A DNA stretch of 42,387 nucleotides, from IMG/VR virus record IMGVR_UViG_3300044800_000047, positions 1 through 42,387 of that record. The stretch is one strand, 5' to 3'. Origin of the DNA: a virus. The first letter of the stretch is position 1. Every line of letters begins with the position of its first letter. Position numbers and translations under genes: made by a program. The notes under the pieces are model-generated. The model made no database searches. It was not told where the DNA came from and saw nothing but the letters and a program-made list of their open reading frames with translations. Below are positions 1 through 42,387 of the stretch, one piece after another.

Positions 1-115
1 CCGGGAATCAGGGATGGGCGGCCTACCAATCGGCTCCCCTTTCAGTCTGGGTTGGCACCGTCGATATCACCCTGGCGGCTGCAGCCTCGGCCTATGCCGA
101 CGTCGTCTTTCCCAC
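1..115. repeat. Terminal direct repeat, left copy
   Basis: These 115 bases are identical to 42273-42387. The tail-tip reading frame continues across the joint without interruption, so the repeat marks a closed circle or circularly permuted genome rather than two gene copies. A short overlap of this size is typical of an assembler's circular end overlap, but a true short terminal repeat cannot be excluded from sequence alone. Confidence 0.95.
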
Positions 116-326
116 CGGCCGCTTCGCCGTGGCGCCGACGCTGATGCTGACGCAGGCCACCCTTCCCGCCAACACGCAGAAGCTGATCCCGAAGTACCAC
201 GCGGCCCAATGCACCACGGCGGGGGCTAGGATCTACGTCTACACCGGCGACGGGACAAGCGTATCGGCGACGGTCACGGTCCGGATCCTGGCCATCGTAA
301 TGCCAGGGACGACCGGACTAGGCTAA
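1..326 (+). CDS. Tail-tip protein, C-terminal end (gene begins at 40994)
   Basis: This is the 3' end of the gene that starts at 40994. The first complete codon here is at position 3 and the stop TAA is at 324-326. Joined across the circle, the gene spans 1605 bases and encodes 534 residues. This part contributes a short beta-rich domain with alternating hydrophobic residues and ends in PGTTGLG. The stop overlaps the stop of the convergent minus-strand gene at 323-658, so the late operon ends exactly where the opposing island ends. See the entry at 40994 for the rest of the protein. Confidence 0.85.
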   Translation, partial: GNQGWAAYQSAPLSVWVGTVDITLAAAASAYADVVFPTGRFAVAPTLMLTQATLPANTQKLIPKYHAAQCTTAGARIYVYTGDGTSVSATVTVRILAIVMPGTTGLG

Positions 327-658
327 AGGAAGAGCAGCCTGTACGCGATGTTCGTCGCGGCACCGTAGGTCGCAGCGGCAGCGGACCAGATGATCGCCAA
401 CAGGAACACCACTTCCAGGAAGCGCGATCGGCTCCAGTTCGCATAGGTAGCGGCACTTACGGCGAGAGCGACGACCAGGCCCTTCTCGAGGAATGCGACG
501 AGAGGAACGCTCGCAACCAGTCGGCCAACATGAGATTGGTCGGCACCCCGCACATACTCTGGTAGGAACTGGTACGTGGCCGCGTCCGCAAATGAGGCGA
601 GACTGAGGGCCACCAATGCGACCAACCAGATCCGAGTTGTTGTGGCCATAGAGGTCAT
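323..658 (-). CDS. Small membrane protein, minus-strand island
   Basis: The predicted protein has 111 residues and no recognised family. It starts with MTSMATTTRIW, and a hydrophobic stretch at about residues 10-27 ends in ASFADAA, which resembles a signal peptide or first membrane helix. Further hydrophobic segments lie at about 46-70 and 80-108. The chosen start at 658 has AGGGGAG about eight bases upstream; the second Met at 649 is an alternative. It is the last gene of a three-gene minus-strand unit, 18 bases after its neighbour. Phage genes in this kind of position sometimes alter the host envelope or block superinfection, but nothing here proves that. Confidence 0.7.
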   Translation of the reverse strand: MTSMATTTRIWLVALVALSLASFADAATYQFLPEYVRGADQSHVGRLVASVPLVAFLEKGLVVALAVSAATYANWSRSRFLEVVFLLAIIWSAAAATYGAATNIAYRLLFL

Positions 659-676
659 ACTTCGGCGCTCCCCTTT

Positions 677-853
677 TCAGAAGTACCCGAGTAAATAGGC
701 GACCACGAGGCAGAGGCCCAAGAACACCACCATGCCGAGGGCGGTCCCGAGACAACTGTTTGCGAATGCGGCTGCGGGCGGAGGAGCGCCGCAATTCGGG
801 CAAGCTGTGGCGTTCGCCGCGACCGGTCTGCCGCAGGCCTTACAGACGATCAT
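677..853 (-). CDS. Zinc-ribbon membrane protein
   Basis: The 58-residue product starts MIVCKACGRPV and has two CxxC pairs (C4/C7 and C18/C21), the layout of a minimal zinc ribbon. A single hydrophobic helix near residues 36-56 ends in LLGYF. The start is fixed by an ATGA overlap with the stop of the upstream gene (850-1155). Cytoplasmic zinc ribbons tethered by one C-terminal helix are common in bacteria and phages and have no single function. Its first eleven codons are nearly duplicated at the start of the preceding gene. Confidence 0.75.
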   Translation of the reverse strand: MIVCKACGRPVAANATACPNCGAPPPAAAFANSCLGTALGMVVFLGLCLVVAYLLGYF

Positions 854-1155
854 GTCCCTGAGCCCCCACCGTTCCGACGCGGAATGTGTGGTCTCCATGC
901 ACCGTCCCAGTGCTGGCGGTAGGGACGGATGAACTCGGCCCACTCTTCACCTGTCCATTGCCGTAAGAGGGCAAGGAGTGCGACCGGATGGCACCACGAG
1001 GCGCGTTCGAGTGGCGAAAGCTCCCACCACTGGCGCGGGGTAGGCCATCGCACAAAGATGGGAGGCCATTTGCCAAGGCCCTCCGAGGCTCTCTCTAGGA
1101 CTCCCGGCTTCACAGAGACCGGTTTGCCGCAGGCCTTCACCCCGATCATGCGCAT
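850..1155 (-). CDS. Unknown protein with a degenerate zinc-ribbon N-terminus
   Basis: The 101-residue product is not assigned to a family. It begins MRMIGVKACGKPV, which mirrors MIVCKACGRPV of the next gene but has lost the first cysteine. The rest is rich in Trp and Arg (for example PPIFVRWPTPRQWWELS and GEEWAEFIRPY). The start at 1155 is preceded by a purine-rich GGAAAGAGAG. It is the first gene of the minus-strand unit and diverges from the regulator gene at 1288. An origin by recombination of the neighbouring gene's 5' end onto another gene is inferred from the shared start. Confidence 0.7.
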   Translation of the reverse strand: MRMIGVKACGKPVSVKPGVLERASEGLGKWPPIFVRWPTPRQWWELSPLERASWCHPVALLALLRQWTGEEWAEFIRPYRQHWDGAWRPHIPRRNGGGSGT

Positions 1156-1214
1156 GAGTGACTCTCTTTCCGCGCGGACCGCCGAGCGCCCGCGCACCGG
1201 TCGCTGAGCCGTCC

Positions 1215-1230
1215 CAGGGCATCGGCCCTG
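1215..1230. promoter_or_regulatory. Operator-like palindrome
   Basis: CAGGGC-ATCG-GCCCTG is a perfect 6-bp inverted repeat with a 4-base centre. It lies where the minus-strand transcript would begin if the promoter elements at 1231-1259 are used. A site there would suit repression of the minus-strand island by the adjacent helix-turn-helix protein. That role is inferred. Confidence 0.4.
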
Positions 1231-1281
1231 ACGGTACCACTTCAAATTGTGGTTGACAAGTGGGGCGCGATCCCCCATTCT
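1231..1281. promoter_or_regulatory. Divergent overlapping promoters
   Basis: On the plus strand, TTGACA at 1253-1258 is followed after 17 bases by CATTCT at 1276-1281, a weak -10. Transcription would then start at about 1288, the ATG of the regulator, giving a leaderless mRNA; no ribosome-binding site is visible before that ATG. On the minus strand, TTGTCA (1259-1254) is followed after 17 bases by TACCGT (1236-1231). The two -35 elements overlap, so RNA polymerase could serve only one direction at a time. Confidence 0.45.
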
Positions 1282-1287
1282 CCTCCT

Positions 1288-1584
1288 ATGAGCAACGTGA
1301 CCTCTGGACGACTTGACCGCATCCTGGCGGCTGCCACGCTTGCGGGCCAACCCTCTGGGGAGGTCTTGCGGTTGGAGCGCGGAGCACTGCGCATCAACCA
1401 GACGGCGATCGCTAGGGTAATGGGAGTCACCCGCCAACGCGTCGACGACCTCGAGCGAGGCAAGCGCAGGCTGAATCCCGAGATGATTGAGCGCTATCGC
1501 GCGGCCCTCCAATTGATCGAGCACATCGCGCCCGCTGATCCGCGCGGCGTGACGTTGGCGAATGCCCGGCGGGTTGTCAAATGA
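1288..1584 (+). CDS. Small XRE-like helix-turn-helix regulator
   Basis: The 98-residue protein has a helix-turn-helix core at about residues 38-65 (NQTAIARVMGVTRQRVDDLE), typical of Cro/CI/XRE-type DNA-binding domains, and no extra sensor domain. The start MSNVTSG is chosen because the longer frame from 1249 runs into the promoter-like region. It diverges from the minus-strand island and heads the rightward early genes, the classic place of a phage repressor or early switch protein. No integrase was found, so lysogeny by integration is not supported. Confidence 0.75.
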   Translation: MSNVTSGRLDRILAAATLAGQPSGEVLRLERGALRINQTAIARVMGVTRQRVDDLERGKRRLNPEMIERYRAALQLIEHIAPADPRGVTLANARRVVK

Positions 1585-1823
1585 CTACCCACAAGAGAGG
1601 ATATGTCCGTTCCCCGAGCGTGGGGGTGCGTGCGGGCAACGCTGGGGCGGTTGCGCAATGCCTTCCTGATTCCCAGGATATGTCCGTTCCTCCGGTTCGG
1701 GTCGGCGGCGGCCTCATGGCCGGGCATGGGAATCACTGCTACCAGGACGGCGTCCTGGTGTGTGGCTGGCCCGACTACCACCCTCTCGTGGTTCGCATCA
1801 TCGTCCACGCGGCGACCCCATGA
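1581..1823 (+). CDS. Unknown small protein
   Basis: The 80-residue product is unrecognised. Its ATG overlaps the previous stop (ATGA) and its stop overlaps the next start (ATGA). The C-terminal part, with CYQDGVLVCGWPDYHPL, is the most protein-like. The gene contains two copies of a 16-base repeat (1598 and 1675) that lie in different reading frames, so part of this stretch may have a regulatory role at DNA level. Confidence 0.55.
   Translation: MTTHKRGYVRSPSVGVRAGNAGAVAQCLPDSQDMSVPPVRVGGGLMAGHGNHCYQDGVLVCGWPDYHPLVVRIIVHAATP
1598..1613. repeat. 16-base direct repeat, copy 1
   Basis: The sequence aggatatgtccgttcc occurs exactly here and again at 1675-1690. Its core ggatatgtcc is close to a palindrome. 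It sits just downstream of a regulator gene, so it could be an operator. Confidence 0.7.
1675..1690. repeat. 16-base direct repeat, copy 2
   Basis: This is an exact copy of 1598-1613, 77 bases further on. Because 77 is not a multiple of three, the repeat is not explained by a repeated peptide. Confidence 0.7.
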
Positions 1824-2107
1824 TCGCCGCCGTCTCGGCTGTGGCTTCATTCCCACGGGTGGTCGAGGTGGAGCGCATCGACGACAACGGCCCCGATTCC
1901 TCGGCTGCCGCTTCCTCCTCAGCGGTGGCCGGGGCTCCTCTGCATGCCATCCCCACCGTCGTCGACGCCCAGCAGGGCCGCGAACTGCTGCGGAGGTTCG
2001 GCGCCCATCCCCGAACCCATCGGGTCGAGCACGAACGCCGGGCGCTGAGCCGGACCTACAAGGGCATGTCGCAGGCGACTGCCGCGATCATCGGGGGGCT
2101 GCGATGA
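1820..2107 (+). CDS. Unknown protein
   Basis: The 95-residue product has no recognised domain. It starts MIAAVSAVASFPRVVEVERI, and the C-terminal half is rich in Arg and His (LLRRFGAHPRTHRVEHERR) with a helical tail. Both ends overlap neighbours by ATGA. A 22-base stretch at 1922-1943, encoding VAGAPL, recurs with one mismatch at 12139-12160 in another gene. Confidence 0.6.
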   Translation: MIAAVSAVASFPRVVEVERIDDNGPDSSAAASSSAVAGAPLHAIPTVVDAQQGRELLRRFGAHPRTHRVEHERRALSRTYKGMSQATAAIIGGLR

Positions 2108-2571
2108 GACGCCAGGCCCGCGAGCCGATCGACCTGCCGGCGGAGACGCGGGAACTGCTCCAGGCCGGGAAGCTCGAGCAGATGTGCGGTGCGTGCGGAC
2201 GTTGGGAAGCGGCGCACTGGTCCTGTTCCTGGTGCGGCAGCCCAACCGGCCCTGCCGACTGGTATCGCAACGGCGACCGAGAGCAGCGTGAAGCCCGCAT
2301 GCCCAAGACGGCGCCGGCCAATCCGCCGAGTGAATACCGCGATGCCTCCGCGAAGTGGCCGAGTGCTTGGGGCACCTATCCGGGACAGACCCGCCCGAAG
2401 GCCCCACGGCTCCTCCAGACCCCGGTAAACCGAGGCCAGGACGAAATCCTCGCCCCGGTGCCCACTCCGCCTGAACAACTGAGCTTTGCGGCCTCCTCTG
2501 CGCTGAGCGGCTCATCCCCCTCTGGGCCGCTCAGCGGAGCCGAGAGCCCGGCTTCAATTCCGTCCCCGTAG
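2104..2571 (+). CDS. Small zinc-binding protein with disordered tail
   Basis: The 155-residue product has a four-cysteine cluster near residues 29-46 (CGACGRWEAAHWSCSWCG), which fits one zinc-ribbon site. The rest is rich in Pro, Ser and Ala and is probably disordered. The start overlaps the previous stop (ATGA). A longer frame open back to 1603 is dismissed because its upstream part overlaps two genes. A hairpin follows the stop at 2577-2604. The family is not recognised. Confidence 0.65.
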   Translation: MRRQAREPIDLPAETRELLQAGKLEQMCGACGRWEAAHWSCSWCGSPTGPADWYRNGDREQREARMPKTAPANPPSEYRDASAKWPSAWGTYPGQTRPKAPRLLQTPVNRGQDEILAPVPTPPEQLSFAASSALSGSSPSGPLSGAESPASIPSP

Positions 2572-2576
2572 TCACC

Positions 2577-2604
2577 GCCGGAGCGAATGGGACCTCGCTC
2601 CGGC
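2577..2604 (+). terminator. Hairpin after 2104-2571, possible terminator
   Basis: GCCGGAGCG and CGCTCCGGC pair perfectly over nine bases around a 10-base loop. No T-tract follows, so intrinsic termination is doubtful. It occupies most of the 95-base gap before the recombination gene at 2667 and could instead separate transcripts or stabilise mRNA ends. Confidence 0.4.
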
Positions 2605-2666
2605 ACCTCGAAGCACCGTCAGATGAAGTACACGCTGGTCGGCCGAGCCAGAAAGGGAAGCTCCCG

Positions 2667-3773
2667 ATGACCGAGGAGAAAGCTCTCACCACTACGGCGC
2701 CGGCGGCAATCGCGATCGCCAAACCAGCGTCCAAGTTCAGCCTCGATGGCTTCCCCGAGGACAAGTACAACCGCCTGGTGCCGACGCAGACGATCATGAC
2801 GACCGATCTGCTGGTGCCGGTGGTCCAGGTCGTGACCCTCGACTTCGAGGATGACACCTACAAGAGCCATGACGTCCCGGACGGGCACCGCGCCCCGGGA
2901 GCTCGGGCCCTGAACAAGTTCGCCAGCGCCGCCGCTCTCAGCTTCTTCGACGAGCGCCGCGTCGACGATGGCACCAACCCAGAACTCATCCGGGTCACCG
3001 TCAGCGTGGCCATGATCCTCCCCACCGGACAGCGCATCACCGCGACCGGGACCAAGGAGGTCGACCTCAACCGCCGGCCCTGGGCGAGCGACAAGGAGAG
3101 GGCGAAGTTCCGCTCCTTCCTCTACGAGCATGTGGCGACGCGGGCCCGCTCCCGCGCCATTCGGGCGATCCTCAGCCTGAAGGCGAGCTACACGCTCGAG
3201 GAGATCCGAAAGCCCTTCGCGGTCGTCACCTTCGTTCCCAACACCGCCCATCCCGATGTCCGGCAGGCGATGCTCCAGGCCATGGCCGGCACAGTCCCGG
3301 CGCTCTACGGGTCGGGCCCGAACGCCAAGGCAATCGGTCCCGGGCAGGATTACCAGCTGCCCGAAGCGCCTGACGACGAGAACATCGTCGAGGGCCACGT
3401 TGTCGAGGAACCCGACTGGATCGGCGGCGCGAAGCCGGCCGGACCTGCGGGTCCGACACGCCATCGGCTCCTGGCGCTGCTCCAGGACAACGCCGCAGCC
3501 TCTTCGCTCCAGGGAGAGGCCACCGCAGAGCAGCGGGCCGCTCTGGGCGAGATCCTGCGACCGTACGGCCCGGAGTCGCTGTTCGCGATCCTCGGCCTTG
3601 CCTGGGGCACCAAGCCCATGGTCGATGAGGACCATCCGAAGGGCTTTGTCACCTTCACCGCCGCGCAGGCCGAAACGATCATCGCGATCGAGAAGAGCCT
3701 GGCCACGCCCGAGTTCAAGACCCTCTGGATCGAACTCGCCCAGGTGGCGGCTGCGAAGGCTGAGGCAGCATGA
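2667..3773 (+). CDS. Putative single-strand-annealing-type recombination protein
   Basis: The 368-residue protein has a compact N-terminal domain to about residue 190, with VTLDFEDDTYKSHDV, ALNKFASAAALSFFD and an Arg-rich ATRARSRAIRAIL helix before YTLEEIRKPF. A variable C-terminal tail follows. The combination of a conserved N-terminal fold, a basic helix and a position just upstream of SbcD/SbcC genes is what one expects of RecT/Erf/Sak-type annealing proteins, but no diagnostic motif settles the family. The start at 2667 is supported by AAAGGGAAG. It opens the recombination operon and overlaps the next gene by ATGA. Confidence 0.5.
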   Translation: MTEEKALTTTAPAAIAIAKPASKFSLDGFPEDKYNRLVPTQTIMTTDLLVPVVQVVTLDFEDDTYKSHDVPDGHRAPGARALNKFASAAALSFFDERRVDDGTNPELIRVTVSVAMILPTGQRITATGTKEVDLNRRPWASDKERAKFRSFLYEHVATRARSRAIRAILSLKASYTLEEIRKPFAVVTFVPNTAHPDVRQAMLQAMAGTVPALYGSGPNAKAIGPGQDYQLPEAPDDENIVEGHVVEEPDWIGGAKPAGPAGPTRHRLLALLQDNAAASSLQGEATAEQRAALGEILRPYGPESLFAILGLAWGTKPMVDEDHPKGFVTFTAAQAETIIAIEKSLATPEFKTLWIELAQVAAAKAEAA

Positions 3774-4174
3774 GCGAGCCGCGCACCAAGGGTGGGCGGG
3801 CCCTGACGGAGTGGTCCAAAGGCGATAGTAGGCCCCTGGACGAATATGGCTTCGCCACGGTCCGAGACGCAGTCCTGGCCATCGAAGGCGATCCTTCGAT
3901 CCCGGTCGCCGGCTTCGCCTTCGCCGATCTGGATCTCCGGACCTTCACGGCCCTCAATCGCGCCGGCGACGCCTACCACTTCGTGCACCCAGTCGAGTCG
4001 GGGGATCGCCGCGTCCAGGACGGCCTGGCCACTCCCGGGCTGCTCGTCTGTGAATGTGCCGGCGGCCGCTACCGCGGCTCCTGCTACCAGACGGCGAAGG
4101 CTGAGGCGGTGCTGCGGGAGGCTGGCCAGAGCGTCGTGGGGTGGATCGGCCCGGCGGAAGAGGGGATGGCATGA
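3770..4174 (+). CDS. SWIM-type zinc-finger-like small protein
   Basis: The 134-residue protein ends in a CxC-x8-C-x-Q arrangement (LLVCECAGGRYRGSCYQ), which matches the SWIM zinc-finger pattern CxCx(n)CxH with Gln in place of the last ligand. SWIM modules bind DNA or partner proteins. The segment upstream, with TFTALNRAGDAYHFVHPVE, is probably a small beta domain. It lies between the putative annealing gene and an HNH endonuclease and overlaps both by four bases. Loss of the histidine leaves actual zinc binding uncertain. Confidence 0.55.
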   Translation: MSEPRTKGGRALTEWSKGDSRPLDEYGFATVRDAVLAIEGDPSIPVAGFAFADLDLRTFTALNRAGDAYHFVHPVESGDRRVQDGLATPGLLVCECAGGRYRGSCYQTAKAEAVLREAGQSVVGWIGPAEEGMA

Positions 4175-4653
4175 GGGGCGTCTACGCACGACCGCCAGTC
4201 GAGCAACGCTTCTGGGCCAAGGTCGACATGTCCGGCGGAATGCTGGGTTGCTGGCCCTATCTTGGCGCCCCACGTGGCCCTGAGGGCTACGGCGCCTTCT
4301 GGCTCGACGGTCGCCAGCAGATCGCCAGCCGAGTGGCCTACCTCCTCTCAAACGGCCCCATCGCGGACGACGTCGTCGTTCGCCATAGTTGCGACAACAG
4401 TCAGTGCTGCAACCCCCTGCATCTCCTGGCCGGCAGCCAGGTCGAGAACATCGCCGACAAGATCATTCGGCGCCGTCAGGCGGTTGGTAGCAGGGTCGGC
4501 ACCTCTCGGCTCACCGAAGCGGTAGTGCATGAGATCCGTGCCCGATTCACGGGCCGACGCGGCGAGGGTAGGAAGCTGGCCACTGAGTACGGCGTCAGTG
4601 AGACGGTCGTCTCCGGGATCGTGAGGCGCCAGACCTGGAGACATGTCACATGA
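4171..4653 (+). CDS. HNH homing-type endonuclease with C-terminal helix-turn-helix
   Basis: The 160-residue protein carries an HNH_3-like nuclease core: CWPYLGAPRGPEGYGAFW, ASRVAYLLSNGPI, VVRHSCDNSQCCNPLHL and SQVENIADKI. The His of VRHSCD and the CCNPLHL segment supply the expected metal and catalytic residues. Residues 115-158 form a small helix-turn-helix (ATEYGVSETVVSGIVRR), as in many free-standing homing endonucleases. It is inserted between recombination genes without breaking the ATGA chain. The short protein at 16421 ends in a related helix-turn-helix. Confidence 0.85.
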   Translation: MRGVYARPPVEQRFWAKVDMSGGMLGCWPYLGAPRGPEGYGAFWLDGRQQIASRVAYLLSNGPIADDVVVRHSCDNSQCCNPLHLLAGSQVENIADKIIRRRQAVGSRVGTSRLTEAVVHEIRARFTGRRGEGRKLATEYGVSETVVSGIVRRQTWRHVT

Positions 4654-5810
4654 CCACGATCGCGTTCTGTGCGGATCTCCATGTGGATGTCTACGGGCAG
4701 AAGGTCGTCCCATCGACAGGTCTGAACGCTCGTCTTGCCGACTACCTCGCAACTCTGCGATGGATGGCCGAAAAGTCGGCCGCGGAGGCCGAGGCCCTGG
4801 TCGTGGCCGGCGATTTCACGGAGCGAGGCCACCCGGCGCCCTGGCTAGTTTCCCTGATCCGCGCAGGCCTGAGCTATGGCCCGGAGCGGCAGGTCTATCT
4901 GCGCGGAAACCACGACCGAGAGATCGCCGGCGGCTCCATCGTCTCGATCCTCGACGACGGCACCGAGAGTTACACCGACGAGGGAGCCCGGATCGGTATC
5001 AGCCGCCCTCGGCTCGTGTCGATCGAGGAGGATGTCGTCCTCGCCTGCATCCCGTTCCTCGATCGACATTGGCTCCGAGCCCAGTCGGGCATGGAGCACG
5101 TCGCCGACGACGAGATCTTCGGGATCCTCTCCGAGCAGATCGTCACCATCTCGGCCGGCCTGTATGCCGAGGCCAAGCGCGACTATCCAGACGCTGGCGT
5201 GGTCCTGGTCCTGCATCAGACACTTGCCGGCGCTCACATGTCCGAGACGCAGCAGGCGTTCCTGGGCGATCGCGGGACCGTGGTCGACGCGGCTCGCCTG
5301 GCCGGCATCGGCTTCGAAGGGATCGTCGCCGGCCACCTGCACCGGCACCAAGTGCTCGGCGGCCTGCCGTGCCCGGTCGTCATTCCTGGTTCGATCGAAA
5401 GAGTTGACTTCGGCGAAGAGCGAGAGGCCAAGGGCTTCGTCCTGGCCGACGTCGGCCCGGGCCGCTTCGCCTGGCGCTTCGTCGAGACGCCGGCGCGGCG
5501 CTTCGTGACACTCGACCTCGCCCAGCATGAGACCTGGCAGTTAACGGTCGACCTCCACGACGCGATCGTGCGGGCCATCAACGTCCCGCCCGAGATCGAC
5601 TCGGCTACCTTCCGCCGCAACCTCGAGGCCGAGGGCGCCTTCGAGGTAGCCGAGATCCGCCGCCGCCCCATGGTCATCCCAGAACTGGCCGGCGGGTTGT
5701 CCGAGGCCATGAGCCCGAGCGACGCCCTCGAGGAATTCTTCCGGGGCGATGACGACGAGCCCGCCCTAATCGAACAGGGTCGGCGGCTGCTGGCCGAGGT
5801 GGTGACATGA
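4650..5810 (+). CDS. sbcD: SbcD/Mre11-like nuclease subunit
   Basis: The 386-residue calcineurin-like phosphoesterase has the metal-binding motifs in order: D9 and H11 in CADLHVD, G54-D55 in VVAGDFTERG, N87-H88-D89 in LRGNHDR, H189 in VLVLHQT, and H229 and H231 in AGHLHRHQ. With the ATPase encoded at 6471 it should form a Mre11/Rad50-type exo- and endonuclease acting on double-strand ends and hairpins, comparable to T4 gp47/gp46. The length fits the family. The start overlaps the HNH stop by ATGA. Two small genes lie between it and its ATPase partner. Confidence 0.9.
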   Translation: MTTIAFCADLHVDVYGQKVVPSTGLNARLADYLATLRWMAEKSAAEAEALVVAGDFTERGHPAPWLVSLIRAGLSYGPERQVYLRGNHDREIAGGSIVSILDDGTESYTDEGARIGISRPRLVSIEEDVVLACIPFLDRHWLRAQSGMEHVADDEIFGILSEQIVTISAGLYAEAKRDYPDAGVVLVLHQTLAGAHMSETQQAFLGDRGTVVDAARLAGIGFEGIVAGHLHRHQVLGGLPCPVVIPGSIERVDFGEEREAKGFVLADVGPGRFAWRFVETPARRFVTLDLAQHETWQLTVDLHDAIVRAINVPPEIDSATFRRNLEAEGAFEVAEIRRRPMVIPELAGGLSEAMSPSDALEEFFRGDDDEPALIEQGRRLLAEVVT

Positions 5811-6025
5811 GCAGGCAGTACCAGACCGAGGCCGGCGATCGGGCGATCGAGCAGATGCGCCAATCCGTGCAAGAGATCGAGGACGCGGCGTTCGACCTGG
5901 CCATCGATGCGGTCGCCAATGCTGATCGATGGAGCCTGGGCCAGAGAATGATGGTCCAGGACGCCTACGGCGACTTCGTTCGGGTCGCCGAGGCTCAGGC
6001 CGAGATCAGGAAGCTCCAGCGATGA
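5807..6025 (+). CDS. Unknown small helical protein
   Basis: The 72-residue product looks fully alpha-helical and acidic (EQMRQSVQEIEDAAFDLAID, then AEAQAEIRKLQR). It is embedded between the SbcD-like and SbcC-like genes with ATGA overlaps on both sides, so it is co-translated with them. A role as a partner of the nuclease complex is possible but not shown. Confidence 0.6.
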   Translation: MSRQYQTEAGDRAIEQMRQSVQEIEDAAFDLAIDAVANADRWSLGQRMMVQDAYGDFVRVAEAQAEIRKLQR

Positions 6026-6474
6026 AGCCCGCCAAGCGCTACGCCGCGGGCACGACTGTCCCCGTCCTCAAGAGCCGCCAGGACATGCAGGGGCTGCTCG
6101 ACGCGAACGGTTGCACGGCTTTCGGCTTCGAGAAGATCGACAACGGCGATGCCCTCTACTTCAAGCTCGGCGGCCGGTCCTATCGGATCGTCATTCGCAA
6201 GCCGACGGCCGAAGAACAGAGAGCGGCGAACGCGAAGCGCTACCGCTACCCCTGGGGGCGCGACGTGCCCACGGACATCGAGGCCGAGTACCGCCGGCGC
6301 TGGCGGGCCAACCTCATGCTCCTCAAGACCAAGCTGGAGTTCTTCGACGAGGATGACTCGTCCGAACTCAGCCGCGAGCTGATGCCCTGGCTGCTGCTCG
6401 ACAGCGGTCAGACGCTCGCTGACGCGGTGAATGGCGGCGGGCTACCGCTCCTCATGTCGGGGGCCCAGTCATGA
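6022..6474 (+). CDS. Conserved phage protein of recombination operons
   Basis: The 150-residue protein opens YAAGTTVPVLKSRQDMQGLL, a pattern I recognise from small phage proteins near recombination or replication genes, followed by a beta-rich half (GGRSYRIVIRKP) and a helical half (RRRWRANLMLLKTKLEFF, ELMPWLLLDSG). Its biochemical function is unknown. It sits immediately upstream of the SbcC-like ATPase with a four-base overlap. Confidence 0.7.
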   Translation: MKPAKRYAAGTTVPVLKSRQDMQGLLDANGCTAFGFEKIDNGDALYFKLGGRSYRIVIRKPTAEEQRAANAKRYRYPWGRDVPTDIEAEYRRRWRANLMLLKTKLEFFDEDDSSELSRELMPWLLLDSGQTLADAVNGGGLPLLMSGAQS

Positions 6475-8702
6475 AGCTCAACAGCCTCCAACTCCGCCAT
6501 TTCATCAGCCACGCCGCGACAGATCTTGCCCTCAACGATGCCCGCCTGACGACCTTCGTCGGCGCCAACGGCAGCGGTAAGAGCGCCCTGGCGATCGACG
6601 CGCTCCGCTACGCGCTGTTCGACGACGCCCGCGGCCGCACCGACGACCTGGTCCAACTCGGTCAGAACGAGATGAGCGTGCGGGCGGAGATCAGCTTCGC
6701 CGGCGCTGAGTACGCGATCACCCGCGGCCGCTCGACTAAGGCGCGGGGATCATCCTTCCTCGAACTGTCGATCCGCAGACCTGCCGCCGGCGATGACGCC
6801 TGGCGCCCCCTGACCGGCGACACCATCCGCGATACCCAGGCCAAGATCGCCGAGCTGCTCCGCATGGACGCCGACACCTTCGACACGGCCGTCCTGCTCG
6901 GCCAAGGCCAGGCCAACCGATTCGCGGAGGCCACCGCCGGCGACCGCAAGAAGATCCTCGGCACAGTCCTAGGACTCGATCTCTGGGAGCGGGCGGAGAC
7001 CCGGACCCGGGAAGAGGCACGCGACGTCGAGGCATCCACCGCCGCCGACCGCGCCACCATCGCCCGGCTCGAGGCGGAGCTGATGGCGCGCGAGGCCCTG
7101 GAGATGCAGCGGGTCGAGAGCGAGACACTTGCCGCTTCCCTCGAAGCCGTAGACCGCCAGGACGAGGCGACGCGCGTCGAGCTGATCGCCACGATGCAGG
7201 GTTTCGCGCTGGGGATCGCCAATGGCGAGGCGGCCTCACGTGAGGCCGCGCAGCGCAAGGCTGAACTCGAAGAGCAGGCGATCCGTTACCGCCGAGTATC
7301 CGCGCGGAAAGCCGATGCGCAGGGCAAGCTCGGCGAGGCGCAACGAGCAATCGCGGCTGCTCCTAGACCCGACGTGACGATCGACTGCCATCAACTCGAG
7401 GGAGACGTCGCTCGCCTGGAGGCCGCTGAGGCACGGGACCGTGAGCTCGAGCGGGCGATCGCCACCAACAGCGCGGCCCTCGATCAGGAGAGGCTCCGGT
7501 TCGACGCCGCTGTCCGAGAGCATCGCCTCAAGCTCGACGATGCCGCCCGACGCGTGGCCGAACTGCAGGCCGACCTGGCGGCTCTGCTGCCGGTTACCTG
7601 CCCCAAGTGCAACCACAGCTGGGCCCACGACCAGGCGGGACTCGGAGACAAGCTCCTGGCCGCGCGCACGGCCGTCCGGGATTTCCCGGCCGACCCCACC
7701 GAGCCGATGCACTTCGCGGTAGAGGCCGGCAAGGTCGAGCGGCTGCGCGTCAACCGGCGCGAGCTGGCCTTCGACCCGACAACCCTCGGCGATGTTCGCG
7801 TAGGCCTCCGAGCCGCCCTGGCCGCCCGAGAGGCCGCGGCACGGCTCGATGCTCTGCGCTCGATCGCCGAGACGGCCCGGACCACGATCACCGAGGCCGA
7901 GGCCGAGTTGACGGAGATCGAGACGAACGGCAAGGCTGCCCGCACTGCGCTCGAAGAGGCCGAGATCCGATCCTCCGAAGGCGACGCGCTGCGATCCCGG
8001 GCCGAGGAAACCTCCTTCCTCCTCCGAACGGTCGAGAGCAGCCTCAGGTCCCGAGCCGAGGATCGCCGGCGAGTGGCGGGCACGATCGCTCAAGCCGCTG
8101 CCGCCCTCGAGCGGCTCGATCGACTTGCGGCCGACCGCGGGATCCTGTCCACCGGTCTTGCCGAGAGCGATCGTCGGCTCTCCCGTCTGCGCCGGCTTGT
8201 CCAGGCCTTCGGCGTCACCGGGATCCCCGCCCGGATCATCGAGAGTGTTCTGCCGGAGCTCACCACTTCGGCCAACGAACTCCTCGCCCAACTGCGTCCC
8301 GGCATGGTCCTGGACATCCGGGCCCAGAGGGCCAAGAAGGACGGCAAGGGCATCGTCGAGGCGCTCGACCTGGTCGTGTCGGACGACGTCGGCGAGCGCC
8401 CGTTGGGCCTGTATAGCGGCGGGGAGCGTATGAGCGTGTCATTGGCCATGGCTGTCGGACTCTCGCGCTTGGTGGCCCGTAGGGCCGGCACAGCTATACG
8501 CACGCTGGTCATCGACGAGCCCGATGGCCTCGACTCCGACGCCCGCCGCTCATTCGGGCAGGCGCTCCGGATCCTCGCCCACCAGGGCGAACTCGAGCGC
8601 GTCCTCCTCGTCTCTCATCACCAGGATCTCGCCGACGTCGGCGACGCCGTGTATCAGGTGACCAAAGAGGCTACCGGCAGCCATGTCGAGCAGATCGCAT
8701 GA
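6471..8702 (+). CDS. sbcC: SbcC/Rad50-like ATPase
   Basis: The 743-residue SMC-type protein has Walker A GANGSGKS at residues 31-38, a long coiled coil broken by a zinc hook CPKC at about 377-380, the ABC signature SGGERMSVSLA near 648, and Walker B LVIDEPDGLD near 679. It is shorter than bacterial SbcC (about 1000 residues) and closer to T4 gp46-like proteins. It should clamp DNA and gate the SbcD-like nuclease encoded at 4650, processing replication and recombination ends. The start is set by an ATGA overlap. Confidence 0.92.
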   Translation: MKLNSLQLRHFISHAATDLALNDARLTTFVGANGSGKSALAIDALRYALFDDARGRTDDLVQLGQNEMSVRAEISFAGAEYAITRGRSTKARGSSFLELSIRRPAAGDDAWRPLTGDTIRDTQAKIAELLRMDADTFDTAVLLGQGQANRFAEATAGDRKKILGTVLGLDLWERAETRTREEARDVEASTAADRATIARLEAELMAREALEMQRVESETLAASLEAVDRQDEATRVELIATMQGFALGIANGEAASREAAQRKAELEEQAIRYRRVSARKADAQGKLGEAQRAIAAAPRPDVTIDCHQLEGDVARLEAAEARDRELERAIATNSAALDQERLRFDAAVREHRLKLDDAARRVAELQADLAALLPVTCPKCNHSWAHDQAGLGDKLLAARTAVRDFPADPTEPMHFAVEAGKVERLRVNRRELAFDPTTLGDVRVGLRAALAAREAAARLDALRSIAETARTTITEAEAELTEIETNGKAARTALEEAEIRSSEGDALRSRAEETSFLLRTVESSLRSRAEDRRRVAGTIAQAAAALERLDRLAADRGILSTGLAESDRRLSRLRRLVQAFGVTGIPARIIESVLPELTTSANELLAQLRPGMVLDIRAQRAKKDGKGIVEALDLVVSDDVGERPLGLYSGGERMSVSLAMAVGLSRLVARRAGTAIRTLVIDEPDGLDSDARRSFGQALRILAHQGELERVLLVSHHQDLADVGDAVYQVTKEATGSHVEQIA

Positions 8703-9022
8703 GCACCAACGGCCTCGCTTATGAACGTGCCTACCAAGAAGCCCACCAAGAGCGGATCAAGGCCCAGAAGGCGGCCCGCTTTCAAGCCCGCAAGTACGGC
8801 GCCTGGCAGGAGGAAATCGCCCTCTTCGACAAGCAACTCTCGATGTTCGAACCCGGGCTCGGCACCGCCCCGACGGAGGGCGAGCAGAAGGTCGTCCCCT
8901 TCGCACGGCCAGAGAAGGACACCGCCACCGAGCTGGAGGTGTGCCCGTTCGCCGGCTGCACGAAACCAGCCGAGCACCGGGGCAAGCACGACCCACTCGA
9001 GGAAGACCAGCCGGAGGCCTGA
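8699..9022 (+). CDS. Unknown protein with CC-HH motif
   Basis: The 107-residue product has a basic helical N-terminus (QEERIKAQKAAR-type composition) and a C-terminal CPFAGCTKPAEHRGKH, in which two cysteines and two histidines could hold zinc. It overlaps the SbcC-like stop by ATGA. The family is not recognised. Confidence 0.6.
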   Translation: MSTNGLAYERAYQEAHQERIKAQKAARFQARKYGAWQEEIALFDKQLSMFEPGLGTAPTEGEQKVVPFARPEKDTATELEVCPFAGCTKPAEHRGKHDPLEEDQPEA

Positions 9023-9025
9023 GCG

Positions 9026-9328
9026 ATGGTCGACGACGAACCCTACGTAGACCCCCTGGGCGTCATGGTTCGACTGGCTCCGGGCGTACTCGGTTACACC
9101 GTCGATATGCCGGACGGGAGCCTGAACATTCCCCTGATCCAAGCGGAGCATGAAGGAAGCGGCGAGGTCGGTCGGTGGATCGACGCCCTCCCTGTCAACC
9201 GCCGCATCGTGTTCCCCACCGTGATCTCTGCCCGGCTTCAAGGCATGCTGGAACGCCGCGGATACCACCCCGAACAGGAGTGGGTTGAGGAGTTCGGTGA
9301 GTGGGCCAACCTCATGGTGCGATTGTGA
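9026..9328 (+). CDS. Unknown protein, GNAT-like C-terminus
   Basis: The 100-residue product has a beta-rich first half and a second half (ARLQGMLERRGYHPEQEWV, then ANLMVRL) that resembles the last strands of GNAT acetyltransferases. No acetyl-CoA loop is visible, so enzyme activity is unlikely. A 20-base stretch at 9036-9055 encoding EPYVDP is repeated exactly at 16324-16343. Confidence 0.5.
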   Translation: MVDDEPYVDPLGVMVRLAPGVLGYTVDMPDGSLNIPLIQAEHEGSGEVGRWIDALPVNRRIVFPTVISARLQGMLERRGYHPEQEWVEEFGEWANLMVRL

Positions 9329-9669
9329 GGATCGAGATCACCGCCTCCCGCGCCCGAGCCGCCGCGATGCTCACCTATGCCAAGGGCGTCCGGCTGATCG
9401 AGGATGAGATCGACGAGGCGCAACTGCATGCATTCGACCAGAAGTCGGACCCCTTGCGGGCGCAGACGCCGGACCTCGTGGAGGCACAGGACGCGCTGGA
9501 GCGGGCGCGGATGTCCGAGTGGACGGACGACGAACCGGCCGGGCTCCCCCAGAGCGACCTGCCGTATCCCGGCGACTTGCGGGCCTCGATGAAGGAAGCG
9601 GCTGAGGACCTCCCGGTCATTGCCGAGCTGCTGCACATCGCGGCTGTCCTGAAGAGGCGGACGGCATGA
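9325..9669 (+). CDS. Unknown helical protein
   Basis: The start is taken as GTG at 9325 because it forms a GTGA overlap with the previous stop; an in-frame ATG at 9301 would add eight residues. The 114-residue product is acidic and mostly helical, with no motif that I recognise. Confidence 0.55.
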   Translation: MRIEITASRARAAAMLTYAKGVRLIEDEIDEAQLHAFDQKSDPLRAQTPDLVEAQDALERARMSEWTDDEPAGLPQSDLPYPGDLRASMKEAAEDLPVIAELLHIAAVLKRRTA

Positions 9670-10007
9670 GCAGTTCGCCCGCCAGCGATCCCATTAGAGG
9701 GGCCGACGGCTATCCCCAGGAGATCGAATTGGACCGCATCCGCACGTGGCCGATGGAGGCGGGCTGGGATGCGTTGATGGAGTACGTCATGGAACGGTGG
9801 GATGGTGGGCGCGTCGGCATCAGATCTCGGCGCCGGCTGCCGAACCACAAAGGCGGACCACTCAAGCGACGGTACATCTTCGTCACCGGAGGATGGTCAG
9901 GGAACGAGGATCTGATCGCGGCTCTCAAACAGAACCGACTGTTCATGATGGTCTGCGCCGAGCGCTGGGAGCGTGGTGGCCTCTACGAATACCGGGTGCC
10001 GGTATGA
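9666..10007 (+). CDS. Conserved phage protein of unknown function
   Basis: The 113-residue product contains WPMEAGWDALMEYV and a beta-hairpin-like segment YIFVTGGWSGNEDLIAALKQN ending in GGLYEYRVPV. This GGWSGNED signature is familiar from small proteins in several tailed phages, but it has no assigned function. Both junctions are ATGA overlaps. Confidence 0.65.
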   Translation: MSSSPASDPIRGADGYPQEIELDRIRTWPMEAGWDALMEYVMERWDGGRVGIRSRRRLPNHKGGPLKRRYIFVTGGWSGNEDLIAALKQNRLFMMVCAERWERGGLYEYRVPV

Positions 10008-10201
10008 AGAAGGCGATGCGCCGCTACGATCCCGGCCGGATCATCTGCCCGGTCTGCGGCAAGCCCATCCTCCTGAGTCAAGCGACCGTGTTTGTCGAGG
10101 AGGGCTACCGGCACGCCACCAACTGCGTCGCGCCACCGAGTCGCCAAGCATACGCCGACCGGGTGGCCGCCAAGCGAGCCGCGCGAAGGGACATGGTATG
10201 A
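10004..10201 (+). CDS. Small CxxC protein
   Basis: The 65-residue basic product carries IICPVCGKPI and a later HATNCV, so one zinc site from two or three cysteines and a histidine is possible. The C-terminus is an Arg/Ala helix suited to nucleic acid contact. The start is chosen by ATGA overlap. Confidence 0.6.
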   Translation: MKKAMRRYDPGRIICPVCGKPILLSQATVFVEEGYRHATNCVAPPSRQAYADRVAAKRAARRDMV

Positions 10202-10461
10202 GCCACCAGGGCCACTACCCCTCGCAGATGATGGCGTCAGAACTGCCGTTCACCGTCCGCCTCGCGATTCGAGAGGACCGTCGTATGGGGCCGTCCAAGC
10301 GGTGCAGCCGGTGCCAGGTGTGGCTGTCGCGAGATTCGTTCGCCCTCGATGTGAGTCGGCCCGATGGCCGTTGCCACTACTGCCGAAGTTGCCAGGCACG
10401 GCGAACCCTTCGATGGCGAGAGGCGCGGAAGGCAGGGGCGGCATGCGTATCCGTCAGATAA
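10198..10461 (+). CDS. Zinc-ribbon protein, HNH-like N-terminal pattern
   Basis: The 87-residue product contains CSRCQVWLSRDSFALD followed by RCHYCRSCQARRTLRW. The pattern of two CxxC pairs separated by a phage-type S-x-DG segment is the zinc-binding half of some HNH endonucleases, but the HNH catalytic half is absent. It may be a truncated HNH protein or a stand-alone DNA-binding ribbon. It overlaps the next gene by 19 bases. Confidence 0.6.
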   Translation: MSHQGHYPSQMMASELPFTVRLAIREDRRMGPSKRCSRCQVWLSRDSFALDVSRPDGRCHYCRSCQARRTLRWREARKAGAACVSVR

Positions 10462-10997
10462 AGCCCTCCTTCTGGACGGATAGCGTTATGGCGAGCCTGC
10501 CGTATGCCACGCGCCTGTTCTACGTCGGCCTGTGGGGCCAGGCGGACGACGCCGGCTGGCTGCGGTGGGATCCGTACCGGATCGGCTGCGAACTCTACGG
10601 GGGGGAACCCCGGGGAGGGCGCGAACGGCGCATCGAAGCATGGCGGCTGGAACTGGAGGCCGTCGGCCGACTCGTCTCCTACCCCTGCGGGCACGCCCAG
10701 ATACCGCACTTGACCGAACACCAGCACCTCCCGGCCTTCGAAAAGCGGGTAAACACCGAACTGCGGGGTCACGAGAGAAACTGCGGAAAACCGCGAGGAA
10801 CCGCGAGTACACCAGACCCCACCAAACCACCAATCCCCGTGAGTAACCGCGAGGAACCGCGACTCCCCGATTTTCCCCGCCTTGGTAAAGGTAAGGGAAA
10901 GGGAATGGTAAACGCGCGCGAAGCGCCAGAGAACGACGGACTCAAGGCCCGACTCGGGGAATACGAGGACATCATGGGAACCGAGGGCAAGCCATGA
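10443..10997 (+). CDS. Replication protein 1 (replisome-organiser / DnaD-like N-terminal domain)
   Basis: The 184-residue protein opens MRIRQIKPSFWTDSVM, followed by TRLFYVGLWGQADDAGWLRW, a winged-helix pattern common to phage replisome organisers and DnaD/DnaT-like loaders. The domain ends near residue 100. The remainder is a low-complexity basic linker (PRGTASTPDPTKPP, GKGKGKG) in which the DNA carries iteron-like repeats at 10759-10862. Such proteins bind the phage origin and recruit the host helicase. There is no ATPase domain, so the loader would come from the host or the second organiser at 13411. Confidence 0.75.
   Translation: MRIRQIKPSFWTDSVMASLPYATRLFYVGLWGQADDAGWLRWDPYRIGCELYGGEPRGGRERRIEAWRLELEAVGRLVSYPCGHAQIPHLTEHQHLPAFEKRVNTELRGHERNCGKPRGTASTPDPTKPPIPVSNREEPRLPDFPRLGKGKGKGMVNAREAPENDGLKARLGEYEDIMGTEGKP
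10759..10862. repeat. 10-bp-phased iterons inside replication gene 1
   Basis: Copies of AACYGCGR start at 10759, 10779, 10789 and 10799, all on a 10-bp phase, with a second pair at 10845 and 10855. The 18-base unit at 10789-10806 recurs exactly at 10845-10862. A 10-base period is one helical turn and is not a multiple of three, so it is not produced by a repeated peptide. A comparatively AT-rich purine tract follows to about 10912. This is the pattern of an initiator-binding array and a candidate origin. Confidence 0.6.
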
Positions 10998-11233
10998 GCG
11001 GCGTCGCCAAGTCCCTCGATCTCGAACCCGATGTCGACGTGCAGCTCGATCATGGGCCGGCCAACGAGTGCGCCATGTGCCACATCCGAGTCGGTCCGAT
11101 GAAGTGGGGCCTGTGCTGGTCTGAGGCCGACGGCTATTTCGAGGGCTGGCGCTGTGCCGATGTTCATGCCTGCCGCGCTCGACGCGCCGAATCACTTCCT
11201 CCATCCGACGAACAGGAGCCACCCCATGACTGA
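10994..11233 (+). CDS. Small cysteine-rich protein
   Basis: The 79-residue product has CAMCHIRVGPMKWGLCWS and then GWRCADVHAC, giving up to five ordered cysteines with a histidine, consistent with one or two zinc sites. It overlaps the stop of the replication gene by ATGA. The family is not recognised. Confidence 0.55.
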   Translation: MSGVAKSLDLEPDVDVQLDHGPANECAMCHIRVGPMKWGLCWSEADGYFEGWRCADVHACRARRAESLPPSDEQEPPHD

Positions 11234-11711
11234 CCAGACCCACACGACCCAGGCCGGCTACGTCATCTGGCGATCTTGGCGGGACAACATGCTCGCTCAG
11301 GACCGCGAAGTGGCACCCGAACGAATGGCCTGGGAAACCCTGCCAGATCGGGACAAGGCCCTAGACGCTGCCATCGAAGCCGAGGCCCGCGCCCCGCTGG
11401 AGGCAGAGAACGAGCGACTGCGAGCATGGTTTGAGGGCCTCTTGATATATGCGCCGCCTGAAGTCATGAAGGACGAGTTCGCCTATGACCGCCTTCTCCA
11501 GAACGTTCACGCCGCCGCTCGCGCAGCCCTGGAGCCCTCCGAAGTCATCGAAGTCTCCGAGCCTCTCCTCAATGGATATGGCCGAGCGGTCTGCGTCTGC
11601 GGCAACACGGTACTGCCCGAGAACTGGGCGAACCACCTGCTGTCTCAGACCGGCGCCCACGGTCGGCCCGACGTGCCGCTGATCACACCAGCCCCGGAGC
11701 CAACCCCATGA
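11226..11711 (+). CDS. Unknown protein with coiled-coil centre
   Basis: The 161-residue product has a Trp-rich start (GYVIWRSWRDNML), a helical coiled-coil region (EAEARAPLEAENERLRAWF) and a late cluster CVCGNTVLPENWANHLLSQ that could hold zinc with a downstream histidine. The chosen start has AGGAG nine bases upstream (11214-11218) and overlaps the previous stop by eight bases. Confidence 0.55.
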   Translation: MTDQTHTTQAGYVIWRSWRDNMLAQDREVAPERMAWETLPDRDKALDAAIEAEARAPLEAENERLRAWFEGLLIYAPPEVMKDEFAYDRLLQNVHAAARAALEPSEVIEVSEPLLNGYGRAVCVCGNTVLPENWANHLLSQTGAHGRPDVPLITPAPEPTP

Positions 11712-12091
11712 CTGACGATGATCGCCCGGCGCCGGGAGGTGGCGTGATGGAGAACCAACTTCGCGCCGCGCTGGAGCGGCACCACGAACGCATGGAGTGT
11801 TCGAGGTGTCTTGTTGACCACGGTCCTCACGTGCCCGACGCCCTTTATCACGGCGGTTATTGCAAGACCTGTGTGAGTGATTGGCCCTGCTACGCCGCCC
11901 GCGCCCTCCCCAAGTTGGATGCTGCCGAGTCCCGGGTAGCGGCGCTAGAGGCGGGGCTGCGAGACGTTCTGGCGGCCTACAACGAGGAGACGATGCAGCC
12001 ACTTGCTGACCTTTTGACGCCAGAGTTCCTGGCAGGTCTCCAGGTTCTTCTCGCTGACCATTCCAGTGCCAACCAGGACAACCACCAGTGA
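11708..12091 (+). CDS. Zinc-motif protein with coiled coil
   Basis: The 127-residue product has CSRCLVDHGPH and a later YCKTCVSDWPC, two cysteine pairs of a zinc ribbon, then a heptad-like helix LDAAESRVAALEAGLRDVL. The start region and this helix are closely paralogous to the gene at 15061 (shared CTTCGCGCCGCGCTGGAG and ADAAES-type segments). An internal Met at 11747 is an alternative start. Confidence 0.6.
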   Translation: MTDDDRPAPGGGVMENQLRAALERHHERMECSRCLVDHGPHVPDALYHGGYCKTCVSDWPCYAARALPKLDAAESRVAALEAGLRDVLAAYNEETMQPLADLLTPEFLAGLQVLLADHSSANQDNHQ

Positions 12092-12549
12092 CAATCTCGT
12101 CATCCCCCTCCTCTACTCCGGCGACCGTTCCCTCCCTCGCGGTCGCCGGGGCTCCTCTGCGCCACGCAGAGCCACGCCGCGTCGTGCGTCTCGCTGATCT
12201 CCTGCGTCAGACTCCGGCCGCCGTCCGCTTCATCAGCGCTGAGCCGCTGCTGGGGCCGCTGGTGGAACGATGCCCGGAGCAATGCGGCGAGGTCGTCTCG
12301 GACAACTGTTACGCGTGTAACAGCACCGGCTGGACGGGCCTCGATCTAACCGGCATCGACTGGCTCGTCCTAGGCGGCGAGAGTGGACCGAAGCATCGCC
12401 CGATGGACCCGCAGTGGGAACTCGAACTGATCGAAGCGGCGCGGGCGGCTGGCACTAAGGTCTTCGTCAAGCAGGCTTCCGGGCCGCGTCCGGGAATGCA
12501 GGGCGACCTGCCTGATTGGGCCTTCGCGCTGCGGGAATACCCGACATGA
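12088..12549 (+). CDS. Truncated phage Gp37/Gp68-type (DUF5131) protein
   Basis: The 153-residue product matches the C-terminal half of the Gp37/Gp68 family: QTPAAVRFISAEPLLGPL, IDWLVLGGESGPKHRPMD and AGTKVFVKQASGP. The usual N-terminal half with its cysteine-rich GC..C..CYA motif is missing and is replaced by a Ser/Pro/Ala-rich stretch of about 30 residues. An inserted CPEQCGEVVSDNCYAC adds a zinc-like site. The start is GTG in a GTGA overlap. Lacking the N-terminal cysteines, it probably lacks the original activity. Confidence 0.75.
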   Translation: MTISSSPSSTPATVPSLAVAGAPLRHAEPRRVVRLADLLRQTPAAVRFISAEPLLGPLVERCPEQCGEVVSDNCYACNSTGWTGLDLTGIDWLVLGGESGPKHRPMDPQWELELIEAARAAGTKVFVKQASGPRPGMQGDLPDWAFALREYPT

Positions 12550-12680
12550 TCGCCTGCTGTGGCCGATGCGGCCGAGAGCGTCACCTGCTCGATCTGGTCG
12601 CCCACCTGATCGGACCTGAGCGGCGATGCCATAACCCGCGGCACTTCCGCTGCCGGACGGGTTGCGAGGCCCTCCGATGA
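12546..12680 (+). CDS. Very small cysteine-rich protein
   Basis: The 44-residue frame has cysteines in CCGRCGRER and RCHNPRHFRCRTGC, with several histidines, enough for one zinc site. Both junctions are ATGA overlaps, which is the main reason to call it a gene at this size. The family is not recognised. Confidence 0.55.
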   Translation: MIACCGRCGRERHLLDLVAHLIGPERRCHNPRHFRCRTGCEALR

Positions 12681-13069
12681 CCAGCGAAGTCTTCCTCGGC
12701 AATCGCGGTCTGTTCTCAGGCGGCCGGCAGCCCCATCCGCCACCCCAGCACATGGAGGGCGAGTCCCCGAAGCAAGACCCCGGCCAGGAGCCGGAGCGAA
12801 AGGAGATCCATCACATGAGACTGCTCCTCGGTCCGTGCCGCTGCCAGGGCTGCGGCGACCCCGTCCGCTACATCGAGCCAGATGAGGGCCTGCCCGGCTG
12901 GTTCTGGTTCGACATCGCCTGGGAAGGTCCAATCCCATGGACGCTGCGGCGCCACCGCTGCCCGGCTGGCCGCAGGCCGATCGCGGCGCGGATCCTACGG
13001 CCGTGGACTGCCTCTGGCCAGGCGATCGTCTTCGAGGGGCGGCTGCGCCTCGGGTCAGGAGCGGCATGA
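12677..13069 (+). CDS. Small zinc-motif protein
   Basis: The 130-residue frame from the ATGA overlap has a disordered Pro-rich first third and a folded remainder beginning MRLLLGPCRCQGCGDPVRYI. The internal ATG at 12815 has a strong AAAGGAG about nine bases upstream, so an 84-residue product from there is at least as likely. Cysteines in PCRCQGCG and RHRC could hold zinc. Confidence 0.55.
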   Translation: MTSEVFLGNRGLFSGGRQPHPPPQHMEGESPKQDPGQEPERKEIHHMRLLLGPCRCQGCGDPVRYIEPDEGLPGWFWFDIAWEGPIPWTLRRHRCPAGRRPIAARILRPWTASGQAIVFEGRLRLGSGAA

Positions 13070-13410
13070 CCAAGCCGCTGGTGTACATCGCCCACCCGCT
13101 CTCGGGTGATTGGGAGGCCAACATCGCGCAGGCCCGGCTCTGGGTGGGCGCCGCGTTCAGAGCCGGCATGTTCCCTGTGGCGCCCTACCTCGTCTGCGAG
13201 AGCGTCCTGCACGAGCCGGAGGACCGCGAGCTCGGGCTCGAGTACGACCTCGTCTTCCTCGAGATGGTCGACGCGCTTTGGCTGTGCGGGTCGCGGATCT
13301 CCCCGGGCATGGCAGCCGAGACTGCTCGGGCGAGAGAAATCGGGCTCACCGTAGTCCGCTGGACAGACCTTGCCGACCTCGAGAGCCTGGCCGAATCGAG
13401 GGCCGGATAG
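13066..13410 (+). CDS. Nucleoside 2-deoxyribosyltransferase-like protein (DUF4406-type)
   Basis: The 114-residue protein has VYIAHPLSG at the N-terminus, APYLVCESVLHEPEDRELGLE in the middle, and VDALWLCGSRISPGMAAE near the end, the order seen in deoxyribosyltransferase-related DUF4406 proteins (a nucleotide-binding first strand, an acidic central residue and a GS.G.. loop). It may act on modified nucleotides or nucleotide metabolites during infection. The substrate is unknown. The start is an ATGA overlap. Confidence 0.75.
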   Translation: MTKPLVYIAHPLSGDWEANIAQARLWVGAAFRAGMFPVAPYLVCESVLHEPEDRELGLEYDLVFLEMVDALWLCGSRISPGMAAETARAREIGLTVVRWTDLADLESLAESRAG

Positions 13411-14172
13411 ATGCCTTGGGGCCGCGTCGACGACGACTTCTACGACCACCCGAAGGTCGTGAACATGCCTGCCGGCGTGCGCAACGCGGCGTGTGGCCTG
13501 TACTGGCGGGCCGTCAGCTACTGCAACCGCTACCTGACGGATGGCCGCCTGTCAGAGGCCGCTCTGGTGAAGCTCGATGCCCGCCCCGAGGAGATCAAAG
13601 CACTCCTGATGATTGCCCCGGGAATGCGCTTCGGATTGTTCGAGAAGTGTCCGGGAAAGGGCAGCGGATACCGCATCCATGACTTCCTCGCGAAGAACAA
13701 GAGTCGCGACGAAGTGTATGCAGAGCGTGAAGCCAAGGTAGAGGCGGGTCGCGCCGGAGGTCTGCAGAGTGGGCGTATTCGCGCTCAAAAGGCCCAAGCA
13801 AACGCGAAGCAGGGTGCTTCGGTCGTGCTTCCGAGACGCGAAGCAGAGGGCAAGCAGGGTGCTTCACGAAGCACGAAGCAAACGCGAAGCAAACGCGAAG
13901 CACCCGGAGTTGAACTCCCGTCCCGTCCCGTCCCGTTAACTACCCCCATACCCCCGCAAGCGGGGGCTCGACCAAGGTCACGACGCAAGAAAGGCGACAC
14001 GCCCCGATCGAATGGCAACAACCCACGGCTGCTGCGCGAGGGCAATGCCCAAGTAGACGCGAAGGTGATGGGCGATCTGGCAGAGCGCACGGCAGCGTGG
14101 AACGCAGCGCATCCGGGCGATCAGATACCGACCAAGGACGAGACGATCCCCGACTGGATGGCAGGTTCGTGA
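13411..14172 (+). CDS. Replication protein 2 (DnaD-like organiser with internal repeats)
   Basis: The 253-residue protein begins directly after the previous TAG. The N-terminal MPWGRVDDDFYDHPKV, ACGLYWRAVSYCNRYL and DGRLSEAALVKL pattern is a winged-helix domain of phage replication proteins. Residues 105-120 are a Lys/Glu helix, followed by a basic low-complexity linker (about 120-200) with KQGAS repeated, and a short C-terminal helix ending PDWMAGS. The linker DNA at 13800-13966 has iterons, tandem TCCCG and a hairpin. It is the second organiser-like gene in the genome. Confidence 0.72.
   Translation: MPWGRVDDDFYDHPKVVNMPAGVRNAACGLYWRAVSYCNRYLTDGRLSEAALVKLDARPEEIKALLMIAPGMRFGLFEKCPGKGSGYRIHDFLAKNKSRDEVYAEREAKVEAGRAGGLQSGRIRAQKAQANAKQGASVVLPRREAEGKQGASRSTKQTRSKREAPGVELPSRPVPLTTPIPPQAGARPRSRRKKGDTPRSNGNNPRLLREGNAQVDAKVMGDLAERTAAWNAAHPGDQIPTKDETIPDWMAGS
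13800..13902. repeat. Iterons inside replication gene 2
   Basis: AAACGCGAAGCA occurs at 13800-13811, 13880-13891 and 13891-13902, with ACGCGAAGCA at 13836-13845. Two shorter copies CACGAAGCA lie at 13865-13873 and 13872-13880. The period of 11 between the last two full copies does not match codon length. This resembles the initiator-binding repeats in lambda gene O, which also lie inside the initiator gene. Confidence 0.65.
13916..13966. repeat. Tandem TCCCG units and hairpin next to iterons
   Basis: Four tandem TCCCG units fill 13916-13935. After TTAACTA, CCCCCGC at 13951-13957 pairs perfectly with GCGGGGG at 13960-13966. Such features next to initiator repeats could form part of an origin or restrict fork movement. 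That role is inferred from position only. Confidence 0.45.
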
Positions 14173-14414
14173 TGTGCATATGCAATAGGGCAGCAAACGA
14201 CTGGATACCGAATAAACCGCGCGCTGCGCCACAACCTGCGACGCTTGACCTGGTGGGCGCCTGCGCCTTCGAAAGTGAGGGTGGTGGGGGTAGGAACACG
14301 GCGGTAGCCTTACGAGTACGACCCGGGCTCCCCTATCTCGCGCTTCCGGACAGGTTCGCCCGTTTTTTATCCACTACGCCACGGGCTTTCCAGTCAGAGA
14401 GGGCCCTCTCATGA
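14172..14414 (+). CDS. Uncertain small gene
   Basis: The 80-residue frame is supported mainly by its junctions, TGATG with the previous stop and ATGA with the next start. Its composition is not convincingly protein-like. It starts MCICNRAANDWIPNK and the rest lacks motifs. In another frame, 14308-14412 reads PYEYDPGSPISRFRTG without a start codon, so a decayed gene here is also possible. Confidence 0.4.
   Translation: MCICNRAANDWIPNKPRAAPQPATLDLVGACAFESEGGGGRNTAVALRVRPGLPYLALPDRFARFLSTTPRAFQSERALS
14397..14410. promoter_or_regulatory. 14-bp perfect palindrome before a start codon
   Basis: GAGAGGGCCCTCTC is a perfect palindrome ending immediately before the ATG at 14411. Its AGAGGG half also forms the only purine-rich ribosome-binding site for that gene. 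It could be a protein-binding site or an RNA element that masks initiation. Confidence 0.5.
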
Positions 14415-14812
14415 GCCAGCCGCAGCCGTATTTCGATACCGAGCGCGACGTCGACGTCCAGGTGACGCCCGAGTCTCCGCGCCTCCAGACGGACTGCCTG
14501 ATCTGCGGGCACCATGACGAGTTCGGCACGATTACCCTGCGCCTCGCCTGGTGGCGTTCACCCGAGAAGATCACGGCTATCCCCCGTTGCCTCGACCTCG
14601 AGTCCTGCCGGCTGCGCGTCGCTGCGAATGGCGAACCCTGGCCATTGCTCGAGCCCGGCGAGAAACCGGGCGAGAAGCCGGCCGTGCCGCCCCGGAAGCG
14701 CCCGACCGAGCCGATGAGCGCGCGGCCTTCCCTGCCCAGCGAGCCCGAGCTCGCGGACGCACCGCCTACCTCCGAACCGCCGGCCCCGTCCGACGATCCA
14801 CCCTGGTTCTGA
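14411..14812 (+). CDS. Zinc-motif protein with Pro-rich tail
   Basis: The 133-residue protein has CLICGHHDEFG, then CLDLESCRL, which together could hold zinc, within a small beta-rich domain (about residues 25-75). The last 60 residues are Pro/Glu/Ser-rich and probably disordered. It lies next to the palindrome at 14397. Confidence 0.55.
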   Translation: MSQPQPYFDTERDVDVQVTPESPRLQTDCLICGHHDEFGTITLRLAWWRSPEKITAIPRCLDLESCRLRVAANGEPWPLLEPGEKPGEKPAVPPRKRPTEPMSARPSLPSEPELADAPPTSEPPAPSDDPPWF

Positions 14813-14825
14813 AAGGAGCCCAGCC

Positions 14826-15068
14826 ATGTCATCCTCCACCGCACCACGTCGCTTCCGCCTCGACCCGGGGCTCGGCGACATTCTCGATGCCACCCTGGCC
14901 GAGGTCAAGGCCCGCGAGATCAGCGACGCCACGCGCCGCGTCTTCATCGCCTTCGGCTGGATCCTCTCCGCCGCCTCGGCCGATCCGCGACTGACGGAGA
15001 TCCTACCCGAACCAGGCCAGCCGGGCTTCCCCGCTGCACAACGGGCGAAGGTGGCACCCCATGACTGA
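14826..15068 (+). CDS. Small helical protein
   Basis: The 80-residue product has a helical amphipathic core, LGDILDATLAEVKAREISDA, then FIAFGWILSAASADPRL. AAAGGAG about eight bases upstream supports the ATG. The function is unknown. Confidence 0.55.
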   Translation: MSSSTAPRRFRLDPGLGDILDATLAEVKAREISDATRRVFIAFGWILSAASADPRLTEILPEPGQPGFPAAQRAKVAPHD

Positions 15069-15591
15069 CGACCTTCGCGCCGCGCTGGAGGCCGCGAACC
15101 AGGGCATCACGAACCTCCAAGGCGCCCTCAAGGTGGCTGGAAAGAAGTGGGACGAGCAGGCGGCCCGTGCTGATGCTGCAGAGTCCCAGGTAGCGACGAG
15201 TCAGGAGAACCTGACGGATGCCCTCTCGGGCTGGCGGCTGGCGCTGCTGCACGGGCGGCTCGTGCATGGGTGTGACCACACGGACGATGCCGAACGTGAA
15301 GCGGATCAGATTGCCTTTGCCGACCTCCCCACAGCCGTCGCCGAGTACAAGCGCCAGGTAGTCGCAGCGGCCGTCGAAGCGGAACGGGAGAGGCTGCGGC
15401 AGGCCATCCATGCCGAATATGCCTCAATGCCTGAGGGAAACCCCGAGAGTGATGATGGGGCATGGTGCCTGAGCGAGAAAACGATCGCCGCCCTACTCGA
15501 CCCCCACCCCTCCAGCGATCAGGACCGCGATCCATATGACCCGCAAGGTTGGTATGGCGACTCCTACCCCTCCAAGGAAGGCACGAAGTGA
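15061..15591 (+). CDS. Unknown coiled-coil protein
   Basis: The 176-residue product starts MTDDLRAALEAANQGITNL and is helical to about residue 120, with a long acidic coiled coil. Its start and the segment around RADAAESQVATS are paralogous to the gene at 11708. It overlaps the preceding gene by eight bases. The function is unknown. Confidence 0.55.
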   Translation: MTDDLRAALEAANQGITNLQGALKVAGKKWDEQAARADAAESQVATSQENLTDALSGWRLALLHGRLVHGCDHTDDAEREADQIAFADLPTAVAEYKRQVVAAAVEAERERLRQAIHAEYASMPEGNPESDDGAWCLSEKTIAALLDPHPSSDQDRDPYDPQGWYGDSYPSKEGTK

Positions 15592-15776
15592 GCCGTAGAA
15601 GCCTGTCTAAACAGCCGTCTCACTTCGCACCTGATCCTTGCTCGTGTCCCTGCGGATGCCGAGAGATTGTCACCATCGCCGAGGTTCAGTTCGGCAGGGG
15701 CCGTTGTATCGCTTGCGTAGGGGACTTCCACGGATTGCAGGCGGCCCTGCGCGCCAAGGAGCTCTCCGATGATTGA
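15588..15776 (+). CDS. Small cysteine-rich protein
   Basis: The 62-residue product, starting at GTG in a GTGA overlap, has CSCPCGCREIV followed by GRGRCIACV, giving six cysteines in an order that fits a zinc ribbon. The family is not recognised. Confidence 0.55.
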   Translation: MSRRSLSKQPSHFAPDPCSCPCGCREIVTIAEVQFGRGRCIACVGDFHGLQAALRAKELSDD

Positions 15777-16050
15777 CCTCGAACGCCTCTCTGCGTTGAA
15801 GGTCGCTGCGGAAGCCGCTTGTCGGGCCGCCTATCGCAGGCGCAGAACCATCGATGGCCCGATCAATTGGGCCGACCTCCATGCCGTTAGTGTCGAGCGC
15901 GTCGCGGAATTGTACCGAGGCGAGATCGGCGAGCGATACCGCGTCTGGATTGAGGAGGCCGCAGACGACAACTACGAACTGTACGTTTTCATCTGCGACT
16001 ACCTGACCAAGCATGGCTTTGCGAACGTGGAGGTTCGGATGCAATGGTAG
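15769..16050 (+). CDS. Unknown helical protein, MxxLxxLxAL family
   Basis: The 93-residue protein opens MIDLERLSALK and is helical, ending in VEVRMQW. It overlaps the previous gene by eight bases. Its start resembles the starts of the genes at 16044 (MVDLDVLSALA) and 16620 (MFELDELRALA), suggesting a common initiation module followed by different bodies. Confidence 0.55.
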   Translation: MIDLERLSALKVAAEAACRAAYRRRRTIDGPINWADLHAVSVERVAELYRGEIGERYRVWIEEAADDNYELYVFICDYLTKHGFANVEVRMQW

Positions 16051-16424
16051 ATCTCGATGTTCTCTCTGCGCTGGCGTCTCGGGCAACACCGGGACCGTGG
16101 GAGACAAAGCCGCTTCCGAACGATGACCCCGAGGAAAGGGACTATTGCCATGTCACGGCCGAGTCGGTCGATATCGATGAGGCATTGGCGTTGTTTGTCC
16201 CCGAAGCCGACGCCGCCCTGATCGTCGCAGCCATCAACGCCCTGCCCGCCCTTATCGCCGAACTGCGCGACCTGCGAGCGGCGCTGACGGTGGAGCGGCT
16301 GACCGACATTCTGCATCCGCTTCACGAACCCTACGTAGACCCCGGACTGGTCTTCCGCATGGACGACTGCGAAGACCTTGCCGCCGCCCTTCTGGCTGCC
16401 CTGCTGCGCAAGGAGGAGACGTGA
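16044..16424 (+). CDS. Ead/Ea22-like phage protein
   Basis: The 126-residue protein has the ATPGPWET motif near its N-terminus, a central FVPEADAALIVAAINALPAL, then ELRDLRAAL, a layout typical of Ead/Ea22-like proteins of tailed phages. These are accessory proteins of uncertain role. Part of its 3' sequence (ELRDLRAALTV) is repeated in the gene at 16620, and it holds the 20-base repeat at 16324-16343. Confidence 0.6.
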   Translation: MVDLDVLSALASRATPGPWETKPLPNDDPEERDYCHVTAESVDIDEALALFVPEADAALIVAAINALPALIAELRDLRAALTVERLTDILHPLHEPYVDPGLVFRMDDCEDLAAALLAALLRKEET

Positions 16425-16627
16425 ACGGCGCCGAATGGAGCATCTGCTCAGGCTGTGGACAGAAGGTCCATAACAGCGCGAACGGTTGGCGCAAGCACGT
16501 CGAATTCTGCCCCAGTGCCCCGATGACTGACCTCGAACGCACGCAGGAGAACTTGGGCCACACCTTTGGGGTATCCCGCAGTCAGGTTGGCGCGATAGTG
16601 CGCCGTGAGGATTGGACTCATGTTTGA
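16421..16627 (+). CDS. Zinc-finger plus helix-turn-helix peptide
   Basis: The 68-residue protein starts at GTG in a GTGA overlap. CSGCGQKVHNSANGWRKH and the later FC form a C2HC-like site. The C-terminal FGVSRSQVGAIVRREDW is a helix-turn-helix very like the tail of the HNH endonuclease at 4171. It may be a DNA-binding remnant or a stand-alone regulator. Confidence 0.55.
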   Translation: MNGAEWSICSGCGQKVHNSANGWRKHVEFCPSAPMTDLERTQENLGHTFGVSRSQVGAIVRREDWTHV

Positions 16628-16943
16628 GCTAGACGAGTTGCGGGCGCTGGCAAAGGCGGCACTCCGCAGTTTCAACGGCGCTCGCTGGCAACGTGAAGTT
16701 CGAGTGGACGCCGACGATCTGCTCGCCATGATCGCCGAACTGCGCGACCTTCGAGCGGCACTCACCGTCTGCTACCTCTGGATCGGCCAACACCGCGTCC
16801 CCGGCGATGACGACTGGGCCTGTGTCGAATGTCGGCCGGAATCTGGCAGCCTGATCGATGGCTTTCGGTGTGCCTATCACCAAGCCGCCGCCCTCCTGGC
16901 CGCCCTGGACGCAACACAGGAGAAGCCCGAGGCGACGACGTGA
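16620..16943 (+). CDS. Unknown protein, partial paralog of 16044
   Basis: The 107-residue product has MFELDELRALAKAAL, a middle AELRDLRAALTV shared with the gene at 16044, and a cysteine pair in CVECRPES with a later C-AYH. It overlaps the preceding gene by eight bases. The function is unknown. Confidence 0.55.
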   Translation: MFELDELRALAKAALRSFNGARWQREVRVDADDLLAMIAELRDLRAALTVCYLWIGQHRVPGDDDWACVECRPESGSLIDGFRCAYHQAAALLAALDATQEKPEATT

Positions 16944-17164
16944 GCAGACCGAAGTCTGGGATTTTCAATGGCCGCATCTGTCGGCTGGACGACCCACGGT
17001 GCCTGAAAGGCTGCAATGCCATCGGCTCGGCGTTCGCTGGAACTGGCGGTCATGCGCGCGGTTGTCCGGTCGCTGTGGACTGGGCACGCCAGCGAATCGC
17101 CGCCGGCACGCCCTACCCAGGTGATGCTGCGATGATCGCCAAAGCCGCCCAGGAGATGCCATGA
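16940..17164 (+). CDS. Small unknown protein
   Basis: The 74-residue product starts at GTG in a GTGA overlap. Cysteines in GRICRLDDPRCLKGC and a later HARGC suggest a metal site. The C-terminus is helical and overlaps the VRR-NUC gene by ATGA. Confidence 0.5.
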   Translation: MSRPKSGIFNGRICRLDDPRCLKGCNAIGSAFAGTGGHARGCPVAVDWARQRIAAGTPYPGDAAMIAKAAQEMP

Positions 17165-17637
17165 GCCTCCGCCTGACGTCCGCCCAGGCGCTCCGCCTGG
17201 GCCTCCCGGAAGATCGGCCGGCTCGCCGCTCCGGTCGCAAGACGCATACCGACGATGGCCACGAGATCCAGGCCGGCTGGGACCACTTCAGCGAAGCGGA
17301 CCTCAAGACCGAGATCATGAAGCTGGCCCGGGCTGGCGGCTGGGTTTGCGGCTACAAGGACATCGCTCCGCTCGGCGGCCTGGTTTACCACGCCGCCCAC
17401 GTCATGAGCCAGAGCGAGAAAGGCTGGCCGGATTTCACCGGGATCCGCCGGCGCGATCGCCGCCTGATCTTCGCCGAACTCAAGAGCGAGACGAACGCCC
17501 CAACCCCGCGCCAGGCCGCCGTCCTTGATCTGCTGCGATGTCTGGAATCCTTCCCGCCTCTAGAGCGCGGCCCGACTATCCAGGTCTTCGTCTGGCGGCC
17601 CTCGGATTTGGAGCAGATCCGCGAGATTCTCCGATGA
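17161..17637 (+). CDS. VRR-NUC-type nuclease
   Basis: The 158-residue protein has the core of a VRR-NUC endonuclease: an N-terminal Glu in FSEADLKTEI, GWPDFTGIRRRDRRLIFAEL with the D-(x)n-ExK metal site (WPD then AELKSE), and the following Gln in PRQAAVLDLL. VRR-NUC proteins of phages act as Holliday-junction resolvases or structure-specific nucleases. It is the only resolvase candidate and probably works with the recombination block at 2667-8702 before packaging. The start is an ATGA overlap. Confidence 0.85.
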   Translation: MSLRLTSAQALRLGLPEDRPARRSGRKTHTDDGHEIQAGWDHFSEADLKTEIMKLARAGGWVCGYKDIAPLGGLVYHAAHVMSQSEKGWPDFTGIRRRDRRLIFAELKSETNAPTPRQAAVLDLLRCLESFPPLERGPTIQVFVWRPSDLEQIREILR

Positions 17638-17786
17638 GACGATTGATCTGTCGGCTTCGCGGCCACGACTGGATCACCGGCCCCTACCAATGGGCACCCG
17701 GGCATATCGCCGAGATCCGCTATTGCCGCCGCTGCAATCGCTGGCACCCCGACACCTGGGGCCGTTGGGAACGGTGGGAGATATGA
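17634..17786 (+). CDS. Very small zinc-motif protein
   Basis: The 50-residue product contains a CRLRGHDW and YCRRCNRWH arrangement, enough cysteines and histidines for one zinc site, and is Trp-rich. The start is fixed by ATGA overlap with the nuclease stop. Confidence 0.5.
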   Translation: MRRLICRLRGHDWITGPYQWAPGHIAEIRYCRRCNRWHPDTWGRWERWEI

Positions 17787-18055
17787 CCGCCCCGCCCATG
17801 ACGCCCGGCAGCATCCCGCCCAACCGCGGCCCCCAGTTGCACGTCGTCGCCGGCCATCCACACCTGCGAGAGTTCGCGCCGTCACACGTCCGCTGCGCCT
17901 GCGGCCACCGTTGCCGTGGCGCCAACGCCAAGGTCGTCGCCGATGCCTTTGCCGCGCATCGCCGGGCCGCCGGCGCATCGTACCCCGGCGAGACTCATAC
18001 CCGGCCCCTCGGTCCCTCGACGGGCGAGCGGCGCTGGTCCTGGGGCGACGCATGA
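17783..18055 (+). CDS. Unknown protein with cysteine pair
   Basis: The 90-residue product has HVRCACGHRCRGANA in its middle, which could bind a metal, and a beta-rich N-terminal half (GPQLHVVAGHPHLREF). Both ends are ATGA overlaps. The family is not recognised. Confidence 0.5.
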   Translation: MTAPPMTPGSIPPNRGPQLHVVAGHPHLREFAPSHVRCACGHRCRGANAKVVADAFAAHRRAAGASYPGETHTRPLGPSTGERRWSWGDA

Positions 18056-18558
18056 GGAACACCCGTCTGCTCAACATCCACGACCTGGGCAAGATGGGTA
18101 CCTGGCCGAAGGACGTCCGGCGAATCGACCGGCGCTCGCCGTACGGCAACCCGTTCAAGATCGCCGACATGCTCTGGCCGGCGATCGCCTTCGGGTACAG
18201 CAACGACGCACCTGGGCGCCGAGCCGCGTCCCTGATCCTGTATCGAGGGTGGCTGATCGGAGAGCCGATCACGGTCGCCGGCGGTCAGGCAGCGCAAGCC
18301 GTCTTCGGTGCGTCGCCCCGCGACATGCAGGGGGGCGGCACAGTCGAGTACTCGAACGGCCAGTCGATGACCGTGGGCCACGTGATCTCAGGTCTGGCGC
18401 TCGCTCCGCTCGTGGAGATGTTGAAGGCGATCGAGCTGCCACCGCATCCGGATCTCGAACCGCTCCGCGGGTTCCGGCTCGCATGTTGGTGCGCGCCGCT
18501 CGCGTGCCACGGCGAGGTGATCCTCGAATGGTTGGGCACTCACCCGGTGGCCTCATGA
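18052..18558 (+). CDS. DUF4326-type phage protein
   Basis: The 168-residue protein contains RSPYGNPFKIAD, a long middle insertion, and a C-terminal GFRLACWCAPLACHGEVILE, whose ACWCAP..CHG signature is characteristic of DUF4326. The family is frequent in phages and its biochemical role is unknown. It is longer than many members because of the segment at about residues 65-120. Confidence 0.8.
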   Translation: MRNTRLLNIHDLGKMGTWPKDVRRIDRRSPYGNPFKIADMLWPAIAFGYSNDAPGRRAASLILYRGWLIGEPITVAGGQAAQAVFGASPRDMQGGGTVEYSNGQSMTVGHVISGLALAPLVEMLKAIELPPHPDLEPLRGFRLACWCAPLACHGEVILEWLGTHPVAS

Positions 18559-18752
18559 ACGACCGCCGCCGTCCTGTGGAGCAGGAGCCTTTCGTCTGCC
18601 TGGAATGCGCGCGCCGCTTCTCGCATATGTTCGACCTGCGGCATCACTGGGAGACCGAGCGCCATGGTCCGGCTTCCGTCCAGAAGGCCGCCCTGGAACG
18701 CTTCCGCGTCGGCGGCAACCCGACCGATGACCGCTTCACGGATCGGCGCTGA
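18555..18752 (+). CDS. C2H2 zinc-finger protein
   Basis: The 65-residue protein contains a canonical C2H2 finger, FVCLECARRFSHMFDLRHHW, with the final His in ETERH. C2H2 fingers bind DNA or RNA and appear singly in small phage and bacterial regulators. The start overlaps the previous stop by ATGA. It lies two bases before the LuxR-type helix-turn-helix gene, so the two may be co-expressed regulators. Confidence 0.7.
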   Translation: MNDRRRPVEQEPFVCLECARRFSHMFDLRHHWETERHGPASVQKAALERFRVGGNPTDDRFTDRR

Positions 18753-18754
18753 CC

Positions 18755-18973
18755 ATGACCGCCCAGCCGACCGCCCGCGAACTCGAGGTCCTGGCCGCGT
18801 GCCTGCGGCAGGGGTCGCAGAAGGCGGCGGCTTATGAGCTCGGGATCGCCGTGCAGACGGTCAAGAACACGACCAGCGGCCTGTACCGCAAGCTCGATGT
18901 CGATTCCGCTGGCGGCGCTGCCGAGGCCCTGGGTTGGCTGACGCTCCCGGAGATGGTACCGAAGTCCTGGTAG
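18755..18973 (+). CDS. LuxR/GerE-type helix-turn-helix protein
   Basis: The 72-residue protein is a stand-alone LuxR C-terminal DNA-binding domain: TARELEVLAACLRQGSQKAA, then ELGIAVQTVKNTTSGLYRKL with the recognition helix TVKNTTSGLY. No sensor domain is present, so activity is probably set by dosage. It may regulate phage late or host genes. A pair of alternative hairpins follows its stop. Confidence 0.8.
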   Translation: MTAQPTARELEVLAACLRQGSQKAAAYELGIAVQTVKNTTSGLYRKLDVDSAGGAAEALGWLTLPEMVPKSW

Positions 18974-19008
18974 CTGTTAGGGGCTGACGCCAGCTACGCT
19001 CGATAGCT
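18970..19008 (+). promoter_or_regulatory. Two mutually exclusive hairpins after the LuxR-like gene
   Basis: GTAGCTG at 18970-18976 pairs with CAGCTAC at 18991-18997. The latter segment also takes part in AGCTA (18992-18996) with TAGCT (19004-19008). Only one hairpin can form at a time, a hallmark of attenuator-like switches, though neither has a T-tract. The stop codon of the LuxR-like gene lies inside the first arm. Confidence 0.4.
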
Positions 19009-19242
19009 GTGAAGAGCCCCGCCACACGGCACGCGATTACAACGGACTGCACAGCCGATCCGCCACCGCTATCGAACGGGCATTCCATCGCTCATCCCCT
19101 CCTCCGGCGCGGCCCGGGCCAGACTCGGACGGTCGGTACTGGCTCGGGCGGCGCTCTGCGGCGATTGAGGGCTCGCCTGGCGGCCTATGCGCTGCCTCCG
19201 CGCCGCGTCAACCATCGCCCGAAGCATTGGATCCGGCCATGA
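19009..19242 (+). CDS. Uncertain small gene
   Basis: A 77-residue frame begins at GTG directly after the hairpin pair and ends in an ATGA overlap with the next gene. Its Arg/Pro/Thr-rich composition is not compelling and no ribosome-binding site is seen. The overlap with 19239 is the best support. Confidence 0.35.
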   Translation: MKSPATRHAITTDCTADPPPLSNGHSIAHPLLRRGPGQTRTVGTGSGGALRRLRARLAAYALPPRRVNHRPKHWIRP

Positions 19243-19535
19243 TTATGGTGGCTCAATCCGACAGCAAAGTGATCCGAATGGGCTCTTTGTTGATCGAGGC
19301 GAATCGTTACAACAATCGCACCAACTACAAGGGCTCCAGTTTCCTCGCCTCAAACATCCACGCTTTGGGGGTCCGACTCTTCGTAAAGATCGACTGGTTC
19401 AGGTGGCCCGAAGACGGCGATCGTGAGCGGGAGATCGAGGTTCAGTACCACTTCCCTGTCGTGGGTGGTTATGAAGTCCGTTGGGCTTGGCGCCATAGCG
19501 CCTTCTGTCTCGGCAAGCGGAGTTCTGAGGCATGA
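19239..19535 (+). CDS. Unknown beta-rich protein
   Basis: The 98-residue product has alternating hydrophobic strands such as VRLFVKIDWFRWP and EIEVQYHFPVVGGYEVRWAW. No family is recognised. An internal ATG at 19245 is an alternative start. The base composition is less GC-rich than its neighbours at about 19240-19360, which may reflect separate acquisition. Confidence 0.6.
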   Translation: MIMVAQSDSKVIRMGSLLIEANRYNNRTNYKGSSFLASNIHALGVRLFVKIDWFRWPEDGDREREIEVQYHFPVVGGYEVRWAWRHSAFCLGKRSSEA

Positions 19536-19786
19536 GCCCGATCGAACGCGCCCGTTGCTACCCCTGGCAGACTCTCGCGCTGGCCTTCGCCCTCGGTTCC
19601 CTGACCCTCGCCCTGCTCATCGTGCTCGATGCCGTCGCGGTCGAGCACGTCCTCCTCTGGCTCTCTGGCGTCGCGGAAGGCATCCTCCTCGGGCTCGTGC
19701 TTCTCGGCGGCGTCGAGTACGCCGTTGTCCGCCCGTCTGTCTGGATCACGCGGGCGGTGCAACGGCGAGTGTCAAGTGGGCGATGA
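19532..19786 (+). CDS. Two-helix membrane protein
   Basis: The 84-residue protein has two hydrophobic segments, at about 13-36 (TLALAFALGSLTLALLIVLD) and 39-62 (VLLWLSGVAEGILLGLVLLG), followed by a basic tail, a holin-like topology. It is followed by two more small membrane genes, so a membrane cluster precedes the lysis region. Its role is unproven. Confidence 0.65.
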   Translation: MSPIERARCYPWQTLALAFALGSLTLALLIVLDAVAVEHVLLWLSGVAEGILLGLVLLGGVEYAVVRPSVWITRAVQRRVSSGR

Positions 19787-19997
19787 CAAGCCCTCGCGCC
19801 ATCCGTTCCCGCCGAACCCCAGCGACTATCGGCGCGCTCGGATGTTCGCCGCCGCCGGCCTCCTGTGCCTCGTCGCCTTCGGCGTCGCCGTCAACCTCTA
19901 TGCCGCCGACGAACGCTTGTCGCCCGTGGCCCTGGTCGCCCTGCTCACAGCCAGCCTCGGCCTTCTCGGCGTCAGCTACATCCGGGGGGATAGGTAA
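19776..19997 (+). CDS. Two-helix membrane protein
   Basis: A 73-residue product from GTG at 19776 (11 bases inside the previous gene) has two hydrophobic segments, MFAAAGLLCLVAFGVAVNLY and PVALVALLTASLGLLGVSYI. Another frame with an ATGA start at 19783 gives a low-quality Ser/Pro-rich peptide and is rejected. The pattern fits a small inner-membrane or holin-like protein. Confidence 0.6.
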   Translation: MGDDKPSRHPFPPNPSDYRRARMFAAAGLLCLVAFGVAVNLYAADERLSPVALVALLTASLGLLGVSYIRGDR

Positions 19998-20108
19998 GTG
20001 ATTGCCGCCGTCGCCTTCACGCTCGTCCTGTCCTGCCTCTTCGCCTACGTCGCCACGGTGGCGCTGGTCTGGTGGCTCGACACGCATGGAGCGACCGATG
20101 ACCGCTGA
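19998..20108 (+). CDS. Very small single-helix membrane protein
   Basis: A 36-residue frame starts at GTG immediately after the previous TAA and has one hydrophobic helix (AAVAFTLVLSCLFAYVATVA) ending WWLDTHGATDDR. Its stop lies within the start repeat of the next gene (ATG 20098). It resembles tiny spanin-, antiholin- or Rz-type peptides only in size. Confidence 0.5.
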   Translation: MIAAVAFTLVLSCLFAYVATVALVWWLDTHGATDDR

Positions 20109-20122
20109 GACGTTCGTTCTGC
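20091..20122 (+). repeat. Gene-start repeat, copy 1
   Basis: This 32-base stretch runs from before the ATG at 20098 to the codons for MTAETFVL. It recurs with one mismatch at 20655-20686 and in part at 20298-20322, each time at the start of a gene. Confidence 0.85.
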
Positions 20123-20301
20123 CGGAGCCCGATCTCCGACTCATGGACTATCTGAGCCCGCATTCCGAATCGGACACGCGCCGGATGCAGGAGCGCGGCC
20201 ATTTCCGCTGGCACCAGGAGCATCCGCGGGCCGCCTGTGAGCACCCGGATCATCCGCAACTCGCCTCTAGGATGGGCTTCTGGGAAAGGTTGCGGGCATG
20301 A
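20098..20301 (+). CDS. Small unknown protein, MTAETFVL start
   Basis: The 67-residue product starts MTAETFVLPEPDLRLMDYL and is His- and Arg-rich (EHPDHPQLAS), with no recognised domain. Its start is inside copy 1 of the 32-base repeat. It ends in an ATGA overlap with the next gene, which starts with the same eight residues. Confidence 0.5.
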   Translation: MTAETFVLPEPDLRLMDYLSPHSESDTRRMQERGHFRWHQEHPRAACEHPDHPQLASRMGFWERLRA

Positions 20302-20322
20302 CCGCTGAGACGTTCGTCCTGC
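20298..20322 (+). repeat. Gene-start repeat, copy 2
   Basis: These 25 bases start at the ATG and match copy 1 with one mismatch. The upstream portion present in copies 1 and 3 is absent here. Confidence 0.85.
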
Positions 20323-20672
20323 ATTTCCAGGAAGGCACGAGAGTGACTTGTCGATATTGCGCAGCGTGGGCCGAAATGGCCGATTACTGCGGAACAACGG
20401 GGCCACATGATGAACGCACGCAGGCTATAGCTATCCAACTCGCAGGCTTGATCTACCCGGAGGGGCCGACCGATCAACAGACGGCCTACTTCATGGAGGA
20501 CGCCTGCGAAGTTGCGGCGGTTGTATCTGGCAACGTCGTTATCAAGGCGATGCGCCCGACGCGCTTCGATCAGCACCGCTTCTCAGCCAGCGGTCACATT
20601 TTCGCAGCGGCCGAGGAGGGTGGCGGATTGATCTACCGCGGCAGAGTGAAAGGGGCGACCGATGACCGCTGA
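20298..20672 (+). CDS. Unknown protein, MTAETFVL start
   Basis: The 124-residue protein starts MTAETFVLHFQEGTRV and has a CRYCAAW motif near residue 20, with DYCGTTGPH after it, a possible zinc site. The rest has an acidic helical centre and a beta C-terminus. The function is unknown. Confidence 0.6.
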   Translation: MTAETFVLHFQEGTRVTCRYCAAWAEMADYCGTTGPHDERTQAIAIQLAGLIYPEGPTDQQTAYFMEDACEVAAVVSGNVVIKAMRPTRFDQHRFSASGHIFAAAEEGGGLIYRGRVKGATDDR

Positions 20673-20686
20673 GATGTTCGTTCTGC
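20655..20686 (+). repeat. Gene-start repeat, copy 3
   Basis: This is a 32-base copy of 20091-20122 with one mismatch, again spanning the start codon (ATG 20662). Confidence 0.85.
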
Positions 20687-20922
20687 TGCTGGTCGCCTTC
20701 TTCGGCCTCGGCGTCATGCTATGGGCGCTTTACCTCGATCATCGCGACAGGGTCGAGTCGGCCCGGATGCGCGACGCGCTCCAGCTCGACGCCGCGGCGC
20801 GACCAACGGTCTGTTTTGGTACCGAGGTGTTCCGGGAGGACTGGGACGACCCAGCGATGGACGTTTACGACAGGCTCTTCGAACACGACCCCGAGACGGC
20901 CGAGAGGACGCACGCACGATGA
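20662..20922 (+). CDS. Single-helix membrane protein, MTAEMFVL start
   Basis: The 86-residue protein has a strong N-terminal hydrophobic helix (FVLLLVAFFGLGVMLWALYL), then a charged cytoplasmic-type tail. It shares its start with the two preceding genes, yet here the same residues extend a membrane helix. It is the last accessory gene before the cysteine peptidase. Confidence 0.6.
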   Translation: MTAEMFVLLLVAFFGLGVMLWALYLDHRDRVESARMRDALQLDAAARPTVCFGTEVFREDWDDPAMDVYDRLFEHDPETAERTHAR

Positions 20923-21857
20923 CCTATACCCTTGGGCGCATCCCCTCCGAGCCTGACGTCCGCGACCATCAACTGGCGCGCTATCTCGCCCTGGGGGCGC
21001 CCCTGCCGCCGTCTTACCGCACCCCGGTCCGACCCGCCATCCTGAACCAGGGCACGGTCCCGGCCTGCGTCGGCTACAGCGGGGCGACGGGCCGCACCAT
21101 CACAGAGCAGCCCGACGCGGGCATGGTGGCTTTCGATCCGCTCGACCTGTACCGGCTGTGCAAGGCGAACGACGGCGATCCGAACGGCTGGGGCACGAGC
21201 ATCCGCGTCGCCGCCCAGCTGTTGCGCTCCACGGGCGCGCTCGCGACCTCCGGCCCGGCGCCGGTCAAGAAGGGCGAGCGGTTCAAGATCGGCGCCTATG
21301 CCGCCGTCCACACCGTCGACGAGATCAAGGCGGCGGTGTTCGCCAACGGCTGGGCCTGGATGGGGCTCAACTGGTACGACTCCTGGTATCGCCCGAACGA
21401 GAACGGCAGCCTGCCGGCGCGCTATAACCTCGTCGGCGGCCATGCCATCAGCATCATCGGCTGGGACGACGTCCGGGCCTCCTTCCTGCTCCAGAACTCC
21501 TGGGGTCCGAAGTGGGGCGTCGGCGGCACCTGCTGGATCCGATACAACCAGCTCGAGGCCGATCCCGAGCTCTGGACGGTCATCGACGCGCCCGATTGCC
21601 TCATCACGGTCACGCCGTTCCCCGCGCCGCGGTACTTCACTGTGCACAAGGGCCAGACGCTGACGGGCTGGAACCCGAAGGGCGCGGCCAAGTCGCATCA
21701 CTGGCCCAGGGCGAGCCGCGGCGTCGCCGATGCCGAAGTCTCGATCATCTGGTCCGGGGTCATCCCCGCGCCCATCCCGGCAGGCCCGTTCTACAGGGGC
21801 TCGGCCGGCTTCTATCGCGGACTGCTCGTTCAGCAGTCCGAAGTCCCACTCAGCTAG
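20919..21857 (+). CDS. Papain-like (C1A-type) cysteine peptidase, candidate lysis enzyme
   Basis: The 312-residue protein carries papain-family catalytic residues in the expected order: Gln44 and Cys50 in LNQGTVPACVGYS, His175 in VGGHAISIIGWDD, and Asn193 in LLQNSWGPKWGVGG. No signal peptide or propeptide inhibitor domain is obvious. The C-terminal 90 residues form an extra region. It lies immediately upstream of a holin-like gene and no muramidase or amidase was recognised elsewhere. A peptidoglycan peptide or host-protein cleaving role is inferred. Confidence 0.8.
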   Translation: MTYTLGRIPSEPDVRDHQLARYLALGAPLPPSYRTPVRPAILNQGTVPACVGYSGATGRTITEQPDAGMVAFDPLDLYRLCKANDGDPNGWGTSIRVAAQLLRSTGALATSGPAPVKKGERFKIGAYAAVHTVDEIKAAVFANGWAWMGLNWYDSWYRPNENGSLPARYNLVGGHAISIIGWDDVRASFLLQNSWGPKWGVGGTCWIRYNQLEADPELWTVIDAPDCLITVTPFPAPRYFTVHKGQTLTGWNPKGAAKSHHWPRASRGVADAEVSIIWSGVIPAPIPAGPFYRGSAGFYRGLLVQQSEVPLS

Positions 21858-21869
21858 AAGGAGATTCGC

Positions 21870-22226
21870 ATGGTCGCATTCATGGGCCAGGTTGTGGCCG
21901 CTATCCACAACGCCTGGCTCCAGATCCCGCCCGGCATCCGGGTCGCCCTCAGCTTCTCGGCGGCTGTCCTGGTGGCAGCGGCCATCGGGCTCGTTCAGGC
22001 GTTCAACTGGATCCTGCCCGGCTCGCTCATAGACGCTAAGGCTGAGGTGATCGCCTTCTTGACCTACGCCGTACCGGTCCTCGCCATCCTGGCGACGCAA
22101 CTCGTGCGCAGCAAGATCGCCCCGGCGATCGTGGCGTGGTTCTTGAGCACGTTCGGATATACCCTTCCGCAGAGTTACGGGCTGACTGGCCTTCCGCGAC
22201 GGAACGCCTGGGTCAAGGCGGCCTAA
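21870..22226 (+). CDS. Putative holin
   Basis: The 118-residue protein has two hydrophobic segments, at about 26-48 (VALSFSAAVLVAAAIGLVQA) and 61-80 (VIAFLTYAVPVLAILATQLV), separated by a short polar stretch and followed by a basic tail. AAGGAG lies eight bases upstream of the ATG. Position after a peptidase gene and two-helix topology match class II holins. Holin function is inferred, as small membrane proteins at 19532 and 19776 are equally sized. Confidence 0.55.
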   Translation: MVAFMGQVVAAIHNAWLQIPPGIRVALSFSAAVLVAAAIGLVQAFNWILPGSLIDAKAEVIAFLTYAVPVLAILATQLVRSKIAPAIVAWFLSTFGYTLPQSYGLTGLPRRNAWVKAA

Positions 22227-22230
22227 CCAC

Positions 22231-22446
22231 ATGATCCGCGCGCACTCTGTGCGGAAACCAGCGGCCACCTCGCCTGAACGGCGAGTAGAGCGCGCTGCCT
22301 CGTGCGCGGTCCCCGCGCCCGTCCGGGATCTCCCTCGGGAGATGGCGGGTAAACCCCTTCCCACAGTCGTGGTGGATGCCGCCCTAACATCGCGGGGTTT
22401 GAATGTCGGCCGGCCCTGGCTCCGATGGCAGGAGGTCCGGCGATGA
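22231..22446 (+). CDS. Uncertain gene over structured DNA
   Basis: A 71-residue frame, starting at ATG and ending in an ATGA overlap, has weak codon bias and no domain (PTVVVDAALTSRGLNVG). The same DNA holds several hairpins (see the entry at 22269-22400), so it may be a coding gene, a structured RNA or a packaging-site region. Confidence 0.4.
   Translation: MIRAHSVRKPAATSPERRVERAASCAVPAPVRDLPREMAGKPLPTVVVDAALTSRGLNVGRPWLRWQEVRR
22269..22400 (+). ncRNA. Structured region, possible RNA or packaging site
   Basis: CTCGCC (22269-22274) pairs with GGCGAG (22280-22285). ATCTCC (22328-22333) pairs with GGAGAT (22338-22343) around a CTCG loop. AAACCCC (22351-22357) pairs with GGGGTTT (22394-22400) and encloses CCAC-AGTC-GTGG (22361-22372). 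Several perfect stems in 130 bases next to the terminase genes suggest a structured RNA or a cos/pac-type region. No known RNA family is recognised. Confidence 0.3.
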
Positions 22447-22850
22447 GCAGCCTCTGTACGGTCTGCGGGGGTCTGACGCAGCGGGGTCCTCGCTGCTCCC
22501 GGCACCCGAAGTGGTCCGGACCTGGTAATCCCGTGCATACGGATCCGCGCTGGACAGCTCTCTCGCGTCGGATGGTTGCTCACCACGTCGGGCACTTCGG
22601 ATGGGTCTGCCCTGGCGATGGCCCGCAGCACATCGCGCATCCCTCGCGCGACCTCACCTGTGATCACGTCATTCCGCTCGAGGACGGCGGCGCACCGTTC
22701 GATCCGGCCAACACCCGCATCCTGTGCCGCTCCTGGAACTCGTCCCTCGGTGCGCGCCTCCTGGCAGCTAAGCGGGCTGGGCAGCGGCTGGCGCAGATCG
22801 TGGCGCCGCTGGATGAGCGGGCACAGATCCGGGCACGGTACCTGGGGTGA
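22443..22850 (+). CDS. HNH endonuclease next to terminase
   Basis: The 135-residue protein has an N-terminal CTVCGGLTQRGPRC zinc site, then an HNH core: TCDHVIPLEDGGAPFDPANT with NTRILCRSWNSSLGA. HNH endonucleases just upstream of terminase are widespread in siphoviruses and in some assist cos cleavage together with the large subunit. The start overlaps the previous frame by ATGA. Confidence 0.85.
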   Translation: MSSLCTVCGGLTQRGPRCSRHPKWSGPGNPVHTDPRWTALSRRMVAHHVGHFGWVCPGDGPQHIAHPSRDLTCDHVIPLEDGGAPFDPANTRILCRSWNSSLGARLLAAKRAGQRLAQIVAPLDERAQIRARYLG

Positions 22851-22927
22851 GCGCAGGCCGCACAGTGATCAAGACCGCGATCGAGCGCTGGGAGCAGTTC
22901 ACCGGCCGAACTGCGGAGCAGATGTGA
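22847..22927 (+). CDS. Micro-gene between HNH and small terminase
   Basis: A 26-residue frame starts with GTG in a GTGA overlap and ends in a TGATG overlap with the small terminase. The encoded AIERWEQFTGRTAEQM resembles a segment seen in small phage proteins near terminase genes. It may be a real peptide or merely a coupling leader. Confidence 0.5.
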   Translation: MSAGRTVIKTAIERWEQFTGRTAEQM

Positions 22928-23421
22928 TGGGCGCCCGCGGCCCCGTTGGCGCTCCGACGAAGGTCAAATTGCTGCGTGGCGAGACACGCCCGAGTCGCGT
23001 CAACTACCGCGAGCCGATCCCGTCCTCGAAGTTGCCGAAGATGCCCGCCGACATGGAGGAGGAGGCCAAGGTTGTCTGGCGGCGCGTCATCCGAACGATG
23101 GGCAAGACCGGCGTCATCCGGGCCTCGCACCACGACATGCTGAGGGGCCTTTGCGAGGCGGTGGCCGATTACAACCGGGCGCATGCGGTCCTGGCCATGA
23201 CGGGCATCCTCGTCAAGGGCCAGCACTCCGGCGACATCGTGAAGAACCCAGCCTGGCAGATCGTCCGCGAGGCTCGCGACCAGATACGGCTCTATGCCCG
23301 CGAGTTCGGGCTGTCGCCATCGTCGCAGTCTGGCCTGTCGGTCGAGCCGGAGGATGCTCCGTACCAAGCCAACAAGCTCGGCCTTCCCCCGCGCCTCTTG
23401 GTACTCAGCCATGAGGACTAG
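22927..23421 (+). CDS. terS: Terminase small subunit (P27-like)
   Basis: The 164-residue protein starts GARGPVGAPTKVKLLRGE after Met, followed by acidic PADMEEEAKVVWRRV and a helical DNA-binding body (LRGLCEAVADYNRAHAVLA), then KNPAWQIVREARDQIRLYA, typical of P27-family terminase small subunits. It recognises the packaging site and passes DNA to the large subunit encoded immediately downstream. An alternative GTG at 22924 adds one residue. Confidence 0.8.
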   Translation: MGARGPVGAPTKVKLLRGETRPSRVNYREPIPSSKLPKMPADMEEEAKVVWRRVIRTMGKTGVIRASHHDMLRGLCEAVADYNRAHAVLAMTGILVKGQHSGDIVKNPAWQIVREARDQIRLYAREFGLSPSSQSGLSVEPEDAPYQANKLGLPPRLLVLSHED

Positions 23422-24963
23422 ATGGGCGCCTATCGCGTTCCGCCTCACTGGCAAGCCGATCGCTTCTTCAAGTACGGCGAGGAGTATGTCTGCCACACCA
23501 AGGGTCGCTGGGCTCGACAGAAACTCATCTACGAACCCTGGCAGCGGGCCTTCTGGTATGAGGCGCTTGAGTGCGATCCCGTCACCGGCCTGCGCATTTA
23601 CAACGAAGTCGGGCTCGGCCTCCCCCGGAAGAACGGCAAGAGCGTCATGGCTAGCCACCTTGGCCTGTTCTTCCTTGACCCGCTCGGAGAGGGTGAGAAC
23701 GAGCCTGAGGTCCTTGTGGCCGCGGCCGCCAAGGGCCAGGCCGGTATCGTCATGGGCCAGTCGGTTGCTATGGCGCTCCAGTCCCCTGAGTTATCCGAAC
23801 GGTTCAGGTCAACCAAGTACCGCATCGACTGTCCGTACAACGGCGGTGTCATGCGGTCCGTCTCGGCGGCGGCGGCTCTACAGCACGGCACCAGCCCGTC
23901 TCTCGGCCTCATTGACGAGATGCATGCGCACTCTGACGACGGCGCTCTTTACACCGCTCTCACAACCGGCGGCGGCGCCCGCGAGCAGGGTCTCACGTTC
24001 TGGTTCTCTGCCGCCGGAGCGGCAGGAGAGGGCATCCTGGCCGATCTCTATGAGTCGATGTTCAGTGGCGTCGGCAAGCTGGAAGTCCTCAACGACGGCT
24101 GCCTGCTCATCTACCGAGACAAGGTCAACGGGACCCTCATCTACTGGTACGGCGCTCCCAAGGACGCCGACATTGCGGACCCTGCGATCTGGCGGCTCTG
24201 CAACCCGATCAGCTACCTCCAAGACCTCAAGTACCTCACCAAGCAATACGCGAACCTCGGCGCCCGTGGTGCGCTCGGCGAGTGGCGCCGCTACCACCTC
24301 AACCAGTTCAACGCGACCGAAGACACCTGGCTCAAGTCGGGTACGTGGGCTGCGACGGTCGGCGATGCGCCCCTCGACGCCGCACTGCCCATCGGCGTGG
24401 GCATCGACCGCGATCCTGACGGCGAACAGATCGGCGTCGTGGTCGCCCAGAAGCAGGGGGATCGCGTCGTGACGCGGGCGCAGTTGTTCGGCCCTGAGTC
24501 CACCGGCATGGCCAGCACGGAGGCCGTCCGCGTCGCCCTGCGCGAGCTCCGGCTGACGTACCCACTGCCCCAGACTGCCGAGGAAAAGACCAGACGCCCG
24601 ATTCCCGGCCCCGCCTATGGGTTCGATCCTGCGAGCCTGCCGGACTTCGCGGACGCCCTCAACCAAGAGGGTCTGAACATGGTTGAGATGAGCATGACGC
24701 CGGCCGTCATGGCGCCCCCTTCGATGATGACCTACGAACTCATCACGACCGGGCGCCTTGTCCACACCGCCGATCCGATCTTCGCCGAGCACGTCGCCAA
24801 CACCACGGCCACGTTGACGGACCGCGGCATGAAGGTCCTGCGATCCAAGAACTCGGCACGGCCAAACGTGCTCGGCGTGGCACTGCCGAAGGCCGTCGCC
24901 CTGGCCTTGCAGGACGCGCCGAAGCCGTTTGTGCGACGGCCTCGGCGCGCGGTGGGGTTCTGA
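23422..24963 (+). CDS. terL: Terminase large subunit
   Basis: The 513-residue protein has a Walker A-like GLPRKNGKS at about residues 64-72, the Walker B LGLIDEMH at about 161-168, and a C-terminal nuclease part with GIDRDPDGEQIGVVV near 330. The ATPase powers DNA translocation into proheads and the nuclease cuts concatemers. The length suits TerL. The start directly follows the TerS stop. Confidence 0.92.
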   Translation: MGAYRVPPHWQADRFFKYGEEYVCHTKGRWARQKLIYEPWQRAFWYEALECDPVTGLRIYNEVGLGLPRKNGKSVMASHLGLFFLDPLGEGENEPEVLVAAAAKGQAGIVMGQSVAMALQSPELSERFRSTKYRIDCPYNGGVMRSVSAAAALQHGTSPSLGLIDEMHAHSDDGALYTALTTGGGAREQGLTFWFSAAGAAGEGILADLYESMFSGVGKLEVLNDGCLLIYRDKVNGTLIYWYGAPKDADIADPAIWRLCNPISYLQDLKYLTKQYANLGARGALGEWRRYHLNQFNATEDTWLKSGTWAATVGDAPLDAALPIGVGIDRDPDGEQIGVVVAQKQGDRVVTRAQLFGPESTGMASTEAVRVALRELRLTYPLPQTAEEKTRRPIPGPAYGFDPASLPDFADALNQEGLNMVEMSMTPAVMAPPSMMTYELITTGRLVHTADPIFAEHVANTTATLTDRGMKVLRSKNSARPNVLGVALPKAVALALQDAPKPFVRRPRRAVGF

Positions 24964-24964
24964 G

Positions 24965-25480
24965 ATGAGCACACGACAGCCCTTCCACGTCGGCGATGTC
25001 TTCGGGCGCCTGACCATTCTCGAACTGATCGCAACCAGCCACGACGTGCCTTCACTCGCCCGAGTTCGCTGCGAGTGCGGCGAGGAGCGGATCGTTCACC
25101 GGGTCAATCTGCGCGTTGGCGTGACCCGTTCTTGTGGGTGTATACGCCGTGAGCAACTTCGGGCGCTCGCCACCACGCATGGGCAATCAGGCGGTCGCGG
25201 GAAGCAGACGCCTGAATACACCGCCTGGAAGAGCGCCAAACGTCGTGTGACGAGCCCGACTGGTCAGACGTGGAAGTACTACGGCGGCCGTGGTATCCGC
25301 ATGGCGGCCGAATGGCTGCACGACTTCCCAGCGTTCCTCGCGCACATCGGCCCACGGCCCGGTCCGGGCTACTCAGTGGACAGGATCGACAACAACGGCG
25401 ACTACGCCCCCGGCAATGTCCGTTGGGCGACAGTTCTTGAGCAGGCGCGCAACCGGCGCGACAACCGGAGGGCAGCCTGA
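24965..25480 (+). CDS. Homing-type HNH endonuclease between TerL and portal
   Basis: The 171-residue protein starts in a small beta domain (HVGDVFGRLTILELI) with CECGEERIVHRVNLRVGVTR and SCGC cysteines. It ends with YSVDRIDNNGDYAPGNVRWA plus EQARNRR, the catalytic pattern of phage free-standing HNH homing endonucleases. Its location between TerL and portal, both essential, fits a selfish element that spares its own copy. Confidence 0.82.
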   Translation: MSTRQPFHVGDVFGRLTILELIATSHDVPSLARVRCECGEERIVHRVNLRVGVTRSCGCIRREQLRALATTHGQSGGRGKQTPEYTAWKSAKRRVTSPTGQTWKYYGGRGIRMAAEWLHDFPAFLAHIGPRPGPGYSVDRIDNNGDYAPGNVRWATVLEQARNRRDNRRAA

Positions 25481-27024
25481 TGTACGACCCGATGCAGCCC
25501 ACGACGCTCGTTCGCGGTTCGCGTGAGTGGTGGCTGGCCAGGTTGGGCAAGCGCCTAGACGATAGGCGCGACCGAATGGAGTTGTACGAATCGTATTACG
25601 CGGGTCGCCAGCCCCTCGCGTTCGTCTCCGACACGTTCAAGGCCGCGTTCGGCGATCGCTTCCGCATCTTCAGCGCCAACTTCATGAGCCTGGTTGTGGA
25701 CACGCACCGCCAGCGCCTGCAGGTGCAGGGCATCCGAATCGGCGATCACTCGACCGGCTCCACCGACGCCTGGGACTGGTGGCAGCGCAACCGTCTGGAC
25801 GCCGAGTCGCAGACCGCCTTCACCGAGTCGCTGGTCAAGGGCATCGTCTACATCCTGGTCTGGCCGAACGCCGCCGGGATCCCTGAGGCCTCGATTGAAT
25901 CGCCGCTGCAGGTCGTTGTCGAGACGTCGCCGGGCCAGAGCTGGAAGCGCCGCGCCGCCATGAAGCGATGGCTCGGAGAGGACGGCAAGTACCACGCCGA
26001 GCTCTACCTGCCCGAGGGCGTCTACAAGTACGTCAGCGCTCAATCCGGCGCTGACTTCACCCTCACCACCTGGGCGGGCCTCGCGCAGTGGCAGCCCGAG
26101 GTCGTCAAGGGCGAACCCTGGCCGGTCAAGAACCCGCTGGGCGTCATCCCGATCGTCCCGCTCGTCAACCGCCCGCGCCTGAACGGCACGAATCCCAGCG
26201 GCCTCTACCAGACCATCAGGGTGCCCGCCGGCGCGATGCTGCCCGACGACGGCCAGTCCGAGATCGCCTCGGTCATGAGCAACCAGGACGTCATCAACAA
26301 GCTGCGCGCCGACATGGTCAACGCCTCGGACCTCGCGGCCTTCCGCCAGCGCTGGTTGCGCAACTGGCAGGTCGAGATCGACGAAGGGACCGGTCAGCCG
26401 GTCGAGCCGTTCCGGGCCGCAGTCGATCGCCTCTGGATCTTGCCGCCGCCTGCCTCCGACGAGGATCCGAACGCGCCGCAGCCCGAGTTCGGCGAGTTCG
26501 AGGCGACCGATCTGGCGCCCGTGATCGCGGGCATCCAGGCCGAGATCCAGCAACTTGGCGCGATCAGCCAGACGCCGTATCACTACCTCCTGCCGCAGAG
26601 CGGCCAGCCGCCGTCCGGGGAGTCGCTCAAGTCCGCGGAGACGGGCCTCGTGGCCAAGGTCGAGGACTCGAAGCTCCACAAGGGCGAGGGGCTCGAGGAG
26701 GTCTTCCGCCTCAACTTCGCCTTCCGCGGTGACAAGCGGGCTGACGACATGGGCGCCGAGATCGATTGGGTGAACACGGAGAGCCGCATCGAGAGCGTCC
26801 ACGTCGATGCGATGGTCAAGTGGAAGAGCCTCGACATCCCCGATGAGGTCATCTGGGAGGAGCTGGGCCTCTCGCCGCGCCAGATCGAGCGGATCTCGGC
26901 GATCGCCAAGGCTGCGGCTGCCGCCGAGGCCGCCACTCCGCCTCCGGACGCCCCGCCCGCCATGCCGCCGGCCGCGATGCCGGTAGTCCAACCGCCTCTT
27001 GTACCCGTAAAGGTAGGAAGCTAA
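25480..27024 (+). CDS. Portal protein (SPP1-type)
   Basis: The 514-residue protein has the SPP1/Gp6-type portal pattern: ESYYAGRQPLAFVS at the start, FMSLVVDTHRQRLQVQGIRI, a middle KRWLGEDGKYHAELYLPEGV, IPIVPLVNRPRLNG, and a C-terminal helical region with GQPPSGESLKSAETGLVAKV. The dodecameric portal forms the DNA channel of the head vertex. The TGATG overlap with the endonuclease couples it to the upstream gene. A Pro/Ala-rich tail ends the protein. Confidence 0.88.
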   Translation: MYDPMQPTTLVRGSREWWLARLGKRLDDRRDRMELYESYYAGRQPLAFVSDTFKAAFGDRFRIFSANFMSLVVDTHRQRLQVQGIRIGDHSTGSTDAWDWWQRNRLDAESQTAFTESLVKGIVYILVWPNAAGIPEASIESPLQVVVETSPGQSWKRRAAMKRWLGEDGKYHAELYLPEGVYKYVSAQSGADFTLTTWAGLAQWQPEVVKGEPWPVKNPLGVIPIVPLVNRPRLNGTNPSGLYQTIRVPAGAMLPDDGQSEIASVMSNQDVINKLRADMVNASDLAAFRQRWLRNWQVEIDEGTGQPVEPFRAAVDRLWILPPPASDEDPNAPQPEFGEFEATDLAPVIAGIQAEIQQLGAISQTPYHYLLPQSGQPPSGESLKSAETGLVAKVEDSKLHKGEGLEEVFRLNFAFRGDKRADDMGAEIDWVNTESRIESVHVDAMVKWKSLDIPDEVIWEELGLSPRQIERISAIAKAAAAAEAATPPPDAPPAMPPAAMPVVQPPLVPVKVGS

Positions 27025-27025
27025 G

Positions 27026-27754
27026 ATGCGAACAACGACCACCACTTCTGCGGGCGCGATGCCCGTCGCGGCCGGCGCGATGCCGACCCAGAGTTACCCG
27101 ACCGGCCCGGTCTGGGCAGCCTACAAGCTTCCCTTCCCAGGCGCGATCGGGGCTCGCGAAGCCGGGGTCTGCTTCGAGGGCGAGGCTGGCGCAGCGATTG
27201 CACCCGCCGCACCTGCGACTCCCGCACCGCCAGCCGTTCCTGCTGCTCCTGCGACACCGCCCGCGACGGGCGATCCCGAACTCGGAGAAGCCGGAAAGAA
27301 GGCCATCGCCGCGGAGCGGAAGAGCGCGAAGGAAGCCACCGACCGCGCCACCGCCGCCGAAGCGGAGCTGGCCACCCTCAAGGCCGCCGGTCTGAGCGAG
27401 TCAGAGAAGGCGATCAAGGAAGCCACCACGGCTGCGACAGCCGCGGAACGCGCCAAGTGGCAGTCGAGCAACCGTTCGCTCCGCGTCGAAGCGGCTCTCC
27501 GGGTGGCAGGCGCCACGAACGAGACGCTCCTTGACCTGGCTCTGCGGTCCGATCTCATCACGACCCTCAAGGTCGACGAGGCCGGCAAGGTCACCGATCT
27601 CGACAAGGCTGTCGAGCAACTCAAGAAGGACATCCCCGAGATGTTCGCCCCGACGGGACCGGGAACGGTCACGCGAGGCGTCCAGACGGCCCCAGCGGGC
27701 CAGGCCAAGACCCTCGAAGAGGCCGTGGCCAGCCACTACAGCGCCAAGCACTGA
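27026..27754 (+). CDS. Scaffold-like protein
   Basis: The 242-residue protein has a disordered Ala/Pro-rich N-terminal third, a long charged helix (KKAIAAERKSAKEATDRATA) and a helical C-terminal half, ending in a short basic tail. Acidic, coiled-coil-rich, Ala/Pro-containing proteins between portal and major capsid genes are normally the capsid scaffold. No protease gene was found next to it. Confidence 0.7.
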   Translation: MRTTTTTSAGAMPVAAGAMPTQSYPTGPVWAAYKLPFPGAIGAREAGVCFEGEAGAAIAPAAPATPAPPAVPAAPATPPATGDPELGEAGKKAIAAERKSAKEATDRATAAEAELATLKAAGLSESEKAIKEATTAATAAERAKWQSSNRSLRVEAALRVAGATNETLLDLALRSDLITTLKVDEAGKVTDLDKAVEQLKKDIPEMFAPTGPGTVTRGVQTAPAGQAKTLEEAVASHYSAKH

Positions 27755-27790
27755 GCCCAGCAACCTGGGCGATAGAAAGGACCAACCACC

Positions 27791-29065
27791 ATGGCTGTGA
27801 CTCTCGCCCAGGCGTCTCTGAACGCCGCAAGCGACATCGACCGGAAGATCATCGACGAGTTCCGCAAGTCGAGCTTCCTCATGGATCGCCTGCCGTTCGA
27901 CCAGTCGGTCAACCCGGCCGGCGGCGGCTCCACTCTGGTCTACGGCTACACCCGCCAGACCACGCAGCGGACCGCGGCCTTCCGCACCATCAACCAGGAG
28001 TACGTCCCGACCCAGGTCGAGAAGGCGCAGTACACGGTCAACCTCCGGCCGCTCGGCGGTCAGTTCGAGATCGACCGCGTCCTGACGGGCATCGGCGCGG
28101 TGTCCGAAGTCAGCTTCCAGCTCGCGCAGCTGGTCAAGGCGACGAAGGCGTACTTCGCCGACCAGGTCATCAACGGCGACGTCGGCGTGACCACCAACGG
28201 CTTCGACGGCCTGAGCGTCGCACTCACCGACTCCTCGACCGAGATCGCGGGCCCGGTGCTCGACTTCACCGGCGTCGTCAGCCAGGCCACCGCCCTCGCG
28301 GTCATCCAGCGCATCAATGCCTGGCTGTACCTCATGGACGGCACGCCCGACGCGCTGCTCATGAACGGCATGGCTAAGTCGTGGTTCAGCATCTGCGCCG
28401 CGTTCAGCGGCCAGCTCCGCTCGGTCCAGGATGCATTCGGCCGGCCGCAGGAGACCTACCGCGACATCCCGCTCATCGACGTCGGCGAGAAGGCCGGCAG
28501 CTCCTCGCTGGTGATCCCGAACTACGGCACCACGAGCGAGCAGCAGACCCTCACGGTCACCGGCACCTGGACGAGTGGCACGTTCACGCTGACCTTCAAC
28601 GGTCAGACGACCGCGGCCATCGCCTTCGACGCCAGCGCCGCCACCATCATCACCGCCCTGAACCTCCTGAGCAATGTTGCCTCCGGCGACATCACGGGCT
28701 CCGGCGGCGCGACAGGGACCAACCCCGTTGTTCTGACCTTCGCCCAGAACTTCGCTGGCGTCAACGTTCCGATGATCACGGTCGACACGACCAACATCGT
28801 CGGCGCCGGCGCCACCATGACGGTCACCCAGACGGTCAAGGGCGGCACGGGCGCCGGTGGTCTCACCGACATCTACGCCGTCCGCTTCGGCCTCGACGGC
28901 TTCCATGGCGTCGCGGTCCCGGGCCAGCTCATCCAGACCTGGCTGCCCGACTTCACCACGGCCGGCGCCGTGAAGAAGGGCGAGGTCGAGATGGGGCCCG
29001 TCGCGGTCGCACTCAAGAACAGCAAAGCGGCTGGAGTGCTCCGCAACGTCAAGGTCGCTGCCTAA
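27791..29065 (+). CDS. Major capsid protein with inserted beta-domain
   Basis: The 424-residue protein keeps the outer parts of an HK97-fold capsid protein: DIDRKIIDEFRKSSFLMDRL and TRQTTQRTAAFRTINQEYVP at the N-terminus, PLGGQFEIDRVLTGIGAVS, and a C-terminal part with IYAVRFGLDGFHGVAVPG and KKGEVEMGPVAV. Residues about 248-356 are an inserted Thr/Gly/Ala-rich domain (TFTLTFNGQTTAAIAFDASA, MTVTQTVKGG) of the type seen as a beta-repeat in surface and phage decoration proteins. It would sit on the capsid outside. The start has GAAAGGA upstream. Confidence 0.88.
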   Translation: MAVTLAQASLNAASDIDRKIIDEFRKSSFLMDRLPFDQSVNPAGGGSTLVYGYTRQTTQRTAAFRTINQEYVPTQVEKAQYTVNLRPLGGQFEIDRVLTGIGAVSEVSFQLAQLVKATKAYFADQVINGDVGVTTNGFDGLSVALTDSSTEIAGPVLDFTGVVSQATALAVIQRINAWLYLMDGTPDALLMNGMAKSWFSICAAFSGQLRSVQDAFGRPQETYRDIPLIDVGEKAGSSSLVIPNYGTTSEQQTLTVTGTWTSGTFTLTFNGQTTAAIAFDASAATIITALNLLSNVASGDITGSGGATGTNPVVLTFAQNFAGVNVPMITVDTTNIVGAGATMTVTQTVKGGTGAGGLTDIYAVRFGLDGFHGVAVPGQLIQTWLPDFTTAGAVKKGEVEMGPVAVALKNSKAAGVLRNVKVAA

Positions 29066-29082
29066 CCCCTAGCCGAGTGACA

Positions 29083-29108
29083 GCGGGGCTGCCCTAGGGC
29101 GGCCCCGC
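29083..29108 (+). terminator. Strong hairpin after the capsid gene
   Basis: GCGGGGCTGCCC pairs with GGGCGGCCCCGC over 12 positions with a single G-U wobble, around a 2-base centre. No T-tract follows. It may be an intrinsic-like terminator or a stabilising end for abundant capsid mRNA, located 17 bases after the stop codon. Confidence 0.5.
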
Positions 29109-29126
29109 AGAACAGGAGCGCAACCC

Positions 29127-29912
29127 ATGACGTACCCGGACGACGGAGTTCACCGCGGCGCGGAGGGCGAAGAGGCGATCCGCTTCGACGCCCCCGAGAC
29201 GTTCATCGTCGTGTCCAAGGAAGGCGACGACACCAATGGCAACGGCTCATTCGAGAGCCCCCTCCTGACGCTCACCGCAGCCAAGGCCCTCTGGACAGCT
29301 GCGAGGCCCCTGATGCTCGTGCTGCCGGGCGAGTACGACGAGGCGCTTGTCTGGCCGAGCATCACCGGCCTGATCCTCGCCGCCCTGATCCCCGGAACGG
29401 TCACCCTCACCGACGGTGGCGTCGCCACGGCTCTCCTGACGATCGCCCCGACATACACCGCCTCTTCCTTCGAGGCATCCATCAAGGGCATCGCGCTTTC
29501 CACGATGGCACAGATCGGTCTCAGCATCGCCAATGCGGCGATGACCAAGAAGCTGATCGTCGACATCGACGGTCTGACTTGTGAGGCCGATTCCACCGGC
29601 AACTCGATCACCATCGCGGGAACGGTCTCCGGCCAGGCGATCCGCGTCTATGCCAAGGATCTCAACTGCGAGGGCCTGGTCGAGTTCACCGCAAATGACG
29701 CCGGCAGCCGCCTGCGCGTCAAGGGTGGCGAGCTCATGGGCGGCCTGACCACCATCGGGGCTGTGGCAGCCCAGACGGAGCTCATGAGCGTCGTGATGAA
29801 GGCCAGCGGCCTCACGATCGCGACGGAATGGCTGTCCAGCAACACCGGCTGCCTCTACCGGACCGATTCCACGGGCGTCGCCGGCACCTTCGCCGACACG
29901 GCAAACGGCTGA
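29127..29912 (+). CDS. Beta-helix-like structural protein
   Basis: The 261-residue protein begins with ETFIVVSKEGDDTNGNGSFE, the opening of a pectate-lyase-like right-handed beta-helix (D-x-NGNG-S...P...T). The repeated short strands after LPGEYDEALVWPSITGLIL are consistent with this. It lies right after the capsid gene and could decorate the head or bind host polysaccharide. AGGAG lies ten bases upstream of the start. Confidence 0.6.
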   Translation: MTYPDDGVHRGAEGEEAIRFDAPETFIVVSKEGDDTNGNGSFESPLLTLTAAKALWTAARPLMLVLPGEYDEALVWPSITGLILAALIPGTVTLTDGGVATALLTIAPTYTASSFEASIKGIALSTMAQIGLSIANAAMTKKLIVDIDGLTCEADSTGNSITIAGTVSGQAIRVYAKDLNCEGLVEFTANDAGSRLRVKGGELMGGLTTIGAVAAQTELMSVVMKASGLTIATEWLSSNTGCLYRTDSTGVAGTFADTANG

Positions 29913-29921
29913 GGTCAAGAC

Positions 29922-30296
29922 ATGGCCACGATCCTCGCTCCCAACAAGTCGCACAACGGGATCTCGGCCGGCGTCCGCTTCACCGCGGGCGTCGGCCACA
30001 CCGACCGCCCGGCGCCGCTGGCGTACTTCCGGAAGGCCGGTTACACGATCCTGCCGGACGGCGCGGCTCTGCCGGAGCCCGAGCCGGTCGCCAAGGTCCC
30101 GGTCGAGAAGGTCCTGCACCGAATGAACGGCAAGGCATACAGCCTCGGCGCCGATGGCTCGATCCGTTCTCCGTTCGCACCGGGCGAGCAGATCGCGGAA
30201 GTCCATGCCGGCGAGGTCATCCTGCCGGCTCTGAAGCCCGTGTCGGCCCCGCAGGGCTCCGCGCGGAAAGCCACCCGCAGGAGCGGGCGGAGGTAG
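29922..30296 (+). CDS. Small head-region protein
   Basis: The 124-residue protein has a conserved-looking N-terminal half (MATILAPNKSHNGISAGVRF, GVGHTDRPAPLAYFRKAGYT) and a C-terminal half with a basic tail (KATRRSGRR). Small basic proteins after capsid genes are often head decoration or stabilising proteins. The family is not recognised. Confidence 0.55.
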   Translation: MATILAPNKSHNGISAGVRFTAGVGHTDRPAPLAYFRKAGYTILPDGAALPEPEPVAKVPVEKVLHRMNGKAYSLGADGSIRSPFAPGEQIAEVHAGEVILPALKPVSAPQGSARKATRRSGRR

Positions 30297-30299
30297 GCC

Positions 30300-31196
30300 A
30301 TGACCGCCGTAGTCCGTCCCGACATCACCCAGACGCAGATCGTCGACTCGACCGGCGCGAACACCGCTGCGGTCGATACCTCGGGCAGGCTGTCCGTCGC
30401 TGACGCCGACGTTCTGGCTAAGCTCGAAGCGATCCGCGTCCTGGAGGCAGCTTCGCGCTCCGTCACTGGCACCGTTGCCGTCTCCAACCCCACGGCCAAC
30501 CCCGAGACGGGGCTCGCCAAGGACACCTCTCTCGGCTCTCTCACCGAAACCGCGCCCACCACCGACACTGCGTCTTCGGGCCTGAACGGGCGTCTTCAGC
30601 GCATCGCTCAGCGGCTCACGTCCCTGATCGGGCTGCTGCCCACGGCCCTCGGAACCGGTGGCGGACTCAAGGTGGATGGCTCGGGTACAGCCCTGCCTAC
30701 GGCAGATACCACGCTTGCCGCCAAGTTCGCGAACGCTATCGAGATTGCTCCCGCAGCCACGACGATGACTGCGGGCGCTTATACGGCTCTAGATCAGGTG
30801 GGCAGGCTGCTGACCTTCGCGAATGTCGTCAGCGCGGCTGGCCGGGCTTGTCGGATTGATGCCGTGACGTTCGGCAACAAGGCCAACACCGGGCCGACTC
30901 TAGAACTGTGGCTGTTCAACGCTGCGCCGACTCTCACGAGCCCAGACGACAACAACGCATGGCAGCCCACAGCCGCCGACATGGCAACCCTCGTGGACGT
31001 GATCGACACGGGCGTATGGCGAGCTGGTGCAGCTACGGCTCTCAATCAGTGGACCCGCGTAAACCGCAGCGACATCATCGTCACGGGTGCCACCACATCG
31101 CTGTATGGCTACCTCGTGCTCGGCTCCACGGGTTCGCTGACAGGCGCCTCTACCACCGATCTGACCGTTCGCCTCGGCGTCACGCCGGACGTGTGA
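30300..31196 (+). CDS. Structural protein, unknown
   Basis: The 298-residue protein is Thr/Ala/Gly-rich. The N-terminal 80 residues are low-complexity with DTSGRLSVADADVL. The C-terminal part is beta-rich, with GRACRIDAVTFGNKANTGPT and LELWLFNAAPTLTSPDDNNA, a pattern seen in phage structural proteins of unknown role. AGGAGGTAGG is seen before the start. Confidence 0.6.
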   Translation: MTAVVRPDITQTQIVDSTGANTAAVDTSGRLSVADADVLAKLEAIRVLEAASRSVTGTVAVSNPTANPETGLAKDTSLGSLTETAPTTDTASSGLNGRLQRIAQRLTSLIGLLPTALGTGGGLKVDGSGTALPTADTTLAAKFANAIEIAPAATTMTAGAYTALDQVGRLLTFANVVSAAGRACRIDAVTFGNKANTGPTLELWLFNAAPTLTSPDDNNAWQPTAADMATLVDVIDTGVWRAGAATALNQWTRVNRSDIIVTGATTSLYGYLVLGSTGSLTGASTTDLTVRLGVTPDV

Positions 31197-31197
31197 T

Positions 31198-31935
31198 ATG
31201 GGACGCTCGACCCGCCGCGATTACCAACGCCGTCTCGACTACCGCGAAGCCATCCTCAACACGCCCGGCCTTGTGAGCTACTGGCGGCTTGGTGAGAAGG
31301 CTGGCACGGTCGCGCGTGACGAATGTGGGCGGAGCAACGGGACCTACGTCGGCGGACCGACGCTCGGCGTGGCGGGGCTGCTGACCGGCGATGCAAATAC
31401 AGCCGTGACGTTCGATGAGACGGACGATTGGGTATCGGTTCCCGACGCCGCGTTCAGGTTCGGTGGCGACTTCTCGGTCTCGATGCTTGTCACACCGTCC
31501 GCCTCCGCGACCGGCCTAAACGGCGGCATATCCCGCTTCTACAACACCAACGGGAATAGAGCGTGGCGCGTCGGGTTCGATGCAACCTGGGGCCCCACAG
31601 GTCAACTGTCCGCCGATGGCACAGCATCTACGGCCAAGGGAGCCTCTAGTGTTCTGGCGACGGGGGTCCCCTCCCACGTCGCGTGGGTCTATCGAGCAGC
31701 ATCCGGCGCGATGGACTTCTACATCAACGGTTCGTTTGTTAGTACGGGTACAGGGCTTCCCACCTCCATCTTCACGGGCGCGATCCAAGGGAACAAGATC
31801 GGGATTGGCTCTTGGGACGTGGGCGCCACCGGGATCAACCTATTCAAGGGCATCATCGACGAACCCGCTATCTGGAGCCGCGCCCTCGCTGCCGCCGAGG
31901 TCGCCAACCGCTACCGAATCGGGAAGGGGTACTAA
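31198..31935 (+). CDS. LamG/concanavalin-like domain structural protein
   Basis: The 245-residue protein is a laminin-G-like beta-sandwich: VSYWRLGEKAGTVARDE at the start, TAVTFDETDDWVSVPDAAFR, FSVSMLVTPSAS, MDFYINGSFVSTGTGLPTS, IGIGSWDVGATGINLFKGII and DEPAIWSRALAAAEV. Such domains usually bind carbohydrates, so it may decorate the head or contact host glycans. The start follows the previous stop after one base. Confidence 0.85.
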   Translation: MGRSTRRDYQRRLDYREAILNTPGLVSYWRLGEKAGTVARDECGRSNGTYVGGPTLGVAGLLTGDANTAVTFDETDDWVSVPDAAFRFGGDFSVSMLVTPSASATGLNGGISRFYNTNGNRAWRVGFDATWGPTGQLSADGTASTAKGASSVLATGVPSHVAWVYRAASGAMDFYINGSFVSTGTGLPTSIFTGAIQGNKIGIGSWDVGATGINLFKGIIDEPAIWSRALAAAEVANRYRIGKGY

Positions 31936-31938
31936 GAC

Positions 31939-31986
31939 GTGATCGGCCTCTCCCCACCCAACACCGGCCTGATCGGAGGCTTCTGA
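31939..31986 (+). CDS. Micro-gene of 15 residues
   Basis: A GTG-initiated 15-residue frame (VIGLSPPNTGLIGGF) fills the gap between the LamG gene and the connector gene. It is too short to be sure of. It could be a coupling leader for the downstream gene, starting two bases after its stop. Confidence 0.3.
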   Translation: MIGLSPPNTGLIGGF

Positions 31987-31987
31987 G

Positions 31988-32857
31988 ATGCCGTTTGTCG
32001 AGCAAGGTACCAACGTCACACTCAGCGCAATCGTCGCCGACTCTCTCGGCAACCCTGCCGACTCGGCCGACCTGGAACTCACGATCCAGACACTTGCGGG
32101 CGTGGCCCTGGCAGGGTTCCCGACTTCGACAGGCATCGTCCACGACGGACTCGGGGAGTACCACTACGTCTGGGCGTGCGGGCTGACGCAGGCTGTTGGC
32201 ACGTATGAGGCGGCGTGGGCGGGGACCGTAGGGGGCGCGGACTTCTCGGGCGTCGAGGAAGTCGAGGTCGTTACGGCGGGGACGACCAGCGGGACCACCC
32301 TGGCCCAGGTTAAGGCACTCGTGCGATCACGCCTCAGCGACGACGATCTCCAGACCATCATCGACCGCGAGGAGGAGTGGCTGGCGACGAAGATCGGCGT
32401 GCTCTCCGGCGCGCGCATGGACACCTTCAAGCCGGGCACGACGAACATGCCGCTCTACCTGTCGCGCCGCACGGATAGCGTCAGCGTCACGGATGACGGC
32501 GTAGCAGTCGCGGCCACCGACCTGCTCTTCACGCCCTCCACCGGCTGCCTGCGACGTGTGGCGGGCGTCTACCCCTGGCCCTACCCGCCGCCGGAGACGT
32601 GGTTCCCATCATGGCAGGGCGACGTGGCTGTCACCTGGACGCCGACCGATGGTGCGGCAGTCACGCGCGCCATCATCGAATTGGTCCGGGGCACCGTCGG
32701 CGAGACGGGCATGGAGTCCGAGACGATCGGCGACTACCAGTACACCCGCGGGGCCAGCGCGTCGCGTGTTAGTCGAATAGGCCTGGTGCGCGGCATCCTC
32801 CTCCGGCACCAGGCCTATTCGATGCCGCTGCGCTCGGCTGCTGAGGCTCGGCCGTGA
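31988..32857 (+). CDS. Head-tail connector with N-terminal Ig-like domain
   Basis: The 289-residue protein seems to be a fusion. Residues 1-95 are an Ig-like beta domain (FVEQGTNVTLSAIVADSLGN, GLGEYHYVWACGLTQAVGTY). Residues 100-289 contain TLAQVKALVRSRLSDDDLQT and IDREEEWLATKIG, the helical signature of gp6/HK97-type head-tail connectors, plus a beta insertion. The C-terminus carries the 17-bp inverted repeat at 32773-32822. Confidence 0.7.
   Translation: MPFVEQGTNVTLSAIVADSLGNPADSADLELTIQTLAGVALAGFPTSTGIVHDGLGEYHYVWACGLTQAVGTYEAAWAGTVGGADFSGVEEVEVVTAGTTSGTTLAQVKALVRSRLSDDDLQTIIDREEEWLATKIGVLSGARMDTFKPGTTNMPLYLSRRTDSVSVTDDGVAVAATDLLFTPSTGCLRRVAGVYPWPYPPPETWFPSWQGDVAVTWTPTDGAAVTRAIIELVRGTVGETGMESETIGDYQYTRGASASRVSRIGLVRGILLRHQAYSMPLRSAAEARP
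32773..32822. repeat. 17-bp perfect inverted repeat inside a gene
   Basis: TCGAATAGGCCTGGTGC at 32773-32789 is the exact reverse complement of 32806-32822, with a 16-base spacer. It encodes residues near the connector C-terminus and lies about 35 bases before the stop. The unusual length suggests a strong mRNA hairpin, a protein site or a recent inverted duplication. Confidence 0.9.
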
Positions 32858-33258
32858 AGACCATCGACACGAACCACCGCTGGCTCGTCTGGCTGACGCC
32901 CCGCAAGGGTAAGCCGCATGTGGTGGCTGCCTTTGACGATCGGGCCCAGGCCGATACCCTGGCCGCCAACTCAACCCGTCTGGCGGTCGAGGAACACATC
33001 GCCTGGCTGCCCACGACCACGTTCCAGGTCCGGCGGCTCCTGCTCCCCAAGCAGAGCGAGTTGCGTTTGGGCCAGATGTACCCCGACGCCGGCGACATCC
33101 TGACGGTGGGTGGCGAGCCGGTTGGCCGGGGCATGGTCATCGCGATTGAGCCGAGGGAGTTCGCAGTGGCCGTTCCTGTCCTGCCGCCGGCCGTGGGCGA
33201 TGGTCCATCGCTCTGGGCGCTCGGCCGCGACCTGGCTGCCCGAGGTGCCCAGGCATGA
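32854..33258 (+). CDS. Head-tail region protein, unknown
   Basis: The 134-residue protein starts with GTG in a GTGA overlap. It has a beta-rich centre (QVRRLLLPKQSELRLGQMYP, GDILTVGGEPVG) and ends in an Ala-rich helix. Position between connector and stopper genes suggests a neck or head-completion role. Confidence 0.6.
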   Translation: MKTIDTNHRWLVWLTPRKGKPHVVAAFDDRAQADTLAANSTRLAVEEHIAWLPTTTFQVRRLLLPKQSELRLGQMYPDAGDILTVGGEPVGRGMVIAIEPREFAVAVPVLPPAVGDGPSLWALGRDLAARGAQA

Positions 33259-33839
33259 GCTTCGATGACCTGCTGAACGCGACCCTCGTCATCAAGCGGA
33301 ACGTCGCCGTTACCGCCGGCGGGGCTGAGACAGCCGGCGGGGCGAACACGACCCTCACGGCCGATACCGCCGTCGGCGCGATGTCGATCGCGGTGGCCCT
33401 CGGGACGCACATCGCGGCCGGCCGGTTCCTGCGGGTTGGCGACGCGGGCGAGACCGAAGTCGCTGTGGTGGCCGGCATCGTCGGTTTGACTGTGGCGCTC
33501 GTGGATCCGCTGGCCGTAGCCCATGACTCCGCGGATCAGGTGCGTGAGCTGGATGACGCCGGCGCCGCGACGCTCGACGATTACGGCCAGCCCGTCACAG
33601 CCCCGGTAATGGTCGCCACAGTGGATGGCCGGATCCGGCCGCGATCCGCCCGCGAGGTCGCGCTGCTCAGTCAGGCGGGCCCGGTGGTCAGCGACCATAT
33701 CTGCTACATGTATCCGCTGGCCACGCTCGGCACGGACTGCTGGATCGAGTACGGCGGCGATCGCTTCGACATCCTCTGGATCGTGGATGCCGGCGGCAGT
33801 GGGCACCACCTCGAGCTCGCCCTTCGGAGGGTGGTCTGA
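33255..33839 (+). CDS. Head-tail stopper-like protein with inserted module
   Basis: The 194-residue protein has an N-terminal part (MSFDDLLNATLVIKRNVAV), an inserted beta module at about residues 32-100 containing FLRVGDAGETEV, and a C-terminal part (DGRIRPRSAREVALLSQAGP, HICYMYPLATLGTD, RFDILWIVDAGG) resembling head-tail joining (stopper) proteins. The module is related to two segments of the major tail protein at 34896. Confidence 0.65.
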   Translation: MSFDDLLNATLVIKRNVAVTAGGAETAGGANTTLTADTAVGAMSIAVALGTHIAAGRFLRVGDAGETEVAVVAGIVGLTVALVDPLAVAHDSADQVRELDDAGAATLDDYGQPVTAPVMVATVDGRIRPRSAREVALLSQAGPVVSDHICYMYPLATLGTDCWIEYGGDRFDILWIVDAGGSGHHLELALRRVV

Positions 33840-34336
33840 TGGCCGGAGCAAGCGGCACCCGCCGCATGGTCATCAACCGGGCGGCGGTCGATCAGATCAT
33901 CCTCGCCACGGCCGACGGCCTCTTCGAGCTCGGCAAGAAGATCGTCGCGGATGCCGACGTGCCGGACGCCGCGCCCTACGGCGTGGGTCTGGTCCAGGGC
34001 GGCGGAGTGATCGCGTTCGTGGGCAACAAGCGCGTCGCTGTCTGGTCCAAGACCGGCGACAGCGTCAAGAAGCCGCGGGCCGCGAAGCTCTCGCCGAAGG
34101 GCAGCATGGGTGTGACGGTCGTCTTCGGCTACGGCTTCCCCGGGCGCTTCCAGGAGGCAGGCACAATCCACCAGCCGTCGAAGCCCTTCCTCACGCCCTC
34201 CGCGCTGGCCACCCTGCCCGCCGCCGAGGACCTCATCCGTGCGGCCTGGTACAAGAGCGGCGTCACCAGCGCGAAGCGGACGCTGAAGGGCGATACCTAC
34301 CAGGCGCGGACGGCCAAGACGGAGGCGGGATCATGA
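33839..34336 (+). CDS. Neck protein, HK97 gp10-like
   Basis: The 165-residue protein has a helical start (MVINRAAVDQIILATADGLF), a PDAAPYGVGLVQGGGVIAF core, and VVFGYGFPGRFQEAGTIHQP toward the end, the pattern of HK97 gp10 neck/tail-completion proteins. It starts in a TGATG overlap and continues the connector order typical of siphoviruses. Confidence 0.7.
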   Translation: MAGASGTRRMVINRAAVDQIILATADGLFELGKKIVADADVPDAAPYGVGLVQGGGVIAFVGNKRVAVWSKTGDSVKKPRAAKLSPKGSMGVTVVFGYGFPGRFQEAGTIHQPSKPFLTPSALATLPAAEDLIRAAWYKSGVTSAKRTLKGDTYQARTAKTEAGS

Positions 34337-34794
34337 GCCTCGTCGATCCGACCGGCCGACTCGTGACTGAGATCCGCGACGACCCTGCCGTTGCGGCTTA
34401 CCCCTGCACGCGGGTGCGGGGCGGCGATCCATGGCCGGAGCAAAGGAACGCCGCTGGCGTTGTCACCATGACGGCCGACGCGCAGGGGGCGGGCAAATAC
34501 AACCGCTTCATCCTCGTCCGCCGACTCGGCCGATCACGCCTCAAGCGGTGCCCGAGCCAGGAGGTCCGGTTCGTCGTCAAGGTCTGTGGTCTGACGGAGC
34601 AGGACGCGGCGGCTCTTGCCGGGGTCGTCTCTGACTCGTTCCACGCCAAGGGCCATCGGATCAGCTCCAGTGGCGTGTCGATCTTCGGCTCGTTCGACGA
34701 CGGCGACAACGGCACCCTCTTTGACCCGGACACCCGCCAGCCCTACGTCGACCTCATCGCTCAGGTCAACGCCTCTACGGCCCTGATTACATGA
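34333..34794 (+). CDS. Tail terminator-like protein
   Basis: The 153-residue protein opens MSLVDPTGRLVTEIRDD and has a beta core (RFILVRRLGRSRLKRCPSQE, RFVVKVCGLTEQDAAAL), and ends in PYVDLIAQVNAST. Size, position right before the tail tube gene and the alpha/beta core are consistent with the tail terminator that caps the tube. Confidence 0.6.
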   Translation: MSLVDPTGRLVTEIRDDPAVAAYPCTRVRGGDPWPEQRNAAGVVTMTADAQGAGKYNRFILVRRLGRSRLKRCPSQEVRFVVKVCGLTEQDAAALAGVVSDSFHAKGHRISSSGVSIFGSFDDGDNGTLFDPDTRQPYVDLIAQVNASTALIT

Positions 34795-34830
34795 GCCGCG
34801 CCTATCGGTGACCCATCCCTCTCCAGCGTC

Positions 34831-34850
34831 TCCGCCCAGGCGGGGGCGGA
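34831..34850 (+). terminator. Hairpin before the major tail protein gene
   Basis: TCCGCCC at 34831-34837 pairs with GGGCGGA at 34844-34850. It lies in the 101-base gap before the tail tube gene and has no T-tract. It could be a terminator or an RNA processing site ahead of a highly expressed gene. Confidence 0.35.
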
Positions 34851-34895
34851 ACAGCCACCCGGGGCCACGGCTCCGGCAAGCGAAAGGAAAGCAAC

Positions 34896-35942
34896 ATGGC
34901 AATCGATCCCAACGCGATCTTCAGCGGCGCGCCAGTCATTCTGACGTTCAACGGTGTCGCCTGCGGCGCCACCACGGCAGTCCCGAAGTACACGGCCGAG
35001 ATGGAAAAGGGGTCGCCCAAGTTCACCAACGCTGGCGGCGCCGTCAAGGGCACCGTCCGCATCCGCGGCGGCGTTCCCTCGGTCGAGGTCCAGGTCAACG
35101 AGCAGACCGCGCAGAAGCTCGCCTGGGCGCATCCGGGCTGCACGGCCACATCATCCGAGTCGGTCGGCGTCCCCGGCGCCGCCGCAGGCGGTGGCACACT
35201 TGCGACCACGTTTGGCGCTGATCCGGCGGCCGGTGCCACCACCGTCAAACTCGCGAGCGTTACGGCGCTCGTCGCTGGCGACTTCGTTCGCATCGGCGAC
35301 GCAGGGGCCGCGGCGACTGAGGCCAACAGCGAGATCGTGAGGATCGTGACCGTTGGCACCGCAGGCGGTCTCGATACCATCGTCGAGAACAGCGCCGGCG
35401 GCGGCATAATCGCGAACTTCGACAATGCCGATGAAGTCAAAACCATCATCGGCTCCATCCTCTCGGCTCCGGCAGCCGCGGGCGCGGTCAACGTCAAGAT
35501 TGACTACGCCACCGGCATGACTCCTGGCGACTTCGTTCGCATCGGCGACGCAGGCCACTACGAGACCCGCGCCCTAACTGCGGTCGGTTCTGTCGGGCCT
35601 TCCGGCGCCGGCCTCACCTTCGCCGTCCCGCTCACCCGTGACCACGGCCTCGACTCCTGGTGCGTCAAAGTCGCCGCTCAGGGCGGAACGCGCATCCGGC
35701 CGGTGCTCGGGCTCATCCCGGATTCGGCCTACGCCGATCTCGTTCTCGTGGACGTCGGTGCCGATGGTCGGACGTTCACCCTCACGATCGAAAACGCCAT
35801 GAGCGCCGAGAGTCAATCCATGGATTTCAGCGACGACCCGGCCAACCCGCTGGGTCTGGCCCTCAAGTTCACCGGGCATTACGACCCGGCGACACCGATG
35901 GTCTTCCCGGCCTACTACGACCTCGAAGACGCAGCCGTCTGA
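34896..35942 (+). CDS. Major tail protein with two inserted modules
   Basis: The 348-residue protein is the likely tail tube subunit, by size and by position between tail terminator and chaperone genes. Residues about 101-187 and 190-258 carry two copies of a beta module ending in GDFVRIGDAG; a related module is in the stopper gene at 33255. The DNA holds an exact 31-base repeat (35275-35305 and 35524-35554). The modules could protrude from the tail surface. The start is preceded by AAAGGAAAG. Confidence 0.72.
   Translation: MAIDPNAIFSGAPVILTFNGVACGATTAVPKYTAEMEKGSPKFTNAGGAVKGTVRIRGGVPSVEVQVNEQTAQKLAWAHPGCTATSSESVGVPGAAAGGGTLATTFGADPAAGATTVKLASVTALVAGDFVRIGDAGAAATEANSEIVRIVTVGTAGGLDTIVENSAGGGIIANFDNADEVKTIIGSILSAPAAAGAVNVKIDYATGMTPGDFVRIGDAGHYETRALTAVGSVGPSGAGLTFAVPLTRDHGLDSWCVKVAAQGGTRIRPVLGLIPDSAYADLVLVDVGADGRTFTLTIENAMSAESQSMDFSDDPANPLGLALKFTGHYDPATPMVFPAYYDLEDAAV
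35275..35305 (+). repeat. 31-base direct repeat in the tail gene, copy 1
   Basis: Encodes GDFVRIGDAG. The identical stretch recurs at 35524-35554, 249 bases later (83 codons), in the same reading frame. Confidence 0.9.
35524..35554 (+). repeat. 31-base direct repeat in the tail gene, copy 2
   Basis: Identical to 35275-35305. The surrounding codons differ, so identity is limited to this core. Confidence 0.9.
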
Positions 35943-35943
35943 G

Positions 35944-36423
35944 ATGGCTGAGCGCAGCGAGGAGGACCTCGTTCTCGGGATCCTCCGGATCACCGTAGGG
36001 GAGGGCATCGTGAAGATGGTGCCCACCCTCAAGGTCAACTACATCGAGGAGTGGGCCAAGCTTCTCGTCTCCGAAGGCGACAGCGCGAAGCCCCTCGGCG
36101 AATGGAGCATGGCGGACGTCGCGGCTCTCACCGGGCGTTCGGTCCAGAAGCTCCTCGACCTGGTTGTGGCATACGACCGGACCGGCGCGCTCGGCGGTCG
36201 GGAATGGCTCGGCGAGAATGCCGATGCCCAGCAGCTCTACGCCGCCGTCGTCCAGATGGTGGGTAACGTCCACCCTTTAGCCGACGATCCGGCCGCTCTG
36301 GTGGGGCTGATGGTGCTGCGATCGGCCGCCCCGTCGGCCCTGCCGAACTCTACGAATGGTTCCTCCACGAATGGCGCCTCACGCCCGCACAGGTCCGTGA
36401 GACGTTCGACCCGGAGCAAATAG
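35944..36423 (+). CDS. Tail-assembly chaperone (gpG-like)
   Basis: The 159-residue protein is mostly helical (LRITVGEGIVKMVPTLKVNY, AVVQMVGNVHPLADDPAALV) with a low-complexity Ser/Arg-rich C-terminal 35 residues (STNGSSTNGASRP). That low-complexity end overlaps a good reading frame at -1 (see 36306). The arrangement matches lambda gpG and its -1 frameshift partner. Confidence 0.8.
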   Translation: MAERSEEDLVLGILRITVGEGIVKMVPTLKVNYIEEWAKLLVSEGDSAKPLGEWSMADVAALTGRSVQKLLDLVVAYDRTGALGGREWLGENADAQQLYAAVVQMVGNVHPLADDPAALVGLMVLRSAAPSALPNSTNGSSTNGASRPHRSVRRSTRSK

Positions 36424-36692
36424 AGATGCTGTGGACGGCTGGCCAGGAACGACAGGAAGAGGAGCGGCGTTTGCGGCGCGCGGACCTGTTCACGGCTGCC
36501 CGCGATGCCACGCTCGATGTCGGTGTTAGTACCGGTCAACTCAAGTCGCACGGAGGGTGGCGGCAGCCGTCATACCTCCGAGGCGATAGGGCATCTCAGG
36601 TGATGCGAACCCCGGCGACCCGCGACGCCGCCCTGGCCTATCTGGAGGCTCAGGGGATGCTCCGGCGTGGCACCAGAGAGGCGGTGGCCTAA
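36306..36692 (+). CDS. Tail-assembly chaperone extension by -1 frameshift (gpGT-like)
   Basis: The frame shifted by -1 reads PVGPAELYEWFLHEWRLTPA, then QVRETFDPEQIEMLW and on to TREAVA, far more protein-like than the frame-0 tail of the chaperone. The frame is open from 36267 and has no start codon before 36426. Shift between 36267 and 36345 is required. GGTGGGG at 36300-36306 allows the GGG codon to re-pair after -1 slip. A product of about 249 residues would result. The exact slip site is inferred. Confidence 0.75.
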   Translation, partial: ADGAAIGRPVGPAELYEWFLHEWRLTPAQVRETFDPEQIEMLWTAGQERQEEERRLRRADLFTAARDATLDVGVSTGQLKSHGGWRQPSYLRGDRASQVMRTPATRDAALAYLEAQGMLRRGTREAVA

Positions 36693-38888
36693 ATCAACAT
36701 CGGCGACGTCTACGGAACCCTTCGCGCCGACGGCACCCAGTTCGTCCTCGACGCCCAGAAGGCGGGCGATACCGCCGGCGCCAAGGCGGGCCAGAGCTTC
36801 AGCAAGAAGTTCGGGGACAAGACGCGCACGGTGGTTGGCATGGCCATCGGGGCCATGTTCGGCGGCGTCCTCAATCTGGGCAAGGAACTGGACGCCGCCA
36901 CCAAACAACTCGTGGCCGACACCGGCATGACCGCTACGGAGGCGGGGATCGCCGAGAAGGCCCTGGCCGGCATGTACGGGAACAACCTTCAGGGTTTCGA
37001 CCAGATCGGCGCGGCGATGGCCGTCGTCATCAACGGTCTCGATCTGACAGGCACCGCCGCTGACCTGATGACCGAGAAGTTCCTCAAGTTCGCCACGGCG
37101 ACCGGGCAGGATGCGGCACCCGCCGTCTCGAGCTTCCACGAGCTGCTCAACGCCTGGAATCTCACGGCTGACGCGGCGCCAGGCATCATGGACAAGCTCA
37201 TTGCCAGCCACCAGAAGTACGGCAGCGTCGTGACCGAGAACGAGGATGCCCTGCGAAGGCTGGCCCCGCAGATGACCGCCCTCGGGATGAACGTGGATGA
37301 CACGATCGGCCTGCTCAACCTCTTCGACGCGGCTGGCATGGATTCAGCGAAGGCGACGTTCGCGCTCAACACGGCGGTCAAGAACCTCAAGCCCGGCCAG
37401 ACCCTCAACGACCTCATCAAGCAGATCACCTCCATCCAGGATCCGACCGAGCGCGCCCAGGAGGCGATCAAGGTTTTCGGCGCACGCGGCGGCGTCAACC
37501 TGGCGAACGCGTTGAAGCCGGGAATCACGAGCCTCGATGACTTCAAGACCAGCGCGGATGAAAATGCCGACGCCACGACCAAGGCAGCGGCGGCGATCGA
37601 GTCCGGCTTCGGGGCGCAGGCGACCCTCATCCTCCACCGGTTCGGCGGTGCGTTGGCGGACGTCGCCACCAACTTCGGTCCCTTCCTCATGGCCGCCGCC
37701 CTGCTCGGGCCGAAGTTCACCATGATGCTCACGAGCGGCCTCGGTGGTCTGGCCGGCGCCTTCAGCAAGAAGATCGTCGGGGCGATCGTCGAATCGACAC
37801 CCGCCGTCGTCGCCGCAGGCGAGGCCCAGGGTGCGGCTGTTGGCGCCGCCGAAGGCACGGCGGCTGGGACAGCAGCCGGACGCACTTTCGGTGCTGCATT
37901 CGCCGTCGCCGTAGCGATCGGTGTCACGGCCGCCGTCCTGGCGCCCGCCATCATTTCGCTCCAGGATCAGCTCGAAGCGAATAACAAGCTGGCCGAGCAG
38001 AGCCTGACCGAGGCGGAGATCCGGGCCTACAAATGGTCGAAGATGGATGAGGTCACCCGCCAGCAGGCGGCACGTCACGGCTTTGGCCAGCCGGAGAACT
38101 ACGAGGCCGATCTGAAATCGGCCCTCGCGAAACTCGACCAGGCGGCAGCGGATCAGATCGAAGCAGACAAGCCGAAGGTCGAGGCCGCTGCTAACGCCAC
38201 CGTCAGCGCCGTGGTCGCGATAGTGGGCAAGACCCCCGGCGAGATCGCCTCGGCACTGCACGCGGAGCGTGGGACTCTGCAGACCGAGTGGACATCGCTG
38301 TTGGATGGACTCAAGCATCAGCAGACACCCGCACAGGAGAAGGCCACGTTGATCGGGCGTCTCGCCTCGAAGGCACTGCGCAAGGGCCTCGAATCCGGCG
38401 ACTCCGAGGTGAAGGCGGGGGCCCAGCAACTCAAGGATGACATGACGAAGCGGCTGGCCGAGCTCGACGGCAAACCAGCTGGCGAGCAGCTCGCCCAGAC
38501 GCTGGCGGACGGCATGGCCGGACCCGAGGCTGCGAAGGACATCAACAAGGCTGTGACCACGGTCATGGGCTGGCTGGCCGCCCTCTTCGGCAAGACGCTC
38601 ACACCCGCCTCTGGCGGTGGTGGGAGTGCGGGCGGCGGCGGAAGTTCGCCGATCACCCCTGGCCAGGGCTTCGCGATGGGCACGCCGTCCGTCCAGACGA
38701 GCGGCTTCTATCGCGTCGGCGAACGGGGGCCGGAGGATATCTATCTGCCGCGCGGTGCGGCCGTTGTACCGAACGAGCGACTGGGCGCGGGGACGCAGAA
38801 CTTCTACTTCGGCGAGGTCCGGCCCAAGACCGAACAGGATGCCGCCCGCGTCATGCGGCGCATCGCGAGTGTAGGAGCTCTGGGATGA
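36693..38888 (+). CDS. Tape measure protein with non-standard start
   Basis: The 731-residue frame begins with ATC directly after the chaperone stop TAA; no ATG, GTG or TTG occurs before GTG at 36831. Conserved-looking residues before that (INIGDVYGTLRADGTQFVLD) argue for the upstream start. The protein has long coiled-coil stretches, hydrophobic segments (VGMAIGAMFGGVLNL, GAAFAVAVAIGVTAAVLAPA) and ends GERGPEDIYLPRGAAVVP, the usual tape-measure tail. By the common 0.15 nm per residue rule, the tail would be about 110 nm. Confidence 0.85.
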   Translation: MNIGDVYGTLRADGTQFVLDAQKAGDTAGAKAGQSFSKKFGDKTRTVVGMAIGAMFGGVLNLGKELDAATKQLVADTGMTATEAGIAEKALAGMYGNNLQGFDQIGAAMAVVINGLDLTGTAADLMTEKFLKFATATGQDAAPAVSSFHELLNAWNLTADAAPGIMDKLIASHQKYGSVVTENEDALRRLAPQMTALGMNVDDTIGLLNLFDAAGMDSAKATFALNTAVKNLKPGQTLNDLIKQITSIQDPTERAQEAIKVFGARGGVNLANALKPGITSLDDFKTSADENADATTKAAAAIESGFGAQATLILHRFGGALADVATNFGPFLMAAALLGPKFTMMLTSGLGGLAGAFSKKIVGAIVESTPAVVAAGEAQGAAVGAAEGTAAGTAAGRTFGAAFAVAVAIGVTAAVLAPAIISLQDQLEANNKLAEQSLTEAEIRAYKWSKMDEVTRQQAARHGFGQPENYEADLKSALAKLDQAAADQIEADKPKVEAAANATVSAVVAIVGKTPGEIASALHAERGTLQTEWTSLLDGLKHQQTPAQEKATLIGRLASKALRKGLESGDSEVKAGAQQLKDDMTKRLAELDGKPAGEQLAQTLADGMAGPEAAKDINKAVTTVMGWLAALFGKTLTPASGGGGSAGGGGSSPITPGQGFAMGTPSVQTSGFYRVGERGPEDIYLPRGAAVVPNERLGAGTQNFYFGEVRPKTEQDAARVMRRIASVGALG

Positions 38889-39892
38889 CCCTCGCAGCCG
38901 TCGCTCTCCGCTGGGCATCAGGCCGCGGTCTCGTCGCGGACCTCCAGCCGCCCGACTTCTCGATGTTCCTCGAGATCACGGCCGGCCTGGACGACACGGC
39001 CCCGGTGCGGGGGGAGGATCAGGTCATCCCCTTCCGCCGCGGCCTCGCCCTCAGCTCACATTTCGCCGACGCGCGCCCGATCATCCTGACTGGTTTTGTG
39101 CAGGATACCGACGCCGATGCACCGGAGACCTACCGCACCGCCTTCGATCTGCTCAAGGCTCTCTTCTCGCCGACCTCCGGGCTGGGCCGACTGACCGCGA
39201 CCCTGGAGGATGGGACGACGCGCCATATCCTCGCTCGCCCGGTGAACATCATCGCGGGCAATCAGGACAGTCGCGGCTTCCGGGAGGTCTCGATTGAACT
39301 GAGTGCGCTCGATCCTTACTGGTACGGGCGCTGGGGCGCCATGACAGCCGACAGCGGCTACCTGGCCAACTTCCATGACACCTGGCCCATTCCCCAGGCT
39401 GACGGCTCCTACGTCGCCACGCCCTCCGGTCTTTATCGCGAATTGCGGGCTGACTCCTCGACCGAGATCATCTGCGCCGCAGGGACCGTCAATCTGTCCC
39501 TCGATGTGCCCGGGAACCGCGACTGCGAACGGGCCCGCGTCATCTGGGAAAGCATTGTGGAGGGGCAATTCCCGAACCCTGGCACCTGGTTGATGACCGC
39601 CGGGGTTGGCGAGACGGGTATCGGTTTCTCTGTCTCCCGCCTATCGGGCACCGTCACGGCCCCTGGTCTCTATCCGCGGGTGATCGTCGATAACGATGCG
39701 CGCCTCGTGATGTGGGGTTTGGAGGAAACCGATCAGGTCGACCCGAGTACGAGCCTGCGTCAGTACCTGATTCCCAACGTCGGCAATCAGAACGGCGAAT
39801 TCCTACGGCTGCCGGCCGGCCCCTGCAACCTCCAGATTGTCACCCCGGTCAACCTCCGGGCTCGCGTCCAGTTCTTCCCGACCTACGAATGA
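38885..39892 (+). CDS. Distal tail protein (Dit-like)
   Basis: The 335-residue protein has an N-terminal domain with RGLALSSHFADARPIILTGF, then APETYRTAFDLLKALFSP and a C-terminal half with EVSIELSALDPYWYGRWGA, followed by a beta-sandwich, fitting Dit proteins that join tube and tip. The start overlaps the tape measure stop by ATGA. Confidence 0.75.
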   Translation: MTLAAVALRWASGRGLVADLQPPDFSMFLEITAGLDDTAPVRGEDQVIPFRRGLALSSHFADARPIILTGFVQDTDADAPETYRTAFDLLKALFSPTSGLGRLTATLEDGTTRHILARPVNIIAGNQDSRGFREVSIELSALDPYWYGRWGAMTADSGYLANFHDTWPIPQADGSYVATPSGLYRELRADSSTEIICAAGTVNLSLDVPGNRDCERARVIWESIVEGQFPNPGTWLMTAGVGETGIGFSVSRLSGTVTAPGLYPRVIVDNDARLVMWGLEETDQVDPSTSLRQYLIPNVGNQNGEFLRLPAGPCNLQIVTPVNLRARVQFFPTYE

Positions 39893-39902
39893 GGAGCCTA
39901 CG

Positions 39903-40997
39903 ATGACCAGTTCGCTGCACTCGACAATCTTCCCGCCCGGCTTCCCGCTCGATGCCTCGGAGTTCGATCAGCGGCGGTCCGAACTCGACCAGGCAATCTG
40001 TGATATCGAGGCCTCTGGTTCGGGTTGGGCGACTACGCTCGATGCCCAGGCTGCGTCAGGGCAGAAAGTGGTCCCGGTCACGACTACCGTCGGTGCCGTC
40101 GTTGGGATGCCGGTCTTCATCGGCGTGGCGACTGGACTCTCCGAGGTCGGGGTAATCGATTCTATTCAGGCGGGCATCAGCGTGACGATGGTGGATCTGC
40201 TGACCTACACCTACGCGGCCGGCGTCTACATCACGGCGACGCCTTACGAGGTCTGGGCGGCGCGGGCCGGGTATGCGACCCTGCTGGCCCACTTCGTCGC
40301 GGACGAGGCGAACATCACGCTCCTGTTGGCCCGGCACGCTCTGCTCGGCATCCGGTATGTCCTCGCGGGCACCGTGCTCTACACCCCGACTGCGGGCGCG
40401 GTCAGCGCATGGCTCGAATTGATCGGGGCCGGCGCGGGTGGCGGTTCCGTCGCAACAGCCGTGACCAATGCCGGCGCAGGCGGGGGCGGAGGCGGCGGGG
40501 GCTACTCGACCCTCTGGATCGCCTCGCTCGCCGCCTCCTATGCCTGCATCGTGGGCGCTGGTGGCGCTGGTGGGGCTGGTGGGGCGGCGAACGCGGGTAC
40601 AGCGGGCGCGGATACCACCTTTGGCACTGCCGGTGCCCTGGCGGTCGCCAAGGGCGGTGCGGGTGGCGCAGGCGATACGATCGCGGCCGGACCACGGGCG
40701 GCGGGCTCGGGTGGCGCAGGCGGTGCAGCAGCTTCGGGCACGGGCGATAGCAAGATGAGCGGCGGCTCTGGCGGCACCGGCATGGCGCTCGCTGCTGCTC
40801 ATGCGATCTCCGGAGGCGGTGGTCAGGCCGCAGGCATCGGCGGCGGCGGCGGGAAGGGCCTCAAGACTCAGAACGATGGCTCGCCCGGCGGCATCTACGG
40901 TGGTGGCGGAGCAGGTGGTTGTGCCGTCTCCGGCGGTGTGACTCAGGCTGGCGGCGCCGGAGCCGATGGTCTGCTGAGGATCTGGGAGTACAGGTGA
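39903..40997 (+). CDS. Glycine-rich tail-tip protein, candidate receptor-binding adhesin
   Basis: The 364-residue protein has an N-terminal base (PPGFPLDASEFDQRRSELDQ), a beta module at about residues 48-112 and, from about 173, a Gly/Ala-rich domain with runs of GGAGG and GGGGGGGG, ending GADGLLRIWEYR. Glycine-rich domains of this type form polyglycine-II bundles that recognise host surface in several phage tail-tip adhesins (for example T-even gp38-like). Position at the tail tip supports this. Confidence 0.75.
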   Translation: MTSSLHSTIFPPGFPLDASEFDQRRSELDQAICDIEASGSGWATTLDAQAASGQKVVPVTTTVGAVVGMPVFIGVATGLSEVGVIDSIQAGISVTMVDLLTYTYAAGVYITATPYEVWAARAGYATLLAHFVADEANITLLLARHALLGIRYVLAGTVLYTPTAGAVSAWLELIGAGAGGGSVATAVTNAGAGGGGGGGGYSTLWIASLAASYACIVGAGGAGGAGGAANAGTAGADTTFGTAGALAVAKGGAGGAGDTIAAGPRAAGSGGAGGAAASGTGDSKMSGGSGGTGMALAAAHAISGGGGQAAGIGGGGGKGLKTQNDGSPGGIYGGGGAGGCAVSGGVTQAGGAGADGLLRIWEYR

Positions 40998-42387
40998 GCT
41001 ACGACGGCGCCTCGATCGAGACCTGGGTCACGGACAAGGCCGGGATCTACATCGCTCACCTCGAACGCTCGGATGTTTCTCCGTTCCGGCATTTCTCGGT
41101 CCAGGAGGCTCGCAGCGCGCCCGGGGCCGGGAGCTTCGAATATGGACTCCCGAACGACTTGGTGGCTGGCACACCTACCCTGTTGACCCCTGGAAACCTT
41201 GTCTGGATGAAGTACCGGGAATCGGCGGTCTCTCCCGTCTGGACCGAGGCGCCGACGCATCCCATGATCCACGGCACGACGCTCGTCTGGATGGTGGAGG
41301 AATTCGAGGATCTCACCGACGATGACGGCACCCTTTGGCGGAAGGTAAGCGGCGGAGGGGCCCTCAAGCTGCTCTATGACCGGCGGGCCTGGCCGTTCTA
41401 TTTCTCGGAGACCGGCAATGGCCTGCGGCCCGATACCTGGGACTGGCAATACCTCGGGGAGGGCGGCCTCTGGCAGGGCGGCATGTTCATCTGCCACTTG
41501 CTCGCCGACACCGAGGCGAGGTTCGCGGCCGCGGGCCAAATACTTCTCGGCGCCGGCGTCTATGGAGGTGATGGGTCCGATCCGATCTGGGACGGTCACT
41601 TCCGGTTCAATCGGATCGGTGACATCGCGAAGGCGGTCTGCGATGCCCTCGGTGACATGTTCGTCGTTGGCGTCTGGAACCCGCCGGTCGATAACATCTG
41701 GGAAACGGCCCCGGGGGTCGCGTCGCTCCAGTTCGTCTATTACACCCCGAGCGGGGCGATGCCCTCGACCGATGTCTCGGCATCGATCATCTTCAGGGAG
41801 GGCGAGGACATTACGGCTTGCAAGGGCGCGAAGTCCTATCGCGACATGCCGACGTGGCTGGTAGGCGAGGGCATCGGCGACAACGGCCGGGGATTGCTGG
41901 CGATCGCAACTCAGACTGGCGGGCGGCGCGTGGAGGGTTACGTCGACCTGAAGGACGTCTCGGCCACCGATGTGCAGGTGCAGCTCGGCGTCGATGCCAC
42001 TCTCGCGGCGAATGGGCCGGTCGAGACCTACGGCTTCGAGATCATCGAGTCTCCAGGGAAACGGGCCTTCCTCGATTTCCTGGTCGGCTTTACGATCGGC
42101 TTCGAGGCACCCTCCCGCGGCTACAACGTCAGTTGCTCGATCGAGGCGATGACTATCACCGAAGGGGACGACGATCAGGTTCACGTCTATCTTGATCTTG
42201 GCTCCCCGAAACCCGATCAGACGACGCGCTTGGCCGAGGGCCAGGTCCTCACGGCGACGGGTCTGGAGCAGACCGGGAATCAGGGATGGGCGGCCTACCA
42301 ATCGGCTCCCCTTTCAGTCTGGGTTGGCACCGTCGATATCACCCTGGCGGCTGCAGCCTCGGCCTATGCCGACGTCGTCTTTCCCAC
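40994..42387 (+). CDS. Tail-tip protein, N-terminal part (ends at 326)
   Basis: The gene starts with GTG at 40994, overlapping the adhesin stop by GTGA, and continues across the circle to 326 for a 534-residue protein. It opens MSYDGASIETWVTDKAGIYI and contains ARSAPGAGSFEYGLPNDLVA and WRKVSGGGALKLLYDRRAWP, resembling siphovirus tail-tip hub proteins of the ReqiPepy6 Gp37-like type. A beta-rich C-terminal region follows. Confidence 0.75.
   Translation, partial: MSYDGASIETWVTDKAGIYIAHLERSDVSPFRHFSVQEARSAPGAGSFEYGLPNDLVAGTPTLLTPGNLVWMKYRESAVSPVWTEAPTHPMIHGTTLVWMVEEFEDLTDDDGTLWRKVSGGGALKLLYDRRAWPFYFSETGNGLRPDTWDWQYLGEGGLWQGGMFICHLLADTEARFAAAGQILLGAGVYGGDGSDPIWDGHFRFNRIGDIAKAVCDALGDMFVVGVWNPPVDNIWETAPGVASLQFVYYTPSGAMPSTDVSASIIFREGEDITACKGAKSYRDMPTWLVGEGIGDNGRGLLAIATQTGGRRVEGYVDLKDVSATDVQVQLGVDATLAANGPVETYGFEIIESPGKRAFLDFLVGFTIGFEAPSRGYNVSCSIEAMTITEGDDDQVHVYLDLGSPKPDQTTRLAEGQVLTATGLEQTGNQGWAAYQSAPLSVWVGTVDITLAAAASAYADVVFP
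42273..42387. repeat. Terminal direct repeat, right copy
   Basis: Identical to 1-115. See the left copy for interpretation as circle closure. Confidence 0.95.

Follow-up and report, generated by a model that had tools for sequence, protein, structure and literature searches.

The window (the whole 42,387-nucleotide stretch of viral DNA analysed here) contains a gene, called rep2 below, whose protein matches the profiles PHROG_2447 (E 3e-25) and PHROG_3926 (E 3e-18, “replication initiation protein”). A tblastn search with rep2 led to RepA-like replication initiators in phages of Microbacterium, Gordonia and Propionibacterium. For example, in Microbacterium phage Dropshot the rep2 homolog is followed by a helicase loader, a DnaB-like helicase and an SSB. 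On the basis of the PHROG matches and the gene neighbourhood in these relatives, rep2 is assigned as a phage replication initiator. The upstream neighbour (12937-13410) matches DUF7768 / nucleoside 2-deoxyribosyltransferase, and Propionibacterium phage E6 has an equivalent gene ahead of its initiator. The intergenic stretch 14173-14410 was searched for tRNA genes and none was found. Elsewhere in the window, an SbcD-like phosphoesterase gene (4650-5810) and an SbcC-like (AAA_23/SMC) gene (6471-8702) lie near each other.

In the AlphaFold (AF2) model of the rep2 protein, the pLDDT is above 90 for residues 1-130. The modelled N-terminal domain is compact, with helices and a small sheet, and is followed by a long basic helix, while the linker has low confidence and appears disordered; this poorly ordered linker is the part of the protein encoded by the repeats. 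Foldseek against PDB gave no significant relative of solved structure (best matches with E>0.6), several of the weak matches being winged-helix DNA-binding proteins. The gene had been called “DnaD-like” in the first-pass annotation. This label is unsupported: the protein has no Pfam match at E<=0.01, no DnaD homology was found, and among 55 rep2 relatives only 3 gave a weak match, to the DNA-binding domain of DnaT.

Table 1. Features of the two initiator genes and of the repeat module in the window.
Feature	Position	Strand	Description
Second initiator gene rep1 (MRIRQIKPSFW...)	10443-10997	+	phrog_1408/16167/2149, “replication initiation protein”
rep1-internal array	10789-10862	+	AACCGCGAGG x4
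Purine tract after rep1 array	10884-10911	+	GGTAAA/GGGAAA
Initiator gene rep2	13411-14172	+	253 aa; probable winged-helix-like N-domain, predicted disordered linker
Basic-helix coding stretch	13705-13818	+	residues 99-136; AF2 model; directly after N-domain
Iteron array	13796-13906	.	8 forward AAGCA cores and 3 inverted GTGCTTC
AAACGCGAAGCA	13800-13811, 13880-13891, 13891-13902		exact copies
ACGCGAAGCA	13836-13845		one further copy
CACGAAGCA	13865-13873, 13872-13880
Inverted GTGCTTC copies	13814, 13825, 13859
Tandem (TCCCG)4 tract	13916-13936	.	TCCCGTCCCGTCCCGTCCCG at 13916-13935
Hairpin CCCCCGCAAGCGGGGG	13951-13966	.	stem 6-7 bp

The forward cores of the array consist of three AAACGCGAAGCA, one GACGCGAAGCA, two CACGAAGCA and two CAAGCA (Table 1). 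The repeats, the four TCCCG units and the hairpin named in the first-pass annotation are all present within a base or two of where it had placed them, and its list was short of the three inverted GTGCTTC copies. Over the 150 nt that precede the tract we counted 57 pairs of repeated 8-mers (49 direct and 8 inverted), compared with 2.2 expected from codon shuffles that leave the protein unchanged; not one of 200 such shuffles came up to the observed value. All four exact sites of CGCGAAGCA in the 42-kb window fall within the array region. Besides, the 11-nt spacing of the repeats is out of frame, as had been argued in saying that such a period cannot come from codon repetition. The repeats in rep2 are thereby confirmed to be real and beyond chance. 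The bottom strand of the TCCCG tract reads GGGACGGGACGGGACGGG, a four-run G-quadruplex-type motif, and the tract is the sole (C3+N1-3)x3C3+ motif of the window with both strands scanned.

Scanning IMG/VR and bacterial genomes with profiles yielded 137 loci, and 99 genes were left after removing those more than 75% identical. Across these homologs the linker DNA has a recurring order, i.e. a repeat array, then a tandem C-run tract and often a hairpin, and the two-part order of array and tract recurs in about 90 divergent genes. The repeat unit varies by lineage: it is CGAAGCA in the window, CTAGCAC in three homologs (L002, which is 57% identical, L003 and L004), and AAGCAAA, GTGACTCACG, TTCGGGCGAACA or GTTAGTAAC in others. 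Under a protein-preserving null, the arrays of 56 of 95 genes are over-repeated at p<=0.05, and 57% of the direct repeat pairs in homolog arrays are out of frame; 36 of the 99 arrays fit no simple repeat class.

The tract is built from CCCGA (36 genes), CCCGT (16 genes), CCCAT, CCCGTA, CCCGAT, CCCAGT and other units. A three-run C-tract was found in 86 of the 99 non-redundant homologs against 38 expected by within-gene synonymous shuffling, and a four-run C-tract in 70 against 15, while the coding strand of none of the 99 carries a four-run G-tract. When codon usage was taken from the rest of each gene, 69 of 86 genes contained a four-run tract against 11 expected, and the excess of the four-run motif over the synonymous-codon null is about six-fold. 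The motif density is 0.92/kb inside the family genes, compared with 0.016/kb over 566 kb of flanking DNA. A G-quadruplex-prone tract (four runs of at least 3 G with short loops) is thus carried by the window and by 70 of the 99 homologs; gp15 of Streptomyces phage VWB (NC_005345; L358 10829-11785) belongs to the family but has no C-tract. Period-6 tracts occur in each of the three reading frames, and related DNA units are thereby translated as PVPVPV, RTRTRT/SRSRSR or PIPIPI, so selection on the protein is hard to accept as their cause.

We also searched the whole of IMG/VR for (CCCGW)3CCC, independent of gene family. Among the matches listed, 50 of 88 sites (80 loci) lie in or beside the rep2 family, and the others include reversed-polarity cases and unrelated repeats. 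For instance, a rep2-type gene in L185 (near 4248) has TTCG-class repeats and a tract of reverse polarity, the coding strand being the G-rich one. In L193 (near 6488, reverse strand), TTCGGGCGAACA repeats, an ACCCG tract and a CTAACG-loop hairpin occur with no rep2 ORF detected nearby. Another initiator-like gene, on the opposite strand of locus L147 (near 8475), has a GGGAC tract and then a CTAAAG-loop hairpin in the coding direction, which looks as if the module recurs in another gene family.

In six homologs with an early stop codon (B22 gp53 in L007, and L044, L063, L069, L071 and L093), the repeats and/or the C-tract continue past the stop. For example, in Propionibacterium phage B22 the array and the tract fall within the 189 bp that separate gp53 from gp54, and no other four-run motif exists in the complete genome of 37 kb. 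Such non-coding copies are the strongest evidence that DNA, not peptide, is conserved. The check proposed by the first-pass annotation, that related phages should keep the repeats at the DNA but not at the protein level, was therefore borne out by lineage-specific arrays, C-tracts in several frames and arrays that run into non-coding DNA.

The class of repeat corresponds to the type of the basic helix. AGCA-class arrays pair with an AGRxGG helix (18 of 18), TTCG-CGAA arrays with an ERMxxxR helix (22 of 22) and GTCAC arrays with an ERQR-type helix (13 of 16); these classes and patterns were defined after inspection of the data, which an out-of-sample set mitigates. This set comprised homologs from the independent DNA-pattern scan that fall short of 75% identity to the first set. 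With the same definitions, 3 of 3 AGCA, 4 of 4 TTCG-CGAA and 4 of 7 GTCAC arrays were paired in the same way, with no cross-match among the three types and with 27 of 45 arrays outside any class. Nearest-neighbour prediction of the class was correct for 81% with the helix (a stretch that may contain some repeat-encoded residues), 61% with the N-domain and 35% by majority. An unsupervised test, without hand-made classes and with the stretches kept apart, was significant (0 of 1000 permutations) with a modest effect, the partial r being 0.22 for the helix given the N-domain and 0.18 for the N-domain given the helix. The pairing may also reflect shared ancestry or the physical linkage between helix and array.

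As judged from this comparative evidence, the array and the tract are functional at the DNA level. The repeat block is very probably the place where copying of the genome starts, because it is kept as DNA across about 100 phages while the amino acids change, and we regard 13796-13966 as a probable lambda-type replication origin located within its own initiator gene, with a probability of roughly 0.77. The repeat array lies inside the initiator coding sequence, as in a lambda-type intragenic origin. An easily melted A+T-rich region was not found beside the repeats, where the adjoining tract is GC-rich (TCCCG)n, and the proposal that the locus works like lambda would replace the A+T-rich region with a strand-asymmetric, G-quadruplex-prone tract. 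GC skew, which had been suggested as a further check, turned out to be uninformative: at 13.8 kb the skew of the window has no inflection, and in B22, Dropshot and GMA1 the cumulative skew reaches its extremes elsewhere than at the module. VWB has its skew maximum at the initiator gene, yet the tract is absent there, so this maximum is not evidence.

The second initiator gene, rep1, is located 2.4 kb upstream of rep2 and has an array and a tract of its own (Table 1). The AACCGCGAGG repeat is retained in L142, whose gene is 60% identical to rep1, while L143 has GATGCGCGCG repeats instead. Relatives of rep1 in actinobacterial, Vibrio and Pseudomonas phages (L264-L268 and L269-L348) mostly contain intragenic purine tracts, for example (GGGAA)n or (GGGGAACA)n, in a strand polarity opposite to that of rep2, and several have repeats before the tract. 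In Pseudomonas phage Fyn8, the rep1 relative lies between an antirepressor and the helicase loader, which is the position of lambda O. No rep1 homolog was found on the contigs of the closest rep2 relatives and no rep2 on those of the rep1 relatives, all of which may be incomplete; a phage with both genes is thus unusual in this small sample. The first-pass annotation had taken the rep2 array for the main origin or one of two. The reading as an origin is supported, and with a second array so near, that in rep2 may be the main origin or a secondary one.

The iterons recognised by plasmid and P1-type Rep proteins frequently serve as control sites as well. The rep2 array could likewise be the site through which the initiator controls its own expression, copy number or incompatibility, the true origin being elsewhere, for example in rep1, and both the general control role of such iterons and the presence of a second initiator gene would fit. 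We consider this unlikely, since the array is in the middle of the gene and not at a promoter, it is joined in fixed order to a strand-asymmetric tract throughout the family, and the closest relatives of either gene do without the other on the contigs at hand, incomplete as these may be.

The hairpin was also compared across the family. Within 70 nt past the tract, a perfect stem of at least 8 is present in 30% of the genes, compared with 2.4% of synonymous shuffles and 1.4% of random windows. The loops CTAAAG, CTAACG, CTGACG and CTACG were found in 27 of 43 hairpins past the tract, against 1 of roughly 500 hairpins elsewhere. The 29 hairpins found by their loop have 29 different stems, lie 6-17 nt past the tract and share one reading frame. 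Such a hairpin with conserved loop and free stem exists in about a third of the family, and the loop in the window (GCAAGC) is unlike the common ones. A varying stem with a constant loop indicates that a nucleic-acid structure is maintained, which may act as a DNA or an RNA element; the ambiguity comes from the fixed frame and from the consensus-loop hairpin not being seen in the non-coding copies of the early-stop homologs. The CTA/CTG triplet in the loop might, as a speculation, be a primase site. These same observations would suit a terminator, pause or translational control element acting in RNA and formed by the hairpin, perhaps with the tract, to which the repeats would be incidental. 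The fixed frame, however, is also expected from an inherited hairpin anchored to the downstream coding frame, and an RNA element leaves unexplained the inverted copies, the lineage-specific arrays, the helix match and the non-coding arrays and tracts, which makes it quite improbable.

Repeats with inverted copies can also be packaging or partition sites. A pac/cos or parS-like site inside the gene is nevertheless very improbable, since the large terminase gene (23422-24963) is 9 kb away in the window and the module travels with the initiator gene across phages of differing genome order. Neutral slippage expansion of a low-complexity linker, suggested by the predicted disorder and the tandem units, was rejected as hardly credible, because the comparative data contradict it with inverted copies, out-of-frame periods, an excess relative to the synonymous-codon null, copies retained outside coding sequence and the two-part order in about 90 divergent genes.

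For an origin inside rep2, the comparison shows conservation of array and tract at the DNA level, their fixed order and the match of repeat class and helix; binding, unwinding, helicase loading, G-quadruplex formation and a role of the hairpin are inferred steps of a possible mechanism. The probable winged-helix-like domain at the N-terminus and the basic helix after it would bind the repeat array, and the bound initiator complex would open the duplex at the adjoining tandem TCCCG tract. The G-rich bottom strand could then fold into a G-quadruplex, with the C-rich top strand left single-stranded, so that the helicase loader and helicase would be delivered to the opened tract. The downstream hairpin may act as a priming, loading or pausing site.

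The layout can be compared with several known systems. Iteron plasmid and P1 RepA origins have a direct-repeat array and, as is probable for rep2, an N-terminal winged-helix-like domain in the initiator. Their arrays are usually located outside the gene, whereas the rep2 array is intragenic and the rep2 model has no significant structural match. In lambda, gene O contains iterons (39034-39118), then AAAAGAAAAAAGAAAAGA and then a dyad sequence, and the duplex is unwound at the AT-rich tract (PMC7466680). The candidate initiator-binding repeats within the gene, the strand-asymmetric tract, the dyad or hairpin and, in rep2 relatives, the helicase-loader gene next in line resemble the lambda origin in gene O and its relatives in Stx phages. 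Unlike the A-rich tract of lambda, that of rep2 is a GC-rich C/G-run tract with a tandem unit of 5-6 nt; the repeat unit is short (7-12 nt) and exchanged between lineages, and about a third of the family members have a hairpin with conserved loop and free stem. This is a likeness of layout; the two protein families may be unrelated.

In mycobacteriophages with RepA, whose prophages are extrachromosomal, the origin was proposed to be upstream of or within repA, and the authors reported that they found no repeats in the regions examined (PMC7157519). The two proteins are both RepA-type initiators and are likened by type only, repeats being found in rep2. In Bacillus subtilis oriC, DnaA-trios and a TnnT-based DnaD recognition element are present (PMC10201434). 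As a layout analogy only, double-strand sites are followed there by a short-unit tract that is exposed single-stranded for helicase delivery, but the proteins and sequences are others, and no DnaD homology was detected in rep2.

In the literature searched, whose journal coverage is incomplete, we found no earlier description of the rep2-type architecture, and a prior description is possible. The same literature gave no mapped origins for most actinobacterial phages. The pattern of lineage-specific repeats followed by a CCCGW-type tract allows origins to be predicted in about a hundred phages and prophages, among them sequenced laboratory phages of Microbacterium, Gordonia and Propionibacterium, and each prediction can be tested directly. 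More tentatively, and with odds that we put below even, GC-rich intragenic origins that open at a strand-folding C/G-run tract might be widespread, with helix and repeats coevolving as an exchangeable specificity cassette. The pairing of repeat and helix would offer a natural specificity code open to testing, and the replacement of an AT-rich unwinding element by a GC-rich tract makes it a mechanistic question how such origins are opened.
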